Of a DNA stretch of 64,000 nucleotides, positions 1-64,000 are shown one piece after another. Positions within the stretch are counted from its first letter, which is position 1. The number at the start of each line of letters is the position of its first letter. The notes below the pieces were generated by a model. The model worked only from the letters and a program-made list of their open reading frames with translations, did no database searches and was not told the DNA's origin. The translations under genes were made by a program, and so were the position numbers. Origin of the DNA: Comamonadaceae bacterium (lineage in GTDB: Bacteria; Pseudomonadota; Gammaproteobacteria; Burkholderiales; Burkholderiaceae_C); assembly GCA_947443645.1 (NCBI GenBank), contig CANEXF010000008.1:1-64000 (forward strand), written 5' to 3'.

Positions 1-177
1 ATGAACCAGGCCACCGTGGCCGGTCTGGCCGAGCGTGGCCACCGTATGGAAGTCATCAACGATTCCTACCAGGACTTTGGCGCCGGCCAGTTCATCTGGC
101 GCGCCGGCAATCCCAAGGTTGAAGGCTATGTGGCCGCCAGCGATTCCCGGCGCGATGGCCAGGCGGTCGGTTTTTAA
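1..177 (+). CDS. ggt: gamma-glutamyltransferase, C-terminal end (5' truncated by window)
   Basis: The reading frame is open from the first base and ends in a TAA at 175-177. The last 58 residues finish with GYVAASDSRRDGQAVGF, which is the usual small-subunit end of gamma-glutamyltranspeptidases (family pattern G-x-x-x-ASDxRRDGxAxGY/F). Such enzymes transfer or hydrolyse the gamma-glutamyl group of glutathione in the periplasm and mature by self-cleavage; the catalytic Thr lies outside this window. The ATG at position 1 is almost certainly an internal Met. The next gene follows after only 3 bases. Confidence 0.8.
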   Translation: MNQATVAGLAERGHRMEVINDSYQDFGAGQFIWRAGNPKVEGYVAASDSRRDGQAVGF

Positions 178-180
178 TTC

Positions 181-1158
181 GTGCAAAGCCCTGAATTGGA
201 TCCTGTTTCCGAATCAAAAAGGCCTGAAATTCAAGCACAGCGGGCGCAAGAGGCTATTAAAAAAGTAGCAGACAGCAAACGAGCCGGAGCCGGCTTGCTG
301 CTGGCGGTGGTCGGCGCGATTGCCTTCAGTGGCAAGGCCATCATCGTCAAGCTGGCCTACCGTCATGGTGTCGATGCCGTCACGCTAATCATGCTGCGCA
401 TGCTGTTTGCGTTGCCGATTTTTGCGCTCATGGCCTGGTGGTCCAGCCGTGGCAAGGCCGCGCTGTCGCGCAAGGACTGGCTGGGCGTGCTCTGGCTGGG
501 CTTTAGCGGTTATTACCTGGCCAGTTTCCTGGACTTTGCCGGGCTGGCCTACATCAGCGCCTCGCTTGAACGCCTGATCCTGTACCTCAACCCGACGCTG
601 GTATTGGTGCTGGGGCTGGTGCTTTACAAGCGGCGCATCACGATGCTGCAGATTGTTGGCATGGGCATCAGCTATTGCGGTGTGGTGCTGGTGTTTGGCC
701 ACGAGATCACGCTGCAAGGCAGCGACGCAGCGCTGGGCGCCTTGCTGGTGTTCCTGAGCGCAGTGAGTTATGCGGTCTATCTGGCTTACAGCGGAGAAAT
801 GGTCAGGCGACTCGGCTCGCTGCGACTGGTAGGGCTGGCGACCAGCGTGGCCTGCCTTTGCTGCATCCTGCAGTTCGTGCTGCTCAGACCCATGAGCGCG
901 GCCTTGGTGGCGCCCGAGGTGATCTGGCTGTCCCTGCTCAACGCCACGCTGTGCACGGCGGTGCCAGTGTTGATGGTGATGATGGCAATAGAGCGCATAG
1001 GCGCGAGCCTGGCCGCGCAGACCGGCATGGTGGGCCCGATGTCCACCATCTTGATGGGCGTGTTTATTCTTGGTGAGCCTTTCACCGCCTGGGTTGCTGC
1101 TGGCACAGCGCTGGTGATCGCCGGCATTTTTGTCTTCACCCGCAGCAGCCGCCAATAA
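181..1158 (+). CDS. EamA/DMT-family transporter
   Basis: An integral membrane protein with about ten hydrophobic segments and the two-fold EamA repeat layout of the drug/metabolite transporter superfamily, for example the first segment at residues 40-60 and the last around 300-320. Substrate cannot be told from sequence. The start is uncertain. GTG at 181 gives 325 aa but has no clear ribosome site and makes the first 30 residues out of a dispersed repeat (214-270). A TTG at 295 has GGAG at 286-289 and would give 287 aa beginning right at the first membrane segment, a typical DMT length. It follows the gamma-glutamyltransferase gene closely and may share its transcript. Confidence 0.85.
   Translation: MQSPELDPVSESKRPEIQAQRAQEAIKKVADSKRAGAGLLLAVVGAIAFSGKAIIVKLAYRHGVDAVTLIMLRMLFALPIFALMAWWSSRGKAALSRKDWLGVLWLGFSGYYLASFLDFAGLAYISASLERLILYLNPTLVLVLGLVLYKRRITMLQIVGMGISYCGVVLVFGHEITLQGSDAALGALLVFLSAVSYAVYLAYSGEMVRRLGSLRLVGLATSVACLCCILQFVLLRPMSAALVAPEVIWLSLLNATLCTAVPVLMVMMAIERIGASLAAQTGMVGPMSTILMGVFILGEPFTAWVAAGTALVIAGIFVFTRSSRQ
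214..270 (-). repeat. dispersed repeat family A, copy 1
   Basis: Read on the minus strand it shows the family layout: GCTACTTTTTTAATAGC hairpin arm, then CTTGCGCCCG, then CAGGCCTTTTTGA. It covers codons 12-30 of the long form of the DMT transporter, where it encodes the stretch AQEAIKKVAD. One of the clearer copies. Confidence 0.75.
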
Positions 1159-1237
1159 GCCCGCGTCTCGCGCTTGATGGATTTACTCAGTATCATGGCG
1201 CGCTTGCCCATGTGTGGCTGGAACAAAGGAAACGATT

Positions 1238-2032
1238 ATGGATTTAGGAATTAGCGGCAAGTGGGCCCTGGTGTGCGGCGCCAGCAAAGGTTTGGGTTTT
1301 GCTTGTGCCGAGGCGCTGGTGCGCGAGGGTGTGAACGTGCTGATCGTTGCCCGTGGTGCTCCGACGCTCGAGGCTGCTGCTTCTAAATTGCTAGCTGACG
1401 GCGCCCGTCCAGCGGGCGCTGCAGTGCTTTTTGTTGCTGCAGATATCACCACCACCGAAGGCCGCGCCGCGGTATTCGCGGTGCGCAAGGACTTTGACAT
1501 TGTGGTCACCAATGCCGGTGGTCCGCCGCCTGGCGACTTCCGTGACTGGGACCGCGAGGCCTGGATCAAGGCGCTGGACGCGAACATGCTGACACCGATT
1601 GAGCTCATCAAGGCCACGGTCGATGGCATGGCTGCGCGTGGCTATGGCCGCATCATCAATATCACCTCGGGCGCGGTGAAGTCGCCGATTGATGTGTTGG
1701 GCTTGAGCAATGGTGCACGCAGCGGCCTGACCGGTTTTGTCGCAGGTGTGGCGCGCTCCAAGATCGCGGCTCAGGGCGTGACCATCAACAACTTGTTGCC
1801 CGGCGCGTTTGACACCGACAGGCTCAAGGTCACCATGAAGGGGGCTGCCGACAAGAGCGGCCAGCCGGTCGAGGCGGTGATGGACGTTCGTCGTAAAACC
1901 ATTCCTGCGCGGCGCTTCGGTTCCCCCGAAGAGTTCGGTGCGATCTGCGCGTTTTTGTGCAGCACGCATGCCAGCTACATGACCGGCCAGAACGTGCTGG
2001 CCGATGGCGGTGCCTACGCCGGGACGTTTTAA
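1238..2032 (+). CDS. SDR-family oxidoreductase with atypical active site
   Basis: A 264-aa short-chain dehydrogenase/reductase-like protein. The nucleotide-binding motif GASKGLG is at residues 14-20, NAGG is near residue 92, and the C-terminal part has the LPGAFDTDR and GQNVLADGG elements seen in 3-oxoacyl-ACP-reductase-like SDRs. The catalytic block normally written YxxxK reads SNGAR here (after GAVKSPIDVLGL), so both Tyr and Lys are replaced, although the preceding Ser (NITSG) is kept. This matches a divergent SDR subgroup whose reaction I cannot assign. The start at 1238 is chosen for AAAGGAA just upstream. Residues 45-65 coincide with a copy of repeat family A. Confidence 0.9.
   Translation: MDLGISGKWALVCGASKGLGFACAEALVREGVNVLIVARGAPTLEAAASKLLADGARPAGAAVLFVAADITTTEGRAAVFAVRKDFDIVVTNAGGPPPGDFRDWDREAWIKALDANMLTPIELIKATVDGMAARGYGRIINITSGAVKSPIDVLGLSNGARSGLTGFVAGVARSKIAAQGVTINNLLPGAFDTDRLKVTMKGAADKSGQPVEAVMDVRRKTIPARRFGSPEEFGAICAFLCSTHASYMTGQNVLADGGAYAGTF
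1372..1433 (+). repeat. dispersed repeat family A, copy 2
   Basis: GCTTCTAAATTGCTAGCTG followed by GCGCCCGTCCAGCGGGCGCT and GCAG, matching the family order (hairpin arm, GCGCCCGTCCAG, GCGCT, CAG). It sits in sense orientation inside the SDR gene (EAAASKLLADGARPAGAAV). The match is fair rather than strong, because the SDR helix here is naturally Ala-rich. Confidence 0.55.
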
Positions 2033-2089
2033 ACCGCAGTGTGACGTTGGCGCTGCGGTGGTCTGTTCGCCGCAGTGCAAAATGCTTTC

Positions 2090-2950
2090 ATGAAACCACC
2101 CAAGAGACTGCAGTCGCTGATTGAAGAAGGCCTGATAGACACGGTTGTGCGTCAGCTCATGAGTGGCAAGGAAGCCATGGTCTATGTGGTGCGCTGCGGT
2201 GACGAGACGCGGTGCGCCAAAGTCTACAAAGAGGCGACAGAGCGCAGTTTTCGCCAGGCGGTGGACTACACGGAAAACCGCAAGGTCAAGAACACGCGCC
2301 AGGCCAGGGCCATGGCCAAGGGCAGCAAGTTTGGCCGTCAGGCACAGGAAGCGGCCTGGCAGAGCGCCGAGGTGGATGCGCTGTATCGCCTGGCCGCCGC
2401 CGGTGTGCGTGTGCCCAGGCCCTATAACTTCTGTGACGGCGTGTTGCTGATGGAGCTGGTGACCGACGCGCAGGGTGACGCGGCGCCCCGGCTCAACGAT
2501 GTGGCATTCACGCCCGAACAGGCGCGCACGCACCATGCGACGCTGATCGCGGAAGTGGTTCGCATGCTGTGTGCCGGCGTGGTGCACGGTGACCTGTCGG
2601 AGTTCAACATCCTGCTCGGCAGCGAAAACGGCGTGGACGGCCCGGTGATCATCGACTTGCCGCAGGCGGTGGATGCGGCCGGCAACAACCACGCCAGCCG
2701 CATGCTGCTGCGTGATGTGGCCAATCTGCGCGCATTTTTTGGCAGCTTCGCCGCAGAGTTGCTGCAGACCGAGTTTGGTCTCGAAATCTGGGACTTGTAC
2801 CAGCGCGGTGTGCTCTACCCCGAGACCGTCTTGAGTGGCCGCTTCGATCGCAAGAACGTTGTCGTGGACATGGCCAGCGTGCTGCGCGAAATAGACGATG
2901 CACGCGCCGAGGACGCCGCGCGCCGCTTGCGCATGCAGACATTGGTGTGA
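2090..2950 (+). CDS. RIO-type serine/threonine protein kinase
   Basis: A 286-aa protein with the RIO kinase core. The glycine-poor P-loop region has SGKEAMVYVV, the ATP-anchoring Lys is in CAKVYK, the catalytic loop is HGDLSEFNILL and the metal-binding segment is IDLPQAVD. The DLSEFN and IDLPQ spellings are RIO-specific and separate it from Hanks-type kinases. RIO kinases are best known from archaeal and eukaryotic ribosome maturation; bacterial members exist but their targets are poorly known. The ATG at 2090 is preferred; a GTG at 2075 would add five residues. It stands alone between the SDR and the convergent IclR gene. Confidence 0.9.
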   Translation: MKPPKRLQSLIEEGLIDTVVRQLMSGKEAMVYVVRCGDETRCAKVYKEATERSFRQAVDYTENRKVKNTRQARAMAKGSKFGRQAQEAAWQSAEVDALYRLAAAGVRVPRPYNFCDGVLLMELVTDAQGDAAPRLNDVAFTPEQARTHHATLIAEVVRMLCAGVVHGDLSEFNILLGSENGVDGPVIIDLPQAVDAAGNNHASRMLLRDVANLRAFFGSFAAELLQTEFGLEIWDLYQRGVLYPETVLSGRFDRKNVVVDMASVLREIDDARAEDAARRLRMQTLV

Positions 2951-3020
2951 CGGGCAGCCTCAATCCAGCGGCGGTGGTTCAAACGCGCAGGGGCTGCCTG
3001 CTGCTGATGGCTGCCGGTGC

Positions 3021-3815
3021 TTAGCGGTTCGCGGTGCTGCCTATCTGCTGGGAAAGCTCTTTGCTGAGCTGACGCAGCAGCTGGGCGACCGGACCGCTGG
3101 GACTCGCATCGAACTGCGGCGCCATTCCCAAAATAGTGATGGCTGCAATCACCTTTTCTTCCTGATCGAAGAGTGGTGCGGACAGGGCATTCAATCCGCT
3201 TCTTCTCGCGCTCAGGGAAGAGGCGATGCCGCTGTCGCGAATCGATGCATATTCGTCATAAATCAGCGCCACGTCCTTGTCATTGCAGCCGCCGTTGTTC
3301 GCCAGTTCCTTTCGTACCAGCGGCTCGGTGACTTCTCGTGGCAGGTGTGCTGCGAGCAGCTTGGCAGTTGCTGATGTTGTCACGCTCAGATTGACGCCCG
3401 GTTTCATGCGTATAGACAAGGCGGAGTTGCTCTCGAACCACCTAACTATCGTGGCGCCGTGGCCGACCCACTGGCCTATGCCCACTGCCTGGCCGAGGTC
3501 GGGATTTCCCAGTTTGGCAACAAAGCTTTCAAACGTGGGCTCCAGCAGCGAAAAAACGCTGTGATCGTGCGCAGCAACTTGCCCCATACGGTAGGTCAGC
3601 AGGCCAAAGTCATAGCGATTACTTCCTTCGTGACGGCTCACCAGCCCACAACGAAGCATGCTGACCAGGTAACGGTGGAGTTTGGCTGAAGCAATACCTG
3701 TCTTGACTTCAATGTCCTTGAGCCGCGCCGGTCGTGAAAGACTGAGTAATGCTTGAAGAATGGTTCCCACTACCTCGACTGCATCCACGCCCTGGCGAGT
3801 TGTTTCCGAACTCAT
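3021..3815 (-). CDS. IclR-family transcriptional regulator
   Basis: A 264-aa protein with an N-terminal winged helix-turn-helix (about residues 10-75; RPARLKDIEVKTGIASAKLHRYL) and a C-terminal IclR effector domain (SATAKLLAA, SGIASS, GLNALSAPLFD). It is transcribed away from the catabolic operon that starts at 3924. The 108-bp gap holds a strong promoter and an inverted repeat, so it is most likely the local, effector-responsive regulator of that operon and of itself. The start at 3815 is an ATG with AGGG upstream. The effector is unknown; it is probably the operon's substrate or an intermediate. Confidence 0.93.
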   Translation of the reverse strand: MSSETTRQGVDAVEVVGTILQALLSLSRPARLKDIEVKTGIASAKLHRYLVSMLRCGLVSRHEGSNRYDFGLLTYRMGQVAAHDHSVFSLLEPTFESFVAKLGNPDLGQAVGIGQWVGHGATIVRWFESNSALSIRMKPGVNLSVTTSATAKLLAAHLPREVTEPLVRKELANNGGCNDKDVALIYDEYASIRDSGIASSLSARRSGLNALSAPLFDQEEKVIAAITILGMAPQFDASPSGPVAQLLRQLSKELSQQIGSTANR

Positions 3816-3841
3816 AGCTGCCCTTAAAAATCAAGATGCGT

Positions 3842-3870
3842 TTGACAAATAGCGATATCAACTTTAATAT
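3842..3870 (+). promoter_or_regulatory. sigma70-type promoter for the Bug/monooxygenase operon
   Basis: TTGACA at 3842-3847 is followed, after exactly 17 bases, by TAATAT at 3865-3870. This is the closest match to a sigma70 consensus that I see in the window. It places transcription start near 3877, about 47 bases before the first start codon. Confidence 0.75.
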
Positions 3871-3890
3871 TATTACATTAAAAGTAATAA
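3870..3890. promoter_or_regulatory. inverted repeat, candidate IclR operator
   Basis: TTATTAC (3870-3876), a 7-base spacer, then GTAATAA (3884-3890): a perfect 7-bp dyad. It begins at the last base of the -10 box and covers the predicted transcription start, a position suited to repression. It lies in the gap between the divergent IclR gene and the operon. Confidence 0.6.
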
Positions 3891-3923
3891 ATTACGACAT
3901 AAGTAATTAAATGGAGACACGGG

Positions 3924-4907
3924 ATGAAGTCTGCTACGGCGAAATATGCTGCCATTGTCATGATGGCGCTCTGTGGGGGTCCGCTTTGGGCGCAGGATGT
4001 GACGAAGTCCTACCCGTCGCGCCCGGTTCGTTTGATCGTGCCTTTCCCTGCCGGGTCGGTTGCGGACAATTTGGGGCGCTCCATCGGTGAGCGTCTGCAA
4101 TCCGCATTCGGTCAGCCTGTCGTCATAGACAACCGCGCTGGTGCCAGCACCTTGTTGGGGGCAAAAATGGTCGCTGCCTCGCCGCCAGATGGCTACACCT
4201 TGCTGATACCGACGGTCACCACCATGAGTCTGGCCCCTCAGTTGGTATCCAAGCCGGGGATTGATCCGCTTAAAGACCTGACCCCGATCGCGCGTTTGGG
4301 CGCTACCAACTTTTTTCTGAGCGTCGTTCCATCATTTCCTGCGCGCAACATGAAGGAGTGGATTGCCGTCGTGAAGCGGAGTCCGGGTAAATACAGCTAC
4401 GCATCGTCAGGGATTGGATCACCCCACCACATCTTCATGGAACTGCTCAAGAGACAGCTGGGCCTGGACATTGTTCATGTGCCCTACAAGGGGAGCAGCA
4501 GTGCGATGCTCGATCTGCTTTCTGAAAAGGTCGATATGGCATTTCTTGACGGCACGCTGGCCATTCCGAATATCAAGGCAGGAAAGCTTTACGCGGTCGG
4601 AACGTCAATGGCCAAGCGGAGCGCCCTGATGGGTTCGGTTCCGCCAATTGCTGAGACAGTGCCTGGCTTCGACTGGTCCGGCTGGATCGGGTTCGCCGGG
4701 CCGGCGAACATGCCAGCGCCCATTGTTGCGAGCCTCGCTGACGAAATCAGACGCCTGCAAGGCACCCCCGCGTTTGTCGGGCTTCTTGAAAGAGCGGCCA
4801 TGGAACCGACCGAGCCGCTGTCTCCGACAGAAATGGCCGAATTTGTCAAAAGTGAGTACAAGCGCTGGACGCCGGCCATCAATGCATCTGGCGCGACGGT
4901 CGATTGA
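3924..4907 (+). CDS. Bug-family (TctC-like) periplasmic solute receptor 1
   Basis: A 327-aa protein with a Sec signal peptide (cleavage expected after LWA, near residue 23) and the Bug/TctC fold: YPSRPVRLIVPFPAGSVAD at the start, VVIDNRAGA, SPPDGYTLL, and HVPYKGSSSAMLDLL in the second half. Bug proteins bind small carboxylates or related compounds in the periplasm. No membrane partner (TctA/B) is nearby. GGAG lies 9 bases upstream of the ATG. It is the first gene of a five-gene run that ends with a second, different Bug gene. Confidence 0.93.
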   Translation: MKSATAKYAAIVMMALCGGPLWAQDVTKSYPSRPVRLIVPFPAGSVADNLGRSIGERLQSAFGQPVVIDNRAGASTLLGAKMVAASPPDGYTLLIPTVTTMSLAPQLVSKPGIDPLKDLTPIARLGATNFFLSVVPSFPARNMKEWIAVVKRSPGKYSYASSGIGSPHHIFMELLKRQLGLDIVHVPYKGSSSAMLDLLSEKVDMAFLDGTLAIPNIKAGKLYAVGTSMAKRSALMGSVPPIAETVPGFDWSGWIGFAGPANMPAPIVASLADEIRRLQGTPAFVGLLERAAMEPTEPLSPTEMAEFVKSEYKRWTPAINASGATVD

Positions 4908-4935
4908 TTTATTTCGCAACAGCACAGGAAAAATA

Positions 4936-5484
4936 ATGGGACATGCAATTCGCAGAGTCGTGACCGGGCACGACGATACCGGCAAGGCGATCATTGAAAG
5001 CGATGGCATTGCGCCGAACATGAAAGTACGGCCAGGCGCCGGCTTTGTCAGTAGCCTGCTATGGGTCACCGATGAGTCTCCAGCCAAAATGGATTTACGG
5101 TGCGATCGTGCCGACCGGACGATTGGAACGCCGCCGCCCCCAAACGGCTCCATACTGCGTGTCGTCGATTTCCCACCGGTGACGGCGGAAGCCGAGGCTA
5201 TAGACCAGCAGGCCATGCTCCGGTCCATGGGGGCAGAGCATCACGCGGTTGATGGCAAAGAGGCCAGACATGCCTTCATGCATCGCACGAAGAGTATCGA
5301 CTACGCCATCGTGATCGAGGGCGAGATAGACATGCTTCTTGACGATACCGAGGTTCACCTGAGGGCCGGAGACTTTCTGGTGCAACAGGGGACAAATCAC
5401 GCATGGGTCAATCGCTCAGAAAAAATGTGCCGGATTGCCTTTGTGCTGATTGATGGGCATGACCCGCTTGAGCGGCAAACCTGA
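4936..5484 (+). CDS. cupin-domain protein
   Basis: A 182-aa protein whose C-terminal half is a single cupin barrel. Its first motif region is SIDYAIVIEGEIDMLLDD and the second is LRAGDFLVQQGTNHAWVNRS. The N-terminal half (residues 1-75) is the extension common in catabolic-operon cupins of this type. Cupins include dioxygenases, isomerases and decarboxylases, and I cannot say which applies. The ATG at 4936 is chosen because AGGAAA precedes it and it lies 28 bases after the previous stop; the frame is open further upstream but only within the Bug gene. The next gene starts 12 bases on. Confidence 0.85.
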   Translation: MGHAIRRVVTGHDDTGKAIIESDGIAPNMKVRPGAGFVSSLLWVTDESPAKMDLRCDRADRTIGTPPPPNGSILRVVDFPPVTAEAEAIDQQAMLRSMGAEHHAVDGKEARHAFMHRTKSIDYAIVIEGEIDMLLDDTEVHLRAGDFLVQQGTNHAWVNRSEKMCRIAFVLIDGHDPLERQT

Positions 5485-5496
5485 TCGAACGCAGCC

Positions 5497-6021
5497 ATGG
5501 ATGCCCAATTTGACAATCGTGATCTCAGACGCGCGTTTGGCCGGTTTGCTACAGGTGTGACCGTCATAACTGCAGTTCTTGAGGGCGGCAAAAAAGCCGG
5601 CTTCACTGCAAATTCGTTTGCCAGCGTATCACTTGATCCACCACTTGTGAGCTGGAATTACCGACGAGCATCGCCAAACTCGGCAGGTTTGATGGCATCG
5701 AAAAATTTCCTTGTTCATGTGCTGTCTGCCGAACAAATTGAGCTTTCGCAGTGCATGTCTCGCCCGGCAGATGACAAATTCAGCGGCATCCAGCACGAGC
5801 AGGGCGTCGGTGGTGTGCCGCGCCTGCCAGGCGCGCTGGCAACTTTCGAGTGTGAGCTTTGGCAGACCGTTGAGGCCGGCGACCACATCATTTTTATTGC
5901 GAGAGTGCTCAACTACAAGCACTCAGAGGGGGAGCCGCTGGTCTACATGAATGGAAATTACATGCGGCCCTTGGCTGCACAGAGCAATGATTCCCTGGCA
6001 CTTTCCAATATGCGTGCATAA
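5497..6021 (+). CDS. flavin reductase family protein (HpaC/NtaB-like)
   Basis: A 174-aa split-barrel flavin reductase. It has FATGVTVITA near the N terminus, FTANSFASVSLDPPLVSWN (the flavin-binding segment) and GDHIIFIARV near residue 130, all standard positions in the family. These enzymes reduce FMN or FAD with NAD(P)H and pass it to a partner monooxygenase. The luciferase-like enzyme encoded just downstream (6141) is the obvious partner. Confidence 0.92.
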   Translation: MDAQFDNRDLRRAFGRFATGVTVITAVLEGGKKAGFTANSFASVSLDPPLVSWNYRRASPNSAGLMASKNFLVHVLSAEQIELSQCMSRPADDKFSGIQHEQGVGGVPRLPGALATFECELWQTVEAGDHIIFIARVLNYKHSEGEPLVYMNGNYMRPLAAQSNDSLALSNMRA

Positions 6022-6140
6022 GCGGACGTCTTGGGGTGCCAGTTTTTCGAGCGGGCATAAACAGTGCCACTGAAAGTCTTCACAAACCATTGACTCGTGC
6101 CAGTGGGATTCCTAACTAGTTTTCTGTTTTGGAGAAAAAA

Positions 6141-7169
6141 ATGAAATTTGGCGTGTTTGACCATCTGGATCGAAACTCTGTGCCCTTGGCGGAGCATTAT
6201 GAAAACCGTCTGCGCCTTGCCGAGGTCTACGATCGGGAGGGGTTTTATGCGTATCACATCGCTGAGCATCACTCAACGCCGCTAGGAACGGCATCTTCGC
6301 CCAGTGTGTTTTTGTCGGCCGTTGCGCAGCGCACCCAGCGTTTACGGTTTGGCCCTCTCGTTTACACCTTGAGTCTGGCTCACCCGCTCAGGTTGCTTGA
6401 AGAAATTTGCATGCTGGACCAGATGAGTCATGGCCGTCTTGAGTTGGGTATTGGCCGCGGCAGCTCACCTTACGAAATGGGTTATTTCGGAGTCACAGCC
6501 CAGAATTCAGCTAAGTTGTACACAGAGTCATATGACGTGATCATGCAGGGGCTCCAGTCAAGCGCTATTAACTTTGAAGGTGAGCACTTCAAGTTCAACA
6601 ATGTGCCGGTTGAACTCGAATGTGTTCAGAAGCCGCATCCGCCCATCTGGTACGGCCTTTCTGCAGCGGCCGCTGTCCCATGGGCGGCGGCAAACAGTGT
6701 CAATATTGTCTGCAACGGACCGTCTGCACCCGTTAAAGCTATCACCGACCGATACCGCGAAGAATGGCATGCCCAGCACCACGCAAGTGGTGCCAGTCAC
6801 CCGATGATGGGACTTGGCCGACATATTGTCATTGCCGACACCTACCAGGAAGCGTTTGATATTGGACAGCGCGCGTTCGCCTGTTGGTACGGCAGTCTTC
6901 AGCACCTGTGGCGTGCCCATGGCAATCCTATGAAAAGCTATCCCATACCGGAGGACTTTGCCACTGCTGTCAAAGCAGGCATTGTTCTGGTGGGTACAGC
7001 GGATGATGTGGCTGAGGGCTTGCAGCGTGAGATCGACATCTCCGGTGCGAACTACGTGTTGACTCGCTTTGCCTTTGGCGATCTTTCGTATGAAGAATCC
7101 CTGCGCTCTCTGATGTCATTTTCACGCGAGGTGATGCCTCGCTTCGCTCAAGAGCCTGTATGTGCCTGA
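6141..7169 (+). CDS. LLM-class flavin-dependent monooxygenase
   Basis: A 342-aa bacterial-luciferase-like (TIM barrel) oxygenase. It has MKFGVFDHLDRN at the N terminus, RLRFGPLVYTLSLAHPLRLLEEICMLDQMSHGRLELGIGRG in the first half (the family's best conserved block, split here over residues 75-115) and a typical C-terminal helix region. Such enzymes use reduced flavin from a separate reductase, here presumably the product of 5497-6021. GGAG six bases before the ATG fixes the start at 6141. The substrate is unknown; family reactions include hydroxylation, desulfonation and Baeyer-Villiger oxidation. Confidence 0.9.
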   Translation: MKFGVFDHLDRNSVPLAEHYENRLRLAEVYDREGFYAYHIAEHHSTPLGTASSPSVFLSAVAQRTQRLRFGPLVYTLSLAHPLRLLEEICMLDQMSHGRLELGIGRGSSPYEMGYFGVTAQNSAKLYTESYDVIMQGLQSSAINFEGEHFKFNNVPVELECVQKPHPPIWYGLSAAAAVPWAAANSVNIVCNGPSAPVKAITDRYREEWHAQHHASGASHPMMGLGRHIVIADTYQEAFDIGQRAFACWYGSLQHLWRAHGNPMKSYPIPEDFATAVKAGIVLVGTADDVAEGLQREIDISGANYVLTRFAFGDLSYEESLRSLMSFSREVMPRFAQEPVCA

Positions 7170-7230
7170 TTGCGTGGATTGAATTTGGACGGGACTATCC
7201 GAGTGTCTTGATTTATAAACAGGAAAATTG

Positions 7231-8202
7231 ATGCCTCTGAATCTTTCGGCCAAATTCGCATTTTGGTTTGCGCTTTACTTGCTTGCAGCTTCCTCCGCCT
7301 GGTCGCAGGCATTTCCTGAACGGGCAATTTCACTGATCGTGCCATTTGCAGCAGGAGGTCCTGCTGACCAGCATCTGCGCGCGGTTGTTGAGGAAACCTC
7401 GCGTGTCCTCGGGCAGTCGGTGGTGATTGAAAACCGGCCTGGCGCGAGTGGAACCAACGGTGCACTGGCTTTGCTGCGGGCGGCGCCCGACGGTTATACC
7501 CTGGCGCTTCTGACGGCCACCCTTTATCGTGAGCCTCACATGACCAAGGTGAAGTACGACCCTTTGAGCAGCTTTTCCTACATCATCTTGTTGTCAGATT
7601 ACACGCAGGGACTCGCCGTGAAAGCGGATGCCCCCTGGAAAACCTGGCAAGAATTTGTCGCCGACGCAGCTCGGCGACCTGGTCGGTTGAATATTGGCGT
7701 CAACGGTGCGATCGGAACGCCTCGGATCGTGATGGAGGAAGCCGCCGAAGCCGCGCATATTCAACTCAACATGGTGCCCTTCAAGGGCGATTCTGAAATT
7801 GCTGCAGCCCTTCTTGGCGGACATATTGATGCGGCACCTTTGTCGGGTATTGCCGCGCCCCATATAGATGCCGGGAAAATGCGCTACCTCGTCATGCTGT
7901 CTGAAAAACGCGTCAAGCGCTATCCAGATACCCAGACACTCAAGGAAAATGGTCCGGACGTGTGGTCGAGCTCGCCCTACGGTGTTGGCGCACCGGCGGG
8001 CACGGACCCTGCGCGCTTGAAGCTGCTTCACGATGCGCTAAAAAAGGGGCTGGAGTCCAGTGCCAGCCTTCGCATGATGGATCAGCTCAATCAAGTCATG
8101 AACTACAAAGGCCAGGATGATTACCGCGCTTACGCATCAGCGACTTTCGCCAAGGAAAAAGGGCGTGTTGCCCAGTTGCGGCAAAGAGGTCTGCTTGACT
8201 AG
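7231..8202 (+). CDS. Bug-family periplasmic solute receptor 2
   Basis: A 323-aa protein with a Sec signal peptide (cleavage after WSQA, near residue 26) and Bug motifs: FPERAISLIVPFAAGGPADQ, VVIENRPGASGTNG, APDGYTL and NMVPFKGDSEIAAALLGG. It diverges clearly from the first Bug protein of the operon, so the pair probably recognise different ligands, perhaps substrate and a related compound. AGGAAA precedes the ATG at 7231. It is the last gene of the operon; no strong terminator is seen after it. Confidence 0.92.
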   Translation: MPLNLSAKFAFWFALYLLAASSAWSQAFPERAISLIVPFAAGGPADQHLRAVVEETSRVLGQSVVIENRPGASGTNGALALLRAAPDGYTLALLTATLYREPHMTKVKYDPLSSFSYIILLSDYTQGLAVKADAPWKTWQEFVADAARRPGRLNIGVNGAIGTPRIVMEEAAEAAHIQLNMVPFKGDSEIAAALLGGHIDAAPLSGIAAPHIDAGKMRYLVMLSEKRVKRYPDTQTLKENGPDVWSSSPYGVGAPAGTDPARLKLLHDALKKGLESSASLRMMDQLNQVMNYKGQDDYRAYASATFAKEKGRVAQLRQRGLLD

Positions 8203-8403
8203 GTGAAGCGGGTTTGTGGCTTTCCTGTCCAGTAGATGTGAGTCGCAGGTTTTTCTGAAATGGGATTCATAGGAGATTGGCTGGTTGGGCTGAAAACACC
8301 AGCTGACCGGACCGCGAACGGAGGGGCTTTGCTTACAATGGAGTTGCGTGTGCATCAGTCGTCGGCTTGCGGCGCATCCGATTCGTTTGAAACCACATTG
8401 CCC

Positions 8404-9621
8404 ATGACTACCAGCGCTGCCATCTTGCCCGCATCCACCCGGCGTTCGATTCTCTTACTGTCTTTTGCCACCTTCTCCAGTATGGCTGCGCAGCGTATTT
8501 GCGATGCCATGCTGCCCGAACTGGCCCGCGTTTTCAGCGTCAGCCTGGCGCAGGCTGCGCAAGTGGTGTCCCTGTTCGCGGTGGTCTACGGCGTATCCCA
8601 GCTTTTTTACGGACCGCTCGGCGACCGGCTGGGAAAATTCCGCATCGTGACTTTTGCCACGCTGGCCTGCTGTGTGGGCAGCGTGATGGCGGTTTTCGCG
8701 TCCAGCCTGGACATGCTGGTGATTGCGCGCATGCTGGTCGCGCTGGCCGCCGCGGCGGTCATCCCCTTGGCCATGGCCTGGACTGGTGATGCGGTTGCCA
8801 ATCAACAGCTTCAGGAAACGCTAGCGCGTATTGGCCTGGGCACTACCCTGGGTATCGTTGGCGGCCAGCTGATGGGGGGTGTACTCACCGACACCCTGGG
8901 CTGGCGCTGGGCGTTTGGCTTCATGACACTGCTTTTTGGTGTGGTTGGCGCCTTGCTTTTTGTCGACTGGCGGCGCCAGCAGGCGGCCGTCGTGCTGCTG
9001 GCCCAAGCCAAACCCGAGCCTGTGGTCCGGCCAGGTTTTGTTTCGCAGGCGCTCATCATCATTACCGGCGCGTGGTCGCGCGTGGTGCTGCTGGTGGCCT
9101 TTGTTGAAGGCGCAGCGGGTTTTGGTGTGCTGGCCATCTGGGCCTCGCACCTGCACGCGGTGCTTGGCCTGACACTGTCTGCGGCCGGTGCAATTGTGGC
9201 CTTGTTCGGCCTGGGCGGCATGCTTTACATGACGGTGGCGCGCCAGCTGATTCGCCGCTTTGGCGAGCACGGTCTGGCTGCGTTAGGCGTGTGCCTGTTG
9301 GGTCTTGCTGCGGTGATCGTGGGCTTCACGCCCTACTGGCTGCTCGCGATTCCTGCCAGCTTGATGGGTGGCTTTGGATTCTTCATGTTTCACAACACCA
9401 TGCAGGCCAATGCAACGCGCATGGCACCCAAGGCGCGCGGCACAGCTGTCTCGCTGTTCGCCTCGGCGCTTTTCCTGGGGCAGTCCGTGGGCGTGTTGCT
9501 GGCCGCCAACCTGATCGCTCGTCTTGGTTCCGGGCTGGTGATTGCGCTGGGCGGCGGCGTGTTGACTTTGGCTGGTTTGTTTTTTGCGCGGGCCTTGCAT
9601 CAGCGCGACGACCTGGACTAA
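8404..9621 (+). CDS. MFS transporter
   Basis: A 405-aa, 12-segment major facilitator. The first inner loop carries FYGPLGDRLGKFR, the canonical MFS motif A (G-x-x-x-D-R-x-G-R/K) around residues 70-80. The second half has the mirrored loop near VARQLIRRFGEHG. It most resembles the drug/arabinose exporter-like (Bcr/AraJ) type; cargo is not predictable. The ATG at 8404 gives a normal family length. The frame stays open to 8260, but that extension is not hydrophobic and has no ribosome site. Confidence 0.88.
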   Translation: MTTSAAILPASTRRSILLLSFATFSSMAAQRICDAMLPELARVFSVSLAQAAQVVSLFAVVYGVSQLFYGPLGDRLGKFRIVTFATLACCVGSVMAVFASSLDMLVIARMLVALAAAAVIPLAMAWTGDAVANQQLQETLARIGLGTTLGIVGGQLMGGVLTDTLGWRWAFGFMTLLFGVVGALLFVDWRRQQAAVVLLAQAKPEPVVRPGFVSQALIIITGAWSRVVLLVAFVEGAAGFGVLAIWASHLHAVLGLTLSAAGAIVALFGLGGMLYMTVARQLIRRFGEHGLAALGVCLLGLAAVIVGFTPYWLLAIPASLMGGFGFFMFHNTMQANATRMAPKARGTAVSLFASALFLGQSVGVLLAANLIARLGSGLVIALGGGVLTLAGLFFARALHQRDDLD

Positions 9622-9629
9622 GCCAAAGC

Positions 9630-9651
9630 GCAGGCCCATCGTTGGGCCTGC
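9630..9651. terminator. hairpin between convergent genes
   Basis: GCAGGCCCA, loop TCGT, TGGGCCTGC: a perfect 9-bp stem located between the stop codons of the MFS gene (plus) and the molybdenum hydroxylase gene (minus). The T-run is poor on both sides, so it is a plausible but not classical shared terminator. Confidence 0.5.
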
Positions 9652-9670
9652 TTGTCCAAGCAGATGCCGA

Positions 9671-11881
9671 TCAGGCTTTGGCTGACGCGGCCGCCAGCAG
9701 CTTTTCTGGCAGGAAAGGCACAGAGCGAAGACGCAGGCCGACAGCGTCAAAAACGGCATTGGAAATCGCCGCCGGCACCACGGTTGGCGCCATTTCACCC
9801 GCGCCCCATGAGGGCAACTCCGGCCGGTTGATGAGGCTGATGTTGATTCTGGGCACTTCGGGAAAGCGCAATATCGGATAGCTGGCCCAGTCCAGGCTGG
9901 TGATGTGCGTGCGGTCGAACTGCAGCTCTTCGATCAAGGTCCGGCTGATGGTCTGCACAATGCCGCCTTCAATCTGATTGCGCGCGCCGTCGGGATTGAT
10001 CAGCTGGCCGCAGTCGTGGCTGCACCAGATGTCGGTGACCCGAATATGACCGCTGCGTTTGTTGACCTCGACCTGAGCGACCAGCGCGACATAGGTGCGC
10101 TCGTTGTCGTACTTCACAAAAGCCACGCCGCGCCCGCGTGCCACATCGCCAGCGGCTTGCGCTGCCGGGGACGGTCGGCTTTGCCACTTCGACAGCCGCG
10201 CGACGTCTTCCAGCACCGCCTTGGCGCGTGCATCCTTGAGGTAAGTCAGGCGCCACTGCAAAGGATCGGCACCTGCCGCGCTGGCCATCTCGTCAAAGAA
10301 GGCTTCGTTGGCAAAGGTGTTTTGCATGCGTCCGGGTGTGCGCAGATGCGAGGTCCGAAAAGCCGTGTCTGCCAGACGGTGGACTTCGGTCTTGACGTTA
10401 GGAAACTGGTACAGGACATCGGCATTTTTCTGGATGTTGCCGGTGTAGTGGCCTGTCCGCTTGACGCCAGACAGCACGGCCGCGAGCATGGGGAAGTCTT
10501 CCAGCGTGCCGTTGGACTGGGTGAGGAAAAATTCCGATCGCCAGGCCACAGGCAGTCCCTGGGCGTCCAGTCCACCTTCCAGGTCGACAAGGGTAGGCGG
10601 GCTCTTGGGATCCCAGCCGTGTTCGTCGGCCCGCATCCACTGCAGGCGTACCGGTGCGCCTGCCAGTTGGGACACCAGTGCCGCATCACCCGAGCAGTCC
10701 TCGTGGCCGTTGCGTCCATAGCAGCCGGCGCCATCCAGGTAGATCAGGCGAATGCCTTCTTTGGCCACGCCCAGCACGGTAGACAGTTCGCTTTGCAGCG
10801 AGTGCGTCGATTGGGAGGCCGACCAGACCGTGCATTTGCCGTCCTTGAAATCGGCCACGGCGCAAGCCGGTCCCATGGATCCATGGGTGTGTGGTGCAAA
10901 GTCATACGTGGCCTTGATGCGGCGTGCGGACGAGCCCAGCGCTGCAACAGCGTCGCCGGTCTTGATGACGGGCTCATCCTTGCTCACCGGCAACGCGCGC
11001 CAATAGGCATAGAGCTGGCTTTTCTCGGGCATGGTGTCTAGCGTTGTCCACTGCGTCTTGAGTTCTCGCGCAGCTTTGACAGCAGCCCATTCGGTTTTGC
11101 AGACCACAGCCAGGAAATCCTGCTTGCGCACGACCTTGACCAAGCCCTTGATCTTGCTGACCGACGATTCGTCGACGCTGAGCAGCTTGGCCCCCAGTCC
11201 GGGTGGCCTGACCACGCGGGCATGCAGCATGCCTGGCAGCTTGAAGTCATGGACATAGGTGAAGCGTCCGGTCAGCTTGGCTGGAATGTCCACCCTGGGT
11301 ACGGACTTGCCAATGACGGTGTGCGATGACGGCGATTTGAGCGCCACCTTGCTGTCCAGCTTGACGTTCAGCGGTTTGCCATCGACCAGCGTGGCATAGC
11401 TGAGTTTTCGCTCCCCGCTGGCGGTGCTGATCACGCCCTGGGCTACGCTGAGTTCCGCCACATCGACGGCAAGGCGCTGCGCCGCTTCAGCCAACAAGGC
11501 GCGACGCGCGCAGGCTGAGGCTTGCCGCAGCGTGCCGCCACCGTTGGAGATTGACAAGCTTCCTGCGGTCTGGCCCTGGTCTATGGTCAGCAGCGTATCG
11601 CCCATGACCATGTCAATCTGCTCAAACGCCACATCGAGTTCTTCTGCCACCAGCTGTGCCAGTGCAGTACGCACGCCGGTGCCAAGGTCTACCTTGCCGC
11701 TGTAGACCGTGACTCGCCCGTTGCTGCCAATGGCCAGCCAGGCGTCGAGCTGCTCCTTGACCATGCTTTTGCCTGCGGCAGGCAGGTTCTGGGCGCTCGC
11801 TATCTGGGCGCTGCCCAGCAAGGAAAAGGAAACGACCAGTCCGCCGCTGCTCTTGAGAAATTCACGACGTTTCATGTTCAT
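9671..11881 (-). CDS. xanthine-dehydrogenase-family molybdenum hydroxylase, large subunit (isoquinoline 1-oxidoreductase beta-like)
   Basis: A 736-aa protein starting with a twin-arginine signal (MNMKRREFLKSSGG then a hydrophobic run ending ASAQ), so it is exported folded with its cofactor. The body follows the IorB-type order: LGTGVRTALAQLVAEELDV, then TAGSLSISNGGGTLR, a YDFAPHTHGSMGP segment and the C-terminal PSWGAGEMAPTVVPAA, whose Glu is the base in this family. It binds molybdopterin cytosine dinucleotide and hydroxylates N-heterocycles or oxidises aldehydes in the periplasm. Its ATG overlaps the stop of the iron-sulfur subunit gene (ATGA), showing translational coupling. The actual substrate is unknown. 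Confidence 0.9.
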   Translation of the reverse strand: MNMKRREFLKSSGGLVVSFSLLGSAQIASAQNLPAAGKSMVKEQLDAWLAIGSNGRVTVYSGKVDLGTGVRTALAQLVAEELDVAFEQIDMVMGDTLLTIDQGQTAGSLSISNGGGTLRQASACARRALLAEAAQRLAVDVAELSVAQGVISTASGERKLSYATLVDGKPLNVKLDSKVALKSPSSHTVIGKSVPRVDIPAKLTGRFTYVHDFKLPGMLHARVVRPPGLGAKLLSVDESSVSKIKGLVKVVRKQDFLAVVCKTEWAAVKAARELKTQWTTLDTMPEKSQLYAYWRALPVSKDEPVIKTGDAVAALGSSARRIKATYDFAPHTHGSMGPACAVADFKDGKCTVWSASQSTHSLQSELSTVLGVAKEGIRLIYLDGAGCYGRNGHEDCSGDAALVSQLAGAPVRLQWMRADEHGWDPKSPPTLVDLEGGLDAQGLPVAWRSEFFLTQSNGTLEDFPMLAAVLSGVKRTGHYTGNIQKNADVLYQFPNVKTEVHRLADTAFRTSHLRTPGRMQNTFANEAFFDEMASAAGADPLQWRLTYLKDARAKAVLEDVARLSKWQSRPSPAAQAAGDVARGRGVAFVKYDNERTYVALVAQVEVNKRSGHIRVTDIWCSHDCGQLINPDGARNQIEGGIVQTISRTLIEELQFDRTHITSLDWASYPILRFPEVPRINISLINRPELPSWGAGEMAPTVVPAAISNAVFDAVGLRLRSVPFLPEKLLAAASAKA

Positions 11882-12360
11882 GCGCCCTTCACGGTCTGTT
11901 GGCCGGCCTTGGCCGCACGTTCCACTGCTTTGACGATGCGTGTGTGGGTGCCGCAGCGGCACAGATTATTGGCCAGCGCCTGGGTGATCTGCTGCTGGCT
12001 TGGGCTGGGGGTTTTGTTCAAAAAAGCCACCGACGTCATGACCATGCCGTTGATGCAGTAGCCGCACTGCGCGGCCTGCTCGTCAATGAACGCCTGTTGC
12101 ACCGGGTGCGGGGCCTCGGGCGTGCCCAGGCCTTCCAGGGTGACGACTTTGGAAGACTTGATGCTGGAGACGGGCGTCACGCAGCTTCTGACCGCCTCGC
12201 CATTGACCAGCACTGTACAGGCGCCGCACTGACCCAGGCCACAGCCATATTTCGGTCCCTGCAATGCGAGGTTATCGCGCAGTACGTAAAGCAGCGGCGT
12301 GTCGCTCTCGGCGTCCACGCGCTTGCTTTGTCCGTTGATGTTGAGTTTGTAAGTGGTCAT
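11878..12360 (-). CDS. [2Fe-2S] subunit of molybdenum hydroxylase (IorA-like)
   Basis: A 160-aa protein with two [2Fe-2S] sites. The plant-type site is at GCGLGQCGACTVLVNG with a distal Cys in RSCV, and the C-terminal site is formed by CGYCINGM and NLCRCG. It relays electrons from the molybdenum centre of the partner large subunit. It has no signal peptide of its own and is expected to travel with the Tat-tagged large subunit. The ATG at 12360 has GGAGA upstream. It lies 102 bases downstream of the TonB-receptor gene on the same strand and overlaps the large-subunit gene by 4 bases. Confidence 0.93.
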   Translation of the reverse strand: MTTYKLNINGQSKRVDAESDTPLLYVLRDNLALQGPKYGCGLGQCGACTVLVNGEAVRSCVTPVSSIKSSKVVTLEGLGTPEAPHPVQQAFIDEQAAQCGYCINGMVMTSVAFLNKTPSPSQQQITQALANNLCRCGTHTRIVKAVERAAKAGQQTVKGA

Positions 12361-12462
12361 CGCGTCTCCGGTATTTGTTGTTGAGTTATCAATCTGTGCT
12401 GTTGCTAGCACGTGGGCGAAATTTATCCGTCTGAATCAGTGCAGATTCCACGCCGGCGGTTT

Positions 12463-14589
12463 TCATGTTCCGTACGGGAAGACCAGACGCAGTCCCAGTG
12501 TGTAGTTACGCCCTGGGGCCGGCTCGTAGAACTGCGAAGAGGCCTGGTTCACGATGACCGAGCCGACATAGCGCTTGCCGGTCAGGTTGTCTATGCGCGC
12601 ATAAGCCGTGAGGCTGCCTTTGCCCACCGCCCAGCCGTGGCTGAGCTTGGCGTTCAGTGTGGTGTAGCCGTCTGCAGATGCCGTATTGCTGTCGTTGGCA
12701 TAGAGCCGTCCGGCACTGGTCAGCTCGAGCCCGGCCTGCGTACCCATGCTTGACCTTTTTTTGCTGGCAGCGTCCATCTTCTGCGCATGCCACAGCAGTT
12801 CCGAAAACAAGAAACTCTGGGGAATGCCTGGCAGCTTGCTGCCGGCCGTCACGGTGCTGGCGCTGCTGGTAAAGGTCTGCGAGAAGCTCGCGTCTGTGCG
12901 CGAGGCTGCCAGCGTCACTTGCACATGGGGCGTGAGCAGGGTGCTGCCTGACAGCTCCCATCCTGTGCGTGTGGTCCCTGGAGCGTTTTTGTAAGTCGAA
13001 TTTCCACCGTTGCTGCTAGCCACCACAATTTCGTCAGTCGAGGCGATCCGGAAGACCGTCAAGTCAACGCGCGACTGGGGGCTGGGCGCCCACTTGCTGC
13101 CCAACTCGTAGTGCTGGCTTTTGGACGCATTTAAGCTGGTGTTAAACGCCGGCGTGCCGGCGCCGCTGTAGGCCACTTCGGCCAGCGTGGGGCTCTCAAA
13201 ACCCTTGCCATAGTTGGCATACAGATTGAGGCTGTCGCTGGCGTGGTAGGTCAGGCCAAGCACCGGATTGCTGGAGTGAAAAGCCATGGAACCGGAGCCG
13301 TTTCCGTCGCTCAGGTAGTGGTCCTCACTGCGGAATCTCACGGTGCTGAAGCGCATGCCCGCGACCAGGGAAATTTTCTCCGATACCAGCGCGGTGGCCT
13401 GGACAAATATGTCGCTGTTGTCCGCACGGTTGTTTTCGTCGCGTGTGGTGGAGGTCTTGCTGCCCAGCGCCGCAACGCCACCCTGTCGGTTCTCGTTGGA
13501 GCGATCAAACTCGTAGCCCGCAACCCACATCACGGGCGTGTTGCCCACGCGGGCTTTTTCGTTGTACTGAAGGCCTGTGCCGTAATAGACCCGGTTCAAG
13601 CCAACCCACGCGCCGCTGGATGCCGCCAGACCGGTCTGATACTGAAGGTTGTCGCGGGTGCCGTAGTAGAGCCTGACCGTGAGCGATCGATCCGGGTCTA
13701 TGCTGTGCGTGAGCGAGCTGCCAAGCTGGTTTTGAAGAACGGTTTTTCGCACGCCCCGACTTACGGCATTGCTGCCCGCCTGCGCCGGGTTGGCCGCGAG
13801 CTGGGCTGCGGTCAGTCCCAGCGGATCCTGTGCCAATGGCATGTCGAACTGGTTGAACACCACATTGATACGCGTTTTTTCGCTCGGACCAAAGCTCAGT
13901 TTTCCATTGAATTGCTTGCGTTCTGTTTTGCTGTTGTCTCGAAAGCCGGAGCTGTCGAAGGTGCTGTAGTCAGCCACCAGGCCATAGTCACCGACCTGGC
14001 CCGCGTATTGCAAATCCGAACGCCGCAAGCCGTATGAGCCGGTGTAGGTCTGCGCACCGAGTTCCGGTATGGCGGGTGCATCGCGGGTAAAGGCCTGTAT
14101 CACGCCGCCTGCCGAGTTGCCATACAACTGTGCCAATGGGCCGCGCAGGACTTCAATGCGGTCGGTGGATGTCAGGCTGATCGATGAGCCCTGACCCTGG
14201 CCATCTGGTGTCGTTGCGGGAATGCCGTCCACCAGCAAACGTATGCCGCGTATGCCGAAAGCCGAGCGTGCGCCAAAGCCGCGGATAGACACTTGTAGAT
14301 CCTGGGCGTAGTTCTGCCGGTTCAGTATGGTCAGACCCGGAACCCGGTTCAGCGACTCCGACAGGTTGACCTGTGGTCCGGCGTTTTCTATCGTCTGCCG
14401 GTCAATCGACTGCACTGCAGCCGGTGCATCAAAACTGCGTTGCTCGGCCCTTGAGGCCGACACCACGACGTCGTCTAGGGTCTGTGCATTGAGCACGCCT
14501 TGACACATCAGCGCGGTCGCCATAGCCACAGCCGGGCTGGCGTGCAGTGATGGAAAAAACGAATTGATTCTTGTCCCCGGATAGCGCAT
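12463..14589 (-). CDS. TonB-dependent outer-membrane receptor
   Basis: A 708-aa protein with a signal peptide (cleavage after LNAQ, near residue 36) and a TonB-box-like DDVVVSA directly behind it. The plug domain covers about residues 50-170 (SIRGFGARSAFGIRGIRLLVDGIPATTPDGQG, RIEVLRGPLAQLYGN), followed by a long beta-barrel. It imports a large or scarce ligand across the outer membrane using the proton motive force. It is upstream of the molybdenum-hydroxylase genes on the same strand, so it may feed them substrate, though siderophore-type uptake is equally possible from sequence alone. Confidence 0.92.
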   Translation of the reverse strand: MRYPGTRINSFFPSLHASPAVAMATALMCQGVLNAQTLDDVVVSASRAEQRSFDAPAAVQSIDRQTIENAGPQVNLSESLNRVPGLTILNRQNYAQDLQVSIRGFGARSAFGIRGIRLLVDGIPATTPDGQGQGSSISLTSTDRIEVLRGPLAQLYGNSAGGVIQAFTRDAPAIPELGAQTYTGSYGLRRSDLQYAGQVGDYGLVADYSTFDSSGFRDNSKTERKQFNGKLSFGPSEKTRINVVFNQFDMPLAQDPLGLTAAQLAANPAQAGSNAVSRGVRKTVLQNQLGSSLTHSIDPDRSLTVRLYYGTRDNLQYQTGLAASSGAWVGLNRVYYGTGLQYNEKARVGNTPVMWVAGYEFDRSNENRQGGVAALGSKTSTTRDENNRADNSDIFVQATALVSEKISLVAGMRFSTVRFRSEDHYLSDGNGSGSMAFHSSNPVLGLTYHASDSLNLYANYGKGFESPTLAEVAYSGAGTPAFNTSLNASKSQHYELGSKWAPSPQSRVDLTVFRIASTDEIVVASSNGGNSTYKNAPGTTRTGWELSGSTLLTPHVQVTLAASRTDASFSQTFTSSASTVTAGSKLPGIPQSFLFSELLWHAQKMDAASKKRSSMGTQAGLELTSAGRLYANDSNTASADGYTTLNAKLSHGWAVGKGSLTAYARIDNLTGKRYVGSVIVNQASSQFYEPAPGRNYTLGLRLVFPYGT

Positions 14590-14795
14590 TATTTTTCTTC
14601 GTGAAATTTTTTATTCAAATTATCCAGTTTGAGCGAACGGCGTGGCGGTTTCCGAATCAGCTGCAGTGAAATGGAATGCGTAAGCGTTTTTAGTTGCCAG
14701 AGCGCGCCGTAGCCAAGCGTCGATCATGGGCCGCATGCCTGTCAAGTGGGCTTGTGTAAAAGTGTTTTCCGCCAGTGGTGGCTGGTTTTTATGGC

Positions 14796-14810
14796 GTGCA
14801 ATTATTATCA
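14796..14810. promoter_or_regulatory. possible Fur-box half-site
   Basis: The right half ATTATCA (14804-14810) of the Fur 7-1-7 palindrome is perfect, but only three of seven bases match in the left half. It lies 58 bases upstream of the sorbosone-dehydrogenase-like gene, in the gap shared with the TonB receptor gene. Weak. Confidence 0.2.
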
Positions 14811-14867
14811 ATCGGCCCGCTGCGCGCCGCCACGGCTGCAGGGCCAACAACAATGGAGACAGACAAC

Positions 14868-16097
14868 ATGCGCATTCAGAAAATCTTGAGCGCGACACTG
14901 CTGGCAAGCTTTGCCGGTACTGTGTTCGCACAACAAGCCGCCGCTCCCGCAGCGCCGCCCTCGTGGAAGCAGGGCATGGCCGCAGAGCAGGAAAAATCAA
15001 CGCTGCACCCGTTTGCGCCGCATTTGACGGGTCGTCCAGCGGGTGATCTGCCAATTAACAAACTGAGCGCTCCAAAGGGCTTCACGATTGAGGTCTGGGC
15101 TGAGGGCGTGCCCGAGGCGCGTTCGCTCGCGCTGGGGGACAAGGGTACGGTGTTTGTGAGTAACCGCAACCTTTCAAACGTCTACGCCATTGTGGACAGT
15201 GGCGGCAAGCGCGAAGTCAAGACCCTTCTCAAGGGCATGAAGGCGCCTAACGGTCTGGTTTTCGACAAGGGCACGCTGTATGTGGCGGAGCGCCACCGCA
15301 TCACGCGCTATGACGGCATAGAGTCCAAACTCGACAATCCCGGTGAGGGCGTGGTAGTGATCGATAACCTTGACCCGACCAACCAGCCTGGGCATTTCTG
15401 GAAATACATGCGCATGGGGCCGGACGGCAAGTTGTACTTCAATATTGGCTCGCCGCAGAACATCACCATGCCGACCTATAACGAAGCCGTTATCGTGCGC
15501 GTTGATCCCAAGACCGGCATTCTGGAAAACTACGCGCAAGGCGTTCGCAACAGTGTGGGCATGGACTTCCATCCTGTCACCAAGCAACTCTGGTTCACCG
15601 AGCATGGTCGTGACTGGTTGGGCTCAGACCTGCCTAACGATGAACTCAATGTGGTCAAGACCAAAGGGCAGCACTTTGGTTTTCCCTATTGCCATCAGGG
15701 CGACGTGCTTGACCCGGTCTACGGCAAGAACCGTTCTTGTGATGAGTTCTCGCCACCCACGCTCAAACTGGGTGCGCACATTGCACCGCTGGGCTTGAGT
15801 TTCTACACCGGCAGCATGTTTCCAAAAGAGTATAAGAACAGCATGCTGATTGCGCAACATGGCTCCTGGAACCGCGACCCCAAGCAGGGCTACAACCTGA
15901 TTCGCGTCACGGTCGATGCCAAGGGAAAAGTAAGCAAACATCCGTTCATTGATGGCTTTCTGGAAAACGACAAAGGTGATCCACCGATGTGGGGTCGCCC
16001 GGTGGATGTGCTTCAAATGAAGGATGGATCCATCCTGTTCTCCGATGACTTCAACGGCATCATTTACCGCGTGACCTACGCCAAAAAACCAGCATGA
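14868..16097 (+). CDS. sorbosone-dehydrogenase-like (PQQ-type beta-propeller) oxidoreductase
   Basis: A 409-aa exported protein (Sec signal ending TVFAQQ near residue 22) with the six-bladed propeller pattern of soluble glucose/sorbosone dehydrogenases: FTIEVWAEGVPEARSLALG, GMKAPNGLVFDKGTLYVAERHRI, YAQGVRNSVGMDFHPVTKQLWFTEHGRD (broken across the conserved GxRNxxG and FTExGxD elements), PPLGLSFY-like PLGLSFYTG and GSWNRDPKQGY. The family binds PQQ and oxidises aldoses or aldehydes in the periplasm, passing electrons to cytochromes. The start at 14868 follows GGAG. Its stop overlaps the cytochrome c gene by four bases (ATGA). Confidence 0.88.
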   Translation: MRIQKILSATLLASFAGTVFAQQAAAPAAPPSWKQGMAAEQEKSTLHPFAPHLTGRPAGDLPINKLSAPKGFTIEVWAEGVPEARSLALGDKGTVFVSNRNLSNVYAIVDSGGKREVKTLLKGMKAPNGLVFDKGTLYVAERHRITRYDGIESKLDNPGEGVVVIDNLDPTNQPGHFWKYMRMGPDGKLYFNIGSPQNITMPTYNEAVIVRVDPKTGILENYAQGVRNSVGMDFHPVTKQLWFTEHGRDWLGSDLPNDELNVVKTKGQHFGFPYCHQGDVLDPVYGKNRSCDEFSPPTLKLGAHIAPLGLSFYTGSMFPKEYKNSMLIAQHGSWNRDPKQGYNLIRVTVDAKGKVSKHPFIDGFLENDKGDPPMWGRPVDVLQMKDGSILFSDDFNGIIYRVTYAKKPA

Positions 16098-16726
16098 TCT
16101 CTGGCCGTATTGCGCGCCCCCTGGGTGCGTGGCGGGCCAGCAAGGTAGCGGCTGTGAAAGCAGCTGCTGCTTTTGTTTTTCTCGCCTTGACATCTGCATG
16201 CCACGCCGGGCTGGAAGAAGGCCGGGTCAAGTCGCAGGTTTGTGCGGCGTGCCACGGCGCTGATGGCAATTCAGTGCTCCCGGAAATCCCGTCCTTGGCT
16301 GGTCAACCGCGTCAGTTCCTCGTCACGGCCTTGTACATGTTCAGGGAAGGCCGGCGTCAGAACCCCATGATGGCGCCGTTTGCAGCCAAACTCAGCAACG
16401 CGGATCTCAACGATCTGGCGCAATATTTTTCATCACAGAAACTGACTGTGCCGACGCCAAAGCTGGATGCTGAGCTCGTCATCAAGGCCAGAGCGGTGAC
16501 TGAAAAAAACAATTGCGTGGCCTGTCACACGGCGACTCTGGTCGGGCAGCAGCACATTCCGCGACTGGCGGGTCAACACAAAGCGTATTTGCTGGAGCAG
16601 CTCAAGGGCTTCAAGGCTGGCACGCGCGGTGATTTTGATGGCACCATGACCTCGGCAGCCCAGGGGCTGGCAGCCGATGAGCTTGAAATGGTCGCGGAGT
16701 ATTTGGCGACCCTGGTCGTGCCGTGA
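16094..16726 (+). CDS. dihaem c-type cytochrome
   Basis: A 210-aa exported cytochrome c with two haem-binding CxxCH sites, CAACH near residue 51 and CVACH near residue 137. Each is followed by a distal Met region (NPMMAPFA; DGTMTSAA), the layout of cytochrome c4-like dihaem proteins. A signal peptide of about 38 residues precedes it (cleavage after ACHA). The ATG overlaps the TGA of the sorbosone-dehydrogenase-like gene, so the two are co-translated and the cytochrome is most likely its electron acceptor. It could also serve the molybdenum hydroxylase encoded on the other strand. Confidence 0.9.
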   Translation: MISGRIARPLGAWRASKVAAVKAAAAFVFLALTSACHAGLEEGRVKSQVCAACHGADGNSVLPEIPSLAGQPRQFLVTALYMFREGRRQNPMMAPFAAKLSNADLNDLAQYFSSQKLTVPTPKLDAELVIKARAVTEKNNCVACHTATLVGQQHIPRLAGQHKAYLLEQLKGFKAGTRGDFDGTMTSAAQGLAADELEMVAEYLATLVVP

Positions 16727-16801
16727 AGGCTTTTTTGCCCTACAGCTTTTACAAACGCGTGATGCCAGCACTGGTGTGCTGGCTGACGTGTTGATGAAAG
16801 G

Positions 16802-17638
16802 CTATTTTCCGCCGGACGCCAAACGGTGTATTTCCGCTGGAATCGTGAAGCCGCTTTGTTCATAGGCGTCACATCCAAACAGTTTGGACAACGCTGCCGC
16901 GCAACCTCTGACCAAGTCTGTCATGGGCCCTTTGGGCGCTGACGGAATGTTCTGAATGGAGCCGACAATCGCGATGATTCCAATCAGGTCCTTGCTGTTT
17001 CGCAGGATGGGCGCCGCAAGCACGTTGATGCCCGTCAGGGCTTCGTTGGGCGCATCCTCGATGAGCTTCGCGCGTATGTCCTGCAAACGGCGGTGTATGG
17101 CCTGGACGTCAATCAGCGAGTGGGGCGTGGGCGCTATCAGATTCCCGCTGAGCAGGCGCTCTCTTTGCGCGTCGCTTGCATAGGCCAAGGCAATGCGGCC
17201 CTGCGCCGAGCAGTGCGGCAAAGGACGGTTGCCAGGTTTGACGGTGATGCTGACGTCGCTGTCGTTGTCGACCGCTGCGATGACCAGCGCTTCCCCGTTG
17301 AGTGGAATTGAAAGCAGCGCACTCTGTCCGGTGGCCTGGCTGAGCAGTTTGAGATAGGGCGCGGCCATGGCCCGAATGTTTGACTGCACACCCGCCCGCT
17401 CGCCCAGCTGAAACAGCTTCCATCCCAGCCTGTACTTGTCGGTCGCTTCATCCTGGTCTATCAGGCCAAAATGCTTGAGGGAGACCAGATTTCTGTGGAT
17501 TCTTGCCTTGGATTGTTTCAAGGCACGGGCTATTTCACTGACGCCCACCGGGGCTGGCGCAGCGGCCAACTCATCGAGTAACTGGGCTATGACGGCAACG
17601 GAATCGAGCGTGTTCGAGTTTTCTTTTTTGATGGTCAC
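16802..17638 (-). CDS. IclR-family transcriptional regulator
   Basis: A 278-aa protein with an N-terminal winged helix (PVGVSEIARALKQSKARIHRNLVSLKHFGLI, split over residues 30-62) and an IclR effector domain (HCSAQGRIALAYAS; GINVLAAPILR). It is at the downstream end of the minus-strand catabolic cluster, 104 bases after the metal-hydrolase-like gene, and is a candidate regulator of that cluster. The start is a GTG at 17638 without an obvious ribosome site; no in-frame ATG gives a complete HTH domain. Confidence 0.9.
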   Translation of the reverse strand: MTIKKENSNTLDSVAVIAQLLDELAAAPAPVGVSEIARALKQSKARIHRNLVSLKHFGLIDQDEATDKYRLGWKLFQLGERAGVQSNIRAMAAPYLKLLSQATGQSALLSIPLNGEALVIAAVDNDSDVSITVKPGNRPLPHCSAQGRIALAYASDAQRERLLSGNLIAPTPHSLIDVQAIHRRLQDIRAKLIEDAPNEALTGINVLAAPILRNSKDLIGIIAIVGSIQNIPSAPKGPMTDLVRGCAAALSKLFGCDAYEQSGFTIPAEIHRLASGGK

Positions 17639-17742
17639 GGCTGATTTTGCAATTGATGGCCTGTTGGTCCTGGCGTTGGCGCGGTCGCTACATTAGCAGA
17701 CAGTAATTTTGCGCGCCACCTCAGGGCAAAGCATAGGGTAGC

Positions 17743-18687
17743 CTACACCAGACCAATCAGATCGGACGCGTTGCTGGACACCATTTTTCTGACATCTGCT
17801 TCGCTATATCCCAGATCCAGACAGGTTTCTATGACGTTTCTGAAGCCATCGACCAGCCGCGGATTGCCAATCTGTCCCAGATCGGAGCCGAGAATCGTCT
17901 TGTCCACAGTGCCCGCGGTGATCATGGCCTGCAATTCGACCGGATCATAAAACTTGAACTTGGAGCCTGGGACGAACATGCACATCGAGTGCTCAACGTA
18001 GACCCCCATGCGGATCAACTGGCCAATATCTGCCAGTGAAGCGTCAATCACATAGGTGGGATGGTTGCAGAGTAGTCGGGTCACGCCACGACGCTTCGCC
18101 TCTTCAAACAGAGGCCAAATTTCACTGATGTGCAGGTGCCCTGAAGACAGAACAATGTCACCTTCTGCGATCAGGTCCAGAATCGGCAGCACCTCGGGTA
18201 ACAGCTTTCCCTTTCCATCGGTGACCGTCAGAGGGGTCGGTTCAATCATGACCTTCTTGGTCTGGGGGAATTTGTCCTTGAAGTGTTCGTCCTGCTTGTG
18301 GTGATCAAGGTGGTTCTTTGCCGAAAACGTTGGCATCCAGACCAGCTTGGCACCCAGTTTGATGCCATGCTCCACGGCATACAGATTGAGTCCGCCTGTA
18401 GTGTTGTTCAGCGGGACGCCCGAAAGCAGCGTCACTTTGAGGTGGGAGAACTGTTTGTTGAGCAGCTCAGTCACGGGGGTTGCTGAATAGTAGTGATCCT
18501 TGATCAGCAGTGCGCGCATGCCGACAGAAGATGCTTCCTGCATGGCGTCGTAGTGATCAAAGTAGCGGGGCATGACGGACGGGCCGCTGTGGCAATGCAG
18601 GTCAACAGCGCCTTCCAGCAGGCGAGCGGGCAGACCAGGATCAGTGCTGCGCCACGTGCTTGGGGTGGATGAAGCTACGGTGGTCAT
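17743..18687 (-). CDS. metal-dependent-hydrolase-like protein (probable DUF6282 type)
   Basis: A 314-aa protein with an N-terminal VDLHCHSGPS metal-ligand motif (His31, His33), internal histidine clusters (KNHLDHHKQDEH near residue 125 and SSGHLHISEI near residue 183) and a late GSDLGQIGNP segment. This order resembles amidohydrolase/PHP-type TIM barrels. It matches the kind of protein listed as DUF6282 from memory, with no assigned reaction. It is 2 bases downstream of the cupin gene and part of the Bug-aldolase-cupin operon. GGAG precedes the ATG. A ring-opening or lactone/amide hydrolase role is only a guess. Confidence 0.75.
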   Translation of the reverse strand: MTTVASSTPSTWRSTDPGLPARLLEGAVDLHCHSGPSVMPRYFDHYDAMQEASSVGMRALLIKDHYYSATPVTELLNKQFSHLKVTLLSGVPLNNTTGGLNLYAVEHGIKLGAKLVWMPTFSAKNHLDHHKQDEHFKDKFPQTKKVMIEPTPLTVTDGKGKLLPEVLPILDLIAEGDIVLSSGHLHISEIWPLFEEAKRRGVTRLLCNHPTYVIDASLADIGQLIRMGVYVEHSMCMFVPGSKFKFYDPVELQAMITAGTVDKTILGSDLGQIGNPRLVDGFRNVIETCLDLGYSEADVRKMVSSNASDLIGLV

Positions 18688-18689
18688 AT

Positions 18690-19073
18690 TTATTTCTCCT
18701 CGGATTTTTTGGGAAACTCTGCCGCCTGGTATTCCACCAGGTGTTTGTAGTCGTCCCGGATGGGGGCGAACACGTCGAGGTTAAGTGCGACCTCGTCGCC
18801 CAGTGGCTCGACATAGTGCATGGTGTGCGGGGGAACGCGGACCATACAGCCAGGCGTCATTTCGAACACCTGATCGCCAACGTGGTAGTTCATGCGCCCC
18901 TGAACGCAGATGGCTATCTGCTCAAAGTCATGCTGATGCGGACGGACCTGAATTTTTGGTTCTATCCAGTTCATCACCATGATCACGTCTTCGCCGCGAA
19001 ATCCACAGCGCTCAATGCCCTCGCGAACAAATTCACGGGGCAACTTGTTCCAGTCAAACATCTGGGTCATCAT
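18690..19073 (-). CDS. small cupin-domain protein
   Basis: A 127-aa single-domain cupin. Motif 1 is RPHQHDFEQIAICVQGRMNY (His-x-His, then Glu) and motif 2 is PGCMVRVPPHTMHYVEP, so a complete metal site of His/His/Glu/His is visible. It could be a dioxygenase, a decarboxylase or a binding protein. Two ATGs are adjacent (19073 and 19070), preceded by GAGGAAAG. It sits between the aldolase gene and the hydrolase-like gene with very short gaps, so is co-transcribed. Confidence 0.88.
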   Translation of the reverse strand: MMTQMFDWNKLPREFVREGIERCGFRGEDVIMVMNWIEPKIQVRPHQHDFEQIAICVQGRMNYHVGDQVFEMTPGCMVRVPPHTMHYVEPLGDEVALNLDVFAPIRDDYKHLVEYQAAEFPKKSEEK

Positions 19074-19107
19074 GCTTTCCTCTTCAAAATAATATGAATT
19101 TCGGCGC

Positions 19108-19869
19108 TCAGTCCAATTGGAATTTTTGGGCTATGGCGTTGGCCTGCGTGCGCAACAAGGCTTGGTCGGAGCCAATGACAAACAAACTGACGCCCAATTG
19201 GCGCCAATGTTCGAGTTCGCTCGTATCGACCAGGAATATGCCTACTGGCTTGTTGGCTGCTGCACAGGCTTTGCAGACGCGAACGCAAGCCTCGTAAACA
19301 TCCGGGTGCGCTGCGTCAAACGTGCCGTAGGACACTGCCAGGTCGGCGCGTCCGATCAGAAAAGCGTCGACGTCTTCCAGCGCCGCCAATGTTGCTATGG
19401 CGTCAACACCTTCCCGGTCCTCGATCTGGAAAACAACGGCGATGTCCCGGTCCGCCGCCTCCACCATTGGCCGCATGGGCTCGGTGCCGTAATTTCCCGC
19501 TCTCGATGAGTTGGAAAAGCCCCGGCTTCCTCCGCGGTAGCGTGTGCCTGACAACACTTCGCGAATGCCTGCAACTGTTTTCGCATGCGGCACCAGCAGA
19601 CCTGTTGCCCCCATGTCGAGCACTTTAAGTATCGTGGCCGCTTGTGCGTCGGCGATTCTGACCAGCGCGGGCATTTGGGTCGCCCTGGCGGCGAGCAGGC
19701 AGGTATCCAGAGCGCTTTGGCTGAAGGGCGCGTGTTCCGCGTCAATGACGACGAAATCCAGCCCTGTCGTCCCAAGGACTTCTACCGTCTGATGGCTGGC
19801 GGTCTTGACAAACGTGCCTGCCAGTTGCTGGCGTTCACGCAAGCGCTGCCTGAAGCTGGTCTTAGTCAA
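19108..19869 (-). CDS. HpcH/HpaI-family aldolase
   Basis: A 253-aa class II pyruvate-type aldolase. It has LDFVVIDAEHAPFSQSALD (catalytic region), GATGLLVPHAKTVAGI, the RGGSRGFSNSSRAGNYG loop near residue 125, the metal ligands in FQIEDREGVDAI and FLIGRADLAVSYG. Family members split 2-keto-3-deoxy or 4-hydroxy-2-keto acids into pyruvate and an aldehyde. The start is a TTG at 19869 that overlaps the stop of the Bug gene by 8 bases; a later TTG at 19842 is possible. The overlap suggests coupled translation. Confidence 0.92.
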   Translation of the reverse strand: MTKTSFRQRLRERQQLAGTFVKTASHQTVEVLGTTGLDFVVIDAEHAPFSQSALDTCLLAARATQMPALVRIADAQAATILKVLDMGATGLLVPHAKTVAGIREVLSGTRYRGGSRGFSNSSRAGNYGTEPMRPMVEAADRDIAVVFQIEDREGVDAIATLAALEDVDAFLIGRADLAVSYGTFDAAHPDVYEACVRVCKACAAANKPVGIFLVDTSELEHWRQLGVSLFVIGSDQALLRTQANAIAQKFQLD

Positions 19870-20848
19870 GTTTGATTCCCAGAGCCTTGATCCGTTTGCC
19901 GGATACCGCTTTGTCCTGCTTCAGGAAGGCTTCGAACTGTTGTGCGCTATCGCCAATTGGCTCGTAGCCGTAAGGTTCGACGAAACGGTCCAGGAAGTCT
20001 TTGCTTTTGAGCACCTTCTGGACGTCAGCCGTAATTTTGCTGACGACTGCCGAGGAGGTTCCCGCAGGTGCGGCCAATGCCAGGTAGAGGTTGGCGACCA
20101 CGTTGGGATAGCCTGATTCGGCAAAAGTCGGAACATCAGGCAGGGCTTTTGCACGCTTTGTTCCGGCAATTGCCAGTACCTTGACTTTGCCGCTTTGCAG
20201 GTGGGGCATGGCTGCAGTTGCGCCAGCAATCATGGCGTCGATGTTGCCGCCCAGCATGTCTTGTATCGCCGGCGCAATCCCTTTGTAAGGCACGTGAATC
20301 ATCTCAAACCCGGCTTCCTGCTTGAGGCTTTCCATGGCCTGGTGCGTTGTTCCACCGCTGCCGGCCGAGCCGTAGCTGTGCTTGGCGCCTTCTTTTTTCA
20401 TAAGGGCTACAAAGTCTTTAAGTGTTGGTGTTTTCAGCTCGCCATTGGTGATCAGCACCATGTTGAAGTGAACAGCGCGTGTGATGGGCGCCAGGTCCTT
20501 GTCCGCGTCGTAAGGCATTTTTGAATAGAGAAAGGCGTTGTGCGTGAAGGCTGCGTCAGAGCCCAGCAGCAGCGTGTAGCCGTCGGCTGGAGATTTCGCG
20601 ACGAACGAGGCCGCAATGATCTCGTTCGCGCCGGGACGGTTGTCAACAACAACCTGTTGTCCCCACATCGCGCCCAGTGCCTCGCTCAAACCGCGGGCAA
20701 AGTTGTCCACGGGGGCGCCGGCTGGATAAGGCACGACGAGCTTGACGGGCTTGCTGGGGAATGTTTGTGCGCTGGCTGGCGCTGCGATGCTGGCCATCGC
20801 CAGCAAACACAGAGAAAAGAGGTATTTTTTTGCAAGTTGATTGATCAT
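19862..20848 (-). CDS. Bug-family periplasmic solute receptor 3
   Basis: A 328-aa protein with a clear signal peptide (cleavage after ASAQ, near residue 28) and Bug motifs: FPSKPVKLVVPYPAGAPVDNFAR, VVVDNRPGAN, SPADGYTLLLG and MIHVPYKGIAPAIQDMLGG. It is the first gene of the minus-strand operon ending with IclR. GGAGA lies upstream of the ATG. Its neighbour is a pyruvate-releasing aldolase, so the bound compound is plausibly a sugar acid, a hydroxy acid or a ring-cleavage-type acid. Confidence 0.93.
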   Translation of the reverse strand: MINQLAKKYLFSLCLLAMASIAAPASAQTFPSKPVKLVVPYPAGAPVDNFARGLSEALGAMWGQQVVVDNRPGANEIIAASFVAKSPADGYTLLLGSDAAFTHNAFLYSKMPYDADKDLAPITRAVHFNMVLITNGELKTPTLKDFVALMKKEGAKHSYGSAGSGGTTHQAMESLKQEAGFEMIHVPYKGIAPAIQDMLGGNIDAMIAGATAAMPHLQSGKVKVLAIAGTKRAKALPDVPTFAESGYPNVVANLYLALAAPAGTSSAVVSKITADVQKVLKSKDFLDRFVEPYGYEPIGDSAQQFEAFLKQDKAVSGKRIKALGIKLD

Positions 20849-20881
20849 GAAATGTCTCCGCAGTTGAGCTGAATGCAGTCA

Positions 20882-20901
20882 GTACAACGTCAAAGTTGTA
20901 C
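20882..20901. promoter_or_regulatory. inverted repeat, candidate operator of the Bug3 operon
   Basis: GTACAAC (20882-20888), six bases, then GTTGTAC (20895-20901): a perfect 7-bp dyad. It lies between the predicted promoter and the start codon of the Bug gene, directly after the predicted transcription start, as expected for a repressor site. The nearest candidate protein is the IclR product at 16802-17638. Confidence 0.55.
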
Positions 20902-20914
20902 CTCCTTGTGGAAC

Positions 20915-20944
20915 ACTGTATCACCCAGGGGAACGAAATGGCAA
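20915..20944 (-). promoter_or_regulatory. possible promoter of the Bug3 operon
   Basis: On the minus strand TTGCCA (20944-20939) is followed after 18 bases by TACAGT (20920-20915). This is a moderate sigma70 match, supported mainly by its position and the inverted repeat just downstream. Confidence 0.4.
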
Positions 20945-21089
20945 GTAGTTGTTTTCCCTAGTCATCGCTGGCAGCCGTGGTTTTGTCGTTTTTCTCGCCC
21001 GGTCGCAACGCCTTTCAAAGTCGCAGTTGACGTATGTGTGGCAGGATACGGGCAGATTTTTTGTAACCAACAACAAGGAAAAAAGTGCC

Positions 21090-22085
21090 ATGACAAGCCA
21101 GACCTGCAAAGCCGCGCGTATCGACCAAAACGGCGGCCCCGAAGAAATCAAGCTGGTCGACGTGACCGTGGGCGATCCCGGCCCAGGCGAGATCCGCATT
21201 CGCCATAAAGCGGTTGGTCTGAATTACATTGATGTCTATCAGCGCCAGGGCCAATACGCGCTGCCCATGCCACTGCAACTGGGCATGGAGGCTTCCGGTG
21301 TGATCGAGGCGGTCGGTGAAGGCGTGAGCCACCTCAAGGTGGGTGACCGCGCGGCTTATGCCAGCCAGCCACCGGGCAGCTATTGCGAGCTGCGCGTGAT
21401 GCCGGCCAAGTGCGTCTGCAAGCTGCCCGACGAGATTTCCTTTGAAACCGGCGCCGCCATGATGCTCAAAGGTCTGACTGTTCAGTACCTGCTGCGCCGC
21501 ACCCAGCCCCAGGGCGGCCTCAAGGCAGGCGACCATGTGCTGTTTCACGCAGCGGCTGGTGGCGTTGGCCTGATTGCCTGCCAGTGGGCCAAGGCCATGG
21601 GCTTGCAGCTGATCGGAACGGCTGGCTCGGACGAGAAGTGCGCGCTGGCAGCGGCCAATGGTGCGGCTTTTGTCATCAACTATGCCAAGGAAGATTTTGT
21701 CGCGCGCGTCAAGGAGATCACGGGCGGCAAGGGCGTGAAGGTGGTTTACGACTCGGTCGGCAAGGACACCTTTGCCAAGTCACTAGATTGCCTGCGTCCC
21801 TTCGGCCTGCTGGCCAATTTCGGCGGTGCTTCAGGCAAGGTCCCGCCGCTTGACATCGGCGTGCTGGCAGCCAAAGGCTCCCTGTATGTGACGCGCCCGA
21901 CCATCTTCAGTCATCTCGCCACACGCGAGAGCACCCAGGAAATGGCCGACGACCTGTTCGCCATGGTCATCAGCGGCAAGGTGAAGATTCATATTGACCA
22001 GCGCTTTGCACTGGCCGATGTGGCCGAGGCGCACCGCGCGCTGGAAGCCCGCAAGACCACCGGCTGCACCATACTCACGCTGTAA
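21090..22085 (+). CDS. NADPH:quinone oxidoreductase (zeta-crystallin-like MDR)
   Basis: A 331-aa zinc-free medium-chain dehydrogenase. It has LNYIDVYQRQGQY (quinone-reductase signature start), GMEASGVIEAVGEGV, HAAAGGVGLIACQWAKAMG (nucleotide-binding AAxGGVG) and a C-terminal TGCTILTL. No Zn-binding Cys cluster is seen, as expected for QOR proteins. It reduces quinones or enones with NADPH in the cytoplasm. The ATG at 21090 follows AAGGAAAAAA. It is transcribed divergently from the Bug3 operon and ends convergently with lspA. Confidence 0.93.
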   Translation: MTSQTCKAARIDQNGGPEEIKLVDVTVGDPGPGEIRIRHKAVGLNYIDVYQRQGQYALPMPLQLGMEASGVIEAVGEGVSHLKVGDRAAYASQPPGSYCELRVMPAKCVCKLPDEISFETGAAMMLKGLTVQYLLRRTQPQGGLKAGDHVLFHAAAGGVGLIACQWAKAMGLQLIGTAGSDEKCALAAANGAAFVINYAKEDFVARVKEITGGKGVKVVYDSVGKDTFAKSLDCLRPFGLLANFGGASGKVPPLDIGVLAAKGSLYVTRPTIFSHLATRESTQEMADDLFAMVISGKVKIHIDQRFALADVAEAHRALEARKTTGCTILTL

Positions 22086-22092
22086 ATTGAGT

Positions 22093-22115
22093 CGACCTGC
22101 CTTGGCGGCAGGTCG
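22093..22115. terminator. hairpin between convergent genes
   Basis: CGACCTGCC, 5-base loop, GGCAGGTCG: a perfect 9-bp stem directly after the quinone oxidoreductase stop and before the lspA stop on the other strand. No T-run follows, so termination strength is uncertain. Confidence 0.4.
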
Positions 22116-22136
22116 CTGGCTCGGCCAGAAACAAGC

Positions 22137-22637
22137 CTACTTTGCATTTCTGACCCTGAGCAGCTCATCGAGGATCAAACCGATGGCGCCTATCGTGATG
22201 GCGCTGTCGGCGACGTTGAACGCCGGAAAGTGCCAGCCGGCATAGTGAAAATCCAGAAAATCGATCACATAGCCATGCAGGCTGCGGTCAATCACGTTGC
22301 CGAGCGCGCCGGCCAAAACGCAGCTGAGCGCGAACGCGAACAGTTTTTGCCCCGCATGTGACTTGAGCATCCAGACAATAAACAGTGCGGCAAGCACACC
22401 AATGCCGGTGAAGAACCAGCGCTGCCAGCCCGATGCGGAGGCCAGAAATGAAAATGCCGCGCCCAGGTTGTGAACCCGAACGACATTGAAAAAGCTGCTC
22501 ACATAGGTGCTGTCACCGAGCTGGTAGTAGCCCAGTATCAGGACCTTGGTGAACTGGTCCGCAATCAGCAGCAGCAGCGCCAGGCCCAGCCAGGGCAACA
22601 TGGCGCCGGCGCCGCTGGAGAAGGTTTTTTTAGCCAT
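22137..22637 (-). CDS. lspA: lipoprotein signal peptidase (signal peptidase II)
   Basis: A 166-aa inner-membrane aspartic protease with four membrane segments. The two catalytic Asp residues lie in GNVIDR and FNVADSAI, both in their normal sequence blocks, and [13 protein letters not shown] is the conserved periplasmic segment. It cleaves prolipoprotein signal peptides in front of the lipidated Cys. It follows ileS by 14 bases in the classical ileS-lspA order, and ribF lies just upstream, as in many proteobacteria. Confidence 0.97.
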
Positions 22638-22651
22638 GGAAAGTCCTGTGC

Positions 22652-25507
22652 TCAGGCAAAGTGACGCGCTTCACCCGCACCATAGAGGTTGCTGGTGCAG
22701 CGCCCGCATATGGTGGGATGGGCGGCGTCGTGTCCAACGTCTTCGCGGTAATGCCAGCAGCGCTCGCATTTTGCATGCGAACTGGCTGTAACGACCGTCC
22801 GAAGAGCGTCACCTGCTTCTAAAGTAATAGCAGAGGTGATAAAAATGAACTTCAGGTCCTGGCCCAGGCTGTTGAGCAAGGCGTAGTCTTCTGCCGAGAC
22901 CTCAAGGCTCACTTCGGCCTGCAGCGACGAGCCCACCTTGCCGTCGGCGCGCAGGGCTTCGATGTCCTTGTTGACGGCATCACGCAGCTCGCGGATACGT
23001 GACCATTTTGCGAGCAGCGCGTCGTCCTGCGGCTTGAAGTCAACATAGGTTTCCAGGAAGATGGATTCGGACTGACCGATCACCTGCCAAGCCTCTTCGG
23101 CCGTGAAACTCAAAAACGGCGCCATCCAGCGCAGCATGGCTTGCGTGATGGCGTGCAGCGCGGTCTGCGCGCTGCGCCGGGACAGCGACTTGGCGCCTGT
23201 CGTGTAAAGCCGGTCTTTCAGGATGTCGAGGTAGAACGAGCCCAGGTCTTCACTGCAATAAATCTGCAGCTTTGACACGACCGGCTGGAATTCATAGACC
23301 TCGTAGTGCGCCAGGATGTCGGCCTGCAGCTGGGCCGCGCGGCTCAAGGCGAAGCGGTCAATTTCCAGCATCTGCTCGAACGGCACGGCGTCCTGCACCG
23401 GATCAAAGTCGCTCACATTGGCCATCAGAAAGCGCAGCGTGTTGCGAATGCGCCGGTAGGCGTCAACCACCCGCGCCAGAATCTTGTCATCAATCGCGAG
23501 GTCGCCCGAATAGTCGGTGGATGCGCACCACAGCCTGATGATCTCTGCGCCCAGCTTGTCTGAGACCTCTTGCGGCGCCACCACATTGCCTTCGCTCTTG
23601 CTCATCTTGCGGCCCTTGCCGTCGACCGTGAAGCCGTGCGTCAACAAGCCTTTGTAGGGCGCGCGGTCATACATGGCACACGATGTGAGCAGCGAGGAGT
23701 GGAACCAGCCGCGGTGCTGGTCGTGGCCTTCCAGGTAAAGGTCGGCCGGCCAGGCCGACTGCGCCGCATGGCTGTGCTTGAGCACGTGGTCGTGCGTGGT
23801 GCCCGAGTCAAACCAGACGTCCAGAATGTCTGTGCATTTGATGTAGTCGGGGGCGTCCGCGCCCAGGATGGATTCGGTCGTCACCTTGCTCCAGGCTTCG
23901 ACGCCGCCGGCTTCGACCATGCTGGCGGCCTGGTCCATGATCTCCATGGTGCGCGGGTGCAGCTCGCCGGTCGCGGTGTGAATGAAAAACGGCAGTGGCA
24001 CGCCCCAATTGCGCTGGCGGCTGATGCACCAGTCAGGGCGTCCGGCAATCATGCCCTTCAGACGCGTCTTGCCATTCTCGGGATAAAAACGGGTGGTTTC
24101 TATTGCATCCAGAGCCAGCTGGCGCAGCGTTTTGGCTGCCTTGTCTTTGCTGAACACGCCGGTGCTTGCGGCTGTTTCCTCATCCATGCGGATAAACCAC
24201 TGGGCCGCCGCGCGATAAATCACCGGGGTTTTGTGGCGCCAGCAATGCGGGTAGCTGTGGCTGATGTTCTCGGTGGCAAACAGGCGCTTGTGCTCGCGCA
24301 AGGTTTCAATCACCAGAGGCGCAGCCTTCCAGATGTTGAGGCCGCCAAACAGCGGCAGTTCATCGACATAGCGGCCGTTGCCTTGCACCGGGTTCAGGAT
24401 GTCGTCAAACGCCATGCCGTGGGCGACGCAGCTGTTGAAATCCTCCACGCCATAGGCGGGCGCCGAGTGCACGATGCCGGTTCCGTCATCGGCTGTGGCG
24501 TAGTCGGCCAGGTAGACCGGGCTCAAGCGCTGGTAGCCGTACTGGCCCTGATCGTTTGCCACGTCATACAGCGGGTGCATGAAGTTCAGCATGGCCAGGT
24601 TTTTGCCTGCGGTGGTCGCCAGTACCGTGCCGCTGAGTTGGTAGCGCTCCAGGCACTTGTCGACCAAAGACGCGGCCAGCAGCAGCACGCCGCGCTCGGT
24701 GTCCACCAGCGCGTAGTCCAGCTCGGGGTTCAGATTCAGCGCCTGGTTGGCGGGAATGGTCCACGCAGTGGTGGTCCAGATCACGGCAAAAGCCTCTTTG
24801 GCCAGCGACTTCAAGCCGAAGGCGGCGGCGAGTTTGTCGGGTTCGGCGCTTTTGAAGCCCACGTCCAGTGTCTGGGACTTTTTGTCAGCGTATTCGATCT
24901 CGAACTCGGCCAGTGATGAGCCGCAGTCAAAGCACCAGTAAACCGGTTTCAGGCCGCGGTAAACAAAGCCGCGCTCCATGATGCGTTTGAGCGCGCGGAT
25001 TTCATTGGCCTCGTTGGCGAAGTCCATGGTCCGGTAGGGATTGTCCCATTCTCCAAGCACGCCCAGGCGCTTGAAGTCGGCCATCTGGCCGGCGATCTGC
25101 TCGGTCGCGAAGGCGCGGCTCTTGGCTTGCACCTCGTCGCGCGACAGGCTGCGTCCGTGCAGTTTTTCAATCGCGTTTTCAATCGGCAGACCGTGGCAGT
25201 CCCAGCCTGGCACGTACACCGCGTCCAGCCCTTTGAGCTGGCGCGCCTTGACGATCATGTCCTTGAGAATCTTGTTGACCGCGTGGCCGATGTGAATCTT
25301 GCCATTGGCGTAGGGCGGGCCATCGTGCAGCACAAACTTGGGCGCGCCACTTCTGGCGTCGCGCAGCTTCTTGTAAATGCCTTTTTCTTCCCATTCCCTG
25401 GTCCAGCCAGCCTCGCGCTTGGGCAGGTCGCCGCGCATGGGAAAGGGTGTATCGGGCAGGTTCAGGGTGCTGCGGTAATCAGTTTTTTCGGCTTTGTTGT
25501 CGGACAT
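22652..25507 (-). CDS. ileS: isoleucyl-tRNA synthetase
   Basis: A 951-aa class I synthetase. The HIGH motif appears as [21 protein letters not shown] as [12 protein letters not shown], the editing domain contains the [16 protein letters not shown] block, and the C-terminal zinc site has CERCWHY and ICGRCTSNL. It charges tRNA-Ile in the cytoplasm. Residues about 890-910, just before the zinc site, match a degenerate copy of repeat family A. The operon order on the minus strand is ribF, ileS, lspA. Confidence 0.98.
22779..22838 (-). repeat. dispersed repeat family A, copy 3 (degenerate)
   Basis: Read on the minus strand: GCTATTACTTTAGAAGC, then GTGACGC and CGTTACAGCC about 25 bases later, in the family order and spacing. 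It is in sense orientation inside ileS ([13 protein letters not shown]). Degenerate, so moderate confidence. Confidence 0.4.
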
Positions 25508-25526
25508 GGCTTGTGCGTCGTGGGGG

Positions 25527-25600
25527 CTTCGACAGGCTCAGCCCGAACGGGAAGTTGGGGTGTAAACAGGAATATGCCGGTCGCCCTGAGCCTGTCGAAG
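25527..25600. repeat. inverted pair of CTTCGACAGGCTCAG-type repeats
   Basis: CTTCGACAGGCTCAGCCCGA starts at 25527 and the complementary CCCTGAGCCTGTCGAAG ends at 25600, forming a large inverted repeat between ribF and ileS. This REP-like sequence is widely dispersed in proteobacterial genomes. The pair could fold in the ribF-ileS transcript and act as a partial terminator or stabiliser. Confidence 0.7.
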
Positions 25601-25624
25601 GGCTGCGACGGGTTGTGAGAGCGT

Positions 25625-26710
25625 TTAAATTCGGTCGCGCATGGTCTGGCCGCTGTTGCCCGCTTGCATGGCGTCAAAAAACGCGCGTGCATCGTCACAG
25701 TCCCTGGCAATGCCTGCTTTCAGGCTGTCCAGACCGTCATACTTCAACTCGTCGTGCAGTTTGTGTAGCAGTTCCACGCGAATGATTTTACCGTACGCCC
25801 CCTCAGGCCCCAGGCTGGCCGGCCACTCCAGGCAATAGGTCTCGAGCAGCACGCGTCCACCGTTCACGTCAGCGGGGTCTATTGACGGGCGTATGCCGAG
25901 ATTGGCAACACCGGGCAAGGGCTGCTCCGCCAGGCCATGGACCTGAACCGCAAAGATTCCACTGGCCGCGGGGTTCCAGTGCGAAAACCGCAGGTTGAGC
26001 GTGCGAAAGCCCAGATCACGGCCCAGCTTGCGGCCGTGCACGACATGGCCGGAGATGCTGTAGGGTCGGCCCAGCAGCTTGGCGACCCGGCTCATCTGGC
26101 CGGCGGCCAGGGCCTCACGCACGGCTGAGCTCGACACGCGTGTGCTTCGCACGCCGCCGGGTTGCGCCAAGGCGGGTACGCCCTCTTGGGGGGCGGCGAG
26201 GCCGGTCCGAGCTTTTGGGTCCGAAATTTCATAGCTGTTCATGCGGGCGACTTCAAAGCCCTGTCGCGCCCCACTGGCGACCAGCATGGCATAGTCGCCA
26301 GCGCGTTTGGCGCCAAAGCGGAAGTCGTCGCCCACCAGTACGTACTTGACGCCCAGTCCCGCGACCAGCACATCGTCAATAAAGCTCTGGGGTGACTGCG
26401 CGGACAGCCGCGCGTCAAACGGCAGCACCACGCACTGGTCAATGCCGCAGCGTTCCAGCTCGGTGAGTTTGTCGCGAAGTGTCGCAATACGTGCCGGCGC
26501 CAGTTCGGGCTTGCGTGTCAGGGCTGCGAAGTAGTCACGTGGATGCGGCTCAAAGCTCATCACACAGCTGGGCAGGCCGCGGTGTTGTGCCTCATTTTTC
26601 AGCAATGCCAACATGGCCTGATGGCCACGGTGGACGCCGTCGAAATTGCCAATGGTCAGCGCGCACTCGGTCGCAAGTCGGGGATGGTGGTAGCCGCGAA
26701 AAACTTTCAT
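25625..26710 (-). CDS. ribF: bifunctional riboflavin kinase/FAD synthetase
   Basis: A 361-aa protein. The N-terminal nucleotidyltransferase domain has TIGNFDGVHRGHQAML and the VGDDFRFGAKRAGD block; the C-terminal kinase domain starts near YSISGHVVHGRKLGRDLGF with the GVANLGIRPSI motif. It makes FMN and FAD from riboflavin. Between the two domains, just before the conserved SSSAVREAL, about 25 extra residues (KARTGLAAPQEGVPALAQPG and flanks) appear that are encoded by a GC-rich repeat. The ATG at 26710 gives the normal N terminus; the open frame upstream is not conserved-looking. Confidence 0.96.
   Translation of the reverse strand: MKVFRGYHHPRLATECALTIGNFDGVHRGHQAMLALLKNEAQHRGLPSCVMSFEPHPRDYFAALTRKPELAPARIATLRDKLTELERCGIDQCVVLPFDARLSAQSPQSFIDDVLVAGLGVKYVLVGDDFRFGAKRAGDYAMLVASGARQGFEVARMNSYEISDPKARTGLAAPQEGVPALAQPGGVRSTRVSSSAVREALAAGQMSRVAKLLGRPYSISGHVVHGRKLGRDLGFRTLNLRFSHWNPAASGIFAVQVHGLAEQPLPGVANLGIRPSIDPADVNGGRVLLETYCLEWPASLGPEGAYGKIIRVELLHKLHDELKYDGLDSLKAGIARDCDDARAFFDAMQAGNSGQTMRDRI
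26148..26226 (-). repeat. GC-rich dispersed repeat family B inside ribF
   Basis: On the minus strand this segment reads through CGCCGCCCCCCAAGAGGGCG and ends with CAACCCGGCGG. It resembles the GC-rich repeat in the livG-livF gap (46562-46640), which ends TTGGGGCGGCCCGGCG. It keeps the ribF frame open. Recognition is by eye and from memory of similar repeats in Comamonadaceae. Confidence 0.5.
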
Positions 26711-26880
26711 GGGCGCAATTATCGTTTTTATAGCGCAGCATCCAGCAACCAGCGCGCCTGTCGTCAAAGCACGCGTCTTTTGCGCGTAAAAGTCCGTTTG
26801 TCATCATTTCACTGTATATTGGTGATTAGTCAGTCGAACGCCTTGTTTCCAAACGTCATTTGCTGTGATGGAGGTCTGTT

Positions 26881-27438
26881 TTGAAGGTCTTGAAGCTCTC
26901 AGCCCAAGGGTTACCGCAATCGTGGATCAGCCTCGAGGAAGCCGTCCTGCACTACGCGGCCGATGAAGTGCGCTGGGAGATGGGCGCGCAAGTCGCCACC
27001 TTTCATGGCGGCCACAACGCGATCACGGGCGAGCAGTCCATCATCACGGTCAACAGCATTATTGGCACCAAAGGTGTGCCAAACATCAACCCCTTCGATC
27101 TCAAGCCGGGACTGACCAACAGCAAGCTGTTCGTGCGAGACCGCAACATCTGCGCTTATTGCAGCGGGCATTTCCATGAGGAAGACCTGACGCGCGAGCA
27201 CATCATTCCATTTGCACAAAACGGCATAGACACCTGGATGAATGTGGTTACGGCCTGCCGCGCCTGCAACCATCGCAAAAGCAGCCGCACGCCCGAGCAG
27301 GCCAACATGCCTTTGCTCTACACGCCCTATATTCCCAGCCTCTGGGAGGATTTCATCTTGCGTAACCGGCGCATTCTTGCGGACCAGATGGAATTCCTGA
27401 TGGCCCATGTGCCCAAATCTTCGCGCCTGCTGATCTGA
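26881..27438 (+). CDS. HNH endonuclease family protein
   Basis: A 185-aa protein with a zinc-stabilised HNH fold. CAYCSGHF is at about residue 91, EHIIPFAQNGIDTWMNVVTAC contains the His-Asn core, and CRACNHRKSSRTPEQ completes the second CxxC and final His. The first 85 residues are family-specific. Free-standing HNH proteins of this kind are common in Burkholderiales; whether this one nicks DNA is unknown. The start is a TTG at 26881 with a strong GGAGG at 26870-26874. Confidence 0.88.
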   Translation: MKVLKLSAQGLPQSWISLEEAVLHYAADEVRWEMGAQVATFHGGHNAITGEQSIITVNSIIGTKGVPNINPFDLKPGLTNSKLFVRDRNICAYCSGHFHEEDLTREHIIPFAQNGIDTWMNVVTACRACNHRKSSRTPEQANMPLLYTPYIPSLWEDFILRNRRILADQMEFLMAHVPKSSRLLI

Positions 27439-27463
27439 GGTCTGCGTCTGGTTTTTTCGGTTT

Positions 27464-27487
27464 AGGCCTGCCCGCGCAGGCCTTTTT
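27464..27487 (+). terminator. Rho-independent terminator after the HNH gene
   Basis: AGGCCTGC, loop CCGC, GCAGGCCT followed by a T5 run: 8-bp GC-rich stem 25 bases after the HNH stop codon. Confidence 0.85.
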
Positions 27488-27540
27488 CGCAACCGGCCTA
27501 TGGTGAAATCAGGGTTTACTCCCATGTATCGGCGCATTCC

Positions 27541-28482
27541 ATGATTGTTCGTGATCGGCCTTCCGGCATCAGGCTGTTTTTCTTGCTGCGTGGTTCGGTC
27601 CTGTCCAGAATCCGAACCACTTTGCTGGTCAGCACGCTCAGCGCAATTGCAGTGACCGTGGTGCACGGAAGTTTCTTCTCGCTGAAGGTCACGCTGACGA
27701 CGATACCTTTCACCCTGATCGGTTTACCGCTGGCCATTTTTTTGGGCTTTCGCAACACCGCCGCCTACGACCGTTATTGGGAAGGCCGCAAGCTTTGGGG
27801 TGAATTGGTGCTGCGCTGTCGTTCGCTTTCCAGGCAGTGCCAGAGTTTCATCCGGCCGGTCGATCAGGCGGCCGAGTCTGCTGAGGTCGATGCCGCGCGC
27901 CAGCGCCTGGCCTACCGCGCCATCGCCTTTGTCAATGCCCTGCGCCTTCAGCTGCGCGAGCAGCGTGATGACGCCGAGTTGCGTCGCTGGTTGCCGGAGG
28001 CCGAATGGGCGCGGGTGGAGAGGGCCTCCTGCAAGCCCGATGCGGTGATGCTGGAAATGGGCCGGGAATTAGGGCACTGTCAGCAGCGCCGCTGGATCGA
28101 GGCCTGCCTGGCGGCCAGCATCGATGACACGCTGTCGGCCATGACGGCTGCTGCGGCGTCATGCGAGCGCATCAAGGGCACGCCCGTGCCCTTTTCCTAC
28201 ACACTGCTGCTGCACCGCACGGCCTACCTGTATTGTTTTTTGCTGCCCTTTGGCCTGGTCGACACCATAGGCTTCATGACACCCTTTGTGGTTGCCATCG
28301 TCGCTTACACCTTTTTCGGCCTGGATGCGCTGGGCGATGAGATCGAGGAGCCCTTTGGTCTGGAGTCCAACGACCTTCCGCTGGACACTCTGTGCCGGAC
28401 CATAGAGATCAACCTGCTGGAGTCGCTGGGCGAGCCGCTGCAGCGGCCCCCCTTGGAGCCGGTGAACTTCTGCCTGACCTGA
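27541..28482 (+). CDS. bestrophin-like (UPF0187) membrane protein
   Basis: A 313-aa membrane protein. Hydrophobic segments lie near residues 23-65 and 215-265; FLGFRNTAAYDRYWEGRKLWG is the family's signature block (residues 76-96) and the C-terminal part has IEEPFGLESNDLPLDTLC. Eukaryotic bestrophins are chloride channels; bacterial homologues conduct ions as pentamers. The start is ATG 27541. It is convergent with the acyl-CoA dehydrogenase pair. Confidence 0.92.
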   Translation: MIVRDRPSGIRLFFLLRGSVLSRIRTTLLVSTLSAIAVTVVHGSFFSLKVTLTTIPFTLIGLPLAIFLGFRNTAAYDRYWEGRKLWGELVLRCRSLSRQCQSFIRPVDQAAESAEVDAARQRLAYRAIAFVNALRLQLREQRDDAELRRWLPEAEWARVERASCKPDAVMLEMGRELGHCQQRRWIEACLAASIDDTLSAMTAAAASCERIKGTPVPFSYTLLLHRTAYLYCFLLPFGLVDTIGFMTPFVVAIVAYTFFGLDALGDEIEEPFGLESNDLPLDTLCRTIEINLLESLGEPLQRPPLEPVNFCLT

Positions 28483-28506
28483 GTCGATCGGGCGCCGGGG
28501 TGGTCT

Positions 28507-29622
28507 TCAGGCGAACACGCCGGCCGTGTCCTGCATGCGTGCAGAGACTTCGCCCAGGTGGTGCAGGCTGTCGCCAAAGCTCATTTCAAGCTGCGTGAGC
28601 TTTTTGAAATAGTGACTCACGATGTATTCGTCCGTCACGCCTATGCCGCCATGCAGCTGCACCGCTTGCTGACCAACAAAACGCATGGAGTTGCCGAGCT
28701 GGTATTTGGCTCTGGCCATGGCGCTGCGACGCTCTTGTGGCGGCGCGTTGAGCTTGAGGCTGGCGTAGTAACTCATGGAGCGGGCCAACTCCAGCTGCAT
28801 CTTCATGTCGGCCACGCGATGGCGCAGCGCCTGAAAGCTGCTGATCGCCACGCCGAACTGCTTGCGGGTGTTCATGTAATCCACCGTGATGGCCAGCGTG
28901 CTGTCCATCACGCCCACCGCTTCGGCGCAACTGCAGGCAATGCCTATGTCCTGCGCATGCTGCAGCGCTGTCAAGCCGTCCCGCGTGATCAGCCTGGCCG
29001 GCGCATTGGTCAGCGTCAGCTCGGCAGCGCGTGCGCCGTCCTGCGTCAGATAACCGTTCGTCGCCAGACCGGTCGCAGCACGTTCCACCAGGAATAGCGC
29101 CAGCTGGCCTTCAAGCATCGCCGGCACCATGAAGGCATCCGCATGGTCGCCCGCGGCTACTATGCTTTTAGTAGCGGTTAGCGACCATCCAGAGGGCGTT
29201 ACAGCCGATTTTGCCTTGCAGTCTTCGAGCTGGTAACGGGCGCCCCGTTCCTGGTACGCCAACACCACCAGGCGCTCGCCGGAGGCAATCTGGGCCAGCC
29301 AGTCAGACTTGATCTCGGCATCCGCGTAACCTGCCAGCACTGCGCCTGCAATCAGCGCCTGAACCAGGGGCTCCAGCACGATGCCGCGTCCTAGCTCCTC
29401 CATCACGACCATGCCTTCGACCGGCCCCATGCCCAGCCCGCCGTCAGCTTCCGGAACATACAAGCCGGTCAGGCCCAGTTCGGCGAGCTGGCCATAGGCC
29501 TCGCGCGAAAACCCCCCGGCGCGGGTGATGCTGCGCCGGCGTTCAAAGTCGTAGCCTTTGGCAACCCATTTACGAACGGCGTCGCGCAGCTGTTCCTGCT
29601 CGTCGGTGAAATCAAAATCCAT
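28507..29622 (-). CDS. acyl-CoA dehydrogenase, small-type subunit
   Basis: A 371-aa acyl-CoA dehydrogenase fold with MDFDFTDEQEQLRDAVRKW at the N terminus, YMNTRKQFGVAISSFQALRHRVADM in the C-terminal domain and QLHGGIGVTDEYIVSHYFKKL near the end. The catalytic-base region looks less canonical than in the partner, in line with the paired alpha/beta (PimC/PimD- or FadE28/29-like) arrangement. It is 21 bases downstream of the second dehydrogenase gene. Residues 137-156 match an antisense copy of repeat family A. Substrate class is unknown (possibly dicarboxyl-, aromatic or steroid-derived CoA esters). Confidence 0.9.
   Translation of the reverse strand: MDFDFTDEQEQLRDAVRKWVAKGYDFERRRSITRAGGFSREAYGQLAELGLTGLYVPEADGGLGMGPVEGMVVMEELGRGIVLEPLVQALIAGAVLAGYADAEIKSDWLAQIASGERLVVLAYQERGARYQLEDCKAKSAVTPSGWSLTATKSIVAAGDHADAFMVPAMLEGQLALFLVERAATGLATNGYLTQDGARAAELTLTNAPARLITRDGLTALQHAQDIGIACSCAEAVGVMDSTLAITVDYMNTRKQFGVAISSFQALRHRVADMKMQLELARSMSYYASLKLNAPPQERRSAMARAKYQLGNSMRFVGQQAVQLHGGIGVTDEYIVSHYFKKLTQLEMSFGDSLHHLGEVSARMQDTAGVFA
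29154..29213 (+). repeat. dispersed repeat family A, copy 4
   Basis: GGCTACTATGCTTTTAGTAGC, then GCGACCATCCAG, then GGCGTTACAGCC and ATTTTG: full family order and spacing. It lies antisense within the acyl-CoA dehydrogenase gene, in the beta-domain surface region, and keeps the frame open. Confidence 0.7.
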
Positions 29623-29643
29623 GATGTATCCTGAAAATGTGGC

Positions 29644-30825
29644 TTAGCCGAGGACGAATTGCGAGACGATATTGCGCTGCACTTCGTTGGAGCCGCCGTA
29701 AATCGTCGTCTTGCGCATGTTGAAGTAGCTCGAGGCCAGTGGCGCATTGCCTGCAACACCGCCCGGGAAGTTGCCCTGCCAGCCGGCTTCCATGGCTTCT
29801 TCAATGAAGGGCAGGCTGAAAGGGCCTGCGGCCAGCATCATGAGTTCGCTGTAGCGCTGCTGGATTTCGCTGCCGCGGATTTTCAGCAGGCCTGCGATAT
29901 CCAGCGAATTCTTGCCTGACTTTTCGGCTGACAGCACGCGAAGGACTAGCATTTCGAGCGCGACCACATCGACTTCGAGTTTCGCGATCTCGTCGCGAAA
30001 GCGCGTGTCTTCATAAACGCCTTCGACCTTTGCAATGCGCTTGAGCCGCTCGAGTTCGCGTTTGGCGCGGTTGACGTCGGCGATGTTGGTGCGCTCATGG
30101 CTGAGCAGATGCTTGGCGTAAGTCCAGCCCTTGTTTTCTTCGCCAATCAGGTTGTCTGCCGGCACCTCAACATTGTCAAACCAGACCTCGTTGACTTCGG
30201 CTTCGCCGTCAAGCAGCACGATGGGGCGTACCGTCACGCCTGGGGACTTCATGTCTATCAGCAGGAACGAGATGCCGCTTTGCGGCTTGCCTTCTGTGCT
30301 GGTGCGAACCAGGCAAAAAATCCATTCGCCATATTGGCCCAGCGTGGTCCAGGTCTTTTGTCCGTTGACAATGTATTTGTCGCCCTGGCGCTCAGCCCGG
30401 CATTTGACGGACGCGAGGTCAGAGCCTGAGCCGGGTTCACTGTAGCCCTGGCTCCACCAGACCTCGCCGCTGGCGATGCCCGGCAGAAAGCGCTGCTGCT
30501 GCTCGGCGTTGCCAAAGGCCATGATGACGGGCGCCACCATGACCGGCCCGAAAGGCACGACGCGGGGCGCGCCAGCAAGGGCGCATTCTTCTTCAAACAG
30601 ATGCTTTTGCACGGCGTTCCAGCCTGGACCGCCAAATGCTTTGGGCCAGCCGTGGCCCAGCCAGCCTTTTTTTCCCAGGATTTTGGCCCAGCGCTGCATG
30701 TCGTCACGCGACAGGCGCAAGGCGTTGTGCACCTTGTGTGAAATATCGGCGGGTAAATTGGCGTGCACCCAAGCGCGTATTTCTTCGCGAAAAGCCTGCT
30801 CTTGCGGGGTAAAGGCTAAATCCAT
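29644..30825 (-). CDS. acyl-CoA dehydrogenase, large-type subunit
   Basis: A 393-aa enzyme. It has FTPQEQAFREEIRAWVHANLP at the N terminus (split over residues 5-25), WWSQGYSEPGSGSDLASVKCRAE (flavin-binding beta domain), GQKTWTTLGQYGEWIF and the C-terminal TTIYGGSNEVQRNIVSQFVLG. This is the catalytic-looking partner of the downstream dehydrogenase; together they resemble pimeloyl-CoA-dehydrogenase-type heteromers. Both are likely in one transcript with no other beta-oxidation gene adjacent. Confidence 0.93.
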   Translation of the reverse strand: MDLAFTPQEQAFREEIRAWVHANLPADISHKVHNALRLSRDDMQRWAKILGKKGWLGHGWPKAFGGPGWNAVQKHLFEEECALAGAPRVVPFGPVMVAPVIMAFGNAEQQQRFLPGIASGEVWWSQGYSEPGSGSDLASVKCRAERQGDKYIVNGQKTWTTLGQYGEWIFCLVRTSTEGKPQSGISFLLIDMKSPGVTVRPIVLLDGEAEVNEVWFDNVEVPADNLIGEENKGWTYAKHLLSHERTNIADVNRAKRELERLKRIAKVEGVYEDTRFRDEIAKLEVDVVALEMLVLRVLSAEKSGKNSLDIAGLLKIRGSEIQQRYSELMMLAAGPFSLPFIEEAMEAGWQGNFPGGVAGNAPLASSYFNMRKTTIYGGSNEVQRNIVSQFVLG

Positions 30826-30976
30826 AGTTGTCTCCGTAGCAATTCAGTAGAGTTTCGTTTTTAGCACGGATGTGCTTTTTCTCATGTCAAAAGCGGGACA
30901 AAGGTTTTGCTGGCACTGGGCTGCATCGTTCAGAGGCACGATTTGCCGCTCAATGCTGGCCATAAACTACAGCGCT

Positions 30977-31570
30977 ATGAAAGCGCATCAAAAAAACATT
31001 GTTATTCTGATTTCGGGAAGCGGCTCGAACATGCTGGCGATTGCCAAAGCGGCAAAAAATGAGCGATGGAATGAAAAATTCGGCACCGCTGTGGCTTGTG
31101 TCATCAGCAACAGGGCCGATGCCGAAGGGCTGGCCTCAGCGGCGGCTTTGGGAATTGCAACGCAGGTGCTCGATCACAAACAGTTTGAATCGCGCGCCGC
31201 GTTCGATGCGCAATTGCAGCTGGCTATCGACAACTTCGAGCCCGCGCTGGTGGTGCTGGCGGGCTTTATGCGCATCCTGACGCCGTCGTTTGTCGCCCAC
31301 TATGCGGGGCGGCTGGTCAACATTCACCCGTCTTTACTGCCGGCGTTTACCGGCCTCAATACCCACCAGCGTGCCATTGATGCCGGTTGCCGGGTTGCAG
31401 GTGCCAGCGTGCACCTGGTGACTGCCGATCTGGACCATGGTCCTGTTCTGGCGCAGGCCGTGGTGCCGATTGTTGCGGGTGACAGCGCAGAAAGCCTGGC
31501 CGCGCGCGTGTTGAGCCAGGAACACCGGCTTTATCCACGTGCGCTGCGGGCCTTGCTGGCGTCCAGATAA
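30977..31570 (+). CDS. purN: phosphoribosylglycinamide formyltransferase
   Basis: A 197-aa GAR transformylase: VILISGSGSNMLAI (substrate loop), VVLAGFMRILTPSFV, the catalytic Asn/His in VNIHPSLLPAFTGLNTHQRA and Asp in ADLDHGPVLAQA. It transfers a formyl group from 10-formyl-THF in purine synthesis. The ATG at 30977 is the family start; the upstream open frame is not conserved-looking. Confidence 0.97.
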   Translation: MKAHQKNIVILISGSGSNMLAIAKAAKNERWNEKFGTAVACVISNRADAEGLASAAALGIATQVLDHKQFESRAAFDAQLQLAIDNFEPALVVLAGFMRILTPSFVAHYAGRLVNIHPSLLPAFTGLNTHQRAIDAGCRVAGASVHLVTADLDHGPVLAQAVVPIVAGDSAESLAARVLSQEHRLYPRALRALLASR

Positions 31571-31645
31571 GCTTTGTGTTTAGCGCTGGTAACAGAGCTG
31601 CATATAGCCCCGCAGACGCAAACGGCTAAGCGAGCCGCCAGGCGA

Positions 31646-33262
31646 TCACATCTTGGACTGAAACACCAGCCCAGCGTGCTCGCGCAGCGCATGGAACTTG
31701 ATCTTGGGCCACTGCTGCTCAACAGCGCGCAAGGTGGCGCTGTGGTCGACCAGCAGGGTTGGTGCATCGACCGCGTCCAGCGCCACGCGGTGGGCATTGG
31801 CGTCCATGAATTTTTTAAGCTCGTTTGGATCGTCTGATGTGACCCAGCGCGCCAGATTGAAGTTGCTCGGCATGATGCGGGCCTTGACGCCATACTCATG
31901 CTCCAGGCGATGGGCCACTACTTCAAACTGCAGCTGACCGACCGCGCCCAGCAGCAGCAACGAGCCGGCAATCGGCCTGAAGACCTGAATCGCGCCTTCC
32001 TCGCCGAGTTGCGTCAGGCCCGCTCGCAACTGCTTGGTACGCAGTGGGTCGGCGACCTCGACGGCTCTGAACATTTCAGGCGCGAAAAAGGGCAGGCCGG
32101 TGAATTGCAGGGCTTCGCCTTCAGTCAGCGTATCGCCGAGCTGCAGCACGCCGTGGTTGGGTATGCCAATGATGTCGCCGGCAAATGCGGTGTCCAGCAG
32201 CTCGCGGCGCTGGCTCATAAAGCTGACCACGGTGTTGGGCCGCAGTTCTTTTCCGCTGCGCACGACTTTTAGCCGCATTCCGCGCGTGAACTCGCCGCTG
32301 GCAACGCGCAAAAAGGCAATCCGGTCGCGGTGGGCCGGGTCCATATTGGCCTGGATCTTGAAGACCACACCAGAAAATTTCTTTTCTTCAGGATGCACCA
32401 CGCGTTGCAGGGCGGTGCGATCGCCCGGTGCAGGCGCCAGATCAACCAGCGCGTCCAGTACTTCCTGCACGCCGAAGTTGTTGATGGCCGAGCCGAAAAA
32501 CATGGGAGTCTGCTTGCCAGCGAGAAAAAGTTCGCGGTCAAACTCCGGCGTGGCACCGGCCACCAGTTCAATTTCGCCCTGGGCTTGCGCGTATTCCGCA
32601 CCAAATCGTTTGGCGGCCTCTGCGTTGTGCAGGCCGGCCAGGATTTCATCGTCACCACCGGCCTTGTCTTCACCGGGGCTGAAGACGCGCATGCGGTCTT
32701 CACGCCTGTCGTAGACGCCGTGAAATAGCTTGCCCATGCCGACCGGCCAGGTGAACGGAACAACGGCCATGCCGAGTTCGCGTTCAATCTCGTCCATCAC
32801 GCTCATCGGATCCTGCACCTCGCGGTCCATCTTGTTGACGAAGGTCAGGATGGGCGTGCCGCGCGCGCGGCAAACCTGCAGCAGGCGACGCGTTTGCGGC
32901 TCGACGCCATTGGCAGCGTCAATCACCATCAAGGCCGCATCGACAGCGGTCAGCACGCGGTAGGTGTCTTCAGAGAAATCCTGGTGGCCGGGCGTGTCCA
33001 GCAAATTGATCACGCAGTCGCGGTATTCCATTTGCATGACCGATGAGGCCACCGAGATGCCGCGCTGCTTTTCAATTTCCATCCAGTCGGACGTGGCATG
33101 GCGCGCGGCCTTGCGGGCCTTGACGCTGCCGGCGATCTGAATCGCGCCAGAAAACAGCAGCAGTTTTTCAGTCAGCGTGGTTTTACCCGCGTCAGGGTGG
33201 GAGATGATGGCAAACGTGCGGCGGCGCTTGACTTGTTTTTCGATTTCGGTGGAGTCGGACAT
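31646..33262 (-). CDS. prfC: peptide chain release factor 3
   Basis: A 538-aa translational GTPase. G1 is ISHPDAGKTTLTEKLL, the RGISVASS segment carries G2, G3 is DTPGHQDFSEDTYR and G4 is FVNKMDRE. The length and the C-terminal GQLQFEVVAHRLEHEYGV block match RF3 and not EF-G. It recycles RF1/RF2 from the ribosome. It is a single gene on the minus strand, followed 26 bases upstream by a DUF1653 gene. Confidence 0.98.
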   Translation of the reverse strand: MSDSTEIEKQVKRRRTFAIISHPDAGKTTLTEKLLLFSGAIQIAGSVKARKAARHATSDWMEIEKQRGISVASSVMQMEYRDCVINLLDTPGHQDFSEDTYRVLTAVDAALMVIDAANGVEPQTRRLLQVCRARGTPILTFVNKMDREVQDPMSVMDEIERELGMAVVPFTWPVGMGKLFHGVYDRREDRMRVFSPGEDKAGGDDEILAGLHNAEAAKRFGAEYAQAQGEIELVAGATPEFDRELFLAGKQTPMFFGSAINNFGVQEVLDALVDLAPAPGDRTALQRVVHPEEKKFSGVVFKIQANMDPAHRDRIAFLRVASGEFTRGMRLKVVRSGKELRPNTVVSFMSQRRELLDTAFAGDIIGIPNHGVLQLGDTLTEGEALQFTGLPFFAPEMFRAVEVADPLRTKQLRAGLTQLGEEGAIQVFRPIAGSLLLLGAVGQLQFEVVAHRLEHEYGVKARIMPSNFNLARWVTSDDPNELKKFMDANAHRVALDAVDAPTLLVDHSATLRAVEQQWPKIKFHALREHAGLVFQSKM

Positions 33263-33287
33263 AACCCACGATTATCGGCGACGGTGG

Positions 33288-33539
33288 CTAGGGCTTCTGC
33301 ATTGGCTCGGTCTGTTTCAAAAAACGAGGCTGTTTGATGCCGTCAATCACCACGTCTTCCAGAAACATGGCGGCCGGTCTGACCCATAAACCGCGTTCGC
33401 CATAGAGCGCGCGGTACAGCGTCATGGACTCCAGGCTTTCACTGTGGCGAGCGTTGCCTATCACCTCATAAAGCATGCCTTTGTAGTGGCGGTAAAGGCC
33501 GGGAGGAGTTTCTATTAAAGGAGGTAAAGCATCCGACAT
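33288..33539 (-). CDS. DUF1653 domain protein
   Basis: An 83-aa protein with the compact DUF1653 pattern: PGLYRHYKGMLYEVIGNARHSE, then LESMTLYRALYGERGLWVRP and AAMFLEDV. The function is unknown. The ATG at 33539 is preceded by GGAG-like purines (the minus strand upstream is weak), and the frame upstream is not conserved-looking. It lies 25 bases ahead of prfC on the same strand and is divergent from the methyltransferase gene at 33610. Confidence 0.88.
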   Translation of the reverse strand: MSDALPPLIETPPGLYRHYKGMLYEVIGNARHSESLESMTLYRALYGERGLWVRPAAMFLEDVVIDGIKQPRFLKQTEPMQKP

Positions 33540-33609
33540 CGTTGGGCCAGGGGTTAATTCGTGCAGATAAATACGGGGTCTGGGGGCTGCAGTGGGACAA
33601 TAGAAGGCT

Positions 33610-34866
33610 ATGCATCCTAAAGCCTTACTCGACAGTTGTTCCGAGCTTCTCAAGCAGGTCCTCAAATTTGACTACCCCGCCGACATGGTGTTGTCGCGCT
33701 ATTTTCGCGAATTGCGCCTCGGCCCGCGTGAGCGCGCCACTCTGGCGGAAACGATATACGGCGTGCTCCGTAAAAAAACGCTCTACACCTATCTGGCCCA
33801 AAACGGCAGCGGCTCTCTGGAGCGCCGACTGTCCATTTTGGGCTTTGTCTCTGACCGGGAATACCTGCTCAGCGCGCTGACCGACCAGGAAAGAGAATGG
33901 CTGGCGCATTGCGACCGGATCAAACCATCTGATTTGCTGGAGCTGCACAGGCATAACTTGCCGCAGTGGCTGGTTGATCCTTTGAAGGAACAGCTGGGCG
34001 ATGACTTCTGGCCGCTGGTTGACAGTCTGAATGCCCCTGCGGGCCTTGACCTGCGTGTCAATACCCTCAAGGATAAACGTGCGGATATCCAGAAGGAGCT
34101 TGCGAAAGCAGCTATCAAAACAGTAGCGACACCGTATTCGCCGTGGGGCCTGCGACTGGCTGACAAATCGCAGCTGGGCAAGCTGGACGCGTTCACCCGC
34201 GGCGCCATTGAGGTGCAGGACGAAGGCTCGCAGCTGTTGTCGCTGCTGGTGGACGCCAAACGCGGCGAGATGGTGGTGGACTTTTGTGCTGGAGCCGGCG
34301 GCAAGACCCTGGCATTGGGCGCCACCATGCGCAGCACTGGACGTCTGTATGCCTTTGACACCTCTGCGCACCGCCTTGAAGCGCTAAAGCCACGGCTGGC
34401 GCGCAGTGGCTTGTCCAACGTCCATCCGGTGGCGATCGCGCATGAGCGCGATGAGCGCATCAAGCGTCTGGCCGGCAAAATTGACCGCGTGCTGGTTGAC
34501 GCGCCATGTTCGGGTTTGGGTACCTTGCGGCGTAACCCGGATCTGAAATGGCGGCAAAACCCCAAGGCCATCCAAGAACTCACGGCCAAGCAAGCGGCCA
34601 TCTTGCAGAGCGCGGCTCGCCTGCTCAAGCCGGGCGGCAGGCTGGTTTATGCCACTTGCAGCGTTCTGCGCGAAGAAAATGAGGCGATCGCTGAGGCCTT
34701 CAGCGCTGCAAATAAAGACTTCCAGCTCCTTGAAACCGGGCCCTTGCTGACCCATCTAGGAGTTGAACATGCGGAGACTCTGAGCCGTGGTCCTTACCTC
34801 AGGCTCTGGCCTTACCTGCATCACACAGACGGCTTTTTCGCTGCAGTTTGGCAAAAAGCCGAATGA
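33610..34866 (+). CDS. RsmB/NOP-family RNA (cytosine-5) methyltransferase
   Basis: A 418-aa protein. An N-terminal NusB-like helical region (residues 1-130) is followed by a SAM-dependent methyltransferase domain: VVDFCAGAGGKTLALG (motif I), DAPCSGLGTLRRNPDLKWR (motif IV with the first Cys) and YATCSVLREENE (motif VI with the nucleophilic Cys). The overall order matches RsmB, which methylates C967 of 16S rRNA, but family members are hard to separate. Residues 161-173 match part of repeat family A. Confidence 0.9.
   Translation: MHPKALLDSCSELLKQVLKFDYPADMVLSRYFRELRLGPRERATLAETIYGVLRKKTLYTYLAQNGSGSLERRLSILGFVSDREYLLSALTDQEREWLAHCDRIKPSDLLELHRHNLPQWLVDPLKEQLGDDFWPLVDSLNAPAGLDLRVNTLKDKRADIQKELAKAAIKTVATPYSPWGLRLADKSQLGKLDAFTRGAIEVQDEGSQLLSLLVDAKRGEMVVDFCAGAGGKTLALGATMRSTGRLYAFDTSAHRLEALKPRLARSGLSNVHPVAIAHERDERIKRLAGKIDRVLVDAPCSGLGTLRRNPDLKWRQNPKAIQELTAKQAAILQSAARLLKPGGRLVYATCSVLREENEAIAEAFSAANKDFQLLETGPLLTHLGVEHAETLSRGPYLRLWPYLHHTDGFFAAVWQKAE
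34090..34127 (-). repeat. dispersed repeat family A, copy 5 (partial)
   Basis: On the minus strand: GCTACTGTTTTGATAGCTGC then TTTCGCAAGCT, that is, the hairpin arm and the start of the middle block only. Antisense within the methyltransferase gene, encoding AKAAIKTVAT. Partial and possibly coincidental. Confidence 0.4.
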
Positions 34867-34960
34867 TTTTGACGACAAATGAACTTGCTTTGAAGTGATT
34901 TGTCGACTTGAAGCCAGTACTTGACGCTTTTCCTGCGGTATTTTCGGGTGCTGGCAGGAC

Positions 34961-34989
34961 TTGGTTTATTGCGCCTGAGCGCTTACAAT
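34961..34989 (+). promoter_or_regulatory. possible promoter of the desaturase gene
   Basis: TTGGTT (34961-34966), a 17-base spacer, then TACAAT (34984-34989), about 83 bases upstream of the desaturase ATG. Confidence 0.45.
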
Positions 34990-35071
34990 TACGAATTACC
35001 TGGTGTGCAGCTGCCGAAACCCAGGTCATGTGTTTCTATGGGCAGTTTTGCAGATTGTTTTAAGGATTTCT

Positions 35072-36271
35072 ATGATTTTTTTTGATGCCGCCATTGATTG
35101 GCTGGCTCATGGCTTGCTTGCTGCAAGCTGGTGGCAAATCGTGCTGTACGCATTGGTGACGACCCACATCACAATTGTCAGCGTAACGCTTTACCTGCAC
35201 CGTCACCAGGCGCACCGCGCCATGGATCTGCACGCCATTCCTTCGCATTTCTTCCGTTTTTGGCTCTGGCTGGGTACTGGCCAAGTGACCAAGGAGTGGG
35301 TTTCGATACACCGCAAGCACCACGCCAAATGCGAAACATCGGAAGACCCGCACAGTCCGCAAGCCTATGGCATCAAGAAGGTTTTCTGGGAAGGTGCCGA
35401 GTTGTACCGCGCCGAAAGCAAAAACAAGGAAACCATGTCCAAGTACGGACACGGCACGCCCAACGACTGGATAGAGCGCAATCTGTATACGCGCTTTAGC
35501 TGGCAAGGCGTTGGCCTGATGCTGATTCTGAATCTGGCGCTGTTTGGCGCTGCAGGCTTGGCGGTCTGGGCGGTTCAAATGGCCTGGATTCCCGTGACGG
35601 CGGCTGGCATCATCAACGGCATTGGTCACTACTGGGGCTATCGCAATTTTGAAGCGCCTGACGCCAGCACCAACATTTCCCCATGGGGCATCATGATTGG
35701 CGGCGAGGAGTTGCACAACAACCACCACACCTACCCGACTTCGGCAAAGTTTTCGGTCAAGCCCTATGAGTTTGACATTGGCTGGGTTTACATTCGCGCC
35801 CTCGAAAAAGTTGGGCTGGCGACTGTCAAGAAGGTTCCGCCCAAGCTTCAGCTCGGTACCGTTCAGCCTGTGGCTGACGAGAAAAACCTCGAAGCCCTGA
35901 TTGCCCACCGCTACGAGGTGATGGCCGGATTTGCACGTGAACTGCGTCGCCTTGGCAATACCGAGATTGCCCTGTTGAAGTCCAGGAACGTTGACTCATC
36001 GGTACTGGTTACCGCTAATCGCTGGCTGCATCGCGATGACGACAAGGTGCCTGCAGAGGCCAAGCCGCAGCTGGCGCAAGCCAGGGCTGAGCATCCGGTG
36101 CTCGACAAGATGATCGTCATGCGTGAAGAGTTGCGTCAGATGTGGCTGACAACCTCTGCGACACGCGAGCAGTTGACGTCCGACTTGCAGGCTTGGTGCC
36201 ATCGGGCCGAAGAGAGCGGTATTGGCGCATTGCGCGACTTCTCCATGAAGCTGCGCGCAGCCCGCGTCTAA
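35072..36271 (+). CDS. DesA-family membrane fatty-acid desaturase
   Basis: A 399-aa protein. The desaturase core has the three histidine boxes HRHQAH (residues 44-49), HRKHH near residue 82 and HNNHH near residue 215, plus membrane segments on both sides. After the core comes a hydrophilic, mostly helical C-terminal extension of roughly 130 residues (from about 270) of unknown role. The enzyme would introduce a double bond into acyl chains of membrane lipids or acyl-CoA. AAGGA precedes the ATG at 35072. Confidence 0.92.
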   Translation: MIFFDAAIDWLAHGLLAASWWQIVLYALVTTHITIVSVTLYLHRHQAHRAMDLHAIPSHFFRFWLWLGTGQVTKEWVSIHRKHHAKCETSEDPHSPQAYGIKKVFWEGAELYRAESKNKETMSKYGHGTPNDWIERNLYTRFSWQGVGLMLILNLALFGAAGLAVWAVQMAWIPVTAAGIINGIGHYWGYRNFEAPDASTNISPWGIMIGGEELHNNHHTYPTSAKFSVKPYEFDIGWVYIRALEKVGLATVKKVPPKLQLGTVQPVADEKNLEALIAHRYEVMAGFARELRRLGNTEIALLKSRNVDSSVLVTANRWLHRDDDKVPAEAKPQLAQARAEHPVLDKMIVMREELRQMWLTTSATREQLTSDLQAWCHRAEESGIGALRDFSMKLRAARV

Positions 36272-36320
36272 GCCGGGACTTTAGCCAAGCAGTAGCTGTT
36301 CGCAGCTACCGTACCGATCA

Positions 36321-36354
36321 AGCCGACCAGCGTTCAGCGCTGCGTCGGCTTTTT
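36321..36354 (+). terminator. Rho-independent terminator after the desaturase gene
   Basis: AGCCGACCAGCG pairs with CGCTGCGTCGGCT (one bulge), followed by TTTTT, 50 bases after the stop codon. Confidence 0.85.
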
Positions 36355-36649
36355 CATGTCCGGCTTTATGTTTTGATTGGGCCGGCGCCGGACGTATCGG
36401 GCCGGTCTCCTTTTCACGTGTACTGTGCCTTTGAGCAGGTGCCTGGTCGGATACGCCTGAGTACGGCTCAAATGCCGCCGCCTGAGCTGTTGTATTTGCA
36501 GGCCGTGCCATATCGGGGGGGAACGCCTGGAGGAACGAGTGGCAATCAGGATCTGAGCCGCCCGGATGCAAGAATAGGATGGGACTTGGATCTTTACAGG
36601 CAGAGAAGATTGAGCAGGGTAGTGAAGCGTGCATCTTCAGAGTACGGAC
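36355..36649. other. intergenic stretch without a recognisable gene
   Basis: Between the desaturase terminator and the rpmG terminator I see no convincing gene, RNA or repeat. Open frames exist on both strands but have no ribosome sites or family-like motifs. Confidence 0.5.
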
Positions 36650-36680
36650 GAAAAAAAACCCGCTGTAGTGAAGCGGGTTT
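36650..36680 (-). terminator. Rho-independent terminator of rpmB-rpmG
   Basis: On the minus strand AAACCCGCT, 7-base loop, AGCGGGTTT, continuing into an eight-T run. It lies 35 bases after the rpmG stop codon. Confidence 0.92.
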
Positions 36681-36714
36681 GATTGCAGCGTGGAGCTACC
36701 GAGTCAAGTCTGAA

Positions 36715-36882
36715 TTACTTCAGCTTGATCTCTTTGTATTCCACGTGCTTGCGTGCTTTAGGATCAAATTTCATGATCAGCATTTTGTCTGGCGTGGTCT
36801 TCTTGTTTTTGGTGGTCGTGTAGAAGTGACCCGTGCCGGCAGTGGATTCCAGCTTGATTTTTTCGCGTGCGCCTTTAGCCAT
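36715..36882 (-). CDS. rpmG: 50S ribosomal protein L33
   Basis: A 55-aa protein: [20 protein letters not shown] at the start, then [20 protein letters not shown] and a [11 protein letters not shown] end. This is the usual length and sequence pattern of bacterial L33. The four zinc-binding Cys of the C+ form are absent, so it is the C-minus form. It is 11 bases downstream of rpmB. Confidence 0.97.
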
Positions 36883-36893
36883 AATGGTTCTCC

Positions 36894-37127
36894 TTAGACT
36901 TCACCGCGGGCACGAAGATCCACTAGGATCGCATCGATGCCTTTTTTGTCGATCAAACGCAGACCGGCGCTGGTGATGCGCAAGCGCACCCAACGGTTTT
37001 CGGTCTCGACCCAGAAACGGCGGTACTGCAGATTAGGCATGAACCGACGCTTGGTTTTGTTGTTTGCGTGAGAAACATTGTTTCCCACCATCGGGCCTTT
37101 GCCCGTTACCTGACAGACGCGTGCCAT
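36894..37127 (-). CDS. rpmB: 50S ribosomal protein L28
   Basis: A 77-aa protein beginning [20 protein letters not shown], the conserved L28 N terminus, with [20 protein letters not shown] in the middle. GGAGAG precedes the ATG at 37127. The rpmB-rpmG pair is the standard arrangement and shares the terminator at 36650-36680. Confidence 0.98.
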
Positions 37128-37277
37128 GAGCACTCTCCGTAAAAAATTAGAAATCGGATGCCTGCAGTCAACCAATAAATCGTCGATTGCAGAGCTAAGC
37201 CTTTGAGTATAGCCTGAAAAACAAATTAGTCCAAGCCCGACGCTACAGCCCTACAAACGAGGACTGCCGGCGACGGT

Positions 37278-38234
<957 letters not shown>

Positions 38235-38394
38235 TTAGGGAAATCGTCAGGTGGGTAAATCGTCGCATGTCAGTTAAAGTCAAGCGCAGAGGCCGGAGAA
38301 GGCTTGCGGCGCGAGACAGCAGCTGAACAAAAGATTCGATTGTATGAATTCAGTGAAGTCCCGCGGGTGGTGAGGTCAGAGGAGAAAAATATAT

Positions 38395-39072
38395 ATGTCG
38401 ACTATGGTGTCCAACCTGGAGCTCATACGCCGGGTACCTTTGTTTTCAATGCTTACTGCCAGCCAGGCCGAGTCTGTCGCTGATGCCGTGGTAAAGCGCC
38501 GCTTCAAGCGTGGTGAGCCGATTGTTGAGCAGGGCAAAAAATCAAATGCGCTGTCCATCATCCTGACCGGGCGAGCTCGTGTCGTGACCACTGATGCGCG
38601 CGGTCGCGAGGTCATTATTGCGACCCTGCGGCCGGGCGACTATCTGGGCGAGATGAGTCTCATAGACAACGAACCGCATTCGGCCACCGTTCGTACAGAG
38701 ATACAAACCGATGTATTGGTTCTTGGGCGATCCGAATTCGCCAGATGTCTGCCTGAGAACAGCTCCATGGCTTACGCCATCATGCGCGGGCTGGTACAGC
38801 GTCTGCGCCAGGCTGACCGCAAGATCGAATCTTTGGCGCTGATGGACGTGTATGGCCGGGTGGCGCGGGCTCTGCTTGAGTTTGCGACGCAGGACTTTCA
38901 GGGCAACACCGTGATCCGCGACAAGGTTTCCCGGCAGGATCTGGCCAAAATGGTGGGCGCCTCGCGGGAAATGGTCAGCCGTGTGATGAAAGACCTGGAA
39001 GAGCGCGGCTTTATCGAAACCCGCAGCGACAGCTCCATGCTGATCAAGGAGCGCCTGAGCGCATTGGGCTAG
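38395..39072 (+). CDS. Crp/Fnr-family transcriptional regulator
   Basis: A 225-aa protein with an N-terminal cyclic-nucleotide-binding-like beta roll ([21 protein letters not shown] near residue 80) and a C-terminal winged HTH ([30 protein letters not shown]). No Cys cluster of Fnr type is visible. The roll has GEMSLID and PHSATVRT where Crp has the cAMP phosphate-binding cassette with RSA, so cAMP binding is uncertain. GAGGAGAAAA precedes the ATG. It sits between trxB and ftsK. Confidence 0.93.
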
Positions 39073-39136
39073 GCGCATCGCGCAGGTCACAGCCGCTGGC
39101 CGCGTTTTCAACTGTTGTAAGCTTGGGTGCAGGCTT

Positions 39137-41491
39137 ATGACTTATTCACTTGACACTTTGAACTCCCGAAATCCGCAGGCGGCAGACGCGCCTGGCGGCG
39201 TAAAGCGCTTCGCCCATGAGGTTGCGCTGATTCTCGGCTTGCTGGGCCTGCTTTTCTGGTTGGCGGCCTTGCTCAGCTATTCACCGCAAGACGGCGCTTG
39301 GTCAACGTCTGGCAGCGCACAGTCGGTTGGTCTGCTGGCGGGCGGGGCGCGCAATTGGGGCGGCCGTCTGGGTGCCTGGCTGGCAGACGCGAGCTATTTC
39401 CTGCTGGGCTTTTCGGTCTGGTGGATGATCGCCGCAGGCGCGCGCGTCTGGCTGGTGTCGCTGGCGCGCTGGCTGCGTGGCGAGCCCGTGTCCGCGGCCG
39501 TTCCCCTGCATTCGAGTCGTCTGAAATTCTGGCTTTGCCTGTTGCTGCTGCTGGCCGCCAGCAGTGGCCTGGAGTGGTCGCGTCTGTACCGCTTTGAGGC
39601 CCGTTTGCCCGATCAGGCCGGCGGTGCGCTCGGTTATCTGGTCGGCAGCACCGGCGTCAATTGGCTGGGCTTTGCGGGCTCTGGTCTGGTCTGGATTGCG
39701 CTCGGCGTGATTGCTGTGTCTGTGGTTTTTGGTTTCTCCTGGGCCCACACGGCGCAGCGTCTGGGCGAAGTGATTGCCCATCTGATCGATTCGCAGCGTG
39801 AAAAGCGCGAGATCGCCGAGGATCTGGCCATGGGAAAACTCGCCGCCCGCGAGCGTGAAGAAACCCTGGTCGATGAGCGCATAGAAATTGAAGAGCATCA
39901 CCCTGTACCGGTGCTGATAGAGCCCACGCTGGTGGATATTCCCAAGAGCGAGCGGGTTGCCAAAGAGAGGCAAAAGCCGCTGTTCAGCGACATGCTGGAC
40001 TCCAAGCTGCCGCAGGTTGACCTGCTGGACGGTGCTTTGCTGCGCCAGGAAAGCGTGGCCGCTGAAACGCTGGAGATGACCTCGCGCCTGATCGAGAAAA
40101 AGCTCAAGGACTTTGGCGTTGAAGTGCGCGTGGTTGCGGCGGCACCCGGCCCGGTCATCACCCGCTATGAAATCGAGCCTGCTACCGGTGTCAAGGGCTC
40201 GCAGGTGGTTAATCTGGCCAAGGATCTGGCGCGCGCCCTGAGCCTGGTGTCCATCCGTGTGATCGAGACCATTCCGGGCAAGAACTTCATGGCGCTGGAG
40301 CTGCCCAATGCCAAGCGCCAGTCGATCAAGCTCAGCGAAATCCTGGGCTCGCAGGTCTACAACGAGGCCAAATCGCTGCTCACCATAGGTCTGGGCAAGG
40401 ACATTGGCGGTAATGCCGTGGTCGCCGACCTCGCCAAAATGCCGCATTGCCTGGTCGCGGGCACCACCGGCTCGGGTAAATCGGTCGGCATCAACGCCAT
40501 GATCTTGAGCCTGCTCTACAAGGCCGATGCACGCGACGTGCGTTTGCTGCTGATAGACCCCAAGATGCTGGAGATGAGCGTCTACGAGGGCATTCCGCAT
40601 TTGCTCTGCCCGGTGGTGACCGACATGCGGCAAGCCGCGCACGGGCTGAACTGGTGCGTGATGGAAATGGAAAAGCGCTACAAGCTCATGAGCAAGCTCG
40701 GCGTGCGCAACCTGGCCGGCTACAACGTCAAGATCGACGAGGCCAAGGCCAAGGGCGAGTTCATCTACAACCCCTTCAGTTTGACGCCAGACCAGCCCGA
40801 GCCGCTCGAGCGTCTGCCTTATATCGTCGTGGTGATTGACGAGCTGGCCGACCTGATGATGGTGGTTGGCAAGAAGATTGAAGAGCTGATTGCACGCCTG
40901 GCGCAAAAAGCCAGGGCTGCCGGTATTCACCTGGTGCTGGCCACCCAGCGCCCCAGCGTCGATGTGATCACCGGCTTGATCAAGGCGAATATTCCCACCC
41001 GTCTGTCCTTTCAGGTCAGCAGCAAGATTGACAGCCGCACCATTCTTGACCAGATGGGCGCCGAGGCGCTGCTGGGCATGGGCGACATGCTTTACATGCC
41101 CAGCGGCACCGGGTTTCCGATTCGCGTGCATGGCGCTTTTGTCAGCGACGACGAAGTGCACCGCGTGGTGGCCTACCTCAAGGCTCAGGGCGAGCCCAAC
41201 TACATCGATGGCGTGCTTGAGGGCGGCGTTGTCGATGGTGAAGCCGGCGATCTGGGCGGCGACCTCAGCGCCAACGGCGGTAAAGGGGATGAAAAAGACC
41301 CGATGTACGACCAGGCGGTTGAGATCGTGCTGAAAAATCGTAAGGCCTCGATTTCGCTGGTGCAGCGGCACCTCAAGATTGGCTACAACCGCTCGGCGCG
41401 CATGCTCGAAGAGATGGAAAAAGCGGGCCTGATCAGCGCCATGTCGGGAAGTGGCCAGCGCGAAATTCTGGTGCCGGTGCGGGCTGAATGA
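39137..41491 (+). CDS. ftsK: DNA translocase FtsK
   Basis: A 784-aa protein. Four or five N-terminal membrane segments (residues 25-210) anchor it at the division septum. A short charged linker follows, then the motor domain with Walker [15 protein letters not shown], Walker [14 protein letters not shown], and the [12 protein letters not shown] block. The C-terminal gamma domain ([20 protein letters not shown] onward) reads KOPS sequences and activates XerCD. The linker is much shorter than in the E. coli protein. Its stop overlaps the first possible start of lolA (ATGA). Confidence 0.97.
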
Positions 41492-41532
41492 CGACAATCC
41501 GCGCGCTGGCGCTGCGGCACACTGAAGTCACC

Positions 41533-42237
41533 ATGAACCTTATTTGCTCCTACTTCAACAAATGCTCGCCGGCGAACGCTTTGAAAGCGTTTCTTGGTCT
41601 TGCGCTTGCTATTTTTTCTATAGCTGCTTGCGCACAGCCATCGGGCGTTACAGGCCTGGAAAGCCTGGAAAATTTCGTCAAAAACAGCAAAAGTGGCCGC
41701 GCTGCCTTCAGCCAGGTCGTGACCAGCCCCGGCCGGGACGGGCAGGCGGCCAAAAGCAAGACCTCCAGCGGTCACTTTGAGTTCTTGCGGCCCAACCGCT
41801 TCAGCTTTGTCTATAAAAAGCCGTTTGAGCAAAGCATCATCTCCGACGGACAAACGCTGTGGCTTTACGACGTGGACCTGAACCAGGTCACGGCCCGCCA
41901 GCTGGCGCAGGCGCTCAATGGCACACCCGCAGCGGTGATTGCCGCTGCAGCCGACCTCAAGGCGCTGCAGGCTGATTTCAAGCTCACGCCGCTGCCTGAC
42001 AGCGCCGGCCTGCAGTGGGTGCAAGCCACGCCTAAGTCCAGGGACGGCCAGCTGCAAAGCATCAGCGTGGGCCTCAAGAGCACGGACAAAGGCACCGAGC
42101 TGGCGGTGCTGGAAATTCTCGACAGCTTTGGCCAGCGCTCTGTGATGCGCTTTAGCCAGTTTGAAGTCAATCCCGCCCTCGCTGCGGCCAGTTTCAACTT
42201 CAAGCCGCCCGCAGGCAGCGATGTCAGCCGCCAATAA
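41533..42237 (+). CDS. lolA: outer-membrane lipoprotein carrier protein LolA
   Basis: A 234-aa LolA-fold protein: VKNSKSGRAAFSQVV, GHFEFLRPNRFSFVYKKPFE, the QSIISDGQTLWLYDVDLNQV strand region and an FNFKPPAGSDV end. LolA escorts lipoproteins through the periplasm. The signal peptide is unusual. Residues 25-44 (hydrophobic core, cleavage site and first mature residues) are encoded by a family A repeat, and the sequence IAAC (residues 30-33) fits a lipobox as well as ACA|Q fits signal peptidase I. The ATG at 41533 is chosen for signal-peptide length; an ATG at 41488 overlapping the ftsK stop would add 15 residues. Confidence 0.9.
   Translation: MNLICSYFNKCSPANALKAFLGLALAIFSIAACAQPSGVTGLESLENFVKNSKSGRAAFSQVVTSPGRDGQAAKSKTSSGHFEFLRPNRFSFVYKKPFEQSIISDGQTLWLYDVDLNQVTARQLAQALNGTPAAVIAAAADLKALQADFKLTPLPDSAGLQWVQATPKSRDGQLQSISVGLKSTDKGTELAVLEILDSFGQRSVMRFSQFEVNPALAAASFNFKPPAGSDVSRQ
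41605..41663 (+). repeat. dispersed repeat family A, copy 6 (LolA signal peptide)
   Basis: TGCTATTTTTTCTATAGCTG, then CTTGCGCACAGCCATC, then GGGCGTTACAGGCC: one of the best matches to the family. Sense orientation, in frame. Confidence 0.75.
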
Positions 42238-43546
42238 GCCGCTGGCCGAGCGCCTCAGACCGGGCACGCTGGGCGAGGTGATAGGCCAGCAACATCTGCT
42301 GGGCGAAGGCATGCCGCTGCGCATCGCCTTCGAGTCGGGCCAGCCGCACAGCTGCATCCTGTGGGGCCCGCCAGGCGTTGGCAAAACCACGATTGCGCGC
42401 TTGATGGCCAGCAGCTTCGAGGCGCACTTCATCACCATTTCAGCGGTACTCGGCGGCGTCAAGGAAATCCGCGAGGCGGTCGAGCAGGCCAGCATCTGGC
42501 AAGGGCAGGGCGGTGATCTCGGCGACCGGTCCGGCAAACGCACCATCGTCTTTGTCGACGAGGTGCACCGTTTCAACAAAAGCCAGCAGGACGCGTTTTT
42601 GCCGCATGTCGAAAGCGGGCTCTTCACCTTTATCGGCGCGACCACTGAAAACCCCTCGTTTGAAGTCAACTCGGCTTTGCTGTCACGCGCCGCAGTCTAT
42701 GTGCTGCAGCCGCTGCAGGAGTCGGACTTAAAGAAAATAGTGGCTGTAGCGCTTGAGCGGCGGGCGCTTCAAGCTATTGAAAGCATAGCGCCTGAGGCGC
42801 TGGACCGACTCGTCGCCTACGCCGACGGCGATGCGCGGCGCCTGCTCAACACGCTTGAGTCGCTGGCGGTCGCGGCCAACAACGACAAGTCAGGCAGCAA
42901 GATCACCGAGGTCACTGACGCCTGGCTGCTCAAGGTGCTGGGCGAGCGCATGCGTCGCTATGACAAGGGCGGCGAGCAGTTCTACGACACCATCTCGGCG
43001 CTGCACAAGTCGGTGCGCGGCTCAGACCCGGATGCCGCACTCTACTGGCTGATGCGCATGCTCGATGGCGGGGCCGAGCCCAAATACATGGCGCGCCGTC
43101 TGATACGCATGGCCAGCGAGGACATTGGCCTGGCCGACCCGCGCGCCTTGCGCATGGCGCTCGATGCCGCCGAAGTCTACGAGCGGCTGGGTTCGCCCGA
43201 AGGCGAGTTGGCTTTGGCGCAGTGCGTGGTCTACCTGGCGGTGGCGCCCAAGTCCAACGCGGTCTACAAGGCCTTCAAGCAGGCCAAGGCCTTGATCAAG
43301 CAAGATGGCACCCGGCCCGTGCCGCTGCATTTGCGCAATGCGCCGACCAAGCTCATGAAGTCGCTCGATTACGGCAAGAACTACCGTTACGCGCATGATG
43401 AAGAGGACGGCTTTGCCGCTGGTGAAAACTACTTTCCCGAAGGCATGGCGGCGCCTGGCTTCTATAAGCCTGTGAACCGTGGACTGGAAATCAAGATTGC
43501 TGAAAAACTTCAGGCGCTGAGGGACAAAAACAATCAGCAAAACTGA
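42221..43546 (+). CDS. rarA: replication-associated recombination protein A (RarA/MgsA)
   Basis: A 441-aa AAA+ ATPase related to clamp-loader proteins. Walker A is ILWGPPGVGKTTIARL, Walker B VFVDEVHRFNKSQQDAFLP, sensor 1 GATTENPSFEVN, and the C-terminal tetramerisation domain contains LHKSVRGSDPDAALYWLMRM. It acts at stalled replication forks. Its ATG at 42221 lies inside the end of lolA (17-base overlap), the classical ftsK-lolA-rarA order. Residues 172-190 match an antisense copy of repeat family A. Confidence 0.96.
   Translation: MSAANKPLAERLRPGTLGEVIGQQHLLGEGMPLRIAFESGQPHSCILWGPPGVGKTTIARLMASSFEAHFITISAVLGGVKEIREAVEQASIWQGQGGDLGDRSGKRTIVFVDEVHRFNKSQQDAFLPHVESGLFTFIGATTENPSFEVNSALLSRAAVYVLQPLQESDLKKIVAVALERRALQAIESIAPEALDRLVAYADGDARRLLNTLESLAVAANNDKSGSKITEVTDAWLLKVLGERMRRYDKGGEQFYDTISALHKSVRGSDPDAALYWLMRMLDGGAEPKYMARRLIRMASEDIGLADPRALRMALDAAEVYERLGSPEGELALAQCVVYLAVAPKSNAVYKAFKQAKALIKQDGTRPVPLHLRNAPTKLMKSLDYGKNYRYAHDEEDGFAAGENYFPEGMAAPGFYKPVNRGLEIKIAEKLQALRDKNNQQN
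42734..42788 (-). repeat. dispersed repeat family A, copy 7
   Basis: On the minus strand: GCTATGCTTTCAATAGCTTG, AAGCGCCCGCCG, CAAGCGCTACAGCCACTATT. Full-length and well conserved, antisense within rarA, encoding ALQAIESIAP. Confidence 0.75.
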
Positions 43547-43635
43547 TGGCGGCACAGGCTGCTGTGGGTAAACCCCGAAAAATGAGCTGTGCTGGCCCGA
43601 TTCTCGCTAGCAGTGACTGACTACAATTTGCCATC

Positions 43636-43683
43636 AGCCCGCCTTGTAGCCTGGTCCACTGGCTTTCAGGGGCGGGCTTTTTG
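43636..43683 (+). terminator. branched hairpin with T-run between rarA and livH
   Basis: AGCCCGCC (43636-43643) pairs with GGCGGGCT (43671-43678), followed by T5. The 27-base loop contains an inner AGCC...GGCT stem. It could terminate the ftsK-lolA-rarA transcript or act as a leader for livH. Confidence 0.6.
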
Positions 43684-43713
43684 CTGGCGTTTTCGTTCTT
43701 GGGATATCTAGCT

Positions 43714-44643
43714 ATGGAAATCTTCCTGCAACAGCTCATCAATGGCTTGGTGCTGGGCAGCATGTACGCCTTGATCGCGCTGGGCTACACCATGGTCTAC
43801 GGCATCATCAACCTGATCAACTTCGCGCATGGCGAGGTGCTCATGGTCGGTGCGCTGACCAGCTGGACCATCATTGGCTTGATGCAGGACGCCTTGCCTG
43901 CGACCCCGGGCTGGCTGGTGTTGCTGATCTCCTTGCTGATTGCGTTTGTGGTCTGCGGCGCGCTGAATTTCGCGATTGAAAAAGTCGCCTACCGACCGCT
44001 ACGCAACTCGCCCAAGCTGGCGCCGCTGATCACCGCCATAGGCATGTCGCTGCTGCTGCAGACGCTGGCCATGATCATCTGGAAACCCAACTACAAGTCT
44101 TATCCCACGCTGCTGCCCGCAGAGCCTTTTCAGCTGGGTGGCGCGGTGATCACGGTCACGCAGCTCTTCATTCTGGGCACCACGGCGGTTTCGCTGTCGG
44201 TCTTGATGTGGCTGGTGCATTACACAAAGCTTGGTCGGGCCATGCGCGCCACCGCGGAGAATCCGCGCGTGGCAGCGCTCATGGGTGTGCGGCCCGATAC
44301 CGTGATTTCAGCGACCTTCATCATTGGCGCCGTGCTGGCCGCGCTGGCCGGCGTGATGTATGCGTCGAACTACGGCACGGTTCAGCACACCATGGGTTTT
44401 TTGCCTGGTCTCAAGGCCTTCACGGCGGCGGTGTTTGGCGGCATAGGCAACCTGGGCGGGGCCGTGCTGGGCGGCGTGCTGCTGGGCCTGATCGAATCGA
44501 TTGGCGCGGGCTATATAGGCCCGCTGACTGGCGGCGTGCTGGGCAGCCAGTACTCCGACATCTTCGCCTTCATTGTGCTGATTTTTGTGCTCACGCTCAG
44601 GCCTTCGGGCCTGCTCGGTGAACGTGTGGCGGACCGCGCCTGA
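43714..44643 (+). CDS. livH: branched-chain amino-acid ABC transporter permease LivH
   Basis: A 309-aa permease with about eight membrane segments. It has the LivH opening QLINGLVLGSMYALIALGYTMVYGIINLINFAHGE (residues 7-41, broken over several helices), GRAMRATAENPRVAALMGV (the cytoplasmic EAA-like loop) and FGGIGNLGGAVLGGVLLG. It forms the channel with LivM. The ATG at 43714 begins at the first helix. First gene of livHMGF. Confidence 0.95.
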   Translation: MEIFLQQLINGLVLGSMYALIALGYTMVYGIINLINFAHGEVLMVGALTSWTIIGLMQDALPATPGWLVLLISLLIAFVVCGALNFAIEKVAYRPLRNSPKLAPLITAIGMSLLLQTLAMIIWKPNYKSYPTLLPAEPFQLGGAVITVTQLFILGTTAVSLSVLMWLVHYTKLGRAMRATAENPRVAALMGVRPDTVISATFIIGAVLAALAGVMYASNYGTVQHTMGFLPGLKAFTAAVFGGIGNLGGAVLGGVLLGLIESIGAGYIGPLTGGVLGSQYSDIFAFIVLIFVLTLRPSGLLGERVADRA

Positions 44644-44668
44644 GCCGCGTTGGCACAAGGAATAAACG

Positions 44669-45781
44669 ATGCTCAAGTTAAAACAGGTTCTGAAGTTTTC
44701 AGCCATCGCCCTGGCGCTGCTGGTGTTGCCCCTGCTGCTGCAGCAGGGCGGTAACGCCTGGGTGCGCATTCTGGACATGGCGCTGCTCTATGTCTTGCTG
44801 GCGCTGGGCCTGAACATCGTGGTTGGCTATGCCGGCCTGCTGGATCTGGGCTACGTGGCATTTTTTGCGGTCGGCGCCTATTTGTTTGCGCTGCTCGGCT
44901 CGCCGCAATTGACCGAAGCTTTCCCCGCGCTCGCGGCGGCCTTTCCGGATGGCCTGCACCTGCCGATCTGGGCCATCATTCCGGCGGCGGCCGCACTGGC
45001 CGGGCTGTTTGGTGTGCTGCTGGGCGCGCCCACGCTCAAGTTGCGCGGCGACTACCTGGCCATCGTGACGCTGGGCTTTGGCGAGATCATCCGGGTGTTT
45101 CTGAACAACCTCGATCGCCCCATCAACCTGACCAACGGGCCCAAGGGCATCAGCCAGATTGACTCCATGAAGTTCTTTGGACTGGACCTGGCCAAGTCGC
45201 ACGAGCTGTTCGGCCTGCAGATCAACTCGGTGGCTATGTACTACTACCTGTTTCTGGCGCTGGTGATCGTGTCCGTGGTGATTTGCCACCGGCTTGAAAA
45301 TTCGCGCATAGGCCGGGCCTGGATGGCGATCCGCGAAGACGAGATCGCCGCCAAGGCCATGGGCATCAACACGCGCAACCTCAAGCTGCTGGCCTTCGGC
45401 ATGGGCGCGACCTTTGGCGGTGTGTCTGGCGCCATGTTTGCGGCCTTCCAGGGCTTTGTTTCACCCGAATCCTTCAGCCTGATGGAGTCCGTCATGATTG
45501 TCGCGATGGTGGTTCTGGGCGGCATCGGCCACTTGCCCGGCGTGATCCTGGGCGCCTTGCTGCTGGCGGCCTTGCCCGAGGTCTTGCGCCATGTGGCCGG
45601 TCCGCTGCAGGCCATGACCGATGGCCGGCTCGACTCCGCCATCTTGCGCCAGCTGCTGATTGCGCTGGCCATGATAGGCATCATGCTGGCGCGTCCGCGC
45701 GGACTCTGGCCGGCGCCGGAACACGGCAAGCGCAGCGACAAGCCGGCTGGCGCGCTGCCCGTCAATTCAATCAATCCCTGA
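44669..45781 (+). CDS. livM: branched-chain amino-acid ABC transporter permease LivM
   Basis: A 370-aa permease: LGLNIVVGYAGLLDLGYVAFFAVGAY (residues 47-72), TLKLRGDYLAIVTLGFGEIIR, GRAWMAIREDEIAAKAMGIN (loop contacting the ATPases) and VLGGIGHLPGVILGALLL. AAGGAATAAACG precedes the ATG. The short hydrophilic C-terminal tail is normal for the family. Confidence 0.95.
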   Translation: MLKLKQVLKFSAIALALLVLPLLLQQGGNAWVRILDMALLYVLLALGLNIVVGYAGLLDLGYVAFFAVGAYLFALLGSPQLTEAFPALAAAFPDGLHLPIWAIIPAAAALAGLFGVLLGAPTLKLRGDYLAIVTLGFGEIIRVFLNNLDRPINLTNGPKGISQIDSMKFFGLDLAKSHELFGLQINSVAMYYYLFLALVIVSVVICHRLENSRIGRAWMAIREDEIAAKAMGINTRNLKLLAFGMGATFGGVSGAMFAAFQGFVSPESFSLMESVMIVAMVVLGGIGHLPGVILGALLLAALPEVLRHVAGPLQAMTDGRLDSAILRQLLIALAMIGIMLARPRGLWPAPEHGKRSDKPAGALPVNSINP

Positions 45782-45792
45782 GGACAGTGGCG

Positions 45793-46560
45793 GTGAGTGA
45801 AACCATTCTTGAAGTCTCGGGTGTCTCCAAACGCTTTGGCGGCCTGCAGGCCCTCAGCGATGTGGGCATTCGTATCGAGCGCGGCCAGGTCTATGGCCTG
45901 ATAGGCCCCAATGGCGCCGGCAAAACCACTTTCTTCAATGTGCTGACCGGCCTGTACACGCCCGACAGCGGCCGCTTTGAGCTGGCCGGCAAGCCCTATA
46001 CGCCGCACGCCGTGCATGAAGTCGCCAAGGCTGGCATCGCCCGCACTTTTCAGAACATCCGGCTGTTTGCCGAGATGACGGCACTGGAAAACGTCATGGT
46101 GGGCCGGCACTGCCGTACCCGATCAGGCCTGCTGGGGGCGGTGTTTCGCACGCCTGGCTTCAAGGCGGAAGAGGCCGCGATTGCCAGCCGCGCGCATGAG
46201 CTGCTGGACTATGTCGGGATTGGTCAGTACGCCGACTTCAAGGCCCGCACGCTGAGCTATGGCGATCAGCGCCGCCTTGAAATTGCCCGTGCCCTGGCCA
46301 CGGACCCGCAGCTGATTGCGCTGGACGAACCGGCCGCCGGCATGAACGCCACAGAAAAAGTGCAGCTGCGCGAACTGATAGACCGCATTCGCAAGGACAA
46401 CCGGAGCATTTTGCTGATCGAGCATGACGTCAAGCTGGTGATGGGCTTGTGCGACCGCGTGACGGTGCTCGATTACGGCAAGCAGATTGCTGAAGGCGCG
46501 CCTTCGGACGTGCAAAAAGATGAAAAAGTGATCACCGCCTATTTGGGTACGGGTCATTGA
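45793..46560 (+). CDS. livG: branched-chain amino-acid ABC transporter ATP-binding protein LivG
   Basis: A 255-aa ATPase: Walker A GPNGAGKTTFFNVLTG, signature LSYGDQRRLEIARAL, Walker B LIALDEPAAGMN, H-loop IEHDVKLV. The AAGMN spelling is typical of LivG. The GTG at 45793 has AGGA eight bases upstream; a GTG at 45787 is also possible but too close to that site. Confidence 0.94.
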   Translation: MSETILEVSGVSKRFGGLQALSDVGIRIERGQVYGLIGPNGAGKTTFFNVLTGLYTPDSGRFELAGKPYTPHAVHEVAKAGIARTFQNIRLFAEMTALENVMVGRHCRTRSGLLGAVFRTPGFKAEEAAIASRAHELLDYVGIGQYADFKARTLSYGDQRRLEIARALATDPQLIALDEPAAGMNATEKVQLRELIDRIRKDNRSILLIEHDVKLVMGLCDRVTVLDYGKQIAEGAPSDVQKDEKVITAYLGTGH

Positions 46561-46561
46561 A

Positions 46562-46640
46562 TGGCCCCCACGCCGGTTTTTGCCAATAACCGACTGACCC
46601 CCGAGTGGGTGCATTTTTTCTTGGGGCGGCCCGGCGAAAA
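46562..46640 (+). repeat. GC-rich dispersed repeat family B in the livG-livF gap
   Basis: Starts near GGCCCCCACGCCGG, passes CCCCCGAGTGGGTGC and ends TTCTTGGGGCGGCCCGGCG. The same type of sequence (reverse orientation, degenerate) appears within ribF at 26148-26226. It widens the normally tight livG-livF junction to 98 bases. Confidence 0.55.
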
Positions 46641-46658
46641 AACTCAGGCGTAAATATA

Positions 46659-47375
<717 letters not shown>

Positions 47376-47390
47376 TTTGTGGCGTTGTAA

Positions 47391-47445
47391 TTGCTATAAG
47401 TTAAATAGCTGCTTGCGCATGTATTCAGGGCGATAGAAGAACTTT
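47391..47445 (+). repeat. dispersed repeat family A, copy 8
   Basis: TTGCTATAAGTTAAATAGCT, GCTTGCGCATG, CAGGGCGAT: the first half matches well, the second half poorly. It lies between livF and the convergent Lrp-type gene and runs into the last codons of the latter. Confidence 0.55.
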
Positions 47446-47934
47446 TGGTTCAAATTTGACGCGCTTGAGGCTGAAAAATGCCTTCACGTTGCGCACATTC
47501 GTATCGGCGTTGAAAAGCCGCTGCGCCAGCGCCAGGTAGCCCGGCATGTCGGCCACATATACCACCAGTACAAAGTCCGGCCCCGGCGACACGCGGTAGC
47601 ACTGCTGCACCGCCGCGTCAGGCGTCACCCGCAACTCAAACGCCGCGAGCCGCTCGGCGTCCTGGCGGTCCAGCGTGATCTCGACAATCGCTGTGAGCCC
47701 GTGGCCCAGGCTTGAGGCCAGCTTGTCTGGGCTGAGCAGGGCAATCTGGCGCTCGATCAGGCCGGCCTCCCTGAGCCGCTTGACGCGGCGCAGGCCGGTC
47801 GGCGCTGAGATGTGGACGAGTTCTGCCAGTGCCTGGTTGCGGATGGTTGCGTCGGTTTGCAGCGCATCGAGCAGCTTGATATCGGTGGCGTCCAGCACCA
47901 AGGTCAGCCCGACAGATTTGATTTTTTCTTCCAT
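47425..47934 (-). CDS. Lrp/AsnC-family transcriptional regulator
   Basis: A 169-aa regulator with an N-terminal HTH (LDATDIKLLDALQTDATIRN then LAELVHISAPTGLRRVKRLREAGLI) and a C-terminal RAM/ligand-binding domain (VEITLDRQDAERLAAFE; CYRVSPGPDFVLVVYVADM). These proteins usually sense amino acids. It is next to livHMGF but convergent with it and divergent from glmS. The ATG at 47934 is preferred. An AT-rich 135-bp gap upstream carries a TGAAATTAAGTTTCA dyad. Confidence 0.92.
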   Translation of the reverse strand: MEEKIKSVGLTLVLDATDIKLLDALQTDATIRNQALAELVHISAPTGLRRVKRLREAGLIERQIALLSPDKLASSLGHGLTAIVEITLDRQDAERLAAFELRVTPDAAVQQCYRVSPGPDFVLVVYVADMPGYLALAQRLFNADTNVRNVKAFFSLKRVKFEPKVLLSP

Positions 47935-47977
47935 CCAATAAATATAAATGAAATTAAAATTCAAATAACACGATCTG

Positions 47978-47992
47978 TGAAATTAAGTTTCA
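47978..47992. promoter_or_regulatory. AT-rich dyad, possible Lrp-type site
   Basis: TGAAA-ttaag-TTTCA reads as an imperfect inverted repeat (TGAAATTAAGTTTCA) in the gap between the Lrp-type gene and glmS. AT-rich dyads of about 15 bp are typical Lrp-family sites, but this is one site only. Confidence 0.35.
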
Positions 47993-48069
47993 TTTAAACA
48001 TGTAAATCGATCATTTAAAAAACAGTGCATGGTCTAGCATCAAGCCAGTGTTTTTTAAAAGGCTCTTTT

Positions 48070-49941
<1,872 letters not shown>

Positions 49942-50015
49942 TTTCGTTCGGAGGTAATTCTGGGGACGTCAATTGGCTCTGGAATCTGTGCCACAATCTC
50001 GTTCTTGCCTTCTCT

Positions 50016-50100
50016 GCCCGGGTGGTGAAATTGGTAGACGCAGGGGACTCAAAATCCCCCGCCGAAAGGCGTGCCGGTTCGATTCCGGCCCCGGGCACCA
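50016..50100 (+). tRNA. tRNA-Leu (anticodon CAA)
   Basis: An 85-base class II tRNA: acceptor GCCCGGG pairs with CCCGGGC, the D-loop has AATTGGTAGAC, the anticodon stem GGGGA/TCCCC holds loop CTCAAAA (anticodon 50050-50052), a short variable arm follows, then GGTTCGATTCC, and CCA is encoded. It reads UUG codons. Confidence 0.96.
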
Positions 50101-50123
50101 TAGTTTTTTTTGCTATGGTTTTT
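50097..50123 (+). terminator. terminator formed with the tRNA 3' end
   Basis: ACCATAG (50097-50103), nine-base loop, CTATGGT (50113-50119), then T-run to 50123. The 5' arm uses the encoded ACCA of the tRNA, so the hairpin and the folded tRNA compete for the same bases. Confidence 0.7.
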
Positions 50124-50219
50124 GATGCAACTGCCGCAGGCGCATTCGCGCTGTTAAGCGCGCAACCCCCATGATTTAAAAAAGCGATGTCATCACGCCA
50201 GGTTTTGGCGCGGTCTCGC

Positions 50220-50699
50220 TTACCTTGGCAACATCGTCACGCGCGCTGGTGCCACCTTGGCAATTTCCGGCGTTTTCCCCGCATCTGGCGTGTCCGAAAT
50301 CGACTTCCGGTAAAGCGTGTTCACGTTTGGCAGCCTGAGCAAGATTTCTGTCCATTCAAAATCGAAGGGCAAGCCTATCCACTCGCTGTACTGCTTGAGT
50401 TCGTCTATGCAGTTCTTGATGGTTCTTCTGGCCTTGTCTATGCCGTCGAGTTCTTCCTGCGTCAAGCTGTCGCGAGGATTTTTCGACAGATCTGCTTCGA
50501 GCAGCACCAGTTGGTCATGGTGATAAGCGCGTTCATGGCGAACGGCGTCTGCAGTTCTTCTCGTGGCCTGCACTGGTTGCAATCGCGCCAGCCGATCAGA
50601 AATTTCCCTGAGACTTTGCTGGGTAAAAAAATAGTAAACGACAAAGCACATCAGAACCAACAAAAGAAGCAGGATCACAAAGAGAAGGGCAGTATTCAT
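50220..50699 (-). CDS. hypothetical single-pass membrane protein
   Basis: A 159-aa protein that I do not recognise. Residues 4-25 form one strong hydrophobic segment (LLFVILLLLLVLMCFVVYYF), followed by a charged, probably helical region (residues 30-110) and a short Pro/Ala-rich tail. A type II-like inner-membrane anchor with a small soluble domain is likely. It is alone on its strand, downstream of the tRNA. Confidence 0.65.
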   Translation of the reverse strand: MNTALLFVILLLLLVLMCFVVYYFFTQQSLREISDRLARLQPVQATRRTADAVRHERAYHHDQLVLLEADLSKNPRDSLTQEELDGIDKARRTIKNCIDELKQYSEWIGLPFDFEWTEILLRLPNVNTLYRKSISDTPDAGKTPEIAKVAPARVTMLPR

Positions 50700-50861
50700 G
50701 ACGGTCCAGTTTTTATTTGAGTGCTTGCTTCAATAGTGCCCCATTTAGCCATGGAAACGACTGGTGAGGCTTGGCCGCACTGATTATTCCTCATGCCGAG
50801 CTGCAAGCGGCCAGCCGGCATACAGAGCCATCCAGCGCAAAGCTGGGTGACACCGTATTGC

Positions 50862-51785
50862 TCATGCGCGCAAGCCTTCGCGCACTGTCGGAAAGCGCAG
50901 CTTGAGCTTGAGCTCCTGCTTCATGCGGCGGTTGTCCAGCTGCCTTGATTCCGCCATAAAGCTCAGCATCATTGCGGGCAACTCCTTTTCAGCTGCAGCA
51001 CGCTGCAAGCGTGATGGCCGCGGCAAGCCGTACAGGTCGGCTGCGAAATCAAAGTAGTCACCCATCTTCATGCCAGTGTCATCGCTGGTGTTGCTCACCC
51101 GCTGTGGCTTGCCGCGCCAAAGCGCTGCCAGGCAGGCTCTGGCCAAGTCATCCGCATGGATGTGGTTGGTGTACACGTCATCAGCCGCAGTAAGCACTGG
51201 CATGCCTTTGAGCAGGCGGTTGCGCGGCGTGCCACCTTCACGATCTGCAGCGTAGATACCTGGAATACGCAGAATATGCACAGGCGTTCCGCTGGATCGC
51301 CCAAACAGGCGTGTCGAAGCCTCTGCATGTGCCCTGCGTTGCGCACGTGGCGTCTGTGGTTGCAGGCTGCGCGTCTCGCTGACCCAGTCGCCAGCACAGT
51401 CGCCGTAGACCCCTGAAGTTGAGCCATACACCAGTGACTGCGGCCGGCTGCGCAATTGCAGCGCACGCAGCAAATCCTGCGTGCGTGGGTCTTCGCGCCA
51501 CTTCGGGTTGCCATTCGGCGGTGGTGCAAGATGGATCACACGCGTTGCCACGCCGGCCAGACGACGCAGGGTTGCGCGATCGTCAAGATTGCCCAGCAAA
51601 GGCGTGATGCCCAGCGCGCGCAAATCGGGCACGCGCGCAGCAGAAGAGGTCAAGGCCACAAGCTTGACTGTGGTCGGCAGCAGCCTGGCCACACGCAAGC
51701 CCACGTCGCCGCAACCGACGATCAATACACGCTGACGGCGAAAGCGAGCAGGCAGGGCGCCCAGAGGGTTTGAGTTTGAAGGCAA
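50862..51785 (-). CDS. NAD(P)-binding SDR/epimerase-like protein (YeeZ-like)
   Basis: About 307 aa with an N-terminal Rossmann motif (RQRVLIVGCGDVGLRVARLL), VIHLAPPPNG, SLVYGSTSGVYGDCAGDWVSE (the Ser/Tyr region of extended SDRs) and ILRIPGIYAADREGG. This order fits the YeeZ/SDR_a5-like extended SDRs of unknown substrate. The start is uncertain. No in-frame ATG exists near the Rossmann domain; a TTG at 51785 gives a sensible N terminus, and the frame remains open to 52034, overlapping the divergent reductase gene. Confidence 0.8.
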   Translation of the reverse strand: MPSNSNPLGALPARFRRQRVLIVGCGDVGLRVARLLPTTVKLVALTSSAARVPDLRALGITPLLGNLDDRATLRRLAGVATRVIHLAPPPNGNPKWREDPRTQDLLRALQLRSRPQSLVYGSTSGVYGDCAGDWVSETRSLQPQTPRAQRRAHAEASTRLFGRSSGTPVHILRIPGIYAADREGGTPRNRLLKGMPVLTAADDVYTNHIHADDLARACLAALWRGKPQRVSNTSDDTGMKMGDYFDFAADLYGLPRPSRLQRAAAEKELPAMMLSFMAESRQLDNRRMKQELKLKLRFPTVREGLRA

Positions 51786-51857
51786 AATTGGGGGTGGGCT
51801 GAAATCAGCCGTGTTAAAAATGCAGTTGAATACCGATACAGGCCAAGGATAACCAAT

Positions 51858-52898
51858 ATGAGCTTCAGTGTGACCGTGCAACCCAGCGGACGAACCTTTA
51901 CTGCCAACGCTGACGAGGCTTTGCTGGCCGCGGCTATTCGTCAGGGCATAGGCCTGCCCTACGGCTGCAAAGATGGCGCCTGCGGTTCCTGCAAGTGCAA
52001 AAAAATCTCGGGTACGGTGACACATGGCCCGCACCAGCTCAAGGCCTTGTCACTTGAAGAAGCCAGCAACGGCTTTATCCTGACCTGCTGCGCCACGGCA
52101 GAATCGGACCTGGTGATCGAGTCGCGCCAGGTGACTGACGAGAGCGCTTTTCCAGTCAAGAAAATGCCTACGCGTGTAAGCAGCCTGAGCAAGGTTTCGC
52201 ACGACGTCATGCTGGTTCGCCTGCAACTGCCGGCCAGCGACCTGTTCAAGTACCACGCCGGCCAGTACGTGGAGTTTTTATTGCGTGACGGTGATCGCCG
52301 CGCCTATTCCATGGGCAACGCGCCGCATACTCAGGTCGACAATCCAGGCGTCGAACTTCACATACGCCACATGCCTGGCGGCAAGTTCACCGATCAGGTG
52401 TTTGGCAGCCTGAAAGAAAAAGATATTTTGCGCATTGAAGGCCCTTTCGGCAGTTTTTACCTGCGTGAAGACAGCGACAAGCCCATGGTGTTGCTGGCCT
52501 CGGGTACCGGCTTTGCGCCCATCAAGGCCATCATCGAGCACATCCAGTTCAAGGGCATCACGCGCCCCGCAGTTCTGTACTGGGGCGGTCGCCGTCCAGC
52601 TGATTTGTACATGCACGACTGGGTGCTGGCCAAGGTCGCTGAAATGCCCAACCTGAGCTATGTTCCCGTCGTGTCCGATGCACTGCCCGAGGACGCATGG
52701 ACAGGCCGTACCGGCTTTGTCCACAACGCTGTCTTGCAAGACTTTGCAGACCTGTCCGGTCATCAGGTCTATGCCTGCGGCGCGCCCATCGTGGTGGACT
52801 CGGCACAAACGGCTTACGCGGCTGCCGGCTTGCCCGAAGGCGAGTTTTATGCTGACTCGTTTGTCACGGAGAAAGACAAGGCACAGGCGGTTGTTTGA
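51858..52898 (+). CDS. ferredoxin-type NAD(P)H oxidoreductase (CDP-6-deoxy-glucoseen reductase-like)
   Basis: A 346-aa three-domain electron-transfer protein. The N-terminal plant-type [2Fe-2S] domain has CKDGACGSCKCKK and a fourth Cys in LTCCAT. The FAD domain carries RRAYSMGNAP and the NAD domain has LASGTGFAPIKAI and YACGAP. It matches the group often annotated CDP-6-deoxy-delta-3,4-glucoseen reductase but probably feeds electrons to an oxygenase or other partner. AAGGATAACC precedes the ATG. Confidence 0.92.
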   Translation: MSFSVTVQPSGRTFTANADEALLAAAIRQGIGLPYGCKDGACGSCKCKKISGTVTHGPHQLKALSLEEASNGFILTCCATAESDLVIESRQVTDESAFPVKKMPTRVSSLSKVSHDVMLVRLQLPASDLFKYHAGQYVEFLLRDGDRRAYSMGNAPHTQVDNPGVELHIRHMPGGKFTDQVFGSLKEKDILRIEGPFGSFYLREDSDKPMVLLASGTGFAPIKAIIEHIQFKGITRPAVLYWGGRRPADLYMHDWVLAKVAEMPNLSYVPVVSDALPEDAWTGRTGFVHNAVLQDFADLSGHQVYACGAPIVVDSAQTAYAAAGLPEGEFYADSFVTEKDKAQAVV

Positions 52899-52920
52899 TG
52901 CATAGAACTTTGCGTGCATA

Positions 52921-52954
52921 AAAAAAGCCCCGAGTTTTCACTCGGGGCTTTTTT
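52921..52954. terminator. bidirectional Rho-independent terminator
   Basis: AAAAAAGCCCCGAG, loop TTTTCA, CTCGGGGCTTTTTT: a perfect 14-bp stem with a T6 run on each strand. It sits between the plus-strand reductase gene and the minus-strand gene at 52974. Confidence 0.95.
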
Positions 52955-52973
52955 GATTCAGCGCGTCAAGCGC

Positions 52974-53327
52974 TTACTTGGTGACGGTTTGCGCGTCATG
53001 CTTTTGACGCCTGATTGAAGCACTTGCGTGATTTTGTTCACTGCGCAGTTTGCGGCGCTCGGCGTGTGTGACTTTGCCGTCGGCCTTGGCCGCCAGCTTG
53101 TCAGATTCGATCTTCGTTTCAAGCTTGTCGAGCTTGGTGGCTTCTTTGGTGGTCAAGGCGCCTGATGCGATGCCTTGGTCAATGCGCTTTTCCTGGTTGG
53201 CCTGGCGCTGGTCGATTTTCGGGGTGGCCAGTGGATCCTTTGCGGCGCTTGGTGCAGCCGGTGCCTGGGCAAATGCGGAAGCACCAACGGTCAGTGCGAT
53301 AGCGGCAATCAAGGTTTGAATCTTCAT
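52974..53327 (-). CDS. small exported protein of unknown function
   Basis: A 117-aa protein with a clean Sec signal peptide (MKIQTLIAAIALTVGASAFA, cleavage before QAPAA). The mature part is highly charged and helical, with an internal pattern RQANQEKRIDQGIASGALTT / EATKLDKLETKIESDKLAAK / ADGKVTHAERRKLRSEQNHA and a KHDAQ end. The DGKVT and GALTTKEA segments recur in a family of small periplasmic proteins I have seen in beta- and gammaproteobacteria, but no function can be named. Confidence 0.75.
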   Translation of the reverse strand: MKIQTLIAAIALTVGASAFAQAPAAPSAAKDPLATPKIDQRQANQEKRIDQGIASGALTTKEATKLDKLETKIESDKLAAKADGKVTHAERRKLRSEQNHASASIRRQKHDAQTVTK

Positions 53328-53486
53328 GAGTAGCTTTCTTAAACGAGTGGTTGAAAAAATCATGAAGCATTTGCCTCATGTGTATCCAACGCGGCAGTCG
53401 CAAGCCATGAATACACGGGCCTTGTAAAGCTTGTGTAATGGCCGGCTACAGATCAGTCTTGTAAAAGTTTTTGCAACAATAGCCAG

Positions 53487-54491
53487 ATGATTACCCGATA
53501 CCTGGTCTGCGTTTTCTTCAGCCTGCTTGGCACGCCGCTGGCGATCACGCTGGCGTCGACCTTGGCGCTGCACGCAACCCAGCTGCAAGCGCAGACCAAA
53601 GTCATACGCCTCATCGTGCCTTACGCAGCGGGTGGTCCTATTGATGTCACGGCCAGGCTGGTGGCTGAACGGGTCAAGGACAGCTTGGGCACTGTCATCA
53701 TTGACAACAAACCCGGTGCTGGCGGCAATATAGGCGCAGATGCGCTGGCCAAGGCCGCACCGGACGGCCTGACCATAGGCATCGCAGCCGTGGCCACGCA
53801 CGCGATCAACCCCTGGCTCTACAGCAAGATGCCTTACAACGCGGCGACTGATTTTTCGCCCATCACGCAAATGCTGCGCGTACCGAATGTGCTGGTGATG
53901 AATCTGGAGACCGCGGCTCGCCTGAACATCAGCAGCGTGGCCGACCTGATCAGCTATGCCAGACGCCATCCAGGAAAGCTCAACTATGCCAGTGGCGGCA
54001 ACGGCAGTGCAGGTCATCTGGCCGGGGAAATGTTCAAGTCGCGTGCGGGCATTTATGCTGTGCACATTCCCTACAACGGGGGCAACCCGGCGCAGCTGGC
54101 TTTGCTCAGCGGGCAGGTGGATTTCAGTTTTGACAACCTGGCCACAGCCTCAGCCAATATCAAGGCCGGCAAGCTCAAGGCCCTCGCAGTGACAAGCGCC
54201 CAGCGCAGCGCGATGCTGCCCGACCTTCCGGCCATTGCGGAAACGCTCAAGGGCTTTGAAATTGACACCTGGTGGGGTTTGGTCGCGCCCGCCGGAACGC
54301 CTACAGAAGTGGTGGCCAGGCTCAACAAAGCTTTTGTCGCGGCGCTCAATGCGCCAGAATCCAAAATACGCTTTGCCGCGCTCATGGCGGAACCCGTGGC
54401 CAGCACGCCAGAGCAGTTTGGCGCTTTTATGAAAAGCGAATTGCGCAAGTACGCGTCGGTCGTGAAGGCTTCTGGCGCCAGAGTCGATTGA
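53487..54491 (+). CDS. Bug-family periplasmic solute receptor 4 (orphan)
   Basis: A 334-aa protein with a signal peptide (cleavage after LQAQ, near residue 36) and Bug motifs: VIRLIVPYAAGGPIDVTAR, VIIDNKPGAGGNIGAD, APDGLTIGI, AVHIPYNGGNPAQLALLSGQ. No catabolic gene, regulator or transport gene is adjacent, so it is an orphan receptor. It is followed by a family A repeat and then queF. Confidence 0.93.
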   Translation: MITRYLVCVFFSLLGTPLAITLASTLALHATQLQAQTKVIRLIVPYAAGGPIDVTARLVAERVKDSLGTVIIDNKPGAGGNIGADALAKAAPDGLTIGIAAVATHAINPWLYSKMPYNAATDFSPITQMLRVPNVLVMNLETAARLNISSVADLISYARRHPGKLNYASGGNGSAGHLAGEMFKSRAGIYAVHIPYNGGNPAQLALLSGQVDFSFDNLATASANIKAGKLKALAVTSAQRSAMLPDLPAIAETLKGFEIDTWWGLVAPAGTPTEVVARLNKAFVAALNAPESKIRFAALMAEPVASTPEQFGAFMKSELRKYASVVKASGARVD

Positions 54492-54510
54492 TAGCCATTC
54501 AGGAATCCAG

Positions 54511-54570
54511 GCTTTTTATGCCTGTAGCGCTTGCAGAACGGGCGCTGGCAGCTAGTTTTTTAATAGCATG
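54511..54570 (-). repeat. dispersed repeat family A, copy 9 (intergenic)
   Basis: On the minus strand: GCTATTAAAAAACTAGCTGC, CAGCGCCCGTTCTG, CAAGCGCTACAGGCATAAAA. Complete and the clearest intergenic copy; it can serve as the reference for the family. Confidence 0.8.
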
Positions 54571-54678
54571 TCGGTATCTGCTGCTCAATGCCGAGTGCCC
54601 CGCGGCGACGCTGCTGCGCGCCAGCCGCACTATGATTGCTCAGAACCCCGACCCGCGACCCGAACAAGCACACTGACC

Positions 54679-55506
54679 ATGAACATTCCTGAAAACTCCC
54701 AGCTCGGCAAGACCTCGGCCTATGTTGACCAGTACGACGCTTCGCTGCTTTTCCCGATTGCGCGCGCGGTCAAACGCGCCGAGCTTGGCCTGGAGGGCAC
54801 ACCGCCGTTTTTCGGCGCGGACATGTGGACGGCTTTCGAGCTGAGCTGGTTGAATCTGCGTGGCAAGCCGCAAGTCGCGCTGGCCCACATTACGGTGCCC
54901 TGCGAGTCGCCCAATATCGTCGAGAGCAAGTCCTTCAAGCTTTATCTGAACAGTTTCAACAACACGCGTTTTGCCGACGCGCGCGATGTGCGGGAACGCA
55001 TTCGCGCTGACATCAATGGGGCTGTCGGCATGGGTATCGGGGTAAAAACGCTGGGGCCTGAATTGTTCGACCGCGAGCCCGTGCAGGAGCTCGATGGCCT
55101 GAATCTGGACCGGCTGGACATTGAATGCCTTCACTTCACGCCAACGCCGGAATTGCTGTTTGCCGAGTTCGACGAGCCGCCGGTCGAGGAAACGCTGACC
55201 AGCAATTTGCTCAAAAGCAATTGCCTGGTCACCGGCCAGCCTGACTGGGGCAGCGTGCGCATCAGCTACGCCGGCCCGCAGATCAACCAGGAAGGCCTGC
55301 TTCAATACCTGGTGAGTTATCGCAACCACAATGAGTTTCACGAGCAATGCGTGGAGCGCATCTTCATGGACCTGTGGACGCGCTGCAAACCGCTCAAGCT
55401 GTCGGTCTATGCGCGTTACACACGCCGCGGCGGGCTGGACATCAATCCATTTCGCACCAGCCACCCGCAGGCGCTGCCGCACAACATTCGCACGGCGCGT
55501 CAGTAA
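54679..55506 (+). CDS. queF: NADPH-dependent 7-cyano-7-deazaguanine reductase (preQ0 reductase), type II
   Basis: A 275-aa bimodular QueF (YqcD type). The QueF motif [14 protein letters not shown] is in the N-terminal half (near residue 93) and the catalytic Cys is in [16 protein letters not shown] near residue 188. [13 protein letters not shown] and [19 protein letters not shown] complete the second module. It reduces preQ0 to preQ1 for queuosine in tRNA. The start at 54679 gives the usual N terminus. Confidence 0.97.
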
Positions 55507-55511
55507 ACCGG

Positions 55512-55838
55512 CTAGCCCAGCAAGTCCAGCCAGTCGCAGCGCAGCCATCCGCTGGCGTGCGCGCAGGCGCGCAGCTGCACGTAGGCTTGAGGAAGCCATG
55601 CGCCCAGCAGGCACAGCGGATAAGCCCAGGGTTCGTCCAGCGCGTAGGCCGGCAGCCAGCCCATCCAGGCCATCACCCATACCGTCACAACGCCTTTCCA
55701 GGCCTGGCGTTCCAGCAGGTTGGACCTGGGCCGTGCGGCATGCCAGTTTTTCAGGCGCTGCATTTGCGCCAGCGAAAGTGGATGCGTCAAGTAACGCCAG
55801 GTGGGTTGGCCGCTGTCATGGCCGGAACTGTCGGACAT
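55512..55838 (-). CDS. hypothetical small membrane protein
   Basis: A 108-aa protein that I do not recognise. A charged N-terminal 45 residues is followed by two hydrophobic segments (about residues 47-66 and 72-92) rich in Trp, and a short Cys-containing tail. GAGG precedes the ATG at 55838. It is convergent with queF, with stops 5 bases apart, and lies downstream of dinB on the same strand. Confidence 0.7.
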   Translation of the reverse strand: MSDSSGHDSGQPTWRYLTHPLSLAQMQRLKNWHAARPRSNLLERQAWKGVVTVWVMAWMGWLPAYALDEPWAYPLCLLGAWLPQAYVQLRACAHASGWLRCDWLDLLG

Positions 55839-55895
55839 AGTGCCTCGGGAAGGACGCTTTACTGTAGGTTTGGGCCCGCGGGCTGTCAACGCCGG

Positions 55896-57227
55896 TTAGA
55901 AAAGCTGGTCTGTGGCCTGAGCCGGATCTTCCTGCGAGTTACTTGCTATTGATAAAGTAGCTGCTTGCGCCCGTCCAGATTGCTTGGCAGGCCTTTTTGA
56001 CGCATCTTTTGGGTCATTTTCGATGGCTTGCGCCTGCTCGACCGTGAGCAGTGTGCTTGCGCGCACTCCAAGCAGGCGCAGCTTTTTTTGCAACGCAACC
56101 CGCTTCAGGCACTGGCCCGCCAGCTGGCGTATGGTGGCGCCGTCCGCGGTGTAGCTGTCTGCGGTCAGGTCGCGGGTGGCGATCTTGAAGTCTTCGTAGC
56201 GCAGCTTGATGCCTATGGTCTTGGCCACGTAACCCTTGCGCTGAAGGTCGGCGCTGACTTTGCGGCACAGCTCGGTGAAGATTTTGCCCAGCGCAGCCCG
56301 GTCGCGCACCGCGTCGAGGTCGCGCTCAAACGTGGTTTCCCGGCTCATGCTCACGGGCTCGCTTTCGGTGACGATGTGTCGCTCGTCGCGGCCCCAGGCC
56401 GCTTCATGCAGCCAGGCGCCGGTGGACTTGCCAAAGTGGCGGATCAGCAGCGCCGGATCCGCTGCCGCCAGCTCGCCTATGGTTTGAATGTTCAGCGCGA
56501 TCAGATTCGCGTCGGCCTTGGGGCCTATGCCGTTGATCTTGCGGCACCTGAGCGGCCAGATCTTGCTTTCCAGATCGGCCTCGTAGACGATGGAGATGCC
56601 CTGGGGTTTGTTGAACTCGCTGGCCATTTTTGCCAGCAGCTTGTTGGGTGCCACGCCAATCGAGCAGGTCAGGGCCGTGGCCTCGAAAATCGCTTTTTGA
56701 ATCAGCCGCGCCAGCACCCGGCCGCCTTCACGCTGGCCGCCCGGGACATCGGTGAAGTCGATGTAGACCTCGTCTATGCCGCGGTCCTCCATCAGCGGAG
56801 CGATCTCGGTGATGGTGCTTTTGAACAGCCGCGAGTAGCGACGCACTTCCTCAAAATCGACGGGCAAGACAATGGCCTGCGGGCAGAGCTTGGCAGCCTT
56901 CATCATGCCCATGGCCGAGCCCACGCCGAACTGGCGCGCCGCATAGCTGGCGGTGGTGATCACGCCGCGCCCGACATAGTCCTTGAGCAGTGGAAATTCG
57001 GTCACCGGGATGAAACGCAGCGCGCGCTCGCCTTGCGCCGCCAGCAAGGCTTCATCGACGCGTCGCTTTGCGCCGCCAATCACCACCGGCAAGCCTTTGA
57101 GCTGGGGGTAACGCAGCAGCTCGACCGATGCGTAAAAGGCGTCCATGTCGAGGTGCGCGATGCGGCGAATAGGGGCGGCGGCTAAAGTAGAAATTTCACT
57201 CACCCGACAAGCATAGCGGCTGGCCAT
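55896..57227 (-). CDS. dinB: DNA polymerase IV (Y-family)
   Basis: A 443-aa translesion polymerase. It has RRIAHLDMDAFYASVELLRY (first metal Asp), RGIDEVYIDFTD (Asp-Glu pair, with Gly where many have Ser), SIGVAPNKLLAKMASEFNKP and KINGIGPKADANL (helix-hairpin-helix). A roughly 30-residue insert (from RVDEALLAAQ to KDYV) before GRGVITTASYAARQFGV is longer than in E. coli DinB. The C-terminal 35 residues are low in conservation and overlap repeat family A copy 10. ATG 57227 or GTG 57203 could be the start. Confidence 0.94.
   Translation of the reverse strand: MASRYACRVSEISTLAAAPIRRIAHLDMDAFYASVELLRYPQLKGLPVVIGGAKRRVDEALLAAQGERALRFIPVTEFPLLKDYVGRGVITTASYAARQFGVGSAMGMMKAAKLCPQAIVLPVDFEEVRRYSRLFKSTITEIAPLMEDRGIDEVYIDFTDVPGGQREGGRVLARLIQKAIFEATALTCSIGVAPNKLLAKMASEFNKPQGISIVYEADLESKIWPLRCRKINGIGPKADANLIALNIQTIGELAAADPALLIRHFGKSTGAWLHEAAWGRDERHIVTESEPVSMSRETTFERDLDAVRDRAALGKIFTELCRKVSADLQRKGYVAKTIGIKLRYEDFKIATRDLTADSYTADGATIRQLAGQCLKRVALQKKLRLLGVRASTLLTVEQAQAIENDPKDASKRPAKQSGRAQAATLSIASNSQEDPAQATDQLF
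55943..55999 (+). repeat. dispersed repeat family A, copy 10
   Basis: TTGCTATTGATAAAGTAGCT, GCTTGCGCCCGTCCAG, GGCAGGCCTTTTTGA: complete order. Antisense within the 3' end of dinB, in the non-conserved tail (residues about 410-428). Confidence 0.75.
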
Positions 57228-57259
57228 GCGTTTGGGCCGCGCCTGCCTGCACCGCCAGA

Positions 57260-58408
57260 TCAGTAGGTGCCTGGCAGCAAGATGCTCTTGTCGACCGTCT
57301 TGATATCGGTGCGGCCACAAAAGGCCATGGTCAGGTCCAGCTCCTTGTGGATGATCTCCAGCGCCTTGCTCACGCCGGCCTCGCCCATCGCGCCCAGCGC
57401 GTACAGCATGGTGCGGCCAATATAGGTGCCCTTGGCACCCAGAGCGGTGGCCTTGAGCACGTCCTGGCCGGATCGGATGCCGCCGTCCATATGGACTTCA
57501 ATCTTGCTGCCGACCGCGTCAACAATGGCGGGCAGGGCCGCGATCGACGAAGGCGCGCCGTCCAGCTGGCGGCCGCCGTGGTTGGAGACGATCAGCGCAT
57601 CAGCGCCAGAATCAACCGCCAGCTGCGCGTCTTCGGCGTCCTGAATGCCCTTGAGGATCAGCTTGCCGCCCCAGCGCTGCTTGACCCATTCCACGTCCGC
57701 CCAATTGAGCGTCGGGTCAAACTGGCCGGCTGTCCACTCCGCCAGCGAGCCCATGTTTTCAATGCCTTTGACATGGCCGAAGATGTTGCCGAACTGCCGA
57801 CGTTGCGTGCCCAGCATGCCCAGGCACCAGCGCGGCTTGGTCATGAGGTTGATGATGTTGGCGATGGTCGGCTTTGGCGGTGTGGACAGGCCATTGCGGA
57901 TGTCCTTGTGGCGCTGACCCAGGATTTGCAGGTCCAGCGTGAGCACCAGCGCCGAGCAGCCGGCGGCCTTGGCGCGGTCGATCAGGCGGCCCGAGAATTC
58001 CCGGTCACGCATCAAGTAGAGCTGGAACCAGAACGGATGGTTGCCGGTTTCCTTGGCCACGTCCTCAATTGAGCAGATGCTCATGGTCGAGAGCGTGAAG
58101 GGAATGCCAAACTTTTTGGCCGCGCGCGCCGCCAGAATTTCGCCGTCAGCGTGTTGCATGCCGGTCATGCCGGTAGGTGCTATCGCGACCGGCATGGCGA
58201 CGTCCTGGCCAACCATCTGGGTGCGGGTCGTGCGGCCTTCCATATTGCAGGCCACGCGCTGTCGCAACAGGATTTTCTGGAAATCCGCTTCATTGGATCG
58301 GTAAGTGCCTTCGGTCCATGAGCCGGAGTCGGCGTAGTCGTAAAACATGCGTGGCACGCGTTTTTGCGCCAGCACGCGCAGGTCTTCGATGTTGGTGATG
58401 ACGGTCAT
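57260..58408 (-). CDS. FMN-dependent alpha-hydroxy-acid dehydrogenase (L-lactate dehydrogenase-like)
   Basis: A 382-aa TIM-barrel flavoenzyme. It has PRMFYDYADSGSWTEGTYR near the N terminus, MPVAIAPTGMTGMQHADGE, FQLYLMRDREF and the active-site block IVSNHGGRQLDGAPSSI with the catalytic His, then EVHMDGGIRSGQDVLKA and GRTMLYALG. The family oxidises L-lactate, glycolate, mandelate and similar 2-hydroxy acids. GGAGA precedes the ATG at 58408. It is upstream of dinB on the same strand. Confidence 0.93.
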   Translation of the reverse strand: MTVITNIEDLRVLAQKRVPRMFYDYADSGSWTEGTYRSNEADFQKILLRQRVACNMEGRTTRTQMVGQDVAMPVAIAPTGMTGMQHADGEILAARAAKKFGIPFTLSTMSICSIEDVAKETGNHPFWFQLYLMRDREFSGRLIDRAKAAGCSALVLTLDLQILGQRHKDIRNGLSTPPKPTIANIINLMTKPRWCLGMLGTQRRQFGNIFGHVKGIENMGSLAEWTAGQFDPTLNWADVEWVKQRWGGKLILKGIQDAEDAQLAVDSGADALIVSNHGGRQLDGAPSSIAALPAIVDAVGSKIEVHMDGGIRSGQDVLKATALGAKGTYIGRTMLYALGAMGEAGVSKALEIIHKELDLTMAFCGRTDIKTVDKSILLPGTY

Positions 58409-58504
58409 GGCTTTGTCTCCTGGAATCCAGAGATGGTAGCCGCCGTCTGCGCCGGCTGGCGTGAAACCTCGCGCCGGCACGTTGAAATTTATTTCAGCAG
58501 TTGA

Positions 58505-58537
58505 CCTTCGCCTGAAAGCGGGCGTTGCAGGCGAAGG
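58505..58537 (-). terminator. hairpin after the degP-like gene
   Basis: CCTTCGCCTG, 13-base loop, CAGGCGAAGG: perfect 10-bp stem 31 bases beyond the stop of the degP-like gene. No T-run follows on the minus strand, so a processing or Rho-assisted role is also possible. Confidence 0.5.
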
Positions 58538-58567
58538 GCCAGACGTCAACCCCGAGTCAAGCCCTGT

Positions 58568-60097
58568 TCATCCCAGATGCAAGGGCACGAAGATTTTGTC
58601 GCTACCGCGCTGAATCAGCAGCGCCACCGTTTTTTCCGCCTTGGCGACTGCTGCGCGCACCTGGTCTATGTTTTTCACCGGTGTGCCGTTGATCGAAATC
58701 AGCACATCACCGGACTGAATGCCCGCCAATGCCGCCGGACCGCTGACCTGCTGCACCAGCAAGCCACTGTCCAGGCCGGCTTGCTGTTTTTCGTCGGGCT
58801 GCAGTGGGCGCAGCGCCAGTCCGAGTTTGCCGCGACCGGCAAGCTGTTGGGGGCCGGCATTGCCTGCAGACTGGTCTGAAGCTTTGTCCTTGATGTTGCC
58901 CAGCCTGGCCGTGATCTCCCGCGCAGTGCCCTGACGCCAGACATCGAGTTTGACGCTTTCACCAGGAGCTGCGAGCGCAATGATGGCCGGCAAATCGCCT
59001 GAAGACACAATGGCCTGGCCGTTGACCTGGCGTATCACGTCACCGGGCAGCAGGCCGGCCTTGTCGGCGGGGCCGCCTTTGTCGACACCTGACACCAGCG
59101 CGCCCGCCGGTTTGTCGAGCTTGAAGGAGTCGGCAAAAGCCTGGTTGACTTCCTGCACGGCGATCCCCAGGCGCGCGTGCTCAACCTTGCCGGTCGCCAC
59201 AATCTGGTCCTTGATCTTTGCGGCGATGTCAATTGGAATGGCAAACGACACGCCCTGGTAGCCGCCGCTGCGGCTGTAGATTTGCGAGTTGATGCCGACG
59301 ACTTCGCCGCGCGCATTGAACAGCGGCCCGCCGGAATTTCCGGGGTTCACGGCGACATCGGTCTGGATGAAGGGCACAGCACTGTCGTCGGGCAGGGACC
59401 GGCCCTTGGCGCTGACCACGCCGGCCGTGACGGTGTTTTCAAAGCCGAAAGGTGAACCTATGGCGAGCACCCATTCACCAACCCGCAGCTCGCTGGTTTT
59501 TCCAAGCGTCACCACGGGCAGGTTTTTGGCATCTATGCGCAGCACGGCAATGTCGGTTTTCGGGTCGGTGCCCAGAACCTTGGCGCGGTATTCGCGGCGG
59601 TCTGTTAGTTTGACAGTGACTTCACTGGCGCCCTGCACCACATGTGCGTTGGTCAAAATGATGCCGTCGCTGCTGACGATAAAACCAGACCCCTGGCCAC
59701 GCGTGGGGACCGCCTCCGACTGGCCCTGCCTGCCCGGGCGCTGACCCTTGCCAAAACCCTGGGCCTGCGGAAAGTGACGGAAAAATTCCAGAAAGGGATC
59801 GCTGGCAATGGCCTCGCTGTCCTGGTCGGCCTCGTCCTGCGCCTGGGCTGAATTGTCCGAGACCTTGGTCGAGCCTGTGACGCTGATGTTGACCACAGCC
59901 GGGCCATAGCGCTCAGTGATCAAGGGAAAGTCTGGCAAGGCCGTGCCGGCCGCGATACCGACGGACGCGCTTGTGGCCTGGGCTGCGAGCGCCGTGCCGT
60001 GTATGGCGTTGAAGGCTCCGACACCGGCGCCACCTATGGCGCCAGCGCTCAGCAGGGCAATCACAAGAGAGGTATTTTTAAGGGCTGCAGATTTCAA
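58568..60097 (-). CDS. degP: DegP/HtrA-type periplasmic serine protease
   Basis: A 509-aa exported protease-chaperone. After a long N-terminal signal region (to about residue 40), the trypsin-like domain shows the catalytic triad: His in ILTNAHVV, Asp in KTDIAVLRI, Ser in NPGNSGGPLFN. Two PDZ domains follow (VSGVDKGGPADKAGLLPGDV; GPAALAGIQSGDVLISINGT). It degrades misfolded envelope proteins. The start is a TTG at 60097 with AAGGAG seven bases upstream. A PmrA/QseB-type box lies 64-92 bases upstream, and the nearest upstream genes encode cardiolipin synthase and a two-component system. Confidence 0.95.
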   Translation of the reverse strand: MKSAALKNTSLVIALLSAGAIGGAGVGAFNAIHGTALAAQATSASVGIAAGTALPDFPLITERYGPAVVNISVTGSTKVSDNSAQAQDEADQDSEAIASDPFLEFFRHFPQAQGFGKGQRPGRQGQSEAVPTRGQGSGFIVSSDGIILTNAHVVQGASEVTVKLTDRREYRAKVLGTDPKTDIAVLRIDAKNLPVVTLGKTSELRVGEWVLAIGSPFGFENTVTAGVVSAKGRSLPDDSAVPFIQTDVAVNPGNSGGPLFNARGEVVGINSQIYSRSGGYQGVSFAIPIDIAAKIKDQIVATGKVEHARLGIAVQEVNQAFADSFKLDKPAGALVSGVDKGGPADKAGLLPGDVIRQVNGQAIVSSGDLPAIIALAAPGESVKLDVWRQGTAREITARLGNIKDKASDQSAGNAGPQQLAGRGKLGLALRPLQPDEKQQAGLDSGLLVQQVSGPAALAGIQSGDVLISINGTPVKNIDQVRAAVAKAEKTVALLIQRGSDKIFVPLHLG

Positions 60098-60160
60098 GGG
60101 GCGACTCCTTCAGTGGTGGATCCGCATGGCTGCGGCAAGCCACAACTGTGAGGTCGGCGC

Positions 60161-60189
60161 CTTAAGTGGGGCTTAAGGTGGGGCTTAAA
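60161..60189. promoter_or_regulatory. tandem CTTAAG box (PmrA/QseB-type response-regulator site)
   Basis: CTTAAG (60161-60166), N5, CTTAAG (60172-60177), N6, CTTAAA (60184-60189). Two hexamers spaced by exactly five bases match the PmrA box pattern YTTAAK-N5-YTTAAK, and a third follows about one helical turn on. It is upstream of the degP-like gene, in the cls-degP gap. Confidence 0.6.
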
Positions 60190-60225
60190 CAGCGGCGAGC
60201 CGACTCGCTCAGGCTGCCGCCCTGG

Positions 60226-61638
60226 CTAGATTTGAAAGCCCAGCCAGCGCACCAGTCCTTCAGCGATATCGCGCAGCAGTGAGGGTTGAACCGGATGAAA
60301 TTCTCTTGCACGGCTGAAGTTTTCATCCATCCACTGCGCGACTTCGGCGATGTCCTGGTGTGCGTAGAACGCCACCATCAATTCAAAATTCAAAAACAGG
60401 CTGCGTGAATCAAGATTGACCGATCCGCACAAGGCCAGCGCCTGGTCCACCACAAGCGCCTTGGCATGCACCATGCCTGTTGCCAGGCGCACGTGCGCGC
60501 CGGCCGCGACCAGGTCGCGCAGCGCACGCGCGCGCGCAATATCCGCCAGCCTGTGGTTGGAGCGCGCCGGCAGCACGAGCTCCACCCGCACGCCGCGCCG
60601 CGCCGCCAGGCACAAGGCGGTCAGCAGGCTGTCATCTGGAACGAAATACGGTGTGACGGCAAGCACGCGCTGCTCGGCCCGAAACAGCGTGGTCAGCAAC
60701 AGGCCGTAGACGGTGTCTTCTGCCTGGTCGGGGCCGCTGGGCACCAGTTGGGCATAGTGCTGGCGCGTGCTGTCTGCTGGCGCGGCAGGCTGGACGGCTT
60801 GCGTTTTCTTGTCGTCAACGTTGGCGGCGAGTCCCAGGCTGTAGCGCCAGTGACGGTTGAACAGCGCTTGCGCCTGCTGCGCCAGTGGGCCGTCTATTGA
60901 AAAGCTCAGGTCTGTCCAGGGCCGTTTGTGCGCCTGGCCAGAAAAATATTCTGCGGCCAGGTTGCGCCCGCCGCTCCAAAAGCGCTGGCTGTCGGCAATC
61001 ACCAGCTTGCGGTGGTTGCGCAGGTTGCCACGACCGCGCAGCAAATTGAACAGCACTGGCATGGACCAGTGCACCTCGATACCAGCTGCCCGCAAGTGGC
61101 GCAGCTGCCTGGACGAGGTGCGCCAGCTGCCCACGGCGTCCAGCAGCAAGCGCACACGCACGCCTGCGGCGGCACGCTCTTCGAGCAAGCCCGCCACGCG
61201 CTTGCCAATGCTGTCGTTGCCAAGCACGTAGGTACACAGATCAAGCTGCGTTTGCGCGCTGTTGATCAGGCTTTCCAGCGCTTCCCAGGCGAGCTGACCG
61301 TGGGTCTGAAAGTCCAGTTTCTGACTGGACTGGGGTGCTGGCAGGCCCATGCCAGCCAGCGTGGCAATGGCGCAGCCTTGAACATCGTCTGTGTGCGAGA
61401 GTGGCGCAGGCGGGGGACGGCGCGTTGGCCTGGCAAACTTTCGCGTGCCCAACACGACAAACAGCGGCAGTCCGAGATAGGGCAGCAGCGTGATGGTCAG
61501 CACCCAGGCCAGGGCGGCCGACGGGTGGCGGTGTTGTCCGCTGGCATGCGTGCCGACGGCGTAAATCAGCAGGCCTGCGAAGACCAGCGCAATATGGATC
61601 AACAGGGCAAAAGGGTAACCGTCGGCGCTGGTCTGCAT
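60226..61638 (-). CDS. cls: cardiolipin synthase (phospholipase D family)
   Basis: A 470-aa protein with two N-terminal membrane segments (residues 10-55) and two PLD catalytic HKD motifs: HRKLVIAD in NLRNHRKLVIADSQRFWSGG and HAKALVVD in MVHAKALVVDQALALCGSVN. It joins phosphatidylglycerol units into cardiolipin in the inner membrane. The ATG at 61638 lies one base after the histidine-kinase stop codon, so the gene is in the two-component-system operon, an unusual and informative link. Confidence 0.93.
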   Translation of the reverse strand: MQTSADGYPFALLIHIALVFAGLLIYAVGTHASGQHRHPSAALAWVLTITLLPYLGLPLFVVLGTRKFARPTRRPPPAPLSHTDDVQGCAIATLAGMGLPAPQSSQKLDFQTHGQLAWEALESLINSAQTQLDLCTYVLGNDSIGKRVAGLLEERAAAGVRVRLLLDAVGSWRTSSRQLRHLRAAGIEVHWSMPVLFNLLRGRGNLRNHRKLVIADSQRFWSGGRNLAAEYFSGQAHKRPWTDLSFSIDGPLAQQAQALFNRHWRYSLGLAANVDDKKTQAVQPAAPADSTRQHYAQLVPSGPDQAEDTVYGLLLTTLFRAEQRVLAVTPYFVPDDSLLTALCLAARRGVRVELVLPARSNHRLADIARARALRDLVAAGAHVRLATGMVHAKALVVDQALALCGSVNLDSRSLFLNFELMVAFYAHQDIAEVAQWMDENFSRAREFHPVQPSLLRDIAEGLVRWLGFQI

Positions 61639-61639
61639 G

Positions 61640-62983
61640 CTAGGCAGCCGAGTCAAGAGCAGGCGCCGTGGCCATGCGCATCTGGACCCGCAGTCCACCC
61701 AGACGCTCCGATCGGTCCAGACTAAAGCCGGCGCCATGTCGGTCGGCAATGGTTTTGACGATGGCCAGGCCCAACCCACTGCCGGTTTCGGTGAGCGCGT
61801 CGTTGGCGCGAAAGAAGCGGTCAAACACGCGCAGCTGGGCCTCCTCGGCGATGCCGGGGCCGCTGTCTTCCACTGTCAGCACGGCCTGGCCTTCCACGAC
61901 CTCAACGCTGATGTCTATCTGGCCTAAGGCGGGCGTGTACTTGATGGCGTTTTCCAGCAGATTTCTCAGCACCACGCGCAGGGCCTCAGGCTGACCCAGC
62001 ACCCAGGCTGACTGATGGTTGTCCAGGCCCAGGTCCAGCTGCTTGAGCCTGGCCTGGGGCAGCAGGTCGGCTACGGTCTGCCGTACCAGCTCAAGCAAAT
62101 CCAGTGTCTCAAATGGTGGCGCGTGGCTTGCACCTTCCTCGCGAGCCAGGACCAGCAGCTGCTCCACCAGCCGTATCGCCCGGTCTATGCCCTGGTTCAG
62201 CCGCGCAAGGTCGGCCTCATGCGTGGCGGACAGTTCGCCCTTGCGCGCTATGGTCTGGGCCTGAAGCTTCAGTGCCGTCAATGGCGAGCGCAGCTCGTGC
62301 GCTGCATCGGCGACAAAATTTTTCTGCGTGTCAAAGGCACGGCGTACCCGGTCAAACAACAAGTTGAGTTCATCAACCAGGGGGCGCACCTCGTCGGGCA
62401 GATCGTCATTGGCCAGCGGCGAAAAATCGTCAGCGGCCCGATTGGCCAGCTGACTGCGGGCCCGCGCTATCGGTGCCAGAGAGCGGTTGATCACCCACCA
62501 CACTGCCAGCATCAACAAAAGGGTGAGCAAGGCAAAAGGAAGCAGCGCCTTGGCCGCCAGCGACCTGGCGCGCGTGCTGCGAGCGCTCAGGTCTTGCGCG
62601 ATTTGTACGGTCTGCAAGGGCGTTTGCAGCGTGTACACGCGGTAGCGGTTGCCATTGGCCTGGACATCCGAGAAGCCCAGCACGGCACGCGGCGGCAAGG
62701 CGGAGTCTGTGGAGCGAAAAATCTGTGTGCCGTCTTGCCCCCAGATTTGCACATAAAGGTCAAAGTCAGTCGCCGCCTCAGCGCTTTCAAGCGGCAAGCC
62801 CAGCGGCACGCCGCTTCGCATGGCGCGTGCGACCTGCTGCAGATGATCGTCAAACATTGCATCGGCCTGCTGCAGTGCGCCACGGTAGACCGTGATGGCC
62901 TGCAGGACCGCAACCAAAAAAATGGCCAGCAGCACGAACCACAGCAGGCGTGCCCGCAGTGAATGCGAGGTTTGCGTTGTCAT
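61640..62983 (-). CDS. sensor histidine kinase (QseC/TctE type)
   Basis: A 447-aa membrane kinase. There are two membrane segments (residues 12-34 and about 145-165) with a periplasmic sensor of about 110 residues between them, then HAMP and the H-box FVADAAHELRSPLTALKLQA, N-box LRNLLENAIKYTP, G1 VEDSGPGIAEE, and G2 GSGLGLAIVKTIADRHGAG. It overlaps the response-regulator stop by four bases (ATGA) and is followed after one base by the cardiolipin synthase gene. The sensor domain's signal is unknown. Confidence 0.94.
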   Translation of the reverse strand: MTTQTSHSLRARLLWFVLLAIFLVAVLQAITVYRGALQQADAMFDDHLQQVARAMRSGVPLGLPLESAEAATDFDLYVQIWGQDGTQIFRSTDSALPPRAVLGFSDVQANGNRYRVYTLQTPLQTVQIAQDLSARSTRARSLAAKALLPFALLTLLLMLAVWWVINRSLAPIARARSQLANRAADDFSPLANDDLPDEVRPLVDELNLLFDRVRRAFDTQKNFVADAAHELRSPLTALKLQAQTIARKGELSATHEADLARLNQGIDRAIRLVEQLLVLAREEGASHAPPFETLDLLELVRQTVADLLPQARLKQLDLGLDNHQSAWVLGQPEALRVVLRNLLENAIKYTPALGQIDISVEVVEGQAVLTVEDSGPGIAEEAQLRVFDRFFRANDALTETGSGLGLAIVKTIADRHGAGFSLDRSERLGGLRVQMRMATAPALDSAA

Positions 62984-63639
62984 GGCTTGGGCACCAGATA
63001 GCCCAGGCCACGCACGGTTTGAATCAGTTCGGTGCCAAGCTTTTTGCGCACGCCGTGGATATAGACTTCCACTGCATTGCTGCTGACATCGTCCTTCCAG
63101 CTGAAAAGTTTTTCTTCGAGTTGGGTGCGGGAGAGCACGGCGCCGGGGCGCGCCAGCAAGGCTTCCAGAACCGCCCATTCACGGGCTGACAGCGACACCG
63201 GCTGACCATGCGCGGTAGCCTCGTGCGTGGCCGGGTTCAGGCTGATGCCTTTGTATTCAAACAGGGGCTCGGCCCGGCCTGCGCTGCGGCGCAGCAGGGC
63301 GCGCAGGCGGGCCAGCAGTTCCTCGGTGTCATAGGGTTTGAGGACATAGTCGTCGGCGCCGGCGTCCAGTCCGGCAATGCGTTCGCTGATGCCGTCGCGC
63401 GCCGTCGCAACCAGCACCGGAACTGCGTTGTGGCGTGCGCGAAGTGCGCGCAGCACATCCAGGCCGTCCCGCTTGGGCAAGCCGAGGTCTAGCAACACCA
63501 GGTCGTAGCACTCGGATTGCAGTGCCTGGTCAGCCATGCTGCCATCACGTACCCAATCGACTGCATAGTTCTCGGCGCGCAGCACTTGCAGCAAGGCCTC
63601 TCCGATCATGGTGTCGTCTTCAACCAGCAGTAAACGCAT
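62980..63639 (-). CDS. OmpR-family response regulator (QseB/PmrA/TctD type)
   Basis: A 219-aa regulator. The receiver domain has MRLLLVEDDTMIGEALLQVL, phospho-acceptor Asp in LVLLDLGLPKRDG (Asp51) and conserved Lys in DYVLKPYD. The OmpR-type winged HTH has LSAREWAVLEALLARPGAVL and VYIHGVRKKLGTELIQTVRGLGY. This is the QseB/PmrA/TctD size class, whose members bind TTAA-type tandem sites like the one found at 60161-60189. GGAG precedes the ATG at 63639. Confidence 0.95.
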   Translation of the reverse strand: MRLLLVEDDTMIGEALLQVLRAENYAVDWVRDGSMADQALQSECYDLVLLDLGLPKRDGLDVLRALRARHNAVPVLVATARDGISERIAGLDAGADDYVLKPYDTEELLARLRALLRRSAGRAEPLFEYKGISLNPATHEATAHGQPVSLSAREWAVLEALLARPGAVLSRTQLEEKLFSWKDDVSSNAVEVYIHGVRKKLGTELIQTVRGLGYLVPKP

Positions 63640-63753
63640 CGGTGCTCCGTGTCTCGGTCGTATCGAGTCCTGCAGTATGCAACGCGCGGCCAGCCAGTCT
63701 AAACCCGGGTGCAAGCGCCAGGGTTCAGCTGCGTGGCCGAAAAAGCAAGTCTT

Positions 63754-64000
63754 TCAGGCCAGCCGTGCCTGATGCCGCGCAATTTGCGCACGCACCTGCA
63801 CCGGTGCAGTGCCACCGAGCGTATTGCGCGCGTTGAGAGAGCCGCGCAGGCTGAGCACGTCGTACACGTCTTTTTCGATTTTGCCGTTGAACTGCTGCAG
63901 TACTTCCAGGGGCAACTCCGACAGGTCCACGTTGTGGGAAATGGCGGCTTTCACGGCATGGGCGACGGCTTCGTGGGCATCGCGGAAGGGCAGGCCTTTT
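63754..64000 (-). CDS. argH: argininosuccinate lyase, C-terminal end (5' part beyond window)
   Basis: The frame is open to the window edge and reads KGLPFRDAHEAVAHAVKAAI, then HNVDLSELPLEVLQQF, EKDVYDVLSLRGSLNARNTL and GGTAPVQVRAQI. The LPFRDAHE and GSLxARNxxGGTAPxxV blocks are the C-terminal signature of argininosuccinate lyase, which splits argininosuccinate into arginine and fumarate. About 82 residues are visible. It is upstream of the two-component system on the same strand, with a 114-base gap. Confidence 0.93.
   Translation of the reverse strand, partial: KGLPFRDAHEAVAHAVKAAISHNVDLSELPLEVLQQFNGKIEKDVYDVLSLRGSLNARNTLGGTAPVQVRAQIARHQARLA

Follow-up and report, generated by a model that had tools for sequence, protein, structure and literature searches.

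Introduction

In enteric bacteria, degP is turned on by CpxAR. The locus described here has the same outline, a two-component system predicted to switch on degP, but CpxAR belongs to a different branch of the regulator family and has a different box, CpxR having been compared here by model score only. A DegP-type protease also stands under an envelope-stress regulator in the rpoE-rseA-rseB-mucD operon; the DegP of that operon corresponds to the second one of the genome studied here, which lacks the box described below.

In Burkholderia cenocepacia, the BCAL2831-BCAL2830 two-component system is clustered with the HtrA protein BCAL2829 (PMC5295037). Our locus likewise has htrA clustered with a two-component system; the accessible text of PMC5295037 gives no binding site for the regulator. 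The mrgRS system of Burkholderia pseudomallei was considered as a named homologue and set aside, as its kinase is of the hybrid type, with residue numbers above 1000, and MucD/HtrA is unmentioned in the accessible text of PMC1557856. The response regulator itself resembles PmrA (BasR), whose box in K. pneumoniae, according to the accessible text of PMC3973317, is CTTAAT-N5-CCTAAG, with half-sites 5 bp apart. A literature search, with most subscription papers beyond its coverage, found no report of a PmrA-type box at degP/htrA.

Results

The locus was found in a 64,000-nucleotide stretch of a Comamonadaceae genome (hereafter the window), and its parts, all on the minus strand, are the following.

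63674 to 63703, minus strand: RR promoter region, with a -10-like CATACT kept and TTTAGA as the presumed remnant of a decayed box
62980 to 63639, minus strand: RR, OmpR/PmrA-type response regulator gene, 219 aa (Response_reg and Trans_reg_C; PmrA/BasR alignment)
61640 to 62983, minus strand: HK, sensor histidine kinase gene, 447 aa (2CSK_N sensor, HisKA, HATPase_c)
60226 to 61638, minus strand: cls, cardiolipin-synthase-like PLD protein gene, 470 aa (PLD domains and PLDc_N; patchy in the cluster)
60184 to 60189, minus strand: extra TTTAAG hexamer, outside the conserved box and 12 bp from the next half-site (sequence, comparison with the conserved box)
60161 to 60177, minus strand: PmrA-type box CTTAAG-CCCCA-CTTAAG of the degP promoter (conservation, box plus -10 counts, helix co-variation)
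60145 to 60150, minus strand: -10-like element CACAGT, 10 nt past the box (conserved spacing)
60122 to 60135, minus strand: inverted repeat CCGCA-GCCA-TGCGG in the degP leader (pairing in the leader alignment)
58568 to 60097, minus strand: degP, Do-family protease gene encoding DegP-A, 509 aa, TTG start (TIGR02037, trypsin, two PDZ)

The window coordinates agree with the gene layout given in a first-pass annotation: RR and HK share 4 bases (62980-62983), cls starts a single base (61639) past the HK stop, and degP is the next gene after cls on the minus strand. The plus strand at 60161-60189 reads CTTAAG-N5-CTTAAG-N6-CTTAAA; read towards degP this is TTTAAG-N6-CTTAAG-N5-CTTAAG, followed by 10 nt and then CACAGT (60150-60145). 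The annotation had fitted hexamers of this array to the PmrA pattern, and CTTAAG-N5-CTTAAG is indeed present, its two half-sites lying 5 bp apart. The third hexamer was set aside as a part of the box, being off phase (a spacing of 12 bp, not 11 bp) and not conserved; it looks like a slippage duplicate. The inverted repeat of the leader was examined as a separate matter: 95.4% of cells pair in 39 leaders, but double changes occur in only 2 pairs and its scores are reached by 11-22 of 500 shuffles, so that it is at most a candidate RNA element.

Both the receiver domain and the Trans_reg_C winged helix of RR exceed their Pfam cut-offs, which places it in the OmpR/PhoB type, and RR aligns ungapped to the PmrA/BasR chains 8jo2 and 4s04 over 216 residues. 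Among NCBIfam models it scores best with PmrA and QseB, without reaching the curated cut-off of either (233 bits against 330 for PmrA, 220 against 345 for QseB), and the kinase likewise scores 223 bits against 475 for QseC. The degP product passes TIGR02037 (479 against 416 bits) and has the trypsin domain and two PDZ stretches of a Do protease. The cls product falls below the cut-off for bacterial cardiolipin synthase (TIGR04265, 250 bits against 290), and is treated here as a cls-like PLD protein of putative activity.

The exact tandem box, YTTAAG-N5-YTTAAG, which had been proposed for a genome scan, occurred at one place in the 3,225,575-base genome, the degP promoter, where its palindromic form matches on both strands; the reversed control also gave 1. 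With up to two mismatches, 9 matches were found in the window against 4.2 expected. When YTTAAG-N5-YYTAAG was allowed one mismatch, the window genome yielded 14 rows and the reversed control 47, giving no sign of a large regulon. The bare pattern was present in 31 of 61 genus genomes at a frequency not above that of the reversed control; a single exact match is therefore weak by itself, and the bare hexamer pattern was rejected as genome-wide evidence. Once the -10 element was added, a search of 87 genomes yielded 46 matches, and the reversed pattern only 1. Forty of the 46 lie within 400 nt upstream of DegP-A (31) or RR (9) genes. One of the six others, G028:C109, comes right after an HK stop and 0.2 kb short of a contig end, by which degP would be cut off there. 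On sequence grounds, the case for the box is carried by position, spacing and conservation.

An HK orthologue was detected in 39 of 87 genus genomes at E <= 1e-80. HK and DegP-A co-occur in 38 genomes, and the three exceptions (G028, G072, G077) are at contig ends. DegP-A lies downstream on the same strand in 34 of 38 HK regions; of the remaining four, L108 is at a contig end, the contig of L128 is broken, and in G060 and G075 degP lies at a distance of 17 kb and 5.6 kb from HK, respectively, both of these displaced genes keeping a 12/12 box. Judged by gene order, the conserved unit in relatives is RR-HK-degP.

All 36 genus DegP-A promoters examined, that of the window included, carry YTTAAG-N5-YYTAAG, with 12 of 12 positions in 33 and 11 of 12 in three. 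The annotation had named absence of the box ahead of degP in relatives with the same gene order as what would tell against it, and there it is kept. The genus box sits 10 nt before a -10-like element, this spacing having been counted within the genus. Among 38 genus promoters TAAG is invariant in both half-sites (38/38). The majority base has a mean share of 0.95 per half-site and 0.92 for the -10 element, against 0.60 across the 5-nt spacer and 0.72 across the 10-nt one. By eye, the HK stop codon was seen to be overlapped by the first half-site in several species.

The second DegP of the genus genomes, 44-49% identical to DegP-A, served as a control. In the window genome it is encoded at C8:110988-112466, in an rpoE-rseA-rseB-mucD-like order as its neighbours were read by eye, and the degP of the window lies outside this operon. 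None of 36 MucD-type DegP promoters of the genus reached 11 of 12 (best 10), and two intermediate DegPs (55-57%) also had box scores below 11 of 12.

A wider scan was made in species genomes with the HK alignment as query, and the best 80 loci were analysed. These include Variovorax, Paraburkholderia, Burkholderia, Pandoraea, Accumulibacter, one member of the Methylococcaceae, and Massilia-type Oxalobacteraceae in which degP is upstream of RR. Fifty of the 80 carry DegP on the stretch analysed, and the box scores 11 or 12 of 12 in 44 of these, 10 in three and 8-9 in three. Two Burkholderia loci (L174, L178) have RR (62-63%), HK and DegP in the order of the window, with the box; no match to cls was found in them. 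From the gene order, BCAL2831 would be the RR of these loci. That the box is a chance match, as the control-level frequency of the bare pattern across the genus would allow, is scarcely credible against conserved positions in 36/36 genus and 44/50 wider promoters (the latter among the best 80 loci), 46 matches to 1 with the -10 element added, and 0/36 in the paralogue.

The lowest-scoring DegP-linked loci (L167, L182, L205) are those with S191 and Q196 in the recognition helix of RR. A prediction was set down, and 40 further regions were then picked by similarity to the L205 RR; 39 were new, and 25 of these gave a DegP that could be used. Boxes were scored with a pattern that ignores position 6, drawn up once those of the added regions had been viewed, and three duplicates were dropped. 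In S/T191-Q196 loci, position 6 is never G in either half-site of the degP box (22 of 22). Among the E191 loci (n=82), boxes picked blind to position 6 have the terminal G in both halves in 74, in one half in 5 and in none in 3. Of these 8 exceptions, five have a two-G box scoring 11 or 12 as well; two others reach 11 with a T at the end of one half, and the last scores 10. One locus with an unread helix has G in both half-sites. The exact variant box that had been predicted was borne out only loosely, C- and A-ended half-sites being common. The S/T191 rows form one clade apart from the paralogues in a quick tree (support 80 each), so that the co-variation may be a single event.

The RR keeps N188, H195, R171, R198 and R210, which are given as DNA contacts of PmrA in the accessible text of PMC3973317. 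There, position 196 matches the guanine-contacting Arg201 of PhoB, Asn196 of PmrA does not contact DNA in the model, and in free PmrA Glu191 is paired with Arg171. We consider it likely that the Ideonella/Rubrivivax/Aquincola group rewired RR and promoter together, with E191 changed to S/T, position 196 to Q and the terminal G lost in both half-sites, and that the switch, nearly single-target for DegP, is found widely in Burkholderiales and stands apart from the rpoE-mucD operon.

One alternative explanation would have a different PmrA/QseB-like regulator bind the box, for example a canonical PmrAB driving eptA, the adjacent system being a mere neighbour. A PmrA-like regulator, 49-51% identical, does have a box just upstream in six genus loci, and three of the five stray matches to box plus -10 are near EptA-like genes, with EptA_B_N confirmed in L365 and L387; within this set, the L365 match reads away from its EptA-like gene. 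This scenario is nevertheless quite unlikely: the window genome has no EptA_B_N match and so none of the eptA-type lipid A targets expected of PmrA, its own ~50% paralogue has no box within one mismatch on its contig, the letters of the box track the helix of the adjacent RR, and box-bearing DegP-A occurs with this two-component system. Of the other two stray matches, one precedes a patatin-like phospholipase gene and the other a 154-aa ORF that has no Pfam match. In L043, PAP2 lies on the other side of the box of the PmrA-like regulator.

The position of cls was examined separately. Among the genus loci analysed, it is in the cluster in three genomes only: that of the window, G065 (L099) and G006 (L003). 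In the wider sets cls adjoins the system in L141, L147 and L356 (the last by coordinates), and in L359 it is ~2 kb away. Its place in Paracidovorax (L147) and G221 (L356) is downstream of the degP-RR-HK genes, and degP has the box. In the cls tree, the seven cluster-linked genes share one side, a grouping that is weakly supported (74/24). The cls link may thus be old and patchily kept, and a link to lipids may exist elsewhere, for instance in L147 and L356.

Within 150 nt of RR, 27 of 37 genus promoters have a box of 11 or 12 of 12, and the RR of G083 has a further one ~240 nt upstream. Outside the genus most RR promoters have no box (11 or more in 7/79 of the best-80 scan and in 1/39 of the family set), and autoregulation is therefore not general. 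Two '12' matches upstream of HK in the RR-promoter control were discarded as an index artefact of truncated HK genes. The window promoter serving RR-HK-cls scores 7 of 12, and the cls upstream regions elsewhere in the genus reach at best 7-10 of 12 (13 loci). The first-pass annotation had predicted that the regulator controls both proteolysis and membrane lipids. The former part holds up well, the degP box being conserved and co-varying with the RR helix; the lipid part is not supported for the window genome, with cls upstream of the degP box, its own promoter at 7 of 12, and its presence in the cluster of only three genus genomes among the loci analysed.

Two further scenarios, that the bound RR represses degP, or that degP and cls are both under RR in the window genome, are unlikely. 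In this regulator class, a box-to--10 spacing of this kind goes with activation of a promoter without a -35 element, and the spacing at degP fits activation; the box is in the place typical for an activator of the class, a place still compatible with repression. Joint control would be in keeping with the spacing of cls, by which it is likely co-transcribed with RR and HK, and with the grouping, albeit weak, of the seven cluster-linked cls genes; the low scores of the RR-HK-cls promoter and of cls upstream regions elsewhere argue against it.

Discussion

The reading that we favour, with a probability of about 0.8, is that RR binds the box and activates degP as a local switch of which degP is the main target. 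HK would phosphorylate RR, which would bind the two direct half-sites at 60177-60161 as a head-to-tail dimer. The box takes the place of a -35 element, and the bound RR is expected to recruit RNA polymerase to the adjacent -10 and to turn on degP. The system would thereby be a local switch for one periplasmic protease, with a presumed role in the envelope, parallel to the rpoE operon with its MucD-type DegP. In most genus members the RR promoter is also boxed, which suggests autoregulation; in the window genome this copy appears to have been lost, so degP is probably the main target, and cls would ride in the RR-HK transcript.

RR shares with PmrA (BasR) the ungapped 216-residue alignment, the best NCBIfam model and two half-sites 5 bp apart, the PmrA spacing being that in the accessible text of PMC3973317; it differs in scoring below the curated cut-off and in its predicted target, which is degP and not the lipid A genes.

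Judged from comparative evidence, these results provide a probable binding site and target for an uncharacterised regulator of many Burkholderiales. They point to a way of controlling a second DegP outside the rpoE operon, and suggest a site behind the known two-component/HtrA link of Burkholderia cenocepacia. They also lead to the hypothesis that two residues set DNA specificity in PmrA-class regulators; if true, the Ideonella/Rubrivivax/Aquincola group would present a natural specificity switch of a regulator of this class.

Leader and surroundings of degP

Of the 39 leaders of the DegP-A protease gene (degP) from loci of the genus, most carry an inverted repeat, GGCAC-N6..8-GTGCC, immediately past the point where transcription presumably begins, and 95.4% of its pair cells pair across these leaders. 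As seen below, the window carries a different repeat in the same place.

60122-60135: inverted repeat CCGCA-GCCA-TGCGG in the window degP leader

The element may be an RNA hairpin or an operator, both being candidate readings.

In two loci (L112 of genome G020 and L127 of G069) approximately 1 kb is inserted between the histidine kinase gene and degP; by eye, it looks like an ECF-sigma-type gene with a small partner. The PmrA-type box (YTTAAG-N5-YYTAAG) ahead of degP is retained in both.

An operon with a second, MucD-type DegP gene lies ca. 50 kb from degP on the same contig, beyond the window (gene names assigned by eye).

G000:C8:108446-112466: rpoE-rseA-rseB-mucD-like operon of the window's genome

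Other occurrences of the box

Boxes of the same kind were observed just upstream of PmrA-like paralogue regulators in L032, L035, L043, L044, L047 and L054; in L043, a PAP2 gene and a probable eptA gene occupy the other side.

Two more perfect sites combining the box with the -10-like element were seen (L374 of G028, near 1501, and L373 of G047). They precede a patatin-like phospholipase gene and a 154-aa ORF, the latter with no match in Pfam, and are possible additional targets.
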